A stretch of DNA of 46,479 bases from positions 1 through 46,479 of the forward strand of contig NZ_LAJC01000047.1 in the NCBI RefSeq assembly GCF_000981225.1, given 5' to 3'. This document shows positions 1 to 46,479 of this stretch, piece by piece. The translations under genes and the position numbers were made by a program. Positions within the stretch are counted from its first letter, which is position 1; every line of letters starts with the position of its first letter. Origin of the DNA: Allosalinactinospora lopnorensis (lineage in GTDB: Bacteria; Actinomycetota; Actinomycetes; Streptosporangiales; Streptosporangiaceae). The notes under the pieces are model-generated. The model was not told the origin of the DNA, did not search any database, and worked only from the letters and a program-made list of their open reading frames with translations.

Positions 1-2
1 CG

Positions 3-23
3 GGGATCGCCTACAAGAAGTAG
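3..23 (+). CDS. C-terminal tip of an upstream gene (partial)
   Basis: The window opens inside a reading frame that reads GIAYKK and then TAG. An inverted repeat follows 27 bases after the stop, which suits the end of a transcription unit. Six residues do not allow a family call. It could also be chance, because the other two frames are also open for a while. Confidence 0.3.
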   Translation, partial: GIAYKK

Positions 24-49
24 CCGGAGATATTCATGGCGGGGGCTTT

Positions 50-80
50 GACCAGGGACGTCGATACCAACGTCCTGGTC
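50..80. terminator. Inverted repeat between upstream gene and hpf-like gene
   Basis: GACCAGGGACGT (50-61) pairs with ACGTCCTGGTC (70-80) with one bulged G. A second, weaker inverted repeat (TAGGGCC / GGCCTA) lies at 84-99. The first is placed like a terminator for the gene ending at 23. Both also lie 70-120 bases upstream of the hibernation-factor start, where DosR/DevR-type palindromes sit in related actinobacteria, so a regulatory role is possible. There is no T-run. Confidence 0.4.
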
Positions 81-170
81 TCATAGGGCCATCGGCCTAG
101 GTGGGTCCGCCCCTCGCTGACCAGACTGGGAGCGATGGCCCGGCCCTGGACGAACAGTTAGGCACTACCC

Positions 171-958
171 GTGGTAGACACAACGACCTTCGAACTCCAG
201 ACCGAAACCCGCGGACACGTCTCGGCCGAGGAGGTGGAGCATGCCCGGGAGCGGGTGCGGGCCGCCGCGGCCCACTCCCACGAGCCGGTGCTGTCCGCCC
301 GGCTGAGGATCACCCGGTTGCCCGACCCGGCCGTCCCCCGTCCTTTCGTCGCACAGTGCAACCTCTATGTGAACGGGCGGCCGGTGCGCGCCCAGGCCGC
401 GGAGGCCAGCTGCCACGAGGCGGTCCATCAGATGGTGGAGCGGCTGCGGGTCCGCATGAAGCGCACCTCCCGCGACTGGGAGGCCCAGCGTGGAAAGCGG
501 CCATCGGCCGCATCGCACGAATGGCGTCACGCCAGCCCGCCGGCGGAGCGTCCGCCGTACTTCCCGCGGCCGCGGGAGGAGCGCGAGGTGATCTGCCACA
601 AGTCCTACACGCTGGCCCGGCAGTCCACCGACGAGGCGATCCTCGACATGAGCGCCCTCGACTACGGCTTCCACCTCTTCACCGAGGAGTCCACCGGCCA
701 GGACAGTGTGGTCTACCCGTCGGACGACGGCTACCGGCTCGCCCAGTCGTCCCCGGACACCGAACACCTCGGGTCGATCGCCGCCCCTGTGACGGTGAGC
801 CCGCACCCGGCGCCCAGGATCACCCTTTCCGAAGCCGTCGAACGGCTCGAACTCATCGGGCTGCCCTTCCTCTTCTTCGCCGACGCGGCGACCGGGCGGG
901 GCAACGTGCTCTACCACCGCTACGACGGGCACTACGGCTCATCGTGCCGATGCTGTGA
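171..958 (+). CDS. hpf: Ribosome hibernation promoting factor, RafH-like with tandem C-terminal domains (frameshifted)
   Basis: HPF/RaiA-type protein that binds the small ribosomal subunit and preserves idle ribosomes. The GTG start at 171 gives an S30AE-like N-terminal half (about residues 5-110). Two copies of the HPF C-terminal domain follow, one around HKSYTLARQSTDEAI and one around LSEAVERLELIGLPFLFF. One N-domain plus two C-domains is the layout of mycobacterial RafH, a hypoxia-induced factor, rather than the usual long HPF. The frame breaks at 938: after YDGHYG the reading should continue LIVPML and stop at 956-958, which needs one more C (GGC CTC instead of GG CTC). Read literally, the frame runs on to 1370 with composition unlike a protein. 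Induction by hypoxia or stationary phase is inferred from the family. Confidence 0.85.
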
Positions 959-963
959 CACGC

Positions 964-985
964 TCCTCGGCCTCCACGCCGAGGA
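964..985. terminator. Hairpin terminator after hpf-like gene
   Basis: TCCTCGGC (964-971) pairs perfectly with GCCGAGGA (978-985) around a six-base loop, six bases after the restored hpf stop. It can serve both this gene and the convergent racemase-family gene ending at 1037. Its position also supports the restored reading frame of hpf. Confidence 0.55.
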
Positions 986-1036
986 ACGTCCAACGGCGCG
1001 GATCCCGTACCGCCTCCTCCGGCGAGACCGGCGCCA

Positions 1037-1765
1037 TCAGCCTCCGACCGGTCCGCCTCGCCACGCCGGCAGGGCCCGGTCGCCGAGGGCGACGTCGAGG
1101 GCGGCCCGGACTATCAGGCGGGTCGAGTCAAGCGCGGGGAGGGGAGAGATCTCGGGCGTCACCAGAAGCGGGATCTCGGTGCACACGAGGGCGACCGCGT
1201 CGCAGCCCCGTCCCGCCAGCCGCTCGATGACGCGGACGTACTCCTCGCGGGACTCCTCGGTGAACACACCGTTCACCAGTTCGTCGAAGATGATCGTGTT
1301 GATGGTGCGGCGGTCATCCGGATCGGGCACTTCGGTGGCTATCCCGCGGGCGGCGAACGCTCGGGGGTAGACCGGGCTGTCCATGAGGTAGGTGGTGCCG
1401 AGCACGCCCACTCGGCCGCGGCCGTCGCGGGCCGCCTGGTCGGCGACCACTTCGGCGATGTGCAGGCCGGGGAGCGCGAGATCCTCGCCCGGTTGTTCGA
1501 GGGCCTGGTGGGCGGTGTTGTCCGGGCAGACGAAGAAGTCCGCGCCCGCGCGGGCGAGCCGCCGCACGCTCACCGACAGCGTGTCCCGGACCGAGGCGTG
1601 CTCCCCGGCATCCCACGCGGGCATGCTGTGCCCGAAGGCGATGTAGTCGAGGGTCACGTCGGGGTACACGTGCGAACCGAGTCGGCGGACCCCCTCCTGG
1701 CAGAAGGCGAGGAAGCACAGGGCTGCCCCCTCTGTGCTGTGGGCGAGAATGCCGAGGTGCTTCAT
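1037..1765 (-). CDS. Aspartate/glutamate racemase family protein
   Basis: Member of the cofactor-independent Asp/Glu racemase superfamily (PF01177), 242 residues, the usual length. Two catalytic cysteines are expected. The first lies in CPDNTAHQ (about residue 80) and the second in ALVCTEIPLLV (about residue 192). The N-terminus MKHLGILAHSTEGAALCF fits the YgeA/RacX-like branch. The first motif is CPDNT instead of the more common PCNT, a variant seen in uncharacterised amino-acid racemases, so the substrate cannot be assigned. It stands alone, convergent with hpf. Function is inferred from the fold and the two cysteines. Confidence 0.8.
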   Translation of the reverse strand: MKHLGILAHSTEGAALCFLAFCQEGVRRLGSHVYPDVTLDYIAFGHSMPAWDAGEHASVRDTLSVSVRRLARAGADFFVCPDNTAHQALEQPGEDLALPGLHIAEVVADQAARDGRGRVGVLGTTYLMDSPVYPRAFAARGIATEVPDPDDRRTINTIIFDELVNGVFTEESREEYVRVIERLAGRGCDAVALVCTEIPLLVTPEISPLPALDSTRLIVRAALDVALGDRALPAWRGGPVGG

Positions 1766-1894
1766 TCCGGCTCCGCGGGTCCAGGGACGGCATGGGTCCT
1801 GGCCAGTATCGCCGGACCCCCGTTTCCGGGAAACGGACCGCGACCGCGGTGTCCGGAGGAGGGGCCGCTCTCGCCCGAAGACCGGGGCCGGTGA

Positions 1895-2667
1895 TCAGGT
1901 CGCGGGCCGTGTGCCGGGACTCGGGGCGGACGGGGGCGTGAACAGGTCGGGGCGGTAGTGCCAGGCGTACGCCAGGAGCCGGTTGTCCTGGCCGGGGCGA
2001 CCGGCCGCGTTGAACGCTATGGCGACCTGGGATTTACCCGTTCGCGGATCGCGGGGCTCGGCCTCCAGTACGGACCGCAGTCGTTCCGGCTGCGAGCCTT
2101 TCGTGGGGAGAACCTGTTCGCCCCACCCGATGAGCCCGTCCGAAGTCGGGTAAAGCGGACCGCCCAGCGCCGTCCTCCCGCGGGCCGAGGATGCCGCCCA
2201 GGCCAGGCTCCGCGGCGCCCGGTTCATCATGAACTGCTGGACACGTCCGATCGCCGTGACGTCCCGCCACCGCATCCGCAGCCTGGTGCCGAGAAGATCG
2301 CTGCATTCCACACCGGTCGGTGAGACCCGCACGGTCACGGATGCGGCCTGGCGCCGGTGCGCGTAGCCGAGACCCGCCGTGTAGAGGCGCCGCCGAACAG
2401 ACCGAAAAGCAGCGGTCCGGTGGGTCCCATGAGGCCGTACAGGCCGACGAACCCCCCGACCAGCGTCGAGAGCAGGAAGAACAGGAAAATGAAGGGGGTC
2501 CACGGGAGCAGGTACATGGCCGTGGTTCTGGAATCGAAATTCGGGTGCAGAACCTCGACATCGGGATCGCCGGGCGACGGCCATGCGGTTTCATCCGATG
2601 GACCGCCGGGGCCGCTGGAAAAAAGAGGGTTACCGTTTCCCATGAGATTCTCCATGATCTCATTCAT
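1895..2667 (-). CDS. Membrane-anchored protein of unknown function (frameshifted)
   Basis: The first part (2667 to about 2397) gives a polar N-terminus and two membrane helices, LPWTPFIFLFFLLSTLVGG and VGLYGLMGPTGPLLFGLFGG. The second part, in another frame down to 1895, gives a soluble domain with LYTAGLGYAHRRQ, VRVSPTGVECSDLLG and SDGLIGWGEQVLP. Adding one base in the CC pair at 2396-2397 (coding strand GCC CTC TAC) joins them into one protein of about 257 residues. Without it the upstream part ends early at 2335. The soluble part, with WRDVTAIG-like text, resembles the PH-like domains that follow two helices in many small actinobacterial membrane proteins. That resemblance is weak and no function is claimed. 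Confidence 0.6.
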
Positions 2668-3092
2668 CCAGTTGTTCCGGACACCCTAGCGGCCCGTGTC
2701 TCCGGCTTCAATAGCGGAATCCGGGAATGATCACCTCCATGAACGGTCTCCCCGGGTGCCGCACCCCTCCGGAAATCCGACCGTATACGGAGAATCACGG
2801 TATCGACCTCTCAATTTTTCGCGGCCCGATTTCCGGCCATCCGCGAATCAGCTCGGCCGATAATTGGAGATCGCGAATTGCAGCCGCCCGGCGGGTGCCG
2901 GGAGCATCGCCGTCTTCCGTACAGCGCTCCTCCCGTTTTCCGGGTACGTGGGAGGCGTGATGGAAGGCGCCGCCGGGGACCGGATCCCAGCGTGCGCGGG
3001 ACAGGACCGGACCGAGCGGGACTCCCCTTCGCTGCCTGAGTCATCGTGTGGAGGCTAGGCCGGGCTCCCGGACGTCCCGGCCCCGGAGCCGG
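2668..3092. other. Intergenic stretch with a perfect palindrome
   Basis: About 425 bases, less GC-rich than the neighbouring genes, with no convincing gene. CCGTATACGG at 2781-2790 is a perfect 10-base palindrome and could be an operator for the membrane-protein gene starting at 2667. A loose inverted repeat (CCGGACAC / GTGTCTCCGG, 2677-2705) lies next to that start. The run TCAATTTTTC near 2811 is the most AT-rich spot. Confidence 0.4.
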
Positions 3093-3739
3093 CTAGATCC
3101 CCGCTGTCCGCAGCCGGTCGGGGTCGAAGGTCGTCGTTACGGGCTCCGCGGCGTCCGCCTCGGTGATGCTGATCCCGGTGCCGTCCGCGAAGGCCACGCG
3201 TTCCGGGCACATGGAGTCGATCCCCTCCCACACGAGGGCCTGCCTGCTGAACAGCCCCCCGCGCTCCCGCAGCCAGACGCGGCAGGAGGGATCGATCAGG
3301 CTGTGGAAGGACTCCGTGACGAGTTCGTGACGGCCATCGGAACTCACCTCGGTCTCCACCACCTCGCTGCCGTCATCGGCCCAGGTGTCCACCAGCATCG
3401 CGGGCGGCCACAGGGCCACCGTCACCAGTCCCAGGACGGCGGCCAGCGAGCCCCACACCCGTGCGCGGTACCGGGACAGCCTCGGGGCGAAGGCGACGTA
3501 GAGGACCACAGCGGCCGTCCAGCAGGCGGGCGCCGCGAGAATGGGGACGTCGAAGCGGTAGAAGCGGTTCGCCAGCACAACAGCGGGGACCGTCGCGACT
3601 CCCGCCGCGAAGAACGCGAGGACGGCGAGCGACCACACGAGCCGGCGCCGGCGAAGCGCCCGATCCGCCGCCCCGGTCCCCTCCCCGCCCGCACCGGAGG
3701 CTCCTCCTCGCCCGTTTGCTCGCTCTGTTCGGCGGACAT
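3093..3739 (-). CDS. Small integral membrane protein, unknown (frameshifted near its start)
   Basis: The main frame encodes a basic stretch (DRALRRRRLVW) and three membrane helices: WSLAVLAFFAAGVATVPAVV, APACWTAAVVLYVAFAP and WGSLAAVLGLVTVALWPP. A soluble C-terminal domain of about 90 residues with two cysteines (PSCRVW, DSMCPERV) follows. The best start is the ATG at 3739, in another frame, giving MSAEQSEQTGEEEPPVRAG and preceded by GGTGAG at good spacing. One extra base in the four-base run at 3683-3686 fuses it to the main frame. A start at 3776 in the main frame needs no shift but has no ribosome-binding site. Topology suggests the C-terminal domain faces the cell exterior; its role is unknown. 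Confidence 0.6.
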
Positions 3740-3912
3740 GCCCACTCACCCCATGCGATTCTTGCCGTGTCACCATCAGTTGAAGCCCGTCAGCGCCTGG
3801 TTGGTCGGTGGTGCGTGCCGACCGTGCTCGCCCGGTTGCGAGCACGGCCAGACCCTGCCCCAGGCACTGTCCTGTCCGTGCTTCGGGACCCATTCGTCTC
3901 GAAAGGACAGTA

Positions 3913-4461
3913 ATGGCTACCGACCACCACTTCGGGCTCTCCGGCGGCTACGCTCCCGATCCCGACCGCGAGACCGCGGCGATCGTCGATGCCTTCTTCG
4001 AGCACATCGCAGCGGTACTGCGCGAACGCTCCCTCTCCGAGGGTCTTGTCGCCGCCATGCGGGAGCGGCACGAGGAGCTGGAGGCCGCGAACGCGCACCT
4101 GGCCGTGGACGAGCCCGGCCCGGACTCTCCCCGGCAGGCGATGAGAGTCCGTTCAGTTTGCGTTGGGGCATGGCGCTGGGGCCTGGCGCCACCACCCGAT
4201 GTCGAGCACCGTGCCGTCCTCGAGCAGCGCGTACAGTTGGTCGTCGGCGGTGAAGGTGGCGAGTGGCCGCTGTTCGAGCGCGGTCGCTGCGATGAACGAG
4301 CCCCCGATCTGGTTGACGTCGCAGACCATGGCTATCCGGAACAGGGAGCGGGATTCGGCCACGACGTCGTCCTCACCCCCGGCCCGGATCACGATCCGCC
4401 GGTCCGGCGCCACCGCGCGGGCCGCCACCGCCACCGCCACGTTCTCCAGCGGGGCCGATGA
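3913..4461 (+). CDS. Hypothetical protein, 3' end uncertain
   Basis: The start is well supported: AAAGGACAG lies just before ATG at 3913. The first 76 codons read like a real small soluble protein rich in acidic residues and helices (ETAAIVDAFFEHIAAVLRE, AAMRERHEELEAANAHLA). After about 4140 the frame runs 300 bases antisense through the 3' part of the NAD-binding membrane-protein gene, and its residue usage stops looking natural. The true end is therefore probably near 4140-4150, through an indel like those elsewhere in this window, but I cannot place one. No family recognised. Confidence 0.4.
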   Translation: MATDHHFGLSGGYAPDPDRETAAIVDAFFEHIAAVLRERSLSEGLVAAMRERHEELEAANAHLAVDEPGPDSPRQAMRVRSVCVGAWRWGLAPPPDVEHRAVLEQRVQLVVGGEGGEWPLFERGRCDERAPDLVDVADHGYPEQGAGFGHDVVLTPGPDHDPPVRRHRAGRHRHRHVLQRGR

Positions 4462-5544
4462 CACCGCCACGATCGCCCGGGCGTTCGGCACCCCGAGCTT
4501 TTGCAGCAGGAACCGGTCCCCACCGCGGCCGAAGATGACCGGAATCCCAGCGGACCTGGCCAACGGCAGACACGCGGCATGCCGGTCGCGCTCGACCGCG
4601 ACCACGCCAAGGCCAAGCCGTTGCAGCTCCTGGCACAACCGGAGCCCGACCTGGCCGAGCCCCACCACGACGACGTGCCCACTCCGGGGCACCGCCCGCG
4701 TCCCCATCATCCCGGTCAGGCGCAGGGAGGTCATCCGGTCCACGAGCCCCGCGGTGAACAATGCGGAGAACGCCAGTACGCACAGCAGGGTCACCGTCGA
4801 CAGGGCGTGGTACCACGTTGGCGCACGTGCGGCCACTGCGGGCGAGTCCACCGTGGTCAGTGTGGTGGCGGCATGCCACGCCGCGGTGATGACGGGTTCC
4901 CGGAGCACCGCCGCCCCCAGCACGGTGTCGAGCGTGAACACGGACACGAGCCCGAGCAGGCCCACCAGCAGGACCCGCGTAGTGCCCTCCAGAGGCCGCA
5001 GCTGCGCACGGAGCCTGTCCCGCACCGTTCGTCGGCACCTGATCGCGGCCCGTGGGACGCGTTCGACGCGCAGCCCGCTCGCCGTGCGGCGCACCGTGAC
5101 GTAACCATCGGTCTCTCGGCTAAGGCTCACGATGGTCTCGGCGACACACGGGCCGAGCAGCGCCGGGACCAGTGCGTCCGTCATCGCGATCACCGTGCAG
5201 TTCGGGACAGAACGAACCACCTCGTCCGCCACGGTCCTGTCGAAGATCGTGACCAGCAACGGGATCCCCGGCCGTGTGTGCTCCACCAGCAGGGCGTAGC
5301 GCAGGGCCCGGATGTCGTCGCGGGAGACCACCGCGACCGCATCGACGTCATTGGTCAACGCCACCTGAACATCCCGGTTGGACGGGCCGTGCAACCGGCG
5401 AACCGGCCGCCCCCACACGTGGACGTAGGAGGCGACGGCGTCACAGAGATCATCGCCGCCGATGACCAGAAGGCGCCGATCCGAGAGTCCCGCACCACGG
5501 GCGTCCGTACCCGGCATGATCTCCGGTGCTGGCGGGGCCTCCAC
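4153..5544 (-). CDS. Channel-like membrane protein with two TrkA-N/RCK-type NAD-binding domains
   Basis: 463 residues. A GTG start at 5544 follows AGGAG at seven bases. Residues 22-145 form a first Rossmann-like domain (RRLLVIGGDDLCDA). Residues 190-214 form a membrane helix, 219-237 a pore-helix-like re-entrant segment, and 247-267 a second helix. Residues 289-450 form a classical TrkA-N domain with GHVVVVGLGQVGLRLCQEL. The arrangement helix, pore loop, helix, RCK is that of K+ channels, and TLTTV at 228-232 matches the start of the filter. The following residues are DSPAV rather than GYGD. It may be a non-selective channel, a pseudo-channel or a ligand sensor. Monocistronic. Confidence 0.7.
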   Translation of the reverse strand: MEAPPAPEIMPGTDARGAGLSDRRLLVIGGDDLCDAVASYVHVWGRPVRRLHGPSNRDVQVALTNDVDAVAVVSRDDIRALRYALLVEHTRPGIPLLVTIFDRTVADEVVRSVPNCTVIAMTDALVPALLGPCVAETIVSLSRETDGYVTVRRTASGLRVERVPRAAIRCRRTVRDRLRAQLRPLEGTTRVLLVGLLGLVSVFTLDTVLGAAVLREPVITAAWHAATTLTTVDSPAVAARAPTWYHALSTVTLLCVLAFSALFTAGLVDRMTSLRLTGMMGTRAVPRSGHVVVVGLGQVGLRLCQELQRLGLGVVAVERDRHAACLPLARSAGIPVIFGRGGDRFLLQKLGVPNARAIVAVSSAPLENVAVAVAARAVAPDRRIVIRAGGEDDVVAESRSLFRIAMVCDVNQIGGSFIAATALEQRPLATFTADDQLYALLEDGTVLDIGWWRQAPAPCPNAN

Positions 5545-6016
5545 GAATATCTCCTCACGCCGGGAACGACAGCAGGGCCCACGTTAGAAAACCGGTTCCC
5601 CCGACCGCTTGTTCGAACGGCCAACAACGGTGGGGGCGACTTGTCCGCCACAGCGTGGACAGCGTGCGGCGGCCCCCATCTCCAGCGCGCGGGTACCCGA
5701 GCCGGCTTCTTGCCTCCCTCCGGTCGCCCGTCGCGCCACTCCCGGCCGATCCGCTCGTTGGCACCGATGATCCGACACGCTTCTGCGTTACCCACACCTT
5801 GTCGCACAAGCCGGAAGTATGCCTCCCGCTCTCGACGCAGCTTCTTAAAGCCCATCGCACCCCAAAGCCGAGGTGTTGCGACGACCGATAGAACCCGAGT
5901 GCCGCCGTCGCGGGGATCTCGTTCCCCACCACGCTCCCGCATGTGGATCCGACCGCACCAGTTGACCGGCGTTGCCTAGCCTGGAGGGCAACGGTCAACA
6001 CCCCGAGGGAGCCCCC
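5545..6016. other. Gene-poor stretch holding an IS30 remnant
   Basis: Between two real genes. The right half holds the 5' fragment of an IS30 transposase (separate entry). The left half (5584-5696) has a frame with RCPRCGGQVAPTVVGR, which looks like half of a zinc ribbon, but no start, partner cysteines or conserved context support a gene. Confidence 0.4.
5697..5855 (-). mobile_element. IS30-family transposase, N-terminal remnant
   Basis: From ATG at 5855 the minus strand encodes about 53 residues beginning MGFKKLRREREAYFRL, followed by ACRIIGANERIGREWRDG. This is the N-terminal helix-turn-helix region typical of actinobacterial IS30 transposases. After GGKKPAR the similarity stops, and no DDE catalytic domain or terminal inverted repeats can be seen. 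It is the 5' stub of a dead insertion sequence, evidence of past transposition just before the XRE and sulfotransferase genes. Family call by recognition. Confidence 0.6.
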
Positions 6017-7165
6017 GTGACCGACTTCGCTCGCCGCGCCCGCGAGGCCATGCAGGCTCGGGGCGTCTCAACGCGGCAACTCGCCCGCGAACTCAAGTAC
6101 GATCCCGGTTGTCTTTCGCGCGTGCTCAACGGCCGACAGCGCCCGTCGCAACAGTTGGCCGACGCCCTGGACCGGTTCCTGGGCGCGGACGGAACGCTGA
6201 CGGACGCAACCACTGCACCCGATGAACCCTCCGCGGGTTTCCCGGAGGAACCGAGCGGCGTTGATGGCGAGATCGCGCACATGCGCGCCACCATTGATCA
6301 CCTGGTCGCGCACGACAACCGGTACGGCGGGGACGAGATCGCCTCTGCCGCGGTGCGCGTATGGCGCAGCGCGCAACACCGGCTGGACAACGGCGCGATT
6401 CCCGAACCACGCCGGGGGGACTACCTGGCTTCCGCCGCCGAAGTGGCAGAACTGGCAGGCTGGTTGCTGTTCGACGCCGACCAGCAGGACGCTTCCCGCA
6501 CCGCCACCTTGGAAGCGCACATGCTGGCACGCCACGCCGGGGACCGCTCCATGGAGCGGTTCGCGCTGACGAACCTTGCTATGCAGGACGTAGAGGTGGA
6601 TCGCCCCGGAGAGTTCCTGAGGATCGCTGACGAGCTTCTTTCCCACCCCCGTATTCCGCCCCGCATAGCGCTGCTGGCGCGCCTACGGCGAGGACGTGCG
6701 CTCGCGTGTATGGGAGAGCACCGGCGCGCCTTGGACGACCTGGGGACCGCACGCGCCGCCCTTCAGGATTCGATCACCCCGCGCGATCCCGCGTGGACGT
6801 GGTGGGTGAACGACTGCGAGTTGAGCGGACACGAAGGCGAGGCCCTGCTCGCCCTGGGTGACGCCGACGCCGCCGTGCCGAAGATGGAGCGCGCCGCCGA
6901 GTTGTCCGCAGCGTTCCGCCCGGAAGGCCGGGGGACCCTCTATTACCAGGTGTCCCTGGTGCAGGCGTACACGGTGGCCCGGGCATGGCGAGAGTGCGCA
7001 TCGGCTCTGGACGCCATTCCCCCGAAACTGGGATTGATCAGCTCCGGCCGCAACCGCCGCCACCTCCGCACGGCGCTTCGTGCCGTTGGCCGCCACCCTG
7101 GTACACCCACACACCTCTCGGAGCTCGCTCGGGACATAGCTTCCTCCCACCTGACCGCCGCTTAA
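6017..7165 (+). CDS. XRE-family regulator with TPR-like C-terminal domain
   Basis: 382 residues. The GTG at 6017 is preferred because GAGGGAG lies just upstream; an in-frame start at 5972 has no such site. An N-terminal helix-turn-helix (residues 5-55, around STRQLARELKYDPGCLSRVL and RPSQQLADALDRFLG) precedes a long helical region with TPR-like repeats (ARLRRGRALACMGEHRRALDDL, GEALLALGDADAAVPKMERAAEL). Such proteins are common in streptomycetes and relatives as pleiotropic or peptide-responsive regulators, but the ligand and targets are unknown. It follows an IS30 remnant and precedes a gene-end duplication, so this corner is recombination-prone. Confidence 0.75.
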   Translation: MTDFARRAREAMQARGVSTRQLARELKYDPGCLSRVLNGRQRPSQQLADALDRFLGADGTLTDATTAPDEPSAGFPEEPSGVDGEIAHMRATIDHLVAHDNRYGGDEIASAAVRVWRSAQHRLDNGAIPEPRRGDYLASAAEVAELAGWLLFDADQQDASRTATLEAHMLARHAGDRSMERFALTNLAMQDVEVDRPGEFLRIADELLSHPRIPPRIALLARLRRGRALACMGEHRRALDDLGTARAALQDSITPRDPAWTWWVNDCELSGHEGEALLALGDADAAVPKMERAAELSAAFRPEGRGTLYYQVSLVQAYTVARAWRECASALDAIPPKLGLISSGRNRRHLRTALRAVGRHPGTPTHLSELARDIASSHLTAA

Positions 7166-7188
7166 GATCACTCGCCTCCTTCCGCCCC

Positions 7189-7212
7189 CGGCTACGGCTT
7201 GCGGCCGACGCC
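7189..7212. repeat. Left copy of 24-bp direct repeat flanking the sulfotransferase gene
   Basis: Identical to 8159-8182. Read on the minus strand it encodes GVGRKP and a TAG stop, exactly the C-terminus of the PF04672 methyltransferase gene to the right. This copy is preceded (minus strand) by RPGVFQ instead of a methyltransferase body, so it is a stranded gene end. Confidence 0.8.
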
Positions 7213-7298
7213 TTGGAACACGCCGGGTCGGAGAGCCGACCTGATCGAACGGGAAAACCGGTCGCGCCCCGCGGGCCGGGTCGTGTTGAATCTGTCCG

Positions 7299-8066
7299 AT
7301 GCCCCAGATGACGAACGCCGCCGGATGGGCCGATTCGTACCTGGTCTGCGCGACCCCACGCACAGGGAGTTCGCTGCTGTGCGGACTGCTGGCCTCGACC
7401 GGCATCGCCGGATGCCCTGAGGCCTACTTCCGTCAACCCGACGAGCGCTCGTGGGCCCGGCAGTGGCGGATCACTGATGGTTCCGGTGTTTTCCGCTACC
7501 AGGACTACGTGCGTGCCGCGCTGGCCGCCGGCCGCACCGCGAACGGGGTTTTCGGCGCGAAGGTCATGTGGGGGACCCTGGAGGAGGTCGTCGCCAAACT
7601 GGCCGCCGTCCACCCGAGCCTGGCGGATGCGGACCTCGACCTGCTGAACCGGGAGCTCGGCCGTACCCGGTTCGTGTTCCTGCGGCGTGCGGACATCGTG
7701 GCCCAGGCCGTGTCCTGGCTGCGTGCCGAGCAGACCAACCTGTGGTGCGCGGGCCGCCCCGAGCCCTCCGGGGACGAACCCCGCTTCGACTTCGACGGCA
7801 TCCACGACCTCGTCCGGCTGATCGAGGAGCACAACACCGGCTGGCGGGAGTGGTTCGCCTCCTTCGGCATCCGGCCGCACCCGGTCGTCTACGAGGAGCT
7901 GGTCGCCGACATGGCGGGCACCACCCGCGGCGTCCTCGACTTCCTCGGCCTTCCCGCCGGGGCCGCCATCGCGCCCAGGCACCGGCGCCAGGCCGACGAG
8001 CTCAACGCCGAGTGGATCGACCGCTACCGGGCTAAGGTCGCGAAGCGCAGACACCGCCCGGCGTGA
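7299..8066 (+). CDS. Stf0-family sulfotransferase
   Basis: PF09037-type sulfotransferase, 255 residues, the usual length. The Stf0 prototype in mycobacteria sulfates trehalose at position 2 using PAPS. The 5'-phosphosulfate loop is seen near the N-terminus as ATPRTGSSLL, followed by the family's CPEAYF. Other recognisable text is NGVFGAKVMW and FVFLRRADIVAQAVSW. Start is ATG 7299 or the in-frame ATG 7308; neither has a clear ribosome-binding site. No polyketide, glycolipid or PAPS genes are adjacent, so the acceptor is unknown. The gene lies alone between two copies of a methyltransferase gene end, which suggests it arrived as cargo. Confidence 0.85.
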   Translation: MPQMTNAAGWADSYLVCATPRTGSSLLCGLLASTGIAGCPEAYFRQPDERSWARQWRITDGSGVFRYQDYVRAALAAGRTANGVFGAKVMWGTLEEVVAKLAAVHPSLADADLDLLNRELGRTRFVFLRRADIVAQAVSWLRAEQTNLWCAGRPEPSGDEPRFDFDGIHDLVRLIEEHNTGWREWFASFGIRPHPVVYEELVADMAGTTRGVLDFLGLPAGAAIAPRHRRQADELNAEWIDRYRAKVAKRRHRPA

Positions 8067-8158
8067 TCACCCGCCGCTCTGACACCTCCGTTCGTCTCTT
8101 GGGCCTCGCCCGCGCGGCGGCCGGATCCCCGTACGACCGCCCGCGGGTGCCCGCCCGG

Positions 8159-8182
8159 CGGCTACGGCTTGCGGCCGACGCC
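8159..8182. repeat. Right copy of 24-bp direct repeat (3' end of methyltransferase gene)
   Basis: This copy is the native one: it contains the last six codons and stop of the methyltransferase gene ending at 8162. The interval 7189-8158 (about 970 bases) is exactly the segment delimited by the two copies. Confidence 0.8.
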
Positions 8183-8992
8183 GCCGAAGTGGTCCAGCTC
8201 GGAGAGGGTTCCGGCCTCGGGGGGATCGGGGCGCCAGTAGGGGACCGAGACCAGGCCGGGTTCCACCGGCTCCAGGCCGTCGAAGAACCGGGCGAGCTCT
8301 TCGGGGCTGCGGTTGACCCGCGGGTTGGTGCCGACCTCGTTCCAGTGCCGCACCATCGCGTCCATCGTCTCGCCGTCGACGACGTTGGTGTCGTCGCACA
8401 GGGCCAGATAACCACCCGAAGGCAGGGCCGCCATCAGCCGGTCGACGATCGCGTACGCCTCGTCGTTGTCGGTGATGTGGCCCAGGATCCCCATCAGCAT
8501 GAGCGCGACCGGCCGGTCGAAGTCCAGGGTCCGGGCGGCGGCCCGCAGGATCTCGTCGGGCTCGCGCAGGTCGAAGTGCAGGTAGTCGACGCTGCCCTCG
8601 GGCACGCCGACCAGCAGCGCGTGTGCGTGCACCAGCACCAGGGGGTCGTGGTCGACGTAGACGACGCGGGACTCGGGCGCGACCGTCTGCGCGACCTCGT
8701 GGGTGTTGTTGGCGGTGGGCAGGCCGGTACCGATATCGAGGAACTGGCGAACTCCCGCCTCGCCCGCCAGGTGGAGGACGGCGCGGTTCAGAAAGGCCCG
8801 GGAGGCGCGGGCGATGGCGAACATCTGCGGGTTGCTCTTGGTGATCTGCTCGCCGACCTCTCGGTCGGCAGCGTAGTTGTCCTTGCCCCCGAGCCAGTAG
8901 TTCACCACCCGGGCGGAGTGGGGGACGGAAGGGTCGACCAGCAGTTCGGGATCCTCGGGCGAGGGCCCGGGAGTAGGGGAGGAGCCGGTCAT
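8162..8992 (-). CDS. PF04672 (DUF574) SAM-dependent methyltransferase
   Basis: 276 residues, full length. This family, abundant in mycelial actinobacteria, has the early signature HSARVVNYWLGGKDNYAADR (residues 25-44) and the SAM motif FLDIGTGLPTANNTHEVAQ (about 84-102). An acidic residue for ribose binding lies in VVYVDHDP. It ends in GVGRKP, typical for the family. Substrates are unknown for nearly all members. ATG start at 8992 with GAAGAA upstream. Monocistronic, with its 3' end repeated at 7189-7212. Confidence 0.85.
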   Translation of the reverse strand: MTGSSPTPGPSPEDPELLVDPSVPHSARVVNYWLGGKDNYAADREVGEQITKSNPQMFAIARASRAFLNRAVLHLAGEAGVRQFLDIGTGLPTANNTHEVAQTVAPESRVVYVDHDPLVLVHAHALLVGVPEGSVDYLHFDLREPDEILRAAARTLDFDRPVALMLMGILGHITDNDEAYAIVDRLMAALPSGGYLALCDDTNVVDGETMDAMVRHWNEVGTNPRVNRSPEELARFFDGLEPVEPGLVSVPYWRPDPPEAGTLSELDHFGGVGRKP

Positions 8993-9129
8993 CGAGTTCT
9001 TCCCGTGTCGCGCTATGGCAGGTTTTCCGCCCCACCGTAGGCCGTCGTTCCGGCGACGGCCACAATCAGGCGATTCGGCGCTGTTGACGGGTATGCCCTA
9101 GGACGGCTGGAACCAGCGGGAAAGGGGCG

Positions 9130-10695
9130 ATGATGGGTGCGATGGCCTTCCGGGAACTGACCCCCGTGGCGTTCTTGGAGCGTGCGGCCGCGGTGTTCGG
9201 CGACCGCCCGGCCGTCGTGGACGGGAACCTGCGCTACACCTACCGGGAGTTCTGGGCGCGCGCGCAGCGGCTGGCCGGGTTGCTCGCCGAGAGCGGGATC
9301 CGTCCGGGCGACCGGGTCGCGGTGCTGGCGCCGAACACGCACGTGCTGCTGGAGGCCCACTACGGTGTGCCCCTGGCCGGTGCGGTGCTGGTGGCGCTGA
9401 ACACGCGCCTGGCCGCGCCCGAGATCGGCTACATCCTCGAACACAGCGGGGCTCGGCTGGTCGTCGTGGACACCGAGTACCGGCCGCTGCTGGAGCAGGC
9501 GCTGGACCACATCGACGACCGGCCGGAGGTCGTCGACTCGCAACGGTACGGCTCGCTGCTGGAGGCGACGCGGCCGCACCGGACCGATGTCGCCGACGAG
9601 CGCTCCCTGCTCTCGATCAACTACACCAGCGGCACCACCGGCCGCCCCAAAGGCGTGATGTACCACCACCGTGGCGCCTACCTGCAGGCACTGGCGATGG
9701 CCTACCACGCGAAGCTCGACACCTCGTCCAGATATCTGTGGACCCTGCCGATGTTCCACACCAACGGCTGGTGCTTCCCGTGGGCGGTGACCGCGGCCGG
9801 CGGCGTACACCACTGCCTGCGCAAGGTCAGCGCCGAGGAGGTGTGGCGGGCGGTGCACGCCGAGGGCGTCACGCACTTCTGCGCCGCGCCGACGGTACTG
9901 GCGATGCTCGCCGACTACAGCGGCGCCACCGCGCCCGCACGGCCGGTGCGGGTGTTCACCGGGGGCGCACCGCCCTGGCCCGCGCTGCTGGAGCACATGG
10001 GCGCCCTGGGGATCGACGTCCGGCACCTCTACGGCCTGACGGAGACCTTCGGCCCGGCCGTGGTGTGCGAGTGGCAACCCGAGTGGGACGACCTGCCCGC
10101 CGACCAGCGCGCGCGGCTGGTGGCCCGGCAGGGGATCGCCAACGTGGTCGCCGAACCGGTCCGCGTGGTCGACACGGAGGGCGAGGACGTGCCCTCCGAC
10201 GGGCGCACGCCCGGCGAGATCCTGCTGCGCGGCAACGACGTGATGCTCGGCTACTACCGCGACGACGAGGCCACCGCCGCGGCCACGATCGACGGCTGGT
10301 TCCGCAGCGGCGACCTGGGGGTCCGGCACCCTGACGGCTACGTCGAGCTGCGCGACCGCATCAAGGACGTGATCGTCTCCGGCGGCGAGAACATCGCCTC
10401 GGTCGAGGTGGAGAATGCCCTCACCGAACACCCCGACGTGCTGGAGGCCGGGGTAGTGGGGACGGCGCACCCCAAATGGGGCGAGGTGCCCGTCGCCTTC
10501 GTGGCCCTGCGCGCCGGCGCCTCCGCCGATGAGCGGGAGCTCATCGACTTCGTCCGCGAGCGGATCGCCCCGTTCAAGGCCCCGCACCGGGTGAACTTCA
10601 GCGAGCTACCGAAGACCTCCACCGGCAAGCTGCAGAAGAACGTCCTGCGCCAATGGAGCGCTCAGCCCGGCCACGGCCCGCCCTCCCCGGAGTGA
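9130..10695 (+). CDS. Acyl-CoA synthetase (AMP-binding, FadD-like)
   Basis: 521-residue ANL-superfamily enzyme that would activate a carboxylate through an acyl-AMP to an acyl-CoA. Motifs in order: P-loop YTSGTTGRPKGVMYHHRG (about 173), TNGWCFPWAV, YGLTETFGP (A5), the hinge region GWFRSGDLGVRHPDGYVELR (A7/A8), GGENIASVEVE, and the C-terminal lysine in PKTSTGKLQKNVLR (A10). The YHHRGAYL stretch resembles the medium/long-chain branch related to dimethylsulfoniopropionate and methylmercaptopropionate CoA ligases. Substrate is not decidable. AAAGGGG precedes ATG 9130. It ends nine bases before the convergent GH89 gene. Confidence 0.85.
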   Translation: MMGAMAFRELTPVAFLERAAAVFGDRPAVVDGNLRYTYREFWARAQRLAGLLAESGIRPGDRVAVLAPNTHVLLEAHYGVPLAGAVLVALNTRLAAPEIGYILEHSGARLVVVDTEYRPLLEQALDHIDDRPEVVDSQRYGSLLEATRPHRTDVADERSLLSINYTSGTTGRPKGVMYHHRGAYLQALAMAYHAKLDTSSRYLWTLPMFHTNGWCFPWAVTAAGGVHHCLRKVSAEEVWRAVHAEGVTHFCAAPTVLAMLADYSGATAPARPVRVFTGGAPPWPALLEHMGALGIDVRHLYGLTETFGPAVVCEWQPEWDDLPADQRARLVARQGIANVVAEPVRVVDTEGEDVPSDGRTPGEILLRGNDVMLGYYRDDEATAAATIDGWFRSGDLGVRHPDGYVELRDRIKDVIVSGGENIASVEVENALTEHPDVLEAGVVGTAHPKWGEVPVAFVALRAGASADERELIDFVRERIAPFKAPHRVNFSELPKTSTGKLQKNVLRQWSAQPGHGPPSPE

Positions 10696-10704
10696 CGGCG
10701 GCAC

Positions 10705-12887
10705 TCAGCGGGGCCCGCGGCCGCCCGCGGACATCCCGGTGGCGTCGGAGGCGTAGTCGGTGAAGAGGCGGCGCGCCACCTCCAGGGTCTCCCCTTGTGG
10801 GCGGTCCGGGTAACGGTCCTGCGCGGCGCACCAGGACTCCTCCGCCTCGGTCAGCGCCCTGCCGAGGCCGCCGGCGTCCAGCCGGGTTCCGGTCGCGAGC
10901 GCTTCCCCGAGATGGTCGGACCATATCCGCCACCTCGGCAGGTGGTAGCCGGCCACCAGGCCCGCCCAGTGGCGTCCGGAGTAATCGCGCAGCGGGCTGT
11001 CGCGCGGCCCCCACACGGTGATCAGACGGCGGGCGTTCCACTCGTAGAGGCGGCCCTCCTCCTGCGTGGCGCCCCACGAGCGCGCCCGGTCGAGCCACGG
11101 TCCGAGCAGGTACTCGGGCCGCGTGGCCAGGAGCTCGTCGAGGTCGCGGATCAGGCCCAGGAAGCGTCGGCGCACCGGCGGGTCACGGCGGCGTCGCCCG
11201 CGCGGTAGGCGCGCACGACCCGGCCGTGCCGAACACGCGCGAGCAGAGTGAGGACCTGCTGGGCCACATCGACCAGGTCGCGGCCGTAAGGGCCGGCCGC
11301 GAGCTCCGGGGTGGCCGCGACCACAAGCCGGCGCCAGGCCTCCACCAGGTGGGCCGGGTCCCACTCCGGACGACCCGAATGCCGGTACGCCGGCTCGGCC
11401 GGCTCCGCCTCGTCCGGCACGCCGGGCCGGGAGATGACGATGGACGCGGGCGGGCCGGCGGCTTCCCGGTCCGCGTAGACGGTGCCGAGCAGGATGCTCC
11501 AGGCCTCCTCCGCGTCGGGCAGCCGGCGCCCGTAGCGGCGCCGGGCATAGCCGCGGGCCCACTCGTCGAGGTCGGTGACGTCCCCGCGCCACAGGAGGTC
11601 GGTGAGGCAGGCGTAGACCGCCGGGTCCCCGCCGGTGGCCTCCATCGTCTGCCCGATGCCGCTGAGGCTCCCCCGCTGCGGATCGTCGAGGAGCTCGGCG
11701 AGGTCGGCGGCGACGCGGGGCAGTTTGCCGTGCATGCCGGGACGGCCGCCGAAGTTGTGCAGCACGCACCACGCCCACGGTTTGCCGTGGAACGAGGAGG
11801 TCTCCCGCCACAGCGGCCGCTGCTCGGCCCACAGGTCGAGCAGGAACATGTGGTCGTCGGGGACGGCGCCGAGCAGCGCGCTGATCCGCTTCGGCGTCCA
11901 GAACCCGCCCTTGTAGCTGAACGGCCAGCTCTGCATGACCCATACGGCCTCCGGGTCGGCGCCGACCATGGACTCGTGCACCGCACGGCCGAGCTTGGCG
12001 AGCCCCGCCGGCTCGCCCGTCGGGGGCGTCGTCTCGATGAAGGGGTCGGCGGCGTACCAGTGGCCGGTGCCGAACCGGCGCGTCTGCTCGGCCACGAACG
12101 CCTGGCCGATCCGCCGGAAACGCGGGTCGCGCGGGTCGAGCATCCGGGTGCGGAAGTCGAACCACCGCCGGGAGTGCCCGCTGTCGATCTCCGCGGGGAC
12201 GTTTCCCGCGAACGCCTGCAGCACCGGCGTCATGCCCAATTCGCGCTCCCGCTCGATGATGCGCCCGCCCAGCGCCTCGTGGGCGTCGATCCAGGACTGC
12301 GGCAGCGGGCCGCCCCACTGCTCGGTGCACCCCATCCAGGTGAACGGCAGGTAGGCCGGTCCGCCGAGGAAGGCGCGGATGTCGTCGTCGTCCATCCCCA
12401 ACTGGCGGTAGACGGCCTGCCAGACGGCTTCCTGGCCGGTGATGGCGAGGGGCAGGTTGATGCCGTGCAGCGCCATCCAGTCGATCTCGCGCTCCCACTC
12501 CGGCCAGCCCCAGAACGCGGTGGTGTAGCTGAAGGTGCAGAAGTTGAAGCGGTAGCGGTACCGGAACGGCGTCGTCCGGCGGGTGCGGCGGACGTTCGGC
12601 AGCCGGGCCGGCAGGGTGATCCCGCGCGTGTCCCACGAGACGTCCCGCTCGCAGACTTGGCCGACGTACCACCTCAGCGCACTGGCCTGGGCGACCGGGG
12701 AGGTCCCGCGCAGCTCGACGCGCGCGCCGACCGCCTCGACCTCGAACGTGTCTCCGGCACCGCCGGACGGCAGCTCCGCCGGCACGAACTCCTCAGCGCG
12801 TTCGCCGAGGAGGCGGCGCAGCAGGCCGGGGATCCCTTGGGGCTGTTCGGCCCGTTCAGTGTCCGGCCGGGAAGCGGGGATGGACAT
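10705..12887 (-). CDS. GH89 alpha-N-acetylglucosaminidase, cytoplasmic (frameshifted)
   Basis: NAGLU-type glycosidase removing terminal alpha-linked N-acetylglucosamine. Family landmarks: NFCTFSYTTAFWGWPEWERE (115-134), INLPLAITGQEAVWQAVY, FTWMGCTEQWGGPLPQSW (182-199). E285 in ADPFIETTPP and E355 in LLDLWAEQRPLW sit where the family's acid/base and nucleophile glutamates are expected. Start ATG 12887; no signal peptide, so it acts in the cytosol on imported substrate. The frame breaks at 11164: after TRRCADA reading should continue FLGLIRDLDELLATRPEYLLGP to the stop at 10705, which needs one more C. Restored length is about 727 residues, normal for the family. It is the last gene of the ABC operon above it. 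Confidence 0.85.
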
Positions 12888-12892
12888 CGTCG

Positions 12893-13822
12893 CTACTCCT
12901 TCGTGGCACCCGCGGTCAGTCCTTCGGCGAAGACACGTTGCGCGAACAGGAAAAGGATCGCGATCGGCAGCGTCATGACGACGGAGGCCGCGAGCAGCAC
13001 GGTCGGCGCGACATCCTGGTTGTCCAGCAGGGCGATGCCGATCGACGCCGTCCAGCTCTCCCGGGTCTCCAGCAGGAACAGCAGCGCGAACAGGAACTCG
13101 TTCCACGCCACGATGAAGACGTAGAGCGCCGTGGCGACCAGAGCGGGCACCGCGAGCGGCAGCACCACGTGCCGGATCGTGCGCAGCCCGCCGCAGCCGT
13201 CGATCGCGGCGGCCTCCTCGATGCTCTCGGGGAGGCCCGCGAAGAAGTTGCGGAGCATGAACAGCGCGACCGGCACCGTCTGCGCCAGATAGATGACCAC
13301 CAGCGCCACGAGCGACCCCCGCAGCCCCATCCCCGTGAAGAGGACGAAGAGCGGGATCGCGATCACCACCGCCGGAAACAGGTAGACCGACAGGAACAGC
13401 ACACCGAGCGTCCGCTTGCCGGGGAAGTGGAACCTGCTCACAGCGTAGGCGCCGAGCACGGAGAACAGCAGCGCGCACGCGACGGTTCCCAGCCCGACGA
13501 AGAGGCTGTTGAGCAGAAAACTCCCGACGTCGTAGCCGCCCTCCTCCATCGGGGCGAGCGCGCGCCGGTAGCCGTCGAGCGTCGCCTCGGCCGCCGTGGG
13601 GAGGATCCGCAGCGGGTCGGCCAGCAGCGACTCCAGCGGGCGCGCGGACAGCGCGACGAGGTACACCAGCGGCACCACGGTGATCACCAGGAGGAACGCA
13701 CGCATCAGCCACGCGAGCGCGCCGAAGACCACGTTCTCCACCCGCTCGCGTTCCCAGCCGCGGCGCCGCAGGTGCGCGGCCGCGGACCGCGCCGCGGTCG
13801 CCGTACGGTGCGTGTGCGTCAT
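12893..13822 (-). CDS. Carbohydrate ABC transporter permease (MalG type)
   Basis: About 309 residues with six predicted membrane helices. The EAA loop that contacts the ATPase is seen as SIEEAAAIDGCGGLRTIRHV followed by VLPLAVPALV. The C-terminus FAQRVFAEGLTAGATKE is a standard MalG/LacG-type ending (QRYFVQGLTAGAVKG). Start ATG 13822 overlaps the stop of the preceding permease as ATGA, and the GH89 start follows five bases after its stop, so translation is probably coupled. Predicted substrate is an alpha-GlcNAc-terminated oligosaccharide, inferred from the GH89 gene. Confidence 0.85.
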   Translation of the reverse strand: MTHTHRTATAARSAAAHLRRRGWERERVENVVFGALAWLMRAFLLVITVVPLVYLVALSARPLESLLADPLRILPTAAEATLDGYRRALAPMEEGGYDVGSFLLNSLFVGLGTVACALLFSVLGAYAVSRFHFPGKRTLGVLFLSVYLFPAVVIAIPLFVLFTGMGLRGSLVALVVIYLAQTVPVALFMLRNFFAGLPESIEEAAAIDGCGGLRTIRHVVLPLAVPALVATALYVFIVAWNEFLFALLFLLETRESWTASIGIALLDNQDVAPTVLLAASVVMTLPIAILFLFAQRVFAEGLTAGATKE

Positions 13823-14786
13823 AGCCGCCCTCCGCTCCGCGGTTGGACGCGCCAGATGTAGGCGACGAGCAGCACGCCCATGGCCGCGGCCATCACCAGG
13901 CCGAGGGCGGAGGCGCCGCCCAGGTCGTTGCGCGCGGTGAGGTACTCGTAAACCTGGAGGCTCATCATCTGGGTGCCGCCCGCCCCGCCGGTGAGCAGGT
14001 ACACATCGGTGAAGTTCTGGAAGATGAAGATGGCGCGCAGCACGAGCAGCAGGCTGAGGACGCCCCATAGCTGCGGCAGCACGATGTGCCGGAACACCTG
14101 GCTCGGGGCCGCGCCGTCGATCCGGGCCGCCTCGATGAGGTCGCCGCTGATCACCTGCAGCCGGGCCAGGATGAACAGGAACGAGAAGGCGAACGACCGC
14201 CAGATCTCGAAGACGATGACGGTGATCAGGCGACCGGGACCGCCACGGTCAGGCCGAGCACCTCGACGTCGGCGCTGCGCTGGCTGAGGAACAGCACCGG
14301 GTCGTCCCATCCCAGCCAGCGCTGCCCCGCCGCGTTGATGAAACCGAACTGCGGGTCCAGCATCGTCTGCCACAGCAGGGCGGCGGCCACCACCGGAACG
14401 GCGAACGGCACGAGCAGCAGGCTGCGCAGCGCCGCCCGTCCGGGGAAGGCCCGGTGCAGCGCGAGCGCGGCCAGCAGCCCCATCAGGACGGAGCCCACCC
14501 CGCCGAACAGCGTGTAGGCGGCGGTGGCGGCGGCGCTGGACCAGAAGTCGGACGACGTCAGCACCTGCCGGAAGTTGCCGAGTGTGTAGTCGGCGTTGGT
14601 CAGGTTGACGTACGGCAGGTCGATGAGGCGGATCTCGGTGAGCGCCAGGAACAGGGTCCAGCCGAAGGGGATCAGCACCACGAGGGCGATCACCAGGAAC
14701 GTCGGGGACACCAGCGCCAGAGCGAAGCGCGAACGGCGCTGCGCGTAGCCGGACGGGCGCAGCAGCGCCGCCACCCCTTTGGCCAT
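13819..14786 (-). CDS. Carbohydrate ABC transporter permease (MalF type, frameshifted)
   Basis: The first half (14786 to 14231) carries helices SPTFLVIALVVLIPFGWTLF and SLLLVPFAVPVVAAALLWQT and ends LTVAVPVA. The second half continues LITVIVFEIWRSFAFSF, with the EAA loop DLIEAARIDGAAPSQVF and HIVLPQLWG. The join is the GG pair at 14229-14230, where one more base (coding GCC CTG ATC) restores a single protein of about 322 residues. Both halves align naturally with MalF/UgpA-type permeases, so the break is best read as a sequence indel. It follows the binding-protein gene by 49 bases. Confidence 0.85.
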
Positions 14787-14835
14787 CCTCGCCCCTTCCT
14801 ACCTGCGCGTGGTCGCCGGACCGCCGGTGGCGGCG

Positions 14836-16215
14836 TCAGTCGGCGCTGAGCTCCTCGGCCCGCTCCTGGACCTGGCGGGCGGCCTCGTCCGGGGTCATGG
14901 TGCCCTGCATCACGTGCTGCAGCGCCTGGGACACCACGAACTCCCCGTAGAGCGCCTGCACGAGCGGCCCCTGGTCCCCGGCCACCGCCCAGCGCTCGAA
15001 GTTCAGGGCGCCGTCGGAGATTGCCGACACGCCGTCCTCGCCGATCATCGCGCCGATCGTCGACGTCTCAGCCGTGTCTCCCACCTCGGCCTCCTTCCAA
15101 CTGCCGATGAACTCCTCAGGGGCCTCGCCGGTGCCCGGGCGCATCGGGAACTGCCCCTCGGCCGCGACCTCCAGCAGGCCGGGATAGCCGTCGGACAGCA
15201 GGTGGCCGACGAACTCCTGGGCCTCCTCGACGTCGCCGTGCGGGGTGATGCCGAGATTGAGGGTCTGGCCGAACTGGACCGGGTCCCCGCCGGGTCCGCT
15301 CACGCGCTGCACGAAGCCGGTGTTGTCGGCGAGCCAGCCGGGGTCGTCCGCGCATTCGGGGCAGGACGGCGCGATCTCCGTGGACAGCCCGTACAGCTCG
15401 TCGAACAGGTGCGGGGACCAGATCATCATGGCCGCCCGGCCGGAGAGGTAGGTCGCCCGCGTGGACAACTCGTCCTGCTGCCCGCCGGCCGAGTACTCCG
15501 TCATCCACGTGGTGTAGCGGTCGATCGCCTCGACGCAGCGCGGGGTGTGGAAGTCGACCCGCCCTTCGCTGTCGACCAGTTCGCATCCGTTGGCCAGGGC
15601 GATGTGCTCGAACGTCTGCTGGGTGTAGGGCGTGCTGGTGGAGGTTCCGGCGAGCAGGCCGACCGTGTCGCCGCCGTGCAGGGTGCGCGCGGCCTCTTCG
15701 ATGGCGTCGAAGTCCGTCGGCGGCTCCAGTCCGGCCTCCTCGAACAGGTCCTCGCGGTAGAAGATCAACTGCCCCCACCCGTCGCTGGGAACGGCGGCGG
15801 TGCGGCCCTCCGACCGGACGAGGTCCAGCGCGGCCGGGTTGAAGGTCTCCCGCCCGAGAGAGGCGATGACGTCCTCGGCGGCGCCGGCGTCGAGGATCCC
15901 GTCGGCGGCCCACCCCTGCGTCAGGTCGACCGTGTGGAACAGGACGTCGGGCAGGTCGCCGGCCGCGGCCGCGTTCGTGACGGCTGTCGGCATGTCGCCG
16001 GGGTCGATCGCGACGAGCTCTGTCTCGATCCCGGTACCGGCCGTGAAATCGTCCAGGACCGACTGCATCTGTTCGAGCTCGTTCGGCAGGACGAGGACGG
16101 TCCAGACTGTGATGACGCCGTCCCTGCTGTGGCCCCCGGCCCCGGGGAAGCACGCGGTCGCGGCCAACGTGGCCATCGCCATGAGCGCCACGGCGATCCG
16201 TCTGGCCACCGGCAT
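14836..16215 (-). CDS. Extracellular solute-binding lipoprotein, sugar ABC transporter
   Basis: 459 residues, family 1 solute-binding protein. A lipoprotein signal peptide runs to the lipobox LAATAC, with C22 as the lipidated residue. Further text is typical of sugar binders: VWTVLVLPNELEQMQSVLDD, GDLPDVLF, PSDGWGQLIFYREDLFEEAG. It heads the operon, followed by the two permeases and the GH89 glycosidase. No ATPase is encoded, so a shared MsiK-like ATPase elsewhere in the genome is expected. Upstream (16216-16514) I see no gene and no clear operator; the operon promoter must lie there. Confidence 0.85.
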   Translation of the reverse strand: MPVARRIAVALMAMATLAATACFPGAGGHSRDGVITVWTVLVLPNELEQMQSVLDDFTAGTGIETELVAIDPGDMPTAVTNAAAAGDLPDVLFHTVDLTQGWAADGILDAGAAEDVIASLGRETFNPAALDLVRSEGRTAAVPSDGWGQLIFYREDLFEEAGLEPPTDFDAIEEAARTLHGGDTVGLLAGTSTSTPYTQQTFEHIALANGCELVDSEGRVDFHTPRCVEAIDRYTTWMTEYSAGGQQDELSTRATYLSGRAAMMIWSPHLFDELYGLSTEIAPSCPECADDPGWLADNTGFVQRVSGPGGDPVQFGQTLNLGITPHGDVEEAQEFVGHLLSDGYPGLLEVAAEGQFPMRPGTGEAPEEFIGSWKEAEVGDTAETSTIGAMIGEDGVSAISDGALNFERWAVAGDQGPLVQALYGEFVVSQALQHVMQGTMTPDEAARQVQERAEELSAD

Positions 16216-16514
16216 GAAAGCGACCTCCGCTCGCGAAGCCGGGTCGAGCTCTCTACCGCTCTGTTCTACGCCGGACGGGGAGCAGGGTCAAAGACCCAGC
16301 GCGGGACCGCCGTAACGCGTCGGCCCCCGGGCCGGGTCGTGCCGCGGAGCCTTTTCGCACCGGCCGGTCTCGGCGAAGACGCCTTTGAGGTCCTGGCCAT
16401 CGGGGTAGGCCGGTGCGACCTCGAAACTCGGGCACGACCACGGCGTAGATCTGCCACTGTCCGGAAAATCTGACGGGGCCGCTTGTGGACGCGGGACGGG
16501 TGGCCATAGCCCTG

Positions 16515-17243
16515 TCACCCCGGGTATCCGAGATCGCGCAGGTAGCTAATGCGGGCGTTGACTCCGGCGCAGAAGTGGGCCCAGTCCAAGGATGCGACGG
16601 GTTCGACCGGGTGGGGGTCGTGCTGGGAGGAGGTGATGTAGCAGACCGCGTCGTAGAGATTCTCCTCGATCAGGCGCCGGCAGAAGACAGCGAACCGATC
16701 CTGGTAAGAGGTGCCCTGCCAGATGCTGTCAGCAGGGATCGCCGCTTTGGAGGCGAGGCGCACCGGTTCCCGGGACTTGGCATGGTCTTCCATGATGAAG
16801 AAGTAGCCCAGCCAGGGCTTCTCGCCGGGATATAGCTCGGCGAGGGCGGCGCGGCGCAGGTCCACGGCACTGCCCAGGGCCTCTTCGATCCGGTTGTTGT
16901 AGTTGTTGCTGAAGGAAGGCCCGCCCAGCGCCTTGAGTTCGAAGGCCGCCACCAGAGTGCCGCGGTGGGCGATGACGACGTCCCACTGCTTCTGCGGCCG
17001 GTAATAGCCGGGCAGCTCCATGCCGTGCTTTTTGGCGATCCTGATCGCGCTGTCGGGGTAGCCGGCCTCCCGGAAGAACTTGGCGATGAGTTCAGCGATG
17101 ACGTCGAAGTGCTTACCACCGCGCACCGAGCCCGCGGTGCCCGCACCCACGCGGCCCGCCACTTGTGAGCTGGTGTTCTGGGCGTCCTTCACCCCCCAGT
17201 ACCGGGCGATCGCCTCTTCCAGGTCGCGACGGGTGACCGCCAC
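16515..17243 (-). CDS. XhoI/PaeR7I-type type II restriction endonuclease
   Basis: 242 residues, matching the PF04555 family whose members XhoI and PaeR7I cut CTCGAG. The N-terminal text AIARYWGVKDAQNTSSQ is characteristic. The PD-(D/E)XK site is visible as D88 (KQWDVVI) and E102-L-K104 (VAAFELKALGG). The following FSNNYNNRIEEALGSAVD is a family hallmark. A GTG start at 17243 has AGGAGG five bases upstream. It starts nine bases after the methyltransferase stop, so the pair is co-transcribed with the protective enzyme first. The almost complete absence of CTCGAG in the window supports the specificity, which otherwise rests on family membership. Confidence 0.88.
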   Translation of the reverse strand: MAVTRRDLEEAIARYWGVKDAQNTSSQVAGRVGAGTAGSVRGGKHFDVIAELIAKFFREAGYPDSAIRIAKKHGMELPGYYRPQKQWDVVIAHRGTLVAAFELKALGGPSFSNNYNNRIEEALGSAVDLRRAALAELYPGEKPWLGYFFIMEDHAKSREPVRLASKAAIPADSIWQGTSYQDRFAVFCRRLIEENLYDAVCYITSSQHDPHPVEPVASLDWAHFCAGVNARISYLRDLGYPG

Positions 17244-17252
17244 CGGGGCCTC

Positions 17253-18923
17253 CTAGTCGGGCAGGTGGTCCAAGCCGTAGGCGTCGAGAGCGGCCTCGGT
17301 CGCCACCGCGACATCGCGGCGCTCGAAGGCCTTCGACAGCGCCGCTTGGACCTTATCGCCAATCCGGCCGGGGTGGGGAACTCGGATCTTGCGCAGGTAT
17401 TGGGCCTGGAACCGCAGTGTGCCTCCGCGCATTTTGACGCCGTAGGCGTGCACGAAGGCCTCAGCGATGCCGGAGATCAGCAGCCCGCCCAGCACGCGCA
17501 GGTCCCAGTCCTGGGAGGTGATGTAGTACAGGTTGTGGTGCGGGTAGAAGCCGCCCTCGTCCAGCACCGGGTGGATGGTGGTCTTCATGTCCGGCAGTAG
17601 CAACTTGGAGCGGCCGATGAGGGAGTGGTCGACCTTGTCGATGGTCTTGTACCAGCGCTCGGGTTGCTTGACGGCCACATAGCGCCGGCGCAGCACGGCG
17701 GCGTGCGCGGTGAGGTAGCGGCGCAGCCGCGGCAGGTCGTCCAGGCAGACCAGGTTCCCGGCGGGGGTCCACGGGTTGATCAGGTAGTGGCCCTGCCAGG
17801 TGAAGGTGCCCGAGGCGATGTCGCGCACCATCGCCAGCGGCAGCAGGCACTCGGGTTCGACGATGTCGGGGTCGGTGGTGATGAAGACCTTGTCGGCGCC
17901 GGTGGCCACACCGATACTCACCCGTGTGGCGCCGTGAGGGTCTTCCAGGGTGGGGAAGCGGTCGGTGAGGTCTTCCAGCAGCGCCAAGCGCGCCGGGGAG
18001 GCCGCCGGCCAGAAGTCGCCGCCGCTGAACCAGTGGGGCAGCCGCACCGCCCGCACGCCCCAGCGCTCCAGCCCGCCTCCGCCCGCGCGGCACCACTCCA
18101 CCAGTTGGGCGGCGTCCTGGGGGGTGAAGGAGCGGGTGGCCTCGGCGGCCACGACCTCGCCCTGAGGGCGGCTGCTGAGGACGGTGATGGCCGGGTAAGC
18201 CGCAACCTGCTCTTCGAAGGCGTCTACATCGTGCATGGACAGCACCACGTCCACGCTGTACTCGCGCCCGACGAGTTCGCGCAGCCGGGCGCCGTACTGA
18301 TTGTGCATCCAACGGTCCGCGCAGATGAAGCCCAGCACCCCGCCGGGGTTCAGGCTGCGCAAGGCGGCCTCGTAGAAACCGACGTAGACATCGGCGCGCC
18401 CGCCCATGGTGGGATGCGCGGACCGGTAGGCCGCCATCCGCGCCGCAGGTACATCCTCCAGGCGGATGTAGGGCGGGTTGCCCACCACAACGTCCGCGCC
18501 CGACGCGGTCGGCCGGGCCAAAAGGTAGTCGCCCTGGCCGACCCAGTGCTGCGCGCAGCGCCGGGCCTCATCAGCATCCCAGCCCTGGGCGGCGAGCTCC
18601 TGATGGACCAGGACGCGGCTGTGCTCCACATTGGACTCCAGCAGGTCATAGGCGACCACTGAGCCCAGCGCATCCTCCAAGCCGCGGCCGTGGCGCCGGC
18701 AGGACTCGCCGAGCCGGCGGGAGATCGGGCCCAGGAACGCCCCGCGCCCGCAGGCCGGCTCAGCGATCACCAGCCGGGCCAGATCCCGTTCAGGGACATA
18801 GCCCACGAGATCGAGCAGCAGTTCGACCACCCAGCCGCGGGTGAACACCTCCCCGTGCTCGATCGCCTCCTGCAAAGACGGAGGGAGCACGTCACTGCCC
18901 TGGAAAAGCCCAAGCTGCGTCAC
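17253..18923 (-). CDS. N6-adenine DNA methyltransferase of the XhoI/PaeR7I-type system
   Basis: 556 residues from GTG 18923 (VTQLGLFQG). A SAM motif VIAEPACGRGAFLGP (52-66) and the catalytic motif NPPY (149-152, in GADVVVGNPPYIRLEDVP) identify an amino-methyltransferase with motifs in the gamma order I-IV. The large C-terminal half with YKTIDKVDHSLIGRSKLLLP and GGTLRFQAQYLRKIRVP is the TaqI-like specificity region. It is expected to methylate adenine in CTCGAG and so protect host DNA from the endonuclease encoded next. The frame stays open upstream to 19814, but that extension is antisense-like, overlaps a NERD-domain frame, and is rejected. Confidence 0.85.
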   Translation of the reverse strand: MTQLGLFQGSDVLPPSLQEAIEHGEVFTRGWVVELLLDLVGYVPERDLARLVIAEPACGRGAFLGPISRRLGESCRRHGRGLEDALGSVVAYDLLESNVEHSRVLVHQELAAQGWDADEARRCAQHWVGQGDYLLARPTASGADVVVGNPPYIRLEDVPAARMAAYRSAHPTMGGRADVYVGFYEAALRSLNPGGVLGFICADRWMHNQYGARLRELVGREYSVDVVLSMHDVDAFEEQVAAYPAITVLSSRPQGEVVAAEATRSFTPQDAAQLVEWCRAGGGGLERWGVRAVRLPHWFSGGDFWPAASPARLALLEDLTDRFPTLEDPHGATRVSIGVATGADKVFITTDPDIVEPECLLPLAMVRDIASGTFTWQGHYLINPWTPAGNLVCLDDLPRLRRYLTAHAAVLRRRYVAVKQPERWYKTIDKVDHSLIGRSKLLLPDMKTTIHPVLDEGGFYPHHNLYYITSQDWDLRVLGGLLISGIAEAFVHAYGVKMRGGTLRFQAQYLRKIRVPHPGRIGDKVQAALSKAFERRDVAVATEAALDAYGLDHLPD

Positions 18924-19122
18924 AGGGAGCACACTACAAGCAGAACCCCCGCAGCCCCCTGCGCCAGCAGCGATTGTGGACGAGACAAGGGTCGCTCTGG
19001 GCCGGAGCCGCTCGATAGCAGCAAAGGTGCGCGATAGGACAGTGCCCCCGGGCCTCGCGGCAGCGGACCAGCACGGAAGCTCTCGGCGGCGCCCCAGGCC
19101 TTCACGGAAAGACAAGGAGTCC

Positions 19123-19583
19123 TCACCGCTCCTGCTCCTGATAGCGCGGCGGAAGGGCCCGTTGGAGCGCGCTGATGGTGCGTTCGACGTCGGCCTCGGT
19201 GAGGCCGTCCGTTTCCTGCCTGCGCAGCCACCGGCGCACGTTGAACCCGCCGATGACATCGACGCCGCCGATACGGTGAATGTTCCAGGGCAGGGTTGGG
19301 CCGTAGACGACCAGGCCGGCACGCACCGCGACCTTTCTCTGCAGCTCGTCGGTGATGACTCGCTGGACGGCGCGGGACTTCTTCCGGACTTCCTCCAAAC
19401 ACTCGTTCTTGGAGAACCTGCCGTGATACAGCCGGTCGAGCTTGGTGTAGACCGAAAGCCGCCGATCCCAGTTCTCCGAATCGAGGAGGAACACCCCGCG
19501 CGTACCCACGATGACGTGGTCGACCGCGCCCTCGCCGCCGGGAAGCGCGCGAGCGTGCCGAACGCGGTCGGACGCTCGGACAT
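19123..19583 (-). pseudogene. NERD-domain (nuclease-related) protein fragment
   Basis: The frame ending at 19123 encodes a convincing NERD core: PGGEGAVDHVIVGTRGVFLL followed by DSENWDRRLSVYTKLDRL, then about 100 residues ending in ALQRALPPRYQEQER. No in-frame start exists before the core. The frame is open far upstream, but the first possible start is the GTG at 19509, already inside the domain. The ATG at 19583 lies in another frame and would need one added base around 19540-19542. Upstream-frame text RVRHARALPGG looks more NERD-like than the ATG frame, so 5' truncation is more likely than a single indel. It lies between the R-M genes and a hairpin. NERD proteins are presumed nucleases. Confidence 0.55.
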
Positions 19584-19586
19584 GAG

Positions 19587-19621
19587 CCGGCCCCGCCGCG
19601 AAGGGGATGCGGCGGGGCCGG
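19587..19621. terminator. Strong hairpin downstream of the tiny-gene operon
   Basis: CCGGCCCCGCCGC (19587-19599) pairs perfectly over 13 bases with 19609-19621 around a nine-base loop. On the minus strand it follows the tiny-gene operon (stop at 19694) and directly abuts the NERD fragment, with an ATG only four bases beyond. It probably terminates the operon. A genuine start immediately after such a stem would be hard to translate, which supports the NERD gene being a remnant. Confidence 0.55.
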
Positions 19622-19693
19622 AGCGCGGTGTGTCCTGTGCTCGGTGACGTTGGCCTATAAGGGTTGTCTTCCGCTTGGTTGTCGTTGGGGTGT

Positions 19694-19951
19694 CTACAGC
19701 GGGCAGGAGTGCGACATGGGGGGGCTGGAGGAGAAGCGGCATCCGGAGGCCGGGCACTGCCAGTGTGCCTGGATCGGTTCGGCGGCGGAGGGCGGCTGTT
19801 CGGTGTCGAGCCATTCGGTCAACCGCTCGCGCAACTCCAGCGAGGTCTGGCGGACCGATCCCAACCAGTAGGCGTGGTCCTCGGTGGCCTCGACCAGTTG
19901 GTCAACGAGGTCGTTGAGCGCGTGGCGCTCCTTCGGGCTCAGGTCCATCAT
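19694..19951 (-). CDS. Small protein with C-terminal Cys pair, unknown
   Basis: 85 residues. The helical N-terminal two thirds (LSPKERHALNDLVDQLVEA, LELRERLTEWLD) look like a coiled or helical-bundle protein. The C-terminus carries HWQCPASGCRFSSS, with CxxxxC and a later cysteine that could bind zinc. Start ATG 19951 overlaps the stop of the preceding gene as ATGA. Third and last gene of a tightly overlapped minus-strand operon. I do not recognise a family. Such small sets occur next to accessory regulators and in integrated elements of actinobacteria. Confidence 0.55.
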   Translation of the reverse strand: MMDLSPKERHALNDLVDQLVEATEDHAYWLGSVRQTSLELRERLTEWLDTEQPPSAAEPIQAHWQCPASGCRFSSSPPMSHSCPL

Positions 19952-20136
19952 CGCTGCGCCTTCCGGGCCTCGCGCAGCGCGTAGACGTCACCGGCGCGGT
20001 AGTAGCGCCAGCCGTGCACGGTGGCCAGGTAGCCGATCCGTCCCTTACGCGCCCAGGCCCGCATGGTGGAGGGGGAGATGTTCAGGACCTGGGCGGCCTC
20101 ACTGGTGGACAGGTAGTGGTCGGGGTGGACCTCCAT
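19948..20136 (-). CDS. Excisionase/MerR-like helix-turn-helix protein
   Basis: 62 residues from ATG 20136. The whole protein is one winged-helix domain of the HTH_17 type: YLSTSEAAQVLNISPSTMRA, then WARKGRIGYLATVHGWRYY and AGDVYALREARK. This fold is shared by phage excisionases, AlpA-like activators and BldC-like regulators, so it may be a recombination directionality factor or a local regulator. No integrase is visible in the window. Its start overlaps the stop of the upstream 57-residue gene (ATGA) and its stop overlaps the next start. Confidence 0.7.
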   Translation of the reverse strand: MEVHPDHYLSTSEAAQVLNISPSTMRAWARKGRIGYLATVHGWRYYRAGDVYALREARKAQR

Positions 20137-20309
20137 CACGCCGCCACCGCCTCGGGAAGAAGACCGAGAAGGCGATCGGCGGCGGTGGCCCAACACTGAC
20201 GCCTGGCGATCCACGCCGCGCGCAACCGCCGGTCGGCTCGCCGCCGCTGCTCAACCGCGACCAGGTAGGGGCGAATCCGCGCGCTTGGGCGCGATGGCAA
20301 ACTGATCAT
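20136..20309 (-). CDS. Small basic hypothetical protein
   Basis: 57 residues, strongly basic (RPSARIRPYLVAVEQRRRAD, RRLRAAWIARRQCW), ending LLGLLPEAVAA. ATG 20309 has GGGAG eight bases upstream; upstream in-frame starts lack such a site. It is the first gene of the three-gene overlapping operon. Nothing identifies a function; a nucleic-acid-binding role is possible from the charge alone. Confidence 0.5.
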   Translation of the reverse strand: MISLPSRPSARIRPYLVAVEQRRRADRRLRAAWIARRQCWATAADRLLGLLPEAVAA

Positions 20310-20460
20310 GTCATCAGCTCCCTGCATTAGCTGGTGGCCACGCCCTAGGGCCGCTACCACGGTCGCTAGGGCTTTTGTGTGTTCGCCCCAACCATGACGG
20401 AACCAGCATTGACCTGCCATGGAAGCCACACTTTTGAGTCTTTTTGTCGAAGTGGTCGCT

Positions 20461-20473
20461 CTTGGTCACCAAG
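20461..20473. promoter_or_regulatory. Palindrome between divergent tiny-gene operon and XRE gene
   Basis: CTTGGT-C-ACCAAG is a perfect inverted repeat 20 bases before the XRE start and within the 183-base divergent intergenic region. It is placed to bind the XRE protein or the small HTH protein. Inference from symmetry and position only. Confidence 0.4.
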
Positions 20474-20492
20474 CGGTGCGATTCTGAGGCGC

Positions 20493-21311
20493 ATGGCGAG
20501 GAGAGAGAAGACCCGATGGTTTCAGTTCGGCACCGAGCTACGTCGTCTACGGGAGCAAGCTGGGCTAACGCAACGCCAACTGGCGGACAAGATCAATCTC
20601 TCCCACACGATGCTGGGTGCGCTTGAGCGAGCGATGCGAGTTCCGCGAGCGGAGCATGCGGATGCTCTGGACGCCACCTTGGAAACAGGTGGGACCTTAC
20701 GACGCCTGTGGCAGGACCTGCACAATCAGCGGTACGTTCCGGAGTGGTTCAAGGACATCCTGATCCTGGAACGGCGCGCGGCCGAGATCAGGGCGTATGA
20801 GCCCACGACCATCCCCGGCTTGCTTCAGACCTCTGGCTACGCCCGGGCACTAGTCAAGGCCCGGTCCCCCAGTGCGCCCCCCGAGGAGGTAGAAGAGATC
20901 GTCAAGGGGCGCACGAAGCGCCTCCCCGCGATCACGGAGAATCGGTCATTGGTGCGTTTCATCATCAAGGAGGGGACGTTCTTCCGCATTGTGGGTGATG
21001 AGACGATTATGAGAGACCAACTGGGACATATTGTCCAACTCACGGAAGAGGGAAGGATCCAGGTCCAGGCGCTTCCAGACACTCCCACAAGCGCGGATCC
21101 CGGCACCCCGTTCCGGGTGATGGCGCTTAGTGACACACAGTCGGTCGGCTATGTGGAGCACACTCTAGGCGGCGTGACGTTCGACGCTCCGGACAAGGTG
21201 CGGGAGCTGTCGACCCTGTTCGGAACGTTGCAAGCGGAGGCCCATCCGTTCCCCACTTCCGTCGAGTTGATACGGAAGATTCAGGAGGATCGCTATGGAG
21301 CAGTGGCATAA
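20493..21311 (+). CDS. XRE-family regulator with DUF5753 (Scr1/WhiJ-like)
   Basis: 272 residues from ATG 20493 (GAGG five bases upstream). Residues 12-65 form an XRE helix-turn-helix (LRRLREQAGLTQRQLADKIN, LSHTMLGALERAMR). Residues 90-265 form DUF5753, with the hallmark YEPTTIPGLLQTSGYARALV and GHIVQLTEEGRIQVQALP. These WhiJ/Scr1-type proteins are found in mycelial actinobacteria beside small DUF397 proteins, which are thought to relieve their DNA binding. Exactly such a partner follows here with overlapping coding regions. Targets are probably local. Confidence 0.85.
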   Translation: MARREKTRWFQFGTELRRLREQAGLTQRQLADKINLSHTMLGALERAMRVPRAEHADALDATLETGGTLRRLWQDLHNQRYVPEWFKDILILERRAAEIRAYEPTTIPGLLQTSGYARALVKARSPSAPPEEVEEIVKGRTKRLPAITENRSLVRFIIKEGTFFRIVGDETIMRDQLGHIVQLTEEGRIQVQALPDTPTSADPGTPFRVMALSDTQSVGYVEHTLGGVTFDAPDKVRELSTLFGTLQAEAHPFPTSVELIRKIQEDRYGAVA

Positions 21312-21474
21312 GAGCAGCTACAGCCAGGGAAACGGCGGCGACTGCGTCGAGGTTGCCGAGTTGCCGGAGCAGGTGAAGGTCCGGGACACGCAGAACCGCA
21401 CCGCCGGACATCTGTCGTTTCCCCCCGCCGAATGGTCCGCCTTCCTGGCGGACCTCCGCACAGACGACCTGTAG
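21295..21474 (+). CDS. DUF397 protein, partner of the XRE regulator
   Basis: 59 residues, full length. Family features: WHKSSYSQGNGGDCVEVAEL near the start, KVRDTQNR, and LSFPPAEWSAFLADLR at the end. ATG 21295 sits inside the end of the XRE gene, with AGGAGG just upstream, so translation is coupled. DUF397 proteins act with WhiJ-like regulators in developmental control or as toxin-antitoxin-like pairs; which applies here is open. Confidence 0.9.
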   Translation: MEQWHKSSYSQGNGGDCVEVAELPEQVKVRDTQNRTAGHLSFPPAEWSAFLADLRTDDL

Positions 21475-21489
21475 ACCTCGGTAAGGCGC

Positions 21490-21514
21490 CCCCGGCCCAC
21501 CGCATGGGCCGGGG
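21490..21514. terminator. Hairpin terminator after XRE/DUF397 pair
   Basis: CCCCGGCCCA (21490-21499) pairs perfectly with TGGGCCGGGG (21505-21514) around CCGCA, 15 bases past the DUF397 stop. Confidence 0.65.
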
Positions 21515-21584
21515 CGTCTCGTGTGTGCGGGGCCGGTGGTCGGCCGAAGCGGGCGATCCTGCCGCACAGCGGCCCGGGAGACGG

Positions 21585-22271
21585 TCAGTCGTCCTCGATC
21601 AGCTCGGCCTGCACCGCGTAGATCGCGGCCTCCATGCGGGAGTGCAGGTGGAGCTTCTCCAGGATGTTGCGCACGTGGTTCTTGACCGTGTTCTCGGTGA
21701 TGAAGAGCCGCTCGCTGATGGCGCGGTTGCTCAGGCCCCGCGCGATCAGCTTGAGCACCTCCATCTCCCGGTCCGTCAGCGGGGACTCCGCGGCCTGCTG
21801 CGCGCGCACCTTGTCCCTGTCCCTGCGGGCCAGGCTGGTGAACTCCGAGATGAGTTTGGTGGCCATGGACGGGTTGAGGAACGACTGGCCGTCGGCCACC
21901 GCCCGCACCGCCTGCGGCAGTTCGGTGACGGACACCTCTTTCAGCAGGTAGCCGGTTGCTCCGGCCTTGAGCGCCTCGAAGAGGTCGTCCTCCTCGTCGC
22001 TCATCGTCAGCATCACGATCTTGGCGTTCGGCGCCGCGCTCTTGATGCCGGTGCACGCGTCGATGCCGTTCACCCGCGGCATGCGCACGTCCATCAGGAC
22101 CACGTCGGGAACCAGGTCACCGGCCTTGCGGATCGCCTCCTCACCGTCCCCAGCCTCACCCGCGACGTGGATGTCGGACTCGTCGGCGATCACAGAGACC
22201 AGGCCGCGCCGGAAGAAGGCGTGGTCGTCGACGACGAGGACTCTGATGGGCGTGGGGGGTTGCCCGCTCAC
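21585..22271 (-). CDS. NarL/LuxR-type response regulator
   Basis: 228 residues from GTG 22271 with AAAGGA upstream. Receiver domain 10-125: acidic pair D15-D16 (VLVVDDHAFFRRG), phosphoacceptor D61 (DVVLMDVRMP), T89 and K111 (YLLKEV). LuxR output domain 150-215: SPLTDREMEVLKLIARGLSN and ITENTVKNHVRNILEKLHLH. All phosphorelay residues are present, but no histidine kinase lies nearby, so it is an orphan. The extended linker with FTSLARRDRDKVRAQ is typical for actinobacterial members. Targets unknown. Confidence 0.88.
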   Translation of the reverse strand: MSGQPPTPIRVLVVDDHAFFRRGLVSVIADESDIHVAGEAGDGEEAIRKAGDLVPDVVLMDVRMPRVNGIDACTGIKSAAPNAKIVMLTMSDEEDDLFEALKAGATGYLLKEVSVTELPQAVRAVADGQSFLNPSMATKLISEFTSLARRDRDKVRAQQAAESPLTDREMEVLKLIARGLSNRAISERLFITENTVKNHVRNILEKLHLHSRMEAAIYAVQAELIEDD

Positions 22272-22603
22272 GTGTGTTTCCTTTCTCAGGGCGGGGGTCC
22301 GCTGCGCCGACATCACCCGCCGGTGCGGGGCCGACGGGATCGCCCCGACCTGGCACAGCAACCGCGGAAGGCGCCGTCGTCGTTGCAGCCTCATTCCCGC
22401 GGCCAGGACATGGGTCGGCTAGTGCATCTTCCTTTACGTCGCCGCTTCTGTACAAGGGGTGGCCCGGAGCAGGGTGGCGCTGACCAGTGGCTCATGCCTG
22501 GCAAGCGCGCTGAACTGCGGGTTTCGTCCGCCGGTTCCGCGGCGCCGCCGGACGGCGCCGCGCCTTTCCGGGGCGCGCGGGACGATCGGCCGCGGCGGAA
22601 CGG
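22272..22603. other. Intergenic region, no gene seen
   Basis: About 330 bases between the response-regulator start and the terminator hairpin of the orphan DUF397 gene. All frames give arginine/proline-rich text without motifs. The response-regulator promoter must lie here; no confident -10/-35 pair was found. Confidence 0.4.
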
Positions 22604-22644
22604 ACAGAGGAAGCCCGCCGACGGTGCCGGCGGGCTTCCTCTGT
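22604..22644. terminator. Perfect 17-bp terminator stem
   Basis: 22604-22620 and 22628-22644 are perfect inverted copies around the loop ACGGTGC. The stem begins five bases beyond the orphan DUF397 stop. It is the longest uninterrupted stem I found in the window. Confidence 0.8.
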
Positions 22645-22649
22645 ACCTG

Positions 22650-22829
22650 TCAGAGTTCGTCGTGCTTCACCGCGTCGAGGAAGCGGCTCCACTCGACGGA
22701 AGTGAACAGCAGGGTGCCGAGTTCGCGGTTCTTGGAATCGCGAACCGCGGTGGCACCCGGACCGCCGGCGACCTCGACGCAGTTTTCCAGCTGGGTGTAG
22801 CTGGATGTAAGGAACACTGATTCGCTCAT
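22650..22829 (-). CDS. Orphan DUF397 protein
   Basis: 59 residues: VFLTSSYTQLENCVEVAGGP, AVRDSKNRELG, FTSVEWSRFLDAVK. It is a clear paralogue of the DUF397 at 21295-21474, in the same length and motif order. Unlike that gene it has no XRE partner beside it, only the divergent hisE. It may act in trans with the regulator 1.5 kb away or with one elsewhere. Confidence 0.85.
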   Translation of the reverse strand: MSESVFLTSSYTQLENCVEVAGGPGATAVRDSKNRELGTLLFTSVEWSRFLDAVKHDEL

Positions 22830-23018
22830 GGCAGGAGCATTACCCCAGAGAGGTTCAGATGACGCAGGTCGTTTCCGGTACTCGGCCGCTTCCCGAGGGA
22901 GGTGCCCGCTCCGGGAGGCGCGGCGCGGGAGCGACCGGCGCCGGTTTCCGGGCCCCGTCACGACCGGGGGCGCGGTGCGCCTACTCTGGGAGGGCACGCC
23001 ACCTGTAGGAAAGTGACG

Positions 23019-23282
23019 ATGAAGACCTTCGAAGAGCTGTTCGCCGAGCTGTCCGAGAAGGCCCGCACCCGGCCCGAGGGATCGGGCACGGTCGCCGCCC
23101 TGGACGCCGGTGTGCACGGCATCGGCAAGAAGGTCGTCGAGGAGGCCGCCGAGGTCTGGATGGCCGCCGAGTACGAATCGGACGATCAGGCCGCCGAAGA
23201 GATCTCGCAGCTCCTCTACCACCTCCAGGTCCTGATGCTGGCGCGCGGCCTGCGGCTGGAGGACGTCTACAAGCATCTGTAG
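23019..23282 (+). CDS. hisE: Phosphoribosyl-ATP pyrophosphatase
   Basis: 87 residues, the normal length. Second step of histidine synthesis: PR-ATP to PR-AMP plus pyrophosphate. The MazG-like helices carry the metal-binding glutamates in [17 protein letters not shown] and [15 protein letters not shown]. Start ATG 23019 with AGGAAAG upstream. Followed 86 bases later by hisG, the usual actinobacterial pair, with a small hairpin between. Confidence 0.95.
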
Positions 23283-23284
23283 GT

Positions 23285-23310
23285 CGGTCTCGGGTCCAGC
23301 CGCGAGACCG
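23285..23310. terminator. Hairpin between hisE and hisG
   Basis: CGGTCTCG (23285-23292) pairs with CGAGACCG (23303-23310) around a ten-base loop, starting just after the hisE stop. It may partly terminate or stabilise the transcript. I saw no leader peptide rich in histidine, so attenuation is not claimed. Confidence 0.45.
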
Positions 23311-23368
23311 GCCGTCGTCGACGTCCGCCCAGCAACGCCAGAGTCGATGAAGTAGGGGACCGCCTCCG

Positions 23369-24222
23369 ATGCCAGACCAGCTCCGTATCGCCGTACCCAA
23401 CAAGGGCCAGCTCTCCGAGCCCGCCAGCGAAATGCTCCGCGAGGCGGGGTACCGCCAGCGCAAGGACTCCCGGGACCTCGTGCTGGTGGACCCGGACAAC
23501 AACACCGAGTTCTTCTTCCTCCGCCCCAAGGACATCGCCGTCTACGTCGGCGAGGGCATACTGCAGGTCGGCATCACCGGCCGCGACATGCTGCTCGACT
23601 CCGGGGCCCGGTCGACGAGGTCCTGGCGCTCGGCTTCGGCGGGTCCACGTTCCGGTTCGCCGCACGCAACGGCGCGAACATGAAACTGGAGGACCTGAAC
23701 GGCACGCGCATCGCCACCTCCTTCGCCGGGGTGCTCGACCGCTACCTGAAGGAGCACGGGATCGACGCCCGCGTCATCCACCTCGACGGCGCCGTCGAGA
23801 GCTCGATCCGGCTGGGGGTGGCCGACGCCGTCGCCGACGTGGTGTCCACCGGCACCACGCTCCGCAACGCGGGGCTGGAACTGTTCGGGGACCCGATCCT
23901 GGAGTCCGAAGCCATCGTGATCCGGCAGAAGGGCGCCGAGGACGACCCGCAGATCGAGCAGATGCTGCGGCGGCTGCGCGGTGTCCTGGTCGCGCGCGAC
24001 TACGTGATGATGGACTACGACGTCCGCGCCGAGAGGCTCGACGCCGCCGTGGCGCTCACCCCCGGAATGGAGGGGCCCACGGTGTCCCCGCTGCACCGCG
24101 AGGGCTGGGTCGCCGTCAGGGCCATGGTGCCCCGGCGCAGCGCCCAGCAGATCATGGACGACCTGTGGGAGCTGGGTGCCCGCGCCATCCTCGTCACCGA
24201 CATCTACGCCTGTCGCCTGTGA
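23369..24222 (+). CDS. hisG: ATP phosphoribosyltransferase, long form (frameshifted)
   Basis: First, committed step of histidine synthesis. N-terminal part: [39 protein letters not shown]. The frame breaks at the CCC run 23607-23609. With one more C, DSGA continues [20 protein letters not shown], then [40 protein letters not shown] and the C-terminal ACT-like regulatory domain of long HisG ([20 protein letters not shown]). The restored protein of about 284 residues is normal for a hexameric, histidine-inhibited enzyme. An essential biosynthetic gene broken by one base in a C-run is best explained by sequence error. Confidence 0.92.
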
Positions 24223-24252
24223 AGCCGTAACCCGATCCCGCGGGAGTCCTCG

Positions 24253-24936
24253 TTGTCCTCCTCGCCGCGCGCCGGTGCCTCCGAGTCGGAGGTGATCGCC
24301 CGCGCTCCCGGAGTGACCGGGGGCGAGCTGGTGCTGCGGCGGGTCGGGGAGCACTTCGAGATCATCAGCAACGGTGTCTTCCTCATGGACACCCGCGGCG
24401 GTGCCTCCGAGCGCGAGATGGTGCGCGCCGCGCTGGCGGCGCTCCCGGCGGGGAGAACCGGTATCCGGGTGCTCATCGGGGGCCTCGGCGTGGGGTTCTC
24501 CGCGCGCGAGGCCCTCGACGACGAGCGGGTCGAGCACGTGCGGGTGGTCGAGCTGGAGCCCCGGGTCATCGAGTGGCACAGTGGCCCGCTCGCCGAGGTC
24601 GCGGGCCGCCTGCCGGAGGATCCCCGTTGCGAACTCACCCGGGCCGACTTTCTGAGCTGGCTCGGCGCGGCAACGGAGACGTTCGACGCGATCTGCGTGG
24701 ACATCGACAACGGCCCCGACTGGACCGTGGTCGAAGGCAACGACCGGCTGTACGAGCCGCCGGCGCTGGAACGGCTGGGGCGGATCCTCTCCCCGGAGGG
24801 GGTCATCGCCTTCTGGAGCGCCATGCGCGCCCCGGGCTTCGCCGCCCGCCTGGAGGAGCGGTCCAGCGCCGTACGGACCATCGAGATTCCCGCCCCGCGC
24901 GGTGAACCCGACATCGTCTACCTGGCCCGACCCTGA
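24253..24936 (+). CDS. Spermidine synthase-like methyltransferase-fold protein
   Basis: 227 residues from a TTG start at 24253 with CGGGAG upstream; no nearby ATG fits better. Rossmann motif VLIGGLGVGFSAREAL (about 75-90), ribose-binding acid in VVELEPRVIEWH, and DAICVDIDNGPDW where polyamine synthases carry the catalytic aspartate. N-terminal ISNGVFLMDTRGGASEREMV resembles the polyamine-synthase gate. Shorter than true SpeE (about 280), so aminopropyl transfer is uncertain. It lies 30 bases after hisG in the same direction. Confidence 0.7.
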   Translation: MSSSPRAGASESEVIARAPGVTGGELVLRRVGEHFEIISNGVFLMDTRGGASEREMVRAALAALPAGRTGIRVLIGGLGVGFSAREALDDERVEHVRVVELEPRVIEWHSGPLAEVAGRLPEDPRCELTRADFLSWLGAATETFDAICVDIDNGPDWTVVEGNDRLYEPPALERLGRILSPEGVIAFWSAMRAPGFAARLEERSSAVRTIEIPAPRGEPDIVYLARP

Positions 24937-24937
24937 C

Positions 24938-24954
24938 CCGGCCCTCGGGGCCGG
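24938..24954. terminator. Bidirectional hairpin between convergent genes
   Basis: CCGGCCC (24938-24944) pairs with GGGCCGG (24948-24954) in the 28-base gap between the convergent stops at 24936 and 24965. Confidence 0.5.
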
Positions 24955-24964
24955 AAGCCCCTGA

Positions 24965-25621
24965 TCAGGCGGTGGACGCCCCGTCCGCGCCGCCGGTGTA
25001 GAAGGCCGTGGTGCGCTCGGCCGCGGCCCGCGCGGCGGATTCCTCGGCTCCGGCGGCGATGTTGGCCTCCCCCCACAGCTGGCTGGCGAGCGCCGTGAAC
25101 CGCTTGCCCTCCTCGGAGCCGAACCACGCCTCGGCCTCCTTCGGGTCCACGGCCTCTCCACTGCCCAGGTGGAGGGTCAGGCCGATGAGCGCCATGTCCC
25201 AGCCGACGCCCGTGGCACCGGGGCCGTACTCGGCCCAGAATTCCTGGAGGTCGTCCTTGAGCGCGAGGTGCTCAAGCTCCAGCCGGGTGCGGCCGTCCGC
25301 CTCACCTGCCAAGCGCACCTCGATCCAGCTGACCTGCCCGCCGTACTCCCAGGTCGCCGCGAAGCTGTTCGGCGGGTCGCACTGTTCGATCGTGCCCCCG
25401 GCGTTGCCCTCCAGCTGGTAGCGGCCGTTCAGCCGGAGGTCGCCGGAGACGGGCAGGAACCAGCGGGGCAGGCGCTCGGGATTGGTGCAGGCGTCCCAGA
25501 CGTCCTCGACGTCGGCGTCGTAGCTCCGGGTGATGGTGGTGGTCCGCGCCTCGCCGGCTTCGAGTACCCGGCTGCCGACCTGGCGGCGCACGGTGCTGAT
25601 CTGCTGGTCGACGTCGATCAT
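24965..25621 (-). CDS. SRPBCC (AHSA1-type) protein
   Basis: 218 residues. START-like hydrophobic-pocket fold: TTTITRSYDADVEDVWDACT, NPERLPRWFLPVSGDLRLNG, SFAATWEYGGQVSWIEVRL, GVGWDMALIGLTLHL. AHSA1-family proteins of this kind are regularly encoded beside ArsR repressors in actinobacteria, as here: its ATG overlaps the ArsR stop (25618-25621). The ligand is unknown. A C-terminal extension rich in Ala/Glu follows the core. Confidence 0.85.
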   Translation of the reverse strand: MIDVDQQISTVRRQVGSRVLEAGEARTTTITRSYDADVEDVWDACTNPERLPRWFLPVSGDLRLNGRYQLEGNAGGTIEQCDPPNSFAATWEYGGQVSWIEVRLAGEADGRTRLELEHLALKDDLQEFWAEYGPGATGVGWDMALIGLTLHLGSGEAVDPKEAEAWFGSEEGKRFTALASQLWGEANIAAGAEESAARAAAERTTAFYTGGADGASTA

Positions 25622-26013
25622 GGGGTTCCCCTTTGGTCCGGTTCCTCATCGGTCTGCGCGCGGAGGCGGCGCTCCCGCCGCCCCCGCGCCAGTTCGGTCG
25701 CCAACGCGTCCAGGTGCGGTTCCCAGAAGCGCCGGAAGCGGTCGAGCCACACGTCGGCTTCCCGAAGGGGTTCGGGGTTCACGGCGTACAGCCGCCGGGT
25801 CCCCTCGGGGCGCACGGTCGCGAACCCCGCATCACGCAGCACCCTGAGATGCTGCGACACCGCCGGCTGGGAGATCCCGAACTCTTGCTGGATCACCGCG
25901 CACACCGCACCCGAGGTCGCCTCACCGTCGGCGAGCACCTCCAGGATCCTGCGGCGCACCGGGTCGCCGAGTACGTCGAATGCGTGCACGACAACCAAGC
26001 TATCAGCTTCCAC
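25618..26013 (-). CDS. ArsR-family transcriptional repressor
   Basis: About 131 residues from GTG 26013; a later GTG giving VHAFDVLGDPVRR is an equally good start. Winged helix: FDVLGDPVRRRILEVLADGE, ISQPAVSQHLRVLRDAGFAT, VRPEGTRRLYAVNPEPL. No metal-binding cysteine motif is seen, so it belongs to the ligand- or partner-responsive ArsR group paired with AHSA1 proteins. It probably represses its own operon through the AT-rich palindrome at its start. Confidence 0.88.
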   Translation of the reverse strand: MEADSLVVVHAFDVLGDPVRRRILEVLADGEATSGAVCAVIQQEFGISQPAVSQHLRVLRDAGFATVRPEGTRRLYAVNPEPLREADVWLDRFRRFWEPHLDALATELARGRRERRLRAQTDEEPDQRGTP

Positions 26014-26038
26014 TTATACAAGTAAGTAATTATATAAG
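26012..26038 (-). promoter_or_regulatory. AT-rich promoter/operator of the ArsR-SRPBCC operon
   Basis: An unusually AT-rich island. CTTATA (26013-26018) and TATAAG (26033-26038) form an inverted repeat. On the minus strand a perfect TATAAT lies at 26034-26029, about 16 bases before the GTG at 26013. Operator and -10 box overlap, the usual geometry for autorepression. The -35 is unclear. Confidence 0.55.
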
Positions 26039-26084
26039 CACCGGTTGCGGCAAAGGACCCCTCCTCGGGGGCGGGCGGAGCCTG

Positions 26085-27035
26085 CTACGCCTGGGCGATT
26101 TGCGGGATCGGGTAGGCGACCTCGATCCCCTCCTGGTCGAGGCCCTGCTTGAGGTGGGACCGCAGAACGCGGCCGATGGTCCACTGCTCGCCGGGGCGGG
26201 TCTTCGCGATGACGCGCACCGTCACCGCGCCGTTGCCGATACTCACGACACCGGCGACCTCGGGCCGGTCCAGGAGCTTGTCCTCGTACTCGCCGGAGTC
26301 GGCGAACTCCGCGACGTTCCGCTCGATGGCCTGCTCGGCGTGCGCGACGTCCACGGTGTGGGAGAGCGGAAGGTCGACCACGGCGTTGGCCCACCCCTGG
26401 TTCATGTTGCACACCCGCCGGATCTCGCCGTTACGCACGTACCAGAGCCCCCCGTCGAGGTCTCGGATCTTGGTGATGCGCAGGCCCACTTCCTCGACCG
26501 TGCCGACGGCGTCCCCGACGTCGACCACATCGCCCACGCCGTACTGGTCCTCGGCCATCATGAACATCCCGGAGAGGAAGTCCTGCACCAGCCCCTGGGC
26601 TCCGAAACCGATGGCCAGGCCGAGAACGCCCGCGCTGGCGAGGATCGGACCGAGGCTGATACCGAACTCGCCCAGCACCATGAGGAGGGCGACACCGAAG
26701 ATGGTGAACGAGGCGAGGCTCCGCAGTACCGAGCCGATCGTCTCCGCGCGCGCCTGCTGCCGGGTCCCCCCCGGTGCCGCGGACTTGGTGACGACCGTGC
26801 GCAGGCCGCCGCTGATACGCGCATGCGAGTCGACCATCCGCTTGAGGAGATGCGTGATCACCCGTCCCACCAGCACGCGCGCGAGCACCGCAAGCACCAG
26901 GATGATGACGACGCTGACCGTCCCCGAGACGAAGGCGCCGCTGTTCTGCACGGCCCAGTCGACGACCGGCCCGGCCATGGCGGCCGTGGTGGAGCTCTCC
27001 ATCGCGAAGGGCAGTGGGCTGCTGATCGTAGACAC
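26085..27035 (-). CDS. MscS-family mechanosensitive channel
   Basis: About 316 residues from GTG 27035 (AAGGGA upstream). N-terminal helix SGTVSVVIILVLAVLARVLV, a second helix ASFTIFGVALLMVLGEFGI, then the pore-lining helix and beta domain entry GVLGLAIGFGAQGLVQDFLS followed by GMFMMAEDQYGVGDVVDVGD. The C-terminal alpha/beta vestibule reads to PIPQIAQA. Releases solutes upon hypo-osmotic stress. Monocistronic; the frame stays open upstream to 27521, but that extension is low-complexity and overlaps the SDR gene. Confidence 0.9.
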   Translation of the reverse strand: MSTISSPLPFAMESSTTAAMAGPVVDWAVQNSGAFVSGTVSVVIILVLAVLARVLVGRVITHLLKRMVDSHARISGGLRTVVTKSAAPGGTRQQARAETIGSVLRSLASFTIFGVALLMVLGEFGISLGPILASAGVLGLAIGFGAQGLVQDFLSGMFMMAEDQYGVGDVVDVGDAVGTVEEVGLRITKIRDLDGGLWYVRNGEIRRVCNMNQGWANAVVDLPLSHTVDVAHAEQAIERNVAEFADSGEYEDKLLDRPEVAGVVSIGNGAVTVRVIAKTRPGEQWTIGRVLRSHLKQGLDQEGIEVAYPIPQIAQA

Positions 27036-27204
27036 GAGTGTTCCCTTCGTCGCCGGATTGGGGGAGCTCCGCCGCGCCGCGTCCGTAATGGCCCCGCCCC
27101 GGTGCCCGGGCAGTGGAGCCGCGGCAACAGAGGTCCGCACCCCGCTGCCGCACGCCAGGGTGCCACATCCGCAGGCCACATGGAGCGGGGAGAACACGTT
27201 CGTT

Positions 27205-27233
27205 GCCCGGTCTCCATCACGAGGAGACCGGGC
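27205..27233. terminator. Hairpin terminator of the SDR gene
   Basis: GCCCGGTCTCC (27205-27215) pairs perfectly with GGAGACCGGGC (27223-27233), nine bases downstream of the SDR stop on the minus strand. Confidence 0.75.
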
Positions 27234-27241
27234 GAGGGGAG

Positions 27242-28054
27242 TCAGCGCATTCGGCGGGCGAGGGCCTTGAAGAGCGAGCGGGGTACCGCCCGGAGCAGGC
27301 CGTCGGCGGTCCTGTATTGAACGCCCGGAACCACGCTGGTGCGGCCGGCCGCCCACGCGCGCAGCGAGTCGCGGACGACGCGCTCCTTGGAGACGAAAGC
27401 GAGGTCGGGCATACCACTCTCCTGCAGGCCGCGCGTCATATCGGTGCGCACGTACCCGGGGAGCACCGCGGTGACGTGCAGCCCGTGCTCGGCTACCTCC
27501 GCCGCCACACTCTCGCTCCACAGTGTCACGAACGTCTTCGTCCCCCCGTACATCGAACCTCCGGGGTTGACCGGCAGCTCGCCGGCCAGGGACGAGACGT
27601 TGACCACGCCCAACGGGTGCCGCCGCTCGTCCGCCTCGCGCCGGGCGATCTGCACCGGCAGCACCGCGCGTGTGAGGTGCACAACGGCGCGGATGTTCAG
27701 GTCGAGCATGGAGTCGATCTCGTCGTACTCCTGCCGGACGAACTCACCGCCGTCCCCCCTGCCGGCGTTGTTGACCAGCAGGTCGATCGGGGCGTCGTCC
27801 CCCGAGCCGTCGGCGCGCAGGCGGTCCTCCACCTTTCCCAGGCCAGCGGGGCTGGAGAGGTCGGCCGGCAACGACCGCACGCTCACTCCCCACCGCTCGC
27901 TCAGATCGGCGCCGAGGTCGTCGATGAGTTCTGCGCGGCGCGCCACGAGGACCAGCGAATACCCTCGTTCCGCCAGTCCACGGGCGTACTCCGCGCCGAT
28001 TCCGGTGGAGGCACCGGTGATCAATGCCGTTCTGTGGTGTCGTGAGCCGCTCAT
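27242..28054 (-). CDS. Short-chain dehydrogenase/reductase
   Basis: 270 residues. NAD(P)-binding TALITGASTGIGAEYARGLA, DLLVNNAG, catalytic serine in VVNVSSLAGELP and the Y-x-x-x-K pair in MYGGTKTFV. The C-terminus has text like VPGVQYRTADGLLRAVPRSL, typical for the DltE/YqjQ-like classical SDR branch that acts on unknown ketones or aldehydes. The arginine pair in LVARRAELID favours NADP. Start ATG 28054; divergent from the methyltransferase at 28259. Confidence 0.88.
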   Translation of the reverse strand: MSGSRHHRTALITGASTGIGAEYARGLAERGYSLVLVARRAELIDDLGADLSERWGVSVRSLPADLSSPAGLGKVEDRLRADGSGDDAPIDLLVNNAGRGDGGEFVRQEYDEIDSMLDLNIRAVVHLTRAVLPVQIARREADERRHPLGVVNVSSLAGELPVNPGGSMYGGTKTFVTLWSESVAAEVAEHGLHVTAVLPGYVRTDMTRGLQESGMPDLAFVSKERVVRDSLRAWAAGRTSVVPGVQYRTADGLLRAVPRSLFKALARRMR

Positions 28055-28258
28055 AGCGTCGAATGTTACCCACCAGTCGCCTTTTAAGACGGCGGTTTGG
28101 CACCTTTTGGAAGGGGCTTTCGGGGACGGAACGGGCACGGCCTCCGGCCGCGCCGCGGGCGGCACATCGCGGCATTGCGGCCTTGCCCTGCGTGTCCGGC
28201 CACGACACAAACGCGCCCCTAACCAATGAGTCGGATGAGCAGGCATTAGCGTTCAAAC

Positions 28259-28960
28259 ATGGCAGCGACACGAATCCCATCGAATTCCGATGACGCCCCC
28301 CGCCTCGAACACCGGCTGCGCGACGTCGGCCTGTTCGTGCGGCAGGCGTTCCACACCTTCCGAGCGACCGGGGCGGTCGTCCCGAGCGGTCCCGCACTGG
28401 CGAACTCGCTGACGCGATTCCTCAAGGAGAGAGAGGGGTCGGACAGCCTCTCCATCCTGGAGGCCGGAGCCGGAACGGGCCCGGTCTCCCGGGTCATCGC
28501 CGCTCACCTGCGCCCCGGCGACACCGCCGACCTCGTGGAGTCCAATCCGGAGTTCGCCGACTACCTGCGGGAGCTGGTCGGCACCGACCCCACGATGTCC
28601 CGGGTGGCCGACCAGCTCACCGTGCACCAGACTCTCGTCACCAACCTGGGGACGGACCGGCGTTACGATCTCATCCTCTCGGGGCTGCCCCTCGCCAACT
28701 TCAACGCTGACGAGGTCCGCGAGATCTTCGACTACTACTTCACGGTGCTGCGCCCCGGCGGATACCTGTCCTTCTTCGGCTACCTCTACACCAAGGAGGT
28801 CAAGGCGGTCATCGCCCCCCGAGAGGACTACCTGCGCCAGGCGCGGTCCAGCTGGGTCGTCGAGGAATGGGTGAACCGCTACAGCGTCGGCACCGAACGG
28901 GTCCTGGCCAACATCCCGCCGGCCTGGATCCACCACCTGCAAAAGCCCGACGAGAAATGA
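28259..28960 (+). CDS. SAM-dependent methyltransferase, phospholipid N-methyltransferase-like
   Basis: 233 residues. SAM motif SILEAGAGTGPVSRVIAAHL (about 66-85), acidic loop DLVESNPEFADYLREL, and GLPLANFNADEVREIFDYYF with the following LRPGGYLSFFGY. The order and the lack of extra domains fit PmtA/Rossmann-fold methyltransferases acting on phosphatidylethanolamine or small molecules. No ribosome-binding site precedes ATG 28259, so translation may be leaderless. Substrate not proven. Confidence 0.75.
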   Translation: MAATRIPSNSDDAPRLEHRLRDVGLFVRQAFHTFRATGAVVPSGPALANSLTRFLKEREGSDSLSILEAGAGTGPVSRVIAAHLRPGDTADLVESNPEFADYLRELVGTDPTMSRVADQLTVHQTLVTNLGTDRRYDLILSGLPLANFNADEVREIFDYYFTVLRPGGYLSFFGYLYTKEVKAVIAPREDYLRQARSSWVVEEWVNRYSVGTERVLANIPPAWIHHLQKPDEK

Positions 28961-28991
28961 ATACCGCGCCTCGCTGAGGCCGCACAGCCAC

Positions 28992-29027
28992 AACGACCCC
29001 GCACCACCACCGCAACGCGGGGTCGTT
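28992..29027. terminator. Hairpin terminator
   Basis: AACGACCCCGC (28992-29002) pairs perfectly with GCGGGGTCGTT (29017-29027), followed by a pyrimidine-rich CTGTCTCTCC. It serves the methyltransferase ending at 28960 and can serve the convergent SHOCT gene. Confidence 0.7.
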
Positions 29028-29083
29028 CTGTCTCTCCCCGCTCCTCCCCGCGCGCAGGCGGCGGCCGCGGACCGCGAGAGCGC

Positions 29084-29314
29084 TCAGCGCTCGGGCGGCT
29101 CAGCGCGGAGGCGCTCGTACTCCTCCCGATCGATCTCGCCCTCGGCAAGCCCGTGCTCCACCTCCCGTGGATCCGGGCCGCCCGCGGAGCGCCGTTCCCG
29201 CTCCTCCCGCTCACGCTCGGCGGAGCGCTGACCGAGGTGGAGGATCAGCAGGATCGGTACGAGCAGACCCGCCAGGGTCATCACCAGCCAACCGAACCCC
29301 ATTGGCTCCATCAT
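29084..29314 (-). CDS. Small membrane protein with SHOCT-like tail
   Basis: 76 residues starting at the paired ATGs (29314). One membrane helix (FGWLVMTLAGLLVPILLILH), a charged coiled stretch (GQRSAEREREERERRS), then PREVEHGLAEGEIDREEYER, the short oligomerisation motif SHOCT. Such tiny proteins are common in actinobacteria, often with membrane or stress-related partners. Isolated here; function unknown. Confidence 0.7.
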   Translation of the reverse strand: MMEPMGFGWLVMTLAGLLVPILLILHLGQRSAEREREERERRSAGGPDPREVEHGLAEGEIDREEYERLRAEPPER

Positions 29315-29496
29315 GACCACGGCCTCCTCTCCCCTTCGGCGAGTGAAACGCCGGACGCGTGTCATCGTGTAGCCGCGGTTGACCGGCTACCCCCTAGGCT
29401 CCGCGGCGACACCTCACCTGGTGTGAGCCGACTGCGGCCGCACGGTCCTGCTCCCGCGGCGCATCCGGGCAGCCTTCCAACGCGGCGACTCGGACC

Positions 29497-29532
29497 TCAG
29501 TGCCGAAAATGGACGAACAGCCGACCAGAGTT
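29497..29532. repeat. Diverged copy of the Smr gene 3' end, left of vapBC
   Basis: On the minus strand it encodes NSGRLFVHFRH and a TGA stop; the Smr gene at the right of vapBC ends NFGRLFVHFKH with TAG. 28 of 36 bases match, with an 18/19 core at 29508-29526. No Smr body remains upstream, so it is a stranded gene end. Together with 30277-30312 it brackets the toxin-antitoxin pair. Confidence 0.7.
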
Positions 29533-29595
29533 CTCTGCTTGATGCACTTGTGCACCACGGCCGAGGCATACCCCACCACCAAGGGAGGGGTTCCT

Positions 29596-29612
29596 GCATG
29601 CGAAATGCATGC
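29596..29612 (+). promoter_or_regulatory. Palindromic operator and promoter of vapBC
   Basis: GCATGC-GAAAT-GCATGC is a perfect inverted repeat. TACACT at 29613-29618 is a good -10 box placed so that transcription would start at or near the ATG at 29625, giving a leaderless mRNA. The palindrome lies directly upstream of the -10, where a VapB-VapC complex would autorepress. Confidence 0.6.
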
Positions 29613-29624
29613 TACACTGGGCAT

Positions 29625-29858
29625 ATGGGTGAGACGACAGTTGTCCAAGTACGGGATGTGCCCGCCGAGGCGGTCGAGACCCTCAAGGCACGAGCAGCCA
29701 ACCGCGGGCTGTCACTGGCCGCGTACCTGCGTGAACTGATCCTGGAGGAGGCGTCTCTTCCAGCGGTCGACGAGGTAATGGCACGGATCGCTGAGGACGA
29801 ACCCATCAACTATACGACCGAGGACCTGCGTGAGTTCATGACTGACGGTCGCCGATGA
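29625..29858 (+). CDS. vapB: VapB/FitA-like ribbon-helix-helix antitoxin
   Basis: 77 residues. N-terminal ribbon-helix-helix: TTVVQVRDVPAEAVETLKAR, AANRGLSLAAYLRELILEEA. The acidic C-terminal part (VMARIAEDEPINYTTEDLRE) is the segment that would wrap the toxin. No ribosome-binding site precedes the ATG, in keeping with a leaderless transcript. Its stop overlaps the toxin start as ATGA, so the two are coupled. Base usage is somewhat less GC-rich than neighbours, consistent with transfer. Confidence 0.9.
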   Translation: MGETTVVQVRDVPAEAVETLKARAANRGLSLAAYLRELILEEASLPAVDEVMARIAEDEPINYTTEDLREFMTDGRR

Positions 29859-30262
29859 GCTACGTCGTCGACTGCTCGATCATCATCAGGCTGCTGGCGG
29901 CCCATCGGGAGGACGAGCTACTCCGCCGTCGCCTCATGCGCCGGGTACACGCCCCAACACTGCTCGACGCCGAAGTGTCCAGTGTCGTCCGGGGTTTGTC
30001 CATCACGACCAAGCCCAATGTCCGGATCTCGCCACAGCGGGCGCGAACGATGCTGGACCGCTACCAGGGACTACACATCACCCGCCATCTCATGGCGCCA
30101 CTGCAGCTACGTGCTCACGAACTCCGCGAGAACCTCACCGCCTACGACGCGATGTACATCGCTCTCGCCGAGGCACTTGATCTCCCCCTCCTCACCGACG
30201 ACGCCAAGCTCGCCAAGGCAGCGGGACACCGAGCCCGGATCCTGCACTATCCGCAGGAGTGA
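29855..30262 (+). CDS. vapC: VapC-type PIN-domain toxin RNase
   Basis: 135 residues. The PIN acidic site is complete: D6 in SYVVDCSIIIRLL, E40 in LLDAEVSSVVRG, D98 in LTAYDAMYIALAEALDLP, and D115/D116 in LLTDDAKLAKAAGH. VapC toxins cleave tRNA or rRNA and are neutralised by the cognate VapB. It ends 14 bases before the convergent Smr gene stop. The pair fills a segment bounded by two copies of that gene's 3' end. Confidence 0.92.
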   Translation: MSYVVDCSIIIRLLAAHREDELLRRRLMRRVHAPTLLDAEVSSVVRGLSITTKPNVRISPQRARTMLDRYQGLHITRHLMAPLQLRAHELRENLTAYDAMYIALAEALDLPLLTDDAKLAKAAGHRARILHYPQE

Positions 30263-30276
30263 CACCGTTCGTCTGT

Positions 30277-30312
30277 CTAGTGCTTGAAATGCACGAACAG
30301 CCGACCGAAGTT
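30277..30312. repeat. Native Smr gene 3' end, right partner of the vapBC-flanking repeat
   Basis: Last eleven codons and stop of the Smr gene, matching 29497-29532 in the same orientation. The two copies are 780 bases apart. Confidence 0.7.
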
Positions 30313-30528
30313 CTTGGAGTCCTTTTCCACACGGTGGTAGCGGTTTTTGACGTCCTTCTGCTCGAGGAAGCGCAGCACGCGCCTCTTCAGCTGGCCGGAC
30401 CCCTTGCCGGGGATGATCTCGACGGTCTTGGCCTTGGTCCGTTCGGCTTCGTCGAAGATGTCGTTCAGGGCCCGGTCGATGTCCCGGCCGCGGTTGTAGA
30501 TGTCGTGCAGATCGAGCTTGAGCTTCAC
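30277..30528 (-). CDS. Small stand-alone Smr-domain protein
   Basis: 83 residues from GTG 30528. Smr signature: LKLDLHDIYNRGRDIDRALN and VEIIPGKGSGQLKRRVLRFL, with LDLH and GKG where Smr domains have LDLHG and HGxG. Smr domains of MutS2 and of small proteins nick or bind branched nucleic acids, and some act on stalled ribosomes. The histidine before GKG is replaced by Pro, so nuclease activity is uncertain. Its start overlaps the stop of the methyltransferase gene above (GTGA). Confidence 0.8.
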   Translation of the reverse strand: MKLKLDLHDIYNRGRDIDRALNDIFDEAERTKAKTVEIIPGKGSGQLKRRVLRFLEQKDVKNRYHRVEKDSKNFGRLFVHFKH

Positions 30529-31355
30529 GGCGCATCCTTCTCGGCGACGAAGATCGCGGTTCCCGGGATGATACGTCCGCGCAGCGGGCTCCAACCGCCC
30601 CAGACCCGGTCGTTGTCCTCGGGCCACTCCGGCTCCACCAGGTCGTGCAGGCGCAGCCCCGCGCCGGCCACGGCCCGCACCCAGTCGCCGATGGTGTGAT
30701 GGTGCTCGACGTAGCACGCGCGTCCCTGTCGGTCCTGCTCGACATAGGCCCGGCGGTCGAAGTAGGGATCCTTGGCGACCAGACCGCTCTCGCCCGGATC
30801 GTCGGGAAAGCACCAGCGGATGGGGTGCGACACCGAGAACACCAGCCGTCCGCCCGGCCGGAGCACCCGCCCGCTCTCCCGCAACGCCGCTTCCGCGTCA
30901 GGGACGAAAGGGAAGGCGCCATAGGCGGAGCAGACCAGGTCGAAAACCGCGTCGGCGAACGGCAGGCGCTGGGCGTCGGCCTGCGCCACAGCCAGCGTGT
31001 GGCCGGTCTGCTCGTCGATCCGGCGGGAGTGCTGCAACTGGCGCCGGGAGACATCGATCCCGACGACCTCGGCCACCCCTTGGGCGCGCAGCCAGCGGCC
31101 GCACTGCCCGGCCCCGCATCCCACCTCCAGGACACGCGCGCCCGCCAGTTTCCCGGGGTCGCCGAGGAACCCGACGTTCCCCTCGTCCACGCCTTCCGGC
31201 CCCCAGACGAACCCGATGTCCCGCAGGAACGCGCCGTGCTCGGCCTGGTACTCATCGGCTGAGCGCTCCCACCAGATCCGGCTGGCCCGCGCGCTCTCGT
31301 CGGCCCCTGCCGGCCGACGCGTGATGTGGGCTACCTCGGCCTGCTCATCGGTCAT
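30525..31355 (-). CDS. Class I SAM-dependent methyltransferase
   Basis: 276 residues. Before the SAM site comes the stretch WWERSADEYQAEHGAFL. Motif I is RVLEVGCGAGQCGRWLRAQG (about 72-91), followed by VVGIDVSRRQLQHSR, LPFADAVFDLVCSAYGAFPF and VLRPGGRLVFSVSHPIRWCF. This is the UbiE/YafE-like small-molecule methyltransferase group, common in actinobacteria. Translationally coupled to the Smr gene. Substrate unknown. Confidence 0.85.
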   Translation of the reverse strand: MTDEQAEVAHITRRPAGADESARASRIWWERSADEYQAEHGAFLRDIGFVWGPEGVDEGNVGFLGDPGKLAGARVLEVGCGAGQCGRWLRAQGVAEVVGIDVSRRQLQHSRRIDEQTGHTLAVAQADAQRLPFADAVFDLVCSAYGAFPFVPDAEAALRESGRVLRPGGRLVFSVSHPIRWCFPDDPGESGLVAKDPYFDRRAYVEQDRQGRACYVEHHHTIGDWVRAVAGAGLRLHDLVEPEWPEDNDRVWGGWSPLRGRIIPGTAIFVAEKDAP

Positions 31356-31431
31356 GCTGCCATCCTGACAGTTCCGTGGCCCCGCCAACGGTTCCTCGCG
31401 AGTGTTCGGCCGCTCGCGGAGTGCGGGGCCT

Positions 31432-32301
31432 TCACACCTGCGCGCGGGGCGGTGGGGCCGGGGCGGGGGAGGTAGGGCCGTCCTTGAGGGGCGCGGCGCC
31501 GGGGCCTTCGCCGGGAGGCCGTCCACCGTCGCGGGCATCGTGCAGCTCGCGGCGCACCAGGAAGATCCAGCCGCCGATCGCGATGGCGGTGAACACCCAC
31601 CACTGCACCGCGTAGGACAGGTTCATCCCCAGGTTGGGCTCGGGTGCGGCGACGGGCTCCGGCGCGGGGTCGGAGGGCGGCTCCTGGTCGGTCAGTTCCA
31701 CGAACCCTCCATAAAGGGGATAGGGCAGCCCTTCGCCGATCTCCTCCACCTCGATGAGCATGATCTGGCCTTCGGGCAGGCCGCCGCGGTCACGGATCCC
31801 GGTGTTCTCCTCGGTTTCGCTGAACTGGATCCGCCCGGTCACCGTCACCTCGCCCTCCGGCGGAGGCGGAACATCGGGCTGCGACGTGGCGGTCGGCGGC
31901 TGCCCCACCCACCCTCGGTTGACCAGAACGGCCGCGCCGTCGTCGGTGACCAGGGGGGTGAGGACGAACAGGCCGACGCCCGCCGAGCCGTCGCGGTTGC
32001 GGACAAGCAGCTCGTTGCCGGTGTCGTAGCTGCCGGTCGCGGTGACCGGCCGCCACCGGTCGGCGTGGTCGACGTCCTCGCCGACCTCGCTCAGCTCCTG
32101 TAGTGGGACGGGGTCCGCATTGATGTTGGCCTCCTGCAGGTCCGCCGCAGCGGCCCGGTCCTCCCAGCGGCCGAGCTGCCAGAAGCCCAATGCGATGAAC
32201 GTGGGCACGATCAGCGCCACCAGCGCGTGAAACGCCAGCATGCGCGAGGACACCAGGACCCGAAGCACATATTCGAGGCTATGGGACGCCCACGAGAACA
32301 C
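31432..32301 (-). CDS. SURF1-family cytochrome oxidase assembly protein
   Basis: About 289 residues. Helps insert heme into aa3-type cytochrome c oxidase. The N-terminal helix ends in the hallmark ALGFWQLGRWEDR (about 37-49), the extracytoplasmic domain carries VLVNRGWVGQ, and the second helix begins with NLSYAVQWWVFTAIAIGGWI. A proline-rich cytoplasmic tail follows. A start at one of the later GTGs (near residue 12 or 18) is possible, since the first residues lack a ribosome-binding site. Confidence 0.9.
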   Translation of the reverse strand: MFSWASHSLEYVLRVLVSSRMLAFHALVALIVPTFIALGFWQLGRWEDRAAAADLQEANINADPVPLQELSEVGEDVDHADRWRPVTATGSYDTGNELLVRNRDGSAGVGLFVLTPLVTDDGAAVLVNRGWVGQPPTATSQPDVPPPPEGEVTVTGRIQFSETEENTGIRDRGGLPEGQIMLIEVEEIGEGLPYPLYGGFVELTDQEPPSDPAPEPVAAPEPNLGMNLSYAVQWWVFTAIAIGGWIFLVRRELHDARDGGRPPGEGPGAAPLKDGPTSPAPAPPPRAQV

Positions 32302-32302
32302 G

Positions 32303-32335
32303 GCACCGCCCCCGGAGTGTGTCCGGGGGCGGTGC
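32303..32335. terminator. Hairpin terminator of the chaplin gene
   Basis: GCACCGCCCCCGGA (32303-32316) pairs perfectly over 14 bases with 32322-32335, about 20 bases downstream of the chaplin stop on the minus strand. It lies in front of the SURF1 gene and so insulates it. Confidence 0.75.
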
Positions 32336-32354
32336 GTGTGCGCGGCAGGACCGG

Positions 32355-33392
32355 TCAGGCCTCGTCACCGAGGGCCGAGGCCGCCTTGCGCTTGCGCGCG
32401 AAGTACATCGCAGCGCCGCCGCCGCCGAGAGCGGCCGCGGCCGCGGCGATCAGCCCGGCCAGCGCCGAGCCAGTCACGGGAAGGCCGCCGGACGCCTGCT
32501 CGGAGTCGTCGCCGGGCGCAGCCTGCTCGTCGCCCTCGTCGGCCTCGTCCTCCTTGCCGTCCTCGGGCGCCTCTTCCTCCTTCTCGCCCTTGTCACCCTC
32601 GTCGCCCGGCTTCTCGGGCTTCTCGGGCTTCTCCTCCTCAGGTGCCTCCTCCTCGGGGGCCTCCTCCTCGGAGATCTTCTTCATGCAGCTGGCCTCGGCG
32701 GTACCGAGAACGGACACGGCGTTTCCGCAGATGTCCACGGCGGCGTTCACCGGAACGTTCACCTCGTTGCCGCTGGCGGTACCGCCGGAGCCGTTGTTCT
32801 CCGAACCGGCCCCGTTGTCCTCGGACTCCTGCATGTCGCCGACCATCGCCTCGCAGTCGGCTTCGGACTCGCCGAGCACCGCAAGGGAGTTCCCGCAGAT
32901 GTCGACCGCAACGTCGACCGGCACGTTGATCGTGTTGCCGCTGGCGGTACCGCCGGACTCCGAGCCGCCCTCTTCACCGCCGTCCTCGCCGGACTCCTCG
33001 GCCATGTCCTCCATGACCTTGGTGCAGCCCGCCTTGGAGAGGCCGCCGACAGCGGCGGAGTTGCCGCAGATGTCCACGGCGGCGTTCACGGGAATGTTCA
33101 CCTCGTTGTTCTGGGCGACGCCATCGGAGCCACCGGATTCCGAGCCGCCCTGCCCCTCCTCGCTCTCGGCGTAGAGGGTCTCCGCCACCTTCTGGCACTC
33201 GGCCTCGGAGATACCAAGGGCGGCGAGGGAATTACCGCACAGCTCGGCCTTGACGTTGGCCGGAACGTTGACCTGGTTGCCACTGCCCACGTCGTCGGTT
33301 CCGGGGGCCGCGAACGCGATGGAGGTCGCCCCGCTGACCAGCCCTGCTGTGAGGACGGTGACGGAGGCGGAGGCGTACAGCTTCTTACGCAT
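32355..33392 (-). CDS. Long chaplin with four chaplin domains and LPVTG sortase signal
   Basis: 345 residues. Signal peptide to about residue 29 (LVSGATSIAFAA). Four chaplin domains follow, starting GNQVNVPANVKAELCGNS, NNEVNIPVNAAVDICGNS, GNTINVPVDVAVDICGNS and GNEVNVPVNAAVDICGNA. Each has a Cys in the CGN motif and a second near its end. Highly acidic Glu/Gly/Ser linkers of about 30 residues separate them. A long Glu/Pro/Lys stalk leads to LPVTG near residue 304, a hydrophobic helix and an RKRK tail for sortase anchoring. Chaplins assemble into hydrophobic amyloid on aerial hyphae. The usual streptomycete long chaplins carry two domains and LAxTG. Confidence 0.9.
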   Translation of the reverse strand: MRKKLYASASVTVLTAGLVSGATSIAFAAPGTDDVGSGNQVNVPANVKAELCGNSLAALGISEAECQKVAETLYAESEEGQGGSESGGSDGVAQNNEVNIPVNAAVDICGNSAAVGGLSKAGCTKVMEDMAEESGEDGGEEGGSESGGTASGNTINVPVDVAVDICGNSLAVLGESEADCEAMVGDMQESEDNGAGSENNGSGGTASGNEVNVPVNAAVDICGNAVSVLGTAEASCMKKISEEEAPEEEAPEEEKPEKPEKPGDEGDKGEKEEEAPEDGKEDEADEGDEQAAPGDDSEQASGGLPVTGSALAGLIAAAAAALGGGGAAMYFARKRKAASALGDEA

Positions 33393-33418
33393 ATTCAGGC
33401 ATGACCTTTCGAAGATTC

Positions 33419-33435
33419 GATCACGGATCGTGATC
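33419..33435 (-). promoter_or_regulatory. Palindrome in the chaplin leader
   Basis: GATCACG-GAT-CGTGATC is a perfect 7+7 inverted repeat 27 bases before the chaplin start. Its outer bases (TCAC...GTGA) fit the half-sites of the BldD box (TNAC...GTNA), though the two inner positions differ. A developmental regulator binding here is plausible but inferred. Confidence 0.4.
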
Positions 33436-34050
33436 CCCTGAGGCCGCAGAGCCACTACGAGCGGGTTCAGCGGACGTCGGCCCAAAGAAGATGCGGGGGG
33501 ATTCATATCGCGCGCCAGTGGTGTGCGACAGACCGGCCAATTCGGCACGGCCCGGCCACCCGAATGCGCAGGGATGCATTCTGACCCACCGACGATCCGC
33601 AACGCTACCAGCTTGTCCACCCGCGCACGGGGCTCTTTAAAAAAAATCCGCGCGCCGCCGGGAGGCATCGCATTGCACGCTACGGTTTGCGACCCTATCC
33701 GCTGGCCGTCGATACCTTCTCGATAAGCGAGAGTTACCGAAAAACAACCTTCGTTCCGCCGAACAGCGCGGCCTCCCACTGCCTCGGAATTCGCGCCAAG
33801 AAACCACGAATCTCCTTCACATATTAGTATCAGAGGCCCGGGCCGCCGCATCACTCCGGCAATACCGACAATTGGTACGAGAAATTACCGGAATGCTCTG
33901 ACCGCCCGCGGACACACAAAGGCCCCGGGCCGGAGGGCGGCGGAGCCGAGGCGTGGCCCACGATGGTGCTCACCATGCCGGCACGCTCGTTCTCGATCCC
34001 GGTTAAGCGTGCCGCGTTGCGGTTGTCCGTGCGGGGGGTGCCCCGTTCCG
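33436..34050. other. Chaplin upstream region and add downstream region
   Basis: About 615 bases without a gene. 33600-33850 is less GC-rich, with an A-run AAAAAAA near 33640 and CATATTAGTATCAG near 33820, as expected for a promoter region. The chaplin frame stays open upstream to 33854 but lacks protein-like features. Near the add stop lie two inverted repeats: ATGGTG-CT-CACCAT (33963-33976) and CGGCACGCT (33979-33987) with AGCGTGCCG (34016-34024), candidate terminator structures for add. Confidence 0.45.
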
Positions 34051-35091
34051 CTACTGCCCCGACCATCGCTCCAGAACCTCGTCGATCTCGGCGAGCAGCG
34101 CGCGTTCGACGGAGCCGTCGAGGTAAGAAGCGACCACACCGTTGCGGGCCAGATCGGTCAGCTCCGCGGCGCCAAGTCCGAGCCGGTGGGCGACGCGGTA
34201 CTCGTTCAGCAGATCGGTACCGAACATCGGCGGATCGTCGGAGTTCAGCGAAACGGTCAGACCCGCACGCAGCATCCGCGGCAGCGGATGCCGCTCGATC
34301 CTCTCGATGGCACCGGTGCACAGGTTCGAGGTGGGGCAGACGTCGAGCGGTACGCCCGTCTCCCTCAGCCGATCGACCAGCGCGGGATCGCGCATGCAGT
34401 CGATGCCGTGACCGATCCGCTCCGCGCCCAGCAGGTCGAGTGCCTCGCGGATCCGCTCCGGGCCGCCGTTCTCCCCCGCATGCGGGAGGCTGTGCAGCCC
34501 GGCCGCGCGTGCGCGGGCGAAGAGATCGGCGAACGGCGCGCGAGAGACCTCCACACTTCCTACGCCGAAGCCGATGACACTGGCCGGGCCGTCCTTCAGC
34601 ACCGCGTCGAGCGTCTGCTCACCGGTCTCGACCCCGTAGTCACCGGGGAAGTCGGGGACCCAGCGCATGCGGATGCCGTGCTCGCGCTCGGCTTCGCGCC
34701 GGGCATGCTCGATGCCTTCGAACACCACACCGGCCGGGATACCGCGCATGAGGTGGGCGTACAAGCTGACATGCAGTTCGGCGTACCGCACGTTCTGCGC
34801 CGCGAGGCGTGCCGCGACGTCGGCGGTCAGGCGCGCGAAGTCCTCCTCGTCGCACAGCGTTTCCAGAGAGGTCAGGTAGACCTCGATGAAGTGCGGGAAG
34901 TCGCGGAACTCGTACCAGTCGCGCACCCCCTCCAGCGAGTCGGGCACGCTCGTCACACGGTGTTTGGCTGCGAGGTCGAGCAGCGTCGCCGGCTGCATCG
35001 AGCCTTCCAGGTGGACGTGCAGTTCCACCTTGGGCAACTCGCGGATGAATGCCTCGATGCCGGGAGAGACGGCCGCCGGAGAGCTCTGCAT
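34051..35091 (-). CDS. add: Adenosine deaminase
   Basis: 346 residues. Deaminates adenosine to inosine (purine salvage). Zinc and catalytic residues are in place: HVHLEGS near residue 23, the histidine in LHSLPHAGENGG, the glutamate of the same segment, HGIDC, and SLNSDDPPMFGT with the metal-binding aspartate. The start is taken at ATG 35091 (MQSSPAAVSPGIEAFI); the upstream in-frame ATG adds unnatural residues. Substrate could also be an adenosine derivative, since Add-like paralogues exist in actinobacteria. Confidence 0.92.
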   Translation of the reverse strand: MQSSPAAVSPGIEAFIRELPKVELHVHLEGSMQPATLLDLAAKHRVTSVPDSLEGVRDWYEFRDFPHFIEVYLTSLETLCDEEDFARLTADVAARLAAQNVRYAELHVSLYAHLMRGIPAGVVFEGIEHARREAEREHGIRMRWVPDFPGDYGVETGEQTLDAVLKDGPASVIGFGVGSVEVSRAPFADLFARARAAGLHSLPHAGENGGPERIREALDLLGAERIGHGIDCMRDPALVDRLRETGVPLDVCPTSNLCTGAIERIERHPLPRMLRAGLTVSLNSDDPPMFGTDLLNEYRVAHRLGLGAAELTDLARNGVVASYLDGSVERALLAEIDEVLERWSGQ

Positions 35092-35204
35092 GGTAGCGAC
35101 GCTATCGCGCGGCCGCCTCCACCCCAAGCCTCTGTCCACCACCTGTGGACGGCAGGGCGCAGGGGCGACGGGGGGAGGCGGCCGGAGCCGGTCCCGCGGT
35201 CCGC

Positions 35205-36688
35205 TCAGCCGCCCTCAGGCGCGCCGTCTACCCGCCGGGGCAGTCCGAGCGGGTTTCCGTCGCGCAGTGCCTCGGGAAGCATGGAGTCCGGCAGTCCCTG
35301 GTAGCTCACCGGACGCAGGAAACGGCGGATCGCCGTGGCTCCCACTGAGGTGTGCAGCGCCGCGGTCGTCGCCGGATAGGGACCGCCGTGGTGCATCGAA
35401 TGCGTCACCGCGACCCCGGTGGGCCACCCGTTCCACAGGACGCGCCCGGCCTTCGCGGTGAGCTCGTCCAGCAACCGCGGGGCGAGCGTGTCGCCGTCGC
35501 TGTCCTCCTCGGCGTGCACGGTCGAGGTGAGCTGCCCCTGCAGTACGCCGGCCACCTCCAGCAGCCGGTCCTCCTCGGAGTACTCGACCACCAGCGAGGC
35601 CGGGCCGAAGCACTCCTCCAGCAGAACATCGGTGTAGGCGAGCAGCGCGTCGACGTCCGTGCGCAGCAATGTGGCGTCCAGCCGTCTTCGGTCGCCGCCC
35701 CGCGCACCAGCACCTCCGTCACCGGATGTTCGGCCAGCTCACCCAAACGCTCGTCGAACCCGCCGGCCACACTCTCGTTGAGCAACGGAGCCCGGTTCCG
35801 CTGGGTCAGGTTGTCGACGAGCGTGTCCAGCCCGGTTCCCTCCGGCACCAGCAGAACGCCCGGCTTGGTGCAGAACTGGCCGACCCCCAGCGTGAATGAG
35901 TCGGCGTACCCGCTGAGGATCTCCTCACCGCGCTTGGCCATGGCGGCGCGGGTGACGAAGACCGGGTTGAGGCTGCCGAGTTCCCCGTAGAACGGGATCG
36001 GATCAGGACGCGACGCGGCCAGGTCGTGCAGTGCGCGACCGCCGCGGATCGACCCGGTGAACCCGACGGCCCGTGTCTGCGGGTGCAGCACGGCGCGCCG
36101 CCCGGTCTCGGTGCCGAAGACGACGGCGAAAGCCCCGCCGGGAGCGCCCGCGTCGGCCAGGGCCTCCGAGACGACCGCACCGGTGCGCCACGCCAGGCGC
36201 GGATGGCCCGGATGGGCTTTCACCACAACGGGGCACCCGGCGGCCAGGGCCGAAGCGGTGTCGCCGCCGGCCGTGCTGAACGCGAAGGGGAAGTTGCTGG
36301 CCCCGAAGACGATGACCGGCCCGAGCGGTACCAGCATCCGCCGCACGTCCAGGCGCGGCCCCATACCCCACTGCGGGTCGGCGGTGTCGACGGAGGCCTC
36401 CAGGTAGGAGCCCTCGTCGAGGACATCGGCGAAGAAGCGCAGCTGGAATGTCGTGCGCCCCAGTTCCGACCGGCAGCGCGCTTCGGGCAGGTGGCTCTCG
36501 GCCTGCGCGATCGGGACGAGCTCCTCGGCGGCGGCGTCGAGGGCGTCGGCAACACGCCGCAGCAGCTCGGCGCGTTCACCGGGCCGCATCCCGCCGAGAA
36601 CGGGGGCCGCCGCCGCGGCGGCGGTCAGCACCCGGTCGAGCTCGGCCTCGGTGGTGTCGGGAAGGGGAGCGGCTGTATCGGTGGTCAT
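35205..36688 (-). CDS. Aldehyde dehydrogenase, alpha-ketoglutaric semialdehyde type (frameshifted)
   Basis: NADP-type ALDH related to 2,5-dioxovalerate dehydrogenases of sugar-acid catabolism. MLVPLGPVIVFGASNFPFAF (coenzyme site), VVVKAHPGHP, catalytic Glu in PFYGELGSLNPVFV, catalytic Cys in VGQFCTKPGVLLVPEG. The frame breaks at 35673-35674; with one more base EDGWT continues PTLLRTDVDALLAYTDVLLE, then ECFGPASLVVEY and the family's C-terminal text MHHGGPYPATTAALHTSVG to the stop at 35205. Restored length about 495, normal. ATG 36688 (MTTDTAAPL) has GGAGGG upstream at better spacing than the ATG six bases earlier. Divergent from a TetR gene. Confidence 0.9.
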
Positions 36689-37030
36689 AAACATGCCCTC
36701 CGCGAGAGAGAGTACGAAAGATCATCCAGGGCCCAGCCAACCGTCTCCACCCGCTCATTCGAAAGGGTTGCGCACGTCCCTCGCGGGGTAAAGGCACCAA
36801 CCAGCCCTCCGAAAAATACGGCAAACACCCCCAGAACCCGCGAAATGCGGCAGCAGGATCGGTGCGGATACGGTAAACCGGGCCTAACGACTCTGCTAAG
36901 CCCCTGTTGTCGACGGTTCGTTCACCGCCTCCCACAGGCGAAACCGGACATATCCACTCCGAGTGGGAACCCGCAGCAAACCGGGACGTACGGGAACCGG
37001 GCCCATACCCAAGGACATCATAGAAGCGTG
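36689..37030. other. Divergent promoter region of ALDH and TetR genes
   Basis: About 340 bases without a gene, somewhat richer in A/T than the flanks (around 36790-36850). It must carry both promoters and any TetR operator. I found no long perfect palindrome, only short inverted words, so no operator is proposed. Confidence 0.4.
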
Positions 37031-37776
37031 ATGACGACTCACAGCGGCTCCACGACCGCCGCCCCCGGAAGCCACGAGGCCACCGGAACGGGCGGTGGCG
37101 TCAGCGAGCGGACCGATACGGGAACCGGCACGTCCCCGGAGCGCCCCGCCGAGGCACCCCTGATGAACGCTCCACTGCGCCGCAGGCCGGCGCAGCAGCG
37201 CAGCATGGCCCGAGTGCGGAAGATGCTCGACGCGTGCGCCGAACTCCTGGAGGAGAGCGGCTACAACGACCTGTCCACGACCAGGATCGCCGAGCGCGCC
37301 GGGGTCGCCATCGGCTCGGTGTACCAGTTCTTCCCGGACAAGAAGGCGATGGTCCAGGCACTCGGCCTGCGCTACCTGGACCAGTTCAGCGGCCGGGTAA
37401 CCGACCGGCTGCGCCAGAACACGTTCGGGCACTGGACCGAGGCCGTCGACGTGATCATCGACGAGTACCTCGACATGCACCGCAACGTACCGGGTTTCCG
37501 CGTCCTGCACTTCGGCGACGCGGTGGACGCCCACCTCCTCGACGCCGGCGCCGACAACAACAAGGTCATCGCGACCCGGCTGCGCGAACTGCTCACCTCC
37601 ACCGCCGGTGTGGAGGACAGCGAAGAGCTCAACTACGCGGCGATGGTGGCCGTCGAGGCCGCCGACGCCGTGCTGAAGCTCGCCTTCCGCGACGCCCCGA
37701 AGGGGACCCCCGCCTGATCGAGGAGACCAAACTCCTCGTCCGCGGCTACCTCGGACGGCATTTCCCCGCGGAATAG
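37031..37776 (+). CDS. TetR-family transcriptional regulator (frameshifted at 3' end)
   Basis: About 248 residues from ATG 37031. A low-complexity Thr/Gly-rich N-terminal tail of about 45 residues precedes the helix-turn-helix: MLDACAELLEESGYNDLSTT, RIAERAGVAIGSVYQFFPDK. The ligand domain runs to KLAFRDAPKG. There the G-run 37702-37705 lacks one base; restored, the protein ends DPRLIEETKLLVRGYLGRHF PAE at 37776, a natural TetR C-terminus, whereas the literal frame stops early at 37717. It is divergent from the ALDH gene and probably controls it, with a carboxylate or aldehyde as a plausible inducer. Confidence 0.85.
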
Positions 37777-38107
37777 GACCCCGGCACCGGTGCGACCTTC
37801 GCGGCCCGGACAAGCCGAAGTGTAGGGTGTCTTCGCCCCGGCCACTGATGAAGACGACGCCGCACCTGGCACCATGGACAGTGGCGGGCCAGGCTCCGAG
37901 CACCATCAGGACCGGCCTGTTCGTCGCCGCGAAGGCAGCCGGGGGATACGGACACCGGTTCCCGGTAGGGTGCGCCGGAACCGATCAGACGCCACACGGC
38001 GGCACCCACTCTCATCGAAGACTTGTCCGCCACGCACCAATGAGGTTCACAACGCGCGCCGGATCCCGCCTTCCCAAGCCGCGTTGGAACACGGGAGGGA
38101 ACCCTCA
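37777..38107. other. Intergenic region upstream of the hydrolase-fold gene
   Basis: About 330 bases. GCACCGGTGC at 37784-37793 is a perfect palindrome just after the TetR stop and may belong to its terminator or an operator. The rest shows no gene. GGAGGGA at its end is the ribosome-binding site of the next gene. Confidence 0.4.
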
Positions 38108-38988
38108 GTGGTAGCTGACAATACGCTCACCCAACCGATAACCGGCTCGGCCGCGGGAGTGCCCTTTCTGGCGATCCCCCCGGCGATCATGAACGACCCG
38201 GACGAGCCCGCTCCGATGATCATCGCGCTCCACGCGTTCGAACCCCCGCGCAGCGAGACCGCCCTCGCAGGTACCCTCCCGCTGGCCTCGCTGCCGGCAT
38301 GGCGGTTCTACCTGGGGCTTCCACTGTTCGGGTCCCGGCTGCCCGAAGGCGGCGTCGCCGAGATCAACCGCCGCGGCCAGGAGGACTACCTGATCCAACT
38401 GTACGGCCCCATCGTCGAGCAGGCGACCGCCGAGGTATCCCGTGTCGTCAGCGAACTGCGCGCTAGGTTCCCCATCCACGACGGACCGATCGGCCTGATG
38501 GGAGTCGGCACCGGAGGTGCGGCGACCCTGCTCGCGCTGGCCGAGAGCAAGCTGGAGATCGGCGCCACCGGGGTGGTCAACCCGATCATCGACCCCACAC
38601 CAGTACTCAAGGCGCGCGAGCAGCGGCTCGGCGTGGCCTACCAATGGAGCGACACGTCCCGCGACGTCGCGACGTGGCTCGACTTCATCTCCCGCGCGGG
38701 CGACCTCTCCGGGCGCCGGCCGCAGTCGCCGCTGCTGATCATCAACGGACTGCAGGACCCGGTGATCGTCCCCGAGCACGGACAGAGGCTCTACGACGCC
38801 CTTGCGCCGCAGTACCCGCAGTCGAGCCTGCGGCACATCGTCATACCCGACCTCGCCCACACGATGGGCCCCGAGCCCGGCCTCGAACCCGGGCCGCCGG
38901 CGCCGGGCAACGTGCTGGCCGACCGCGCTTGGCAGAGTGGTTCCATGTGCACCTGACCTCCGCGGCGGCCGCGCCCGAACCGCGGTAG
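38108..38988 (+). CDS. Alpha/beta-hydrolase fold protein, dienelactone-hydrolase-like (frameshifted at 3' end)
   Basis: About 293 residues from GTG 38108 (GGAGGGA upstream). Fold text: APMIIALHAFEPPRSETAL, PAWRFYLGLPLFGSRLPEGG, IGLMGVGTGGAATLLALAES, SPLLIINGLQDPVIVPEHGQ, and IVIPDLAHTMGPEPG with the usual Asp and His. The nucleophile elbow reads GVGTGG, with no Ser or Cys at the expected place. The literal frame ends WQSGSMCT at 38956. One more C at 38938 gives ADRALAEWFHVHLTSAAAAP and a stop at 38988, a far more natural C-terminus for this fold. Confidence 0.75.
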
Positions 38989-39146
38989 CCCCGGCGCGCG
39001 GGCGGTCGCGGCCTTTCGTGAACCAGCGTTCACCCGCGGCTCTCCACCGCATTCACCGGTGGACTTCTCAAGGTCAGTCCGAGCACCTTGTATGGGTAGG
39101 ACCCCTGGTGTGATCCGAGTACCCATTCCTTAGGAAGGCGGCCTAC

Positions 39147-39788
39147 GTGACGGAACCGGCACCGGTCTTCGCCAGCGGGGTCGATCACGAACGCCTCACC
39201 GAGCAGCTCCGGTTCATCCTGGAAACCGACAAGCTGAAGCGGATCCTGCGCCGGAACATGCTCATGGACGGGTCCCGACGTGAGAACGATGCCGAGCACT
39301 CCTGGCAACTCGCCCTCACAGCCCGGGTCTTCGCCGAGTACGCGCCGCCGGGAACCGACATCGACCATGTCGTCGAGATGCTGCTGCTGCACGACATCGT
39401 CGAGATCGACGCGGGGGACACCTTCGTCTACGACGTCCACGCCTCCGAATCGCAGGCTGAGCGCGAGCGCGCCGCCGCCGATCGGCTCTACGCCCTGCTG
39501 CCCGCAGACCAGGCGGAGCGCACCCGCGCGCTCTGGGAGGAGTTCGAGGCTCGCGAGACCCCCGAGGCCCGGTTCGCCGGCGCCGTCGACCGGCTCGCCC
39601 CCATGCTCGCCAACTGGCATACCGAGGGCGGAGCCTGGGTGCGCTACAAGGTCACCCGGGCCCAGGTGACGGAGCAGGTGCAGATCATCGCGAAGGGCTC
39701 CGAAGTGCTGGGATCCTACGCCGCGGCGCTGATCGAGGACGCCGATCGGCGCGGCTACTTCGTTCACTCCCCGCCGCGGGTGGACTAG
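39147..39788 (+). CDS. HD-domain hydrolase (YfbR/HDDC2-like)
   Basis: 213 residues from GTG 39147 with AGGAAGG upstream. HD metal site: RRENDAEHSWQLAL (first His), EMLLLHDIVEIDAGDTF (His-Asp), and the last Asp in FAGAVDRLAPMLANW. The same residue spacing is found in YfbR/HDDC2 5'-deoxynucleotidases, so nucleotide dephosphorylation is the best guess. It overlaps the convergent permease gene by four bases. Confidence 0.85.
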   Translation: MTEPAPVFASGVDHERLTEQLRFILETDKLKRILRRNMLMDGSRRENDAEHSWQLALTARVFAEYAPPGTDIDHVVEMLLLHDIVEIDAGDTFVYDVHASESQAERERAAADRLYALLPADQAERTRALWEEFEARETPEARFAGAVDRLAPMLANWHTEGGAWVRYKVTRAQVTEQVQIIAKGSEVLGSYAAALIEDADRRGYFVHSPPRVD

Positions 39789-40543
39789 ATCCGGCCGAGG
39801 AGCAGCTGCGCCGCCGCCGTCAACCCAACGGCCACTATGACGATACGCAGCACGAAAGGCGTGAGTTTGCGGCCGAACCAAGCGCCGAAGTACCCGCCGA
39901 GGACTGAACCGGCGGCGATGAGGCCGACCACCGGCCAGATGGGCGAGGCGAAAATGATATAGAACGCGGCGGCCGTCGCGTTGACGACGAAGGCCAGCAC
40001 GTTCTTCAGGGCGTTGATCCGGTGCAGTTCCTCGTCCATCGCCGCACCCATCATGCTGATGAGGACGATGCCTTGGGCCGCCGCGAAGTACCCGCCGTAG
40101 ACCCCGGCGCCGTAGATCCCGAAGGGCAGCAGCACCCCTCCGTTCAGCCGGGCGGGGCGCCGCTTCCGCGCCCACGCGGTGATCCGCGGCTGCAGCATGA
40201 TGAGGACGCAGGACATCGCGATGAGCACGGGAACAACGGACTCGAACACGCCCTCGGGCAGGTTGAGCAGGAGCGCCCCGCCAGTGAGCGCCCCGGCGAA
40301 CGCCATGGAACCGAACCGGATCAACCGGGAACGCTGCCCCTTCAGCTCCCGCCGGTAGCCGATCGCCCCGGTGAGCGCCCCGGGAGCCAGGCCGATGCTG
40401 TTGGAGATCGACGCCAGCACGGGCGGGTACCCCAGCGCCAGCAGCACCGGGAACGTGAGGAGTGTCCCGGAGCCGACGATGGCGTTGATGCCACCGGCAC
40501 CTATGCCCGCCAGCAGAATGGCGAGCGCGTCCCACAGACTCAT
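39785..40543 (-). CDS. TSUP (TauE/SafE) family membrane permease
   Basis: 252 residues with seven to eight predicted helices. The first, LAGIGAGGINAIVGSGTLLT followed by FPVLLALGYPPVLASISNSI, is the signature of the 4-TMS-repeat TauE/SafE family, and the mirrored motif reappears as YGGYFAAAQGIVLISMMGA. Members export sulfite, sulfoacetate or related anions; the substrate here is unknown. ATG 40543. Monocistronic. Confidence 0.88.
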   Translation of the reverse strand: MSLWDALAILLAGIGAGGINAIVGSGTLLTFPVLLALGYPPVLASISNSIGLAPGALTGAIGYRRELKGQRSRLIRFGSMAFAGALTGGALLLNLPEGVFESVVPVLIAMSCVLIMLQPRITAWARKRRPARLNGGVLLPFGIYGAGVYGGYFAAAQGIVLISMMGAAMDEELHRINALKNVLAFVVNATAAAFYIIFASPIWPVVGLIAAGSVLGGYFGAWFGRKLTPFVLRIVIVAVGLTAAAQLLLGRI

Positions 40544-40738
40544 CCTCGACCTTCGCGCTCAGACGACAGTGCCGCCGCCACACCACCGCTCCCATTACGG
40601 CGGGAAACCCTGATCGCGCCAGGACAAGGGCATTCATGGCAGGAACGTGCCCGCCTATGAAATCAGACCGGCCTCACCCGGGAACGAGAGCCCCCGTGCG
40701 GAGGCCGTCCCGCGTTCGGAACAGCGAAGGAGCCGAAC

Positions 40739-41698
40739 CTACCGGCTCGGGGGCGTCGCCTGGCGGGCCTCGGTCTGATCGGCTCCGGCGTCGTCCCGCA
40801 TCTTCTCGAAGACCCCCCCGATGCCCTCCAGTGCCTTGCCCATCTCGCTCGGCACGATCCACACCTTGTTGGAGTCGCCCCGCGCGATCTCCGGGAGCTT
40901 CTGCAGGTACTGGTAGGCGAGCAGCTCTTGACTGACCTTCCCGGAATGCAGCGCCTTGAACACCATCGCGATCGCGTCGGCCTCACCACGGGCGCGCAGC
41001 GTCATCGCCTCCGCCTCGGCTTTGGCCTGCACAGTCGCCGACTCCGCCTCACCGCGGGCGCGCAGCACAGACGCGGACTGCTCGCCTTCGGCCCGCAGGA
41101 TCGCCGACTGCTTCTCACCCTCGGCGCTGAGGATCTGCGCGCGCTTGTCGCGGTCGGCGCGCATCTGCTTCTCCATGGCCTCCTGCACCGACTCCGGGGG
41201 CTCGACGCCCTTCAGCTCGACCCGGCTGACTTCGATCCCCCAATTGACCGTGGCCTCGTCCAGCACCGAGCGGAGCTCCCGGTTGATCTCCTCCCGGGAG
41301 GTCAGGGTCTGCTCCAGGTCCATACCGCCGATGACGTTGCGCAACGTGGCCGAGGCGAGCTGCTCTACCGCCTGTATGAAGTTGGCCACCTGGTAGGTGG
41401 CGTTATAGGGGTCGGTGACCTGGACGTAGACCGCGGTGTCGACGTTAACGGAGAGGTTGTCCTGGGTGATGGCGGCCTGCGGCGGGAAGCTGACCACCTG
41501 CACACGCAGGTCGATGCGCTCGCGGACGTGGTCGACGAACGGGATGACGATGTTGAATCCCGACTTCAGCGTGCGGTGGTACCCGCCGAAACGCTCCACG
41601 ACGTCGGTCATCCTGTGCGGAACGATACGGACGCTGCGATAAGCGATGGCGAGCAGGATCGCCACGAATATCAGCAGGATTATGACAACGGGAAGCAT
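40739..41698 (-). CDS. SPFH/Band 7 (stomatin-like) membrane protein
   Basis: 319 residues from ATG 41698. N-terminal membrane helix LPVVIILLIFVAILLAIAYR, then the SPFH domain (VERFGGYHRTLKSGFNIVIP, VNVDTAVYVQVTDPYNATYQ, ASATLRNVIGGMDLEQTLTS). A long Ala/Glu coiled coil follows with repeated AEGE and ARGEAE words (about 195-255), ending in a Pro/Ser tail. It probably forms membrane scaffolds or helps quality control. The NfeD partner usual in some bacteria is not adjacent. Confidence 0.92.
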   Translation of the reverse strand: MLPVVIILLIFVAILLAIAYRSVRIVPHRMTDVVERFGGYHRTLKSGFNIVIPFVDHVRERIDLRVQVVSFPPQAAITQDNLSVNVDTAVYVQVTDPYNATYQVANFIQAVEQLASATLRNVIGGMDLEQTLTSREEINRELRSVLDEATVNWGIEVSRVELKGVEPPESVQEAMEKQMRADRDKRAQILSAEGEKQSAILRAEGEQSASVLRARGEAESATVQAKAEAEAMTLRARGEADAIAMVFKALHSGKVSQELLAYQYLQKLPEIARGDSNKVWIVPSEMGKALEGIGGVFEKMRDDAGADQTEARQATPPSR

Positions 41699-41953
41699 CG
41701 GGGGCGGCTCCGGCTCTCCTGTCGGGGGTGACGCAGCGGTACGCAGATGGACGAGACGATCACAGACGTGTGCGCGCATCCACGCGGAGATCATAAAACG
41801 CGCCTATGCGCGCGTTCGCACAGAGCATCTATGACGTCACATCAAACCCGCGCAACCTGACCACATTCGGCCAGCAGTCCTGGTTACGGCCGACCGGATG
41901 CCCTGCTTTCGGCAGGGCGCTATTCGCTCCACCACGGTCGCCGCTCCTCGGTC

Positions 41954-42739
41954 TCACACCGCCTTCGCGCTCCAGCGCTCTCCGTCGAACTCCACCTTCA
42001 GCGGAAGGCCGAACGTCTCACCGAGGTTGTCCGCGGTCATCACCTGCTCCGCCGGACCGGCGGCGACAACGCGCCCCTCCCGCATCATCAGGACGTGCGT
42101 GAAACCAGGGGGGATCTCCTCCACATGGTGCGAGACGATCACCAGCGCGGGCGCGTTGACGTTCCCTGCCAGCAGACCGAGCCGCCGCACCAGGTCCTCC
42201 CTGCCGCCCAGGTCCAAGCCCGCGGCCGGCTCGTCGAGCAGCAGCAGTTCGGGGTCGGCCATGAGCGAGCGGGCGATGAGGACACGCTTGCGCTCCCCCT
42301 CCGACAACGTCTCGTACCGCCGCTCCGCGAGATGCGCCACGCCCCAGTGGCCGAGGACCGCCCGGGCCCGGCCGTAGTCGGGGGTACCGTACTCCTCGGT
42401 GAAACTGCCCAGATAACCGTAGGAGGCGCTGATCACGAGGTCGAGCGCGGTCGACGACCCGGAAATCTGGTTCGCCACGGCGGCGCTGGCGAATCCGACA
42501 AGGGGACGGAGCTCGAAGACATCGACCTCACCGACCCGTTCGCCGAGCACCTCCACCTCGCCCGTAGTGGGGAACAGCTGCGTCGCGGCGACGCTCAGCA
42601 GCGTGGTCTTCCCCGCGCCGTTGGGGCCGATGACGGCCCACCGCTCGTCCTCCTCAACGCTCCATTCCGCTCCGTTCAGCAGGTACGCACCGTCGCGGCG
42701 CACACTGACCCCGCTCATGCGCAGCACATGCCCGTTCAT
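41954..42739 (-). CDS. ABC transporter ATP-binding protein
   Basis: 261 residues. Walker A GPNGAGKTTLL (39-49), signature LSEGERKRVLIARSL, Walker B ELLLLDEPAAGLDL, switch His in VIVSHHVEEIPPGFTH. The Q-loop region VGFASAAVANQISGSSTALD is of the type found in molybdate/iron-related ATPases such as YlmA/ModF. No permease or binding protein lies adjacent, so its partner or even a transport role is unknown. Confidence 0.88.
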   Translation of the reverse strand: MNGHVLRMSGVSVRRDGAYLLNGAEWSVEEDERWAVIGPNGAGKTTLLSVAATQLFPTTGEVEVLGERVGEVDVFELRPLVGFASAAVANQISGSSTALDLVISASYGYLGSFTEEYGTPDYGRARAVLGHWGVAHLAERRYETLSEGERKRVLIARSLMADPELLLLDEPAAGLDLGGREDLVRRLGLLAGNVNAPALVIVSHHVEEIPPGFTHVLMMREGRVVAAGPAEQVMTADNLGETFGLPLKVEFDGERWSAKAV

Positions 42740-42886
42740 TGCTCTCCTTGCCTGTTCTCTCGTCCGCGGCCGCTCACCCTCGCACCGCTGTTCCCGGTTC
42801 GACCGGCACGCCCAGATGCGAACCTACTGGACACCTTCGCCGGTTGGAGTCGCCGATTGGCCCACTCGCGGTCTTAGGCTGAACTA

Positions 42887-43663
42887 ATGTTGCGAGAACT
42901 GTCATCCGCGCCCTTGGTCACCTGGGGGAACGCCTGGCTGTCCGGGCATGCCGGGCTGGACGACGCCGTAGACGCGGTGGAGCGGCGCACGGGGCCGCAC
43001 GTCATCGCGGCCGTCGCGGATACGGAGCTGCCCTTCGAGGCCGGGGCACCGCTGCGCTCGGCGCTTGCCCGCCTGCGTTCCCTCGGACTGGCCTCGTTCC
43101 GGTTGTGCCTACCGGTCCCCGGCGATCCGCTCGGGCTGGTAGGGGGCGCGGAACTCAACACCGCGGCGATCGACGCCCGCGAGGCCGTGCTGATCCGTCT
43201 GAAGGACCGGCAGATCGGGCTGGTCCCACGCGAAGACCGGCGGGGCTCGTCCTACGTGGGGGTGGCCTGGACCCCCTACCCCGCGGCCGACGCCGCGCCG
43301 CAGCCGGTCTCCCTTTCCGAGGCCGAACAGCGGCTCAACGCCGCCATGCAGGAGTGTGCCACTCTGTTCGGCCGGGTGGACGACGTCGCGGGGTGGGGCC
43401 CGGAGGTCACCCGCGCCCTGGAGGACCTGCGCGACGCCGGACGCCAACCCACCGAGGGCCTCGCCCCGGGACATCCGCAGCGGGCCCACAGGCTGGCGGC
43501 CCAGGCCGACCGGCTGGCCGTCGTGATCCGACTCGCCTGCCGGGACGAAGGCCGCGGACTGTCCTCCTCCCAGATGGCGGCCCGGAGGGAAGCGCTGCGC
43601 ATACTCGACAGCGCCGTACGGCGCGCCCGGGTGACCTCCTACGGATCCGCCGTCGAAGGGTGA
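42887..43663 (+). CDS. Conserved actinobacterial hypothetical protein
   Basis: 258 residues, full-looking open frame from ATG 42887. TAGGCT at 42875-42880 is a possible -10 box placed for a leaderless message. Text such as GVAWTPYPAADAAPQPVSLSE and ALEDLRDAGRQPTEGLAPGH suggests two soluble alpha/beta halves. I do not recognise catalytic motifs or a named family. Divergent from the ABC ATPase. Confidence 0.65.
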   Translation: MLRELSSAPLVTWGNAWLSGHAGLDDAVDAVERRTGPHVIAAVADTELPFEAGAPLRSALARLRSLGLASFRLCLPVPGDPLGLVGGAELNTAAIDAREAVLIRLKDRQIGLVPREDRRGSSYVGVAWTPYPAADAAPQPVSLSEAEQRLNAAMQECATLFGRVDDVAGWGPEVTRALEDLRDAGRQPTEGLAPGHPQRAHRLAAQADRLAVVIRLACRDEGRGLSSSQMAARREALRILDSAVRRARVTSYGSAVEG

Positions 43664-43774
43664 CGCCGCCCCCGGCACATAGGGGTCGATCAGGGTTGCT
43701 GGCACCCCGAATCAGGGGAAGGCCAGGGTTGTCTCCGGTTCCCGCCCCATCCGCCCGGCACGAATACTTGTGCC

Positions 43775-44415
43775 ATGACCCACACAGCCAACCGGGAGAG
43801 CGGGACGGTCGGCGGCAGCTTCCGCGCTTCCGACTCAGACCGCGACCGAGTCGCCCACATCCTCTCCGACGCCTCATCGAGGGGCGCCTCACTCAGGAGG
43901 AGCACGCCGAACGCATCGACGCGGTCTACACCGCCAAGACAGTGGGCGAACTCGCACCGCTCACCGGGGATCTCCCCGACAAGGGCTCCCCGGGCGGCAC
44001 GCCCCGCACCGGACCTGCTGCTTTCTGCGCAGCGGACCGGGAACTCCTCGGGACCGGAACCGGCTTCGAAAACATCACCGCCGTCGTAGGCGTCGCCGAG
44101 CGCCAGGGGCGCTGGCTGGCCGAACCGCGCACCAACGTTTCCGCGGTAAGCGGTCATGTCACGCTGGACCTGCGTGAAGCCGTCATGGCGCAACGCGAGG
44201 TCACAGTGCAGTGCGCGCTGTTCTGCTCCGGCATGCGGCTGATCGTCCCGCCGGGTGTGCGCGTGACGAACCGGACGTCGGGAATCCTCGGCAACGTGGA
44301 TCTCCAGGGCTACACGGCCCCGGCCGACATCGGCGCCCCGACAGTCCATCTGACAGGGGTGTGCGTATTGAGCGGCGTCGATGTGCAGACCCGTCCTTCC
44401 GGACCCCGTCCGTAA
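43775..44415 (+). CDS. DUF1707/LiaF-like protein, copy 1 (frameshifted)
   Basis: N-terminal DUF1707: SFRASDSDRDRVAHILSDA, then (after the break) LIEGRLTQEEHAERIDAVYT and KTVGELAPLTGDLP. One more C in the CC pair at 43872-43873 (GCC CTC ATC) joins the two into one protein of about 213 residues. C-terminal LiaF-like beta-repeat domain: FENITAVVGVAERQGRWLAE, VTVQCALFCSGMRLIVPPGV, GVCVLSGVDVQTR. LiaF regulates the LiaRS cell-envelope stress system in Bacillus; in actinobacteria DUF1707-LiaF fusions are widespread and uncharacterised. Tandem with a better conserved paralogue. Confidence 0.8.
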
Positions 44416-44475
44416 GATTTGTAGCTGTAGCGCAGTCTCTTTTGAAGACGTGGTGAAAAGGAAGAGGGAACGACC

Positions 44476-45099
44476 ATGGAGCCCGAGCACATCCGCGCGT
44501 CCGATGCTGATCGGGACCGCATAGCGGAACGGCTCCGTGAGGCTCTCGCCGAAGGGAGGCTCGGCCCGGCCGAGTACGAGGAGCGCCTCGACGCCGTCTA
44601 CCGGGCCAAAACCGTGGGCGAACTGACCCCCGTGACCCACGGCCTTCCTACCAGTCTGGAGTCCTCCACTTCGGAGTCCGCTTCTCCTGGCCTGACGGTC
44701 TCCTCCGAGGAGGCGCGCAGACTCGCCGCGGGCAGCCAGGGCCGGGAGAATCTCGTGGCGGTGTTCGGCGGAGCCGAGCGCAAAGGCCGGTGGCTGGTCG
44801 AACCGCGCACGAACGCCTCAGTCCTCTTCGGCGGGATCGCACTGGACTTCCGCGAAGCCGTGCTCACCCAGCGGGAAGTGACCGTCCAGTGCGCCGTCAT
44901 CTTCGGCGGCATGGAGATCGTCGTGCCCCATGGTGTACGCGTAGTGAACAACACAACGGCGATCCTCGGCGGAACCAGCATGCACGGGACGGACACCGTG
45001 ACCGATCCCAACGCCCCCACCATCCGGCTCACCGGCACGTGCATGTTCGGCGGTATCGACGTCAAAGCCAAGAAGCCGGGGCGGAAGAAGAACAAGTAG
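44476..45099 (+). CDS. DUF1707/LiaF-like protein, copy 2
   Basis: 207 residues from ATG 44476 with AGGGAA upstream. DUF1707: HIRASDADRDRIAERLREAL, AEGRLGPAEYEERLDAVYRA, KTVGELTPVTHGLP. LiaF C-terminal domain: ENLVAVFGGAERKGRWLVEP, REVTVQCAVIFGGMEIVVPH, GTCMFGGIDVKAKKPG. The FGG words (FGGAER, FGGMEI, FGGIDV) that mark the LiaF repeats are intact here but partly lost in copy 1 (VGVAER, CSGMRL, LSGVDV), so copy 1 has diverged after duplication. Confidence 0.88.
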   Translation: MEPEHIRASDADRDRIAERLREALAEGRLGPAEYEERLDAVYRAKTVGELTPVTHGLPTSLESSTSESASPGLTVSSEEARRLAAGSQGRENLVAVFGGAERKGRWLVEPRTNASVLFGGIALDFREAVLTQREVTVQCAVIFGGMEIVVPHGVRVVNNTTAILGGTSMHGTDTVTDPNAPTIRLTGTCMFGGIDVKAKKPGRKKNK

Positions 45100-45211
45100 C
45101 CACTGACCAGGCATTTCGATATTCTCGAGTGACCTTTGAACGAGCTGTCGCCGCGTGTTCACCGCCCTGCCGCCAAGCTCCACGAGGTGCCCGAGTAACG
45201 TAGTTATCGCC

Positions 45212-46455
<1,244 letters not shown>

Positions 46456-46479
46456 CCCACCCACCGGCCCGTACGGGCC

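Follow-up and report, generated by a model that had tools for sequence, protein, structure and literature searches.

How a single sulfotransferase gene came to lie between two identical copies of the end of a neighbouring methyltransferase gene is the question raised by this locus of Allosalinactinospora lopnorensis, which was analysed within a window of 46,479 nucleotides, the whole stretch of DNA considered here. The gene in the middle (7299–8066, plus strand) encodes an intact Stf0 sulfotransferase, which matches the Pfam profile PF09037 over the full domain (profile positions 1–243 of 244, E 2.9e-60) and, as the sole solved structure, PDB 1tex, itself an Stf0 sulfotransferase (E 1.5e-28). 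On the minus strand it is followed by an intact methyltransferase gene (8162–8992) of the family PF04672, named Methyltransf_19 or DUF574, which again covers the full domain (profile positions 8–268 of 268, E 8.5e-100) and matches the structures 3giw (named DUF574) and 2qe6; the literature excerpts available to us make little mention of the family as PF04672 or DUF574. The two are flanked by a gene for an HTH_31 regulator (6017–7165, plus strand; PF13560) and by an AMP-binding ligase gene (9130–10695, plus strand; PF00501), the latter divergent from the methyltransferase gene. Our preferred answer, held tentatively and with slightly less than even confidence, is that the locus is a one-off recombination scar, left when DNA carrying Stf0 lodged at the end of the PF04672 gene.

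Sequence comparison within the window confirmed the exact 24-bp direct repeat of the original prediction, positions 7189–7212 being identical to 8159–8182. The right copy, which reads GGC GTC GGC CGC AAG CCG TAG CCG on the minus strand, is the true end of the methyltransferase gene and comprises, as had been claimed, its last six codons (GVGRKP) and stop, together with 3 bp beyond the stop. The left copy, also on the minus strand and separated by 23 bp from the stop codon of the HTH_31 gene, reads in the same frame (..PGVFQGVGRKP-stop). The enclosed segment (7213–8158) does hold Stf0 as its only identified gene, as predicted, but it is 946 bases long and not 970, which is the spacing of the two copies from start to start. 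The repeat had also been judged unexpected by chance and, as DNA, it is indeed unlikely to have arisen in this way, since exact direct repeats within 2 kb did not exceed 17 bp in any of 20 dinucleotide shuffles of the window and the 24-mer occurs only twice in the genome (5.89 Mb, 220 contigs), even with up to three mismatches allowed. With only two copies in the genome, a REP-like repeat was rejected, and so was a terminator, both copies folding about like their shuffles (left copy, z –0.3 and –0.7; right copy, z –0.3 and –1.6, the latter value being equalled or bettered by 14 of 200 shuffles). Repeats of this kind are uncommon, yet others exist: across 1.14 Mb of loci, most pairs of exact repeats measuring 24 bp or more at spacings of 200–2500 bp stem from two array-like loci, and six or seven other places, one of them with a 26-bp repeat in this window, are not array-like. 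The window itself contains, at 32725–33089, two further exact direct repeats near one another, of 26 bp (32725/33064) and 24 bp (32766/32934).

Beyond the 24 bp, the two copies show no similarity above that of shuffles, i.e., the resemblance ends at the repeat edges, as in an insertion scar with a short duplication. Profiles built from 80 family proteins detect no significant methyltransferase sequence in 7166–7298 or in 8067–8161; the best match at the left copy, obtained with the tail profile and in the frame of that copy, has a non-significant E of 0.07 (4.2 with the full profile), no PF04672 sequence is found upstream of the left-copy tail, and the original statement that this copy lacks a gene body is thus borne out. 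That the whole methyltransferase gene was recently duplicated in tandem was rejected as well, because the stretch 8067–8158 does not match the region upstream of that gene. Since there is no similarity beyond the 24 bp, no methyltransferase sequence and no duplicated upstream region, the left copy is an isolated gene end at which no gene remains detectable.

In the recombination scar that we propose, DNA carrying Stf0 would have inserted right at the end of the methyltransferase gene, in the space between it and the convergent HTH_31 gene, through a short-homology or end-joining event that duplicated the terminal 24 bp on the other side of the insert; the methyltransferase gene would have remained intact, and nothing left at the locus would be able to move again alone. 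We infer both this enzymology and an arrival of Stf0 in one step, after the other two genes. What can be seen directly is the bounded exact repeat, the intact methyltransferase and Stf0 genes and a second duplicated PF04672 3′ end elsewhere in the genome. The scar is favoured by the fact that a sharply bounded, exact repeat flanks exactly one gene, which is patchy in the family, as well as by that second local duplicate. Furthermore, when 7189–8158 are removed on paper, the stop of the HTH_31 gene comes to lie 23 bp from the methyltransferase gene end, which would be an ordinary spacing for convergent genes. Scars of this type are produced by homology-facilitated illegitimate recombination and similar processes, and like this locus they consist of a single gene with a direct repeat at its edges, no recombinase and intact neighbours; they differ from it in that the repeat here is as long as 24 bp and coincides with a conserved gene end, and that the case is known from its sequence alone.

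Several points stand against this reading. For end joining, 24 bp would be a long duplication, and the conservation of codons in PF04672 tails lets a part of the identity arise independently. Nor does Stf0 look foreign in composition: with a GC3 of 0.898 it is close to the methyltransferase and ligase genes (0.924 and 0.942). The HTH_31 gene, with its lower GC3 (0.785), does look foreign, which suggests that it, too, arrived late. Orthologues of the HTH_31 gene (72 and 69% identity) have no methyltransferase nearby in the stretches fetched, one of which is a contig of only 3.8 kb; therefore, nothing shows that the HTH_31 and methyltransferase genes were adjacent before Stf0.

Stf0 relatives (E ≤ 1e-20) occur in 15 of the 341 family genomes, this one included. 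Plasmid carriage of Stf0 was considered and rejected, as only eight of 72,556 plasmid records hold a relative and the best of these is 39% identical. No PF04672 match (E ≤ 1e-5) was found in 32 loci with Stf0 relatives (24 distinct places), and in the 31 of them with a located Stf0 gene (23 distinct) no exact repeat above 14 bp brackets it within 1.5 kb to either side, or within the shorter flanks that some loci have; in the loci examined, neither the repeat nor the methyltransferase appears to travel with Stf0. Likewise, none of the window's neighbour genes lies beside Stf0 in the eight relative loci compared (L066, L067, L072 and L224–L228). The best relatives of the HTH_31, methyltransferase and Stf0 genes are 72, 74 and 69% identical, respectively, and in the compared loci all of them lie among other genes. 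No locus syntenic with the window was present among 24 loci or regions compared with it, in which no neighbour of the window's gene is shared, and a few of the 24 share one distant, weakly similar ORF. An empty site was sought by following the relatives of all three genes (HTH_31, Stf0 and methyltransferase) across up to 341 family genomes, which include no other member of the genus, and was not found.

The original prediction had also proposed that other PF04672 3′ ends be examined for inserted cargo. A second end in this genome, on contig C41, is locally duplicated: an orphan end there belongs to a direct repeat of 155 bp that matches exactly the 3′ end of a full PF04672 gene 986 bp away. 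The duplicate, however, flanks the methyltransferase itself and not a foreign gene, so the parallel with the Stf0 locus is only partial. It lies upstream of the same gene (locus L077, 5685–5839 and 6671–6825) and adjoins a DUF397 gene that has lost its N-terminal part and is thus truncated to the C-terminal one; the XRE–DUF397 pair has been described (PMC6262351). Overall, two of the 13 full PF04672 genes examined in this genome have their 3′ end repeated nearby over at least 24 bp, vs. none of 52 in relatives, which are the best matches to the window's gene rather than random picks. Flanks of 1.5 kb or more on either side were available for 10 of the 13 and for 48 of the 52, and one of the 13 ends 4 bp before a contig end. 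Two relatives have end copies of 20 bp, one in tandem 18 bp away and one inverted. By a hand calculation made post hoc, the chance that both cases of at least 24 bp fall in this genome is 78/2080, about 0.04, and the comparison is at most suggestive of local duplication of PF04672 gene ends in this genome.

A rather unlikely explanation, which nevertheless survives better than the remaining ones, is that a second PF04672 gene once stood here in tandem, of which the left copy is all that remains, its body having been lost and Stf0 now lying in its place. Broken copies are in fact plentiful in this genome, in which 27 profile matches (some genes giving two) correspond to 13 full genes and several genes with internal deletions. 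On contig C17 two full PF04672 genes stand in tandem with 916 bp between their stops, close to the 970 bp of the present locus, and the left copy has, two residues ahead of GVGRKP, an F that agrees with the tails of the family. The C17 pair, however, is merely 34% identical, and neither 7213–7298 nor 8067–8158 holds any trace of a gene body or of a duplicated upstream region. The comparison of tails weighs in the same direction: among the 2415 pairs formed by 70 PF04672 tails, four share 20 to 22 bases around the stop and a single one has 24 or more exact bases there in common, namely 37, this being a pair of close relatives from two genomes, 76% identical. Since the identity is exact, the edges are sharp and no second gene is detectable, one insertion accompanied by a short duplication of the gene end is somewhat more likely than such a relic. 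Recombination between paralogous methyltransferase genes, which the original prediction had named as one source of the repeat, cannot be told apart here from a single insertion with a short duplication. Read as a scar, the locus would be a legible record of how a gene was acquired, in a genome in which the PF04672 family is being broken and rearranged.

The same tails are the basis of another explanation, which we consider improbable, namely that an unrelated stretch or an old tail came to match the gene end through conserved tails and a narrow, GC-rich codon choice. The tail GV[GA]RKP is a hallmark of the PF04672 family, conserved and similarly coded, and between different genes the exact identity around the stop reaches 22 bases. 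At least one match to the 24-mer within three mismatches occurs in 133 of the 341 family genomes, a good part of these matches being due to chance, as a reversed control also matches in many genomes; at least nine sites in other family genomes differ by one mismatch only, and the four of them with loci are all PF04672 gene ends. Within this genome, GV[GA]RKP-stop occurs six times, at four full gene ends and at two orphans (the left copy and C41:15787), in a search in which the reversed control pattern matched once. Against such an origin, the two copies of the 24-mer are the only ones genome-wide within three mismatches and they lie 970 bp apart, at a length well beyond the 17 bp of the shuffles; for a given pair of tails, independent convergence would be improbable yet possible.

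Equally doubtful is the reading closest to the gene-end-targeted event of the original prediction, in which the 24 bp would be attL and attR of a tyrosine-recombinase element that was reduced to, or always consisted of, one Stf0 gene. The arrangement resembles that of tyrosine-recombinase elements targeting gene 3′ ends, with an intact gene end, cargo and a displaced tail, and an exact 24-bp core that is present at both ends, stops just past the stop codon and in one copy completes the target gene. It differs from them in the lack of a recombinase between the repeats, where Stf0 is the gene identified, in a cargo of just 946 bp and in the lack of any related element. In fact, Pfam detects no integrase or transposase family in the five genes around the repeat or in the ORF at 5358–5942; the latter had looked by eye like the start of an IS30-type transposase, which is not claimed, as Pfam gives no match. 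The same ends do not recur at other sites or in other genomes: none of the 52 PF04672 gene ends of relatives has a local copy of at least 24 bp, the 23 distinct Stf0 loci hold no comparable repeat, and among the near matches of the 24-mer listed, 29 of which have loci besides the window's own, there is no orphan GV[GA]RKP-stop tail, 17 being PF04672 gene ends and none of the other 12 reading GV[GA]RKP-stop (two read GRKP-stop with no methyltransferase). A site-specific element is therefore not upheld. That PF04672 3′ ends might serve as attachment site for tiny single-gene cassettes without a recombinase, mobilised in trans and including the Stf0 unit, is very improbable. An assembly artefact joining two places through the repeat is the least credible of all, for although the genome is a draft in 220 contigs, four of which end within or at the end of PF04672 genes, the genes flanking the repeat are intact and assembler misjoins through only 24 bp are rare.

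Following the scar led to a better-supported case, in which a serine integrase apparently uses a conserved PF04672 motif as its attachment site. On contig C41 (L268, 4989–6491 and 6499–7119) the ORF of a large serine recombinase, with Resolvase and Recombinase domains, begins within tens of bases of a PF04672 fragment that starts at codon ~72, and on contig C111 an N-terminal part (L267, 7180–7445) stops at these codons. At the break, CTGGACC is common to both junction stretches, whose longest shared word is 7 bp; since a second 7-base word is also shared, a CTGGACC core would rest on position and not on length. In a relative (G242), the closest integrase, of about 58–60% identity, adjoins a C-terminal PF04672 fragment on contig C58 (L278), and an N-terminal fragment covering profile positions 5–75 is found on contig C34 (L305); the longest words shared by these junctions are not at the break. 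We infer that the two halves were once one gene in each genome. Both here and in G242, this integrase clade thus appears to attach at the conserved SAM-binding motif at codon ~75. Six more distant integrases have no PF04672 match in their 1.5-kb flanks, and among the literature matches listed no title or abstract opening names this integrase target. The integrase is not the cause of the 24-bp repeat, which lies at the other end of the gene: one large-serine-integrase element appears to interrupt a PF04672 gene in this genome (C41 and C111), but it acts at codon ~75 rather than at the 3′ end and leaves no long repeat.

The four contig ends within or at the end of PF04672 genes (end of C18, start of C108, start of C116 and end of C12) fall at codon ~75 in three cases and just after the stop in one, and their end words of 20–30 bp were not found elsewhere among the loci fetched from this genome. 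The internally deleted PF04672 copies at C4:120359–120782, C21:7875–8253 and C8:61971–62105 are each broken at RQFLD (~75) or no more than about two codons beyond it, which is the place of the integrase junction.
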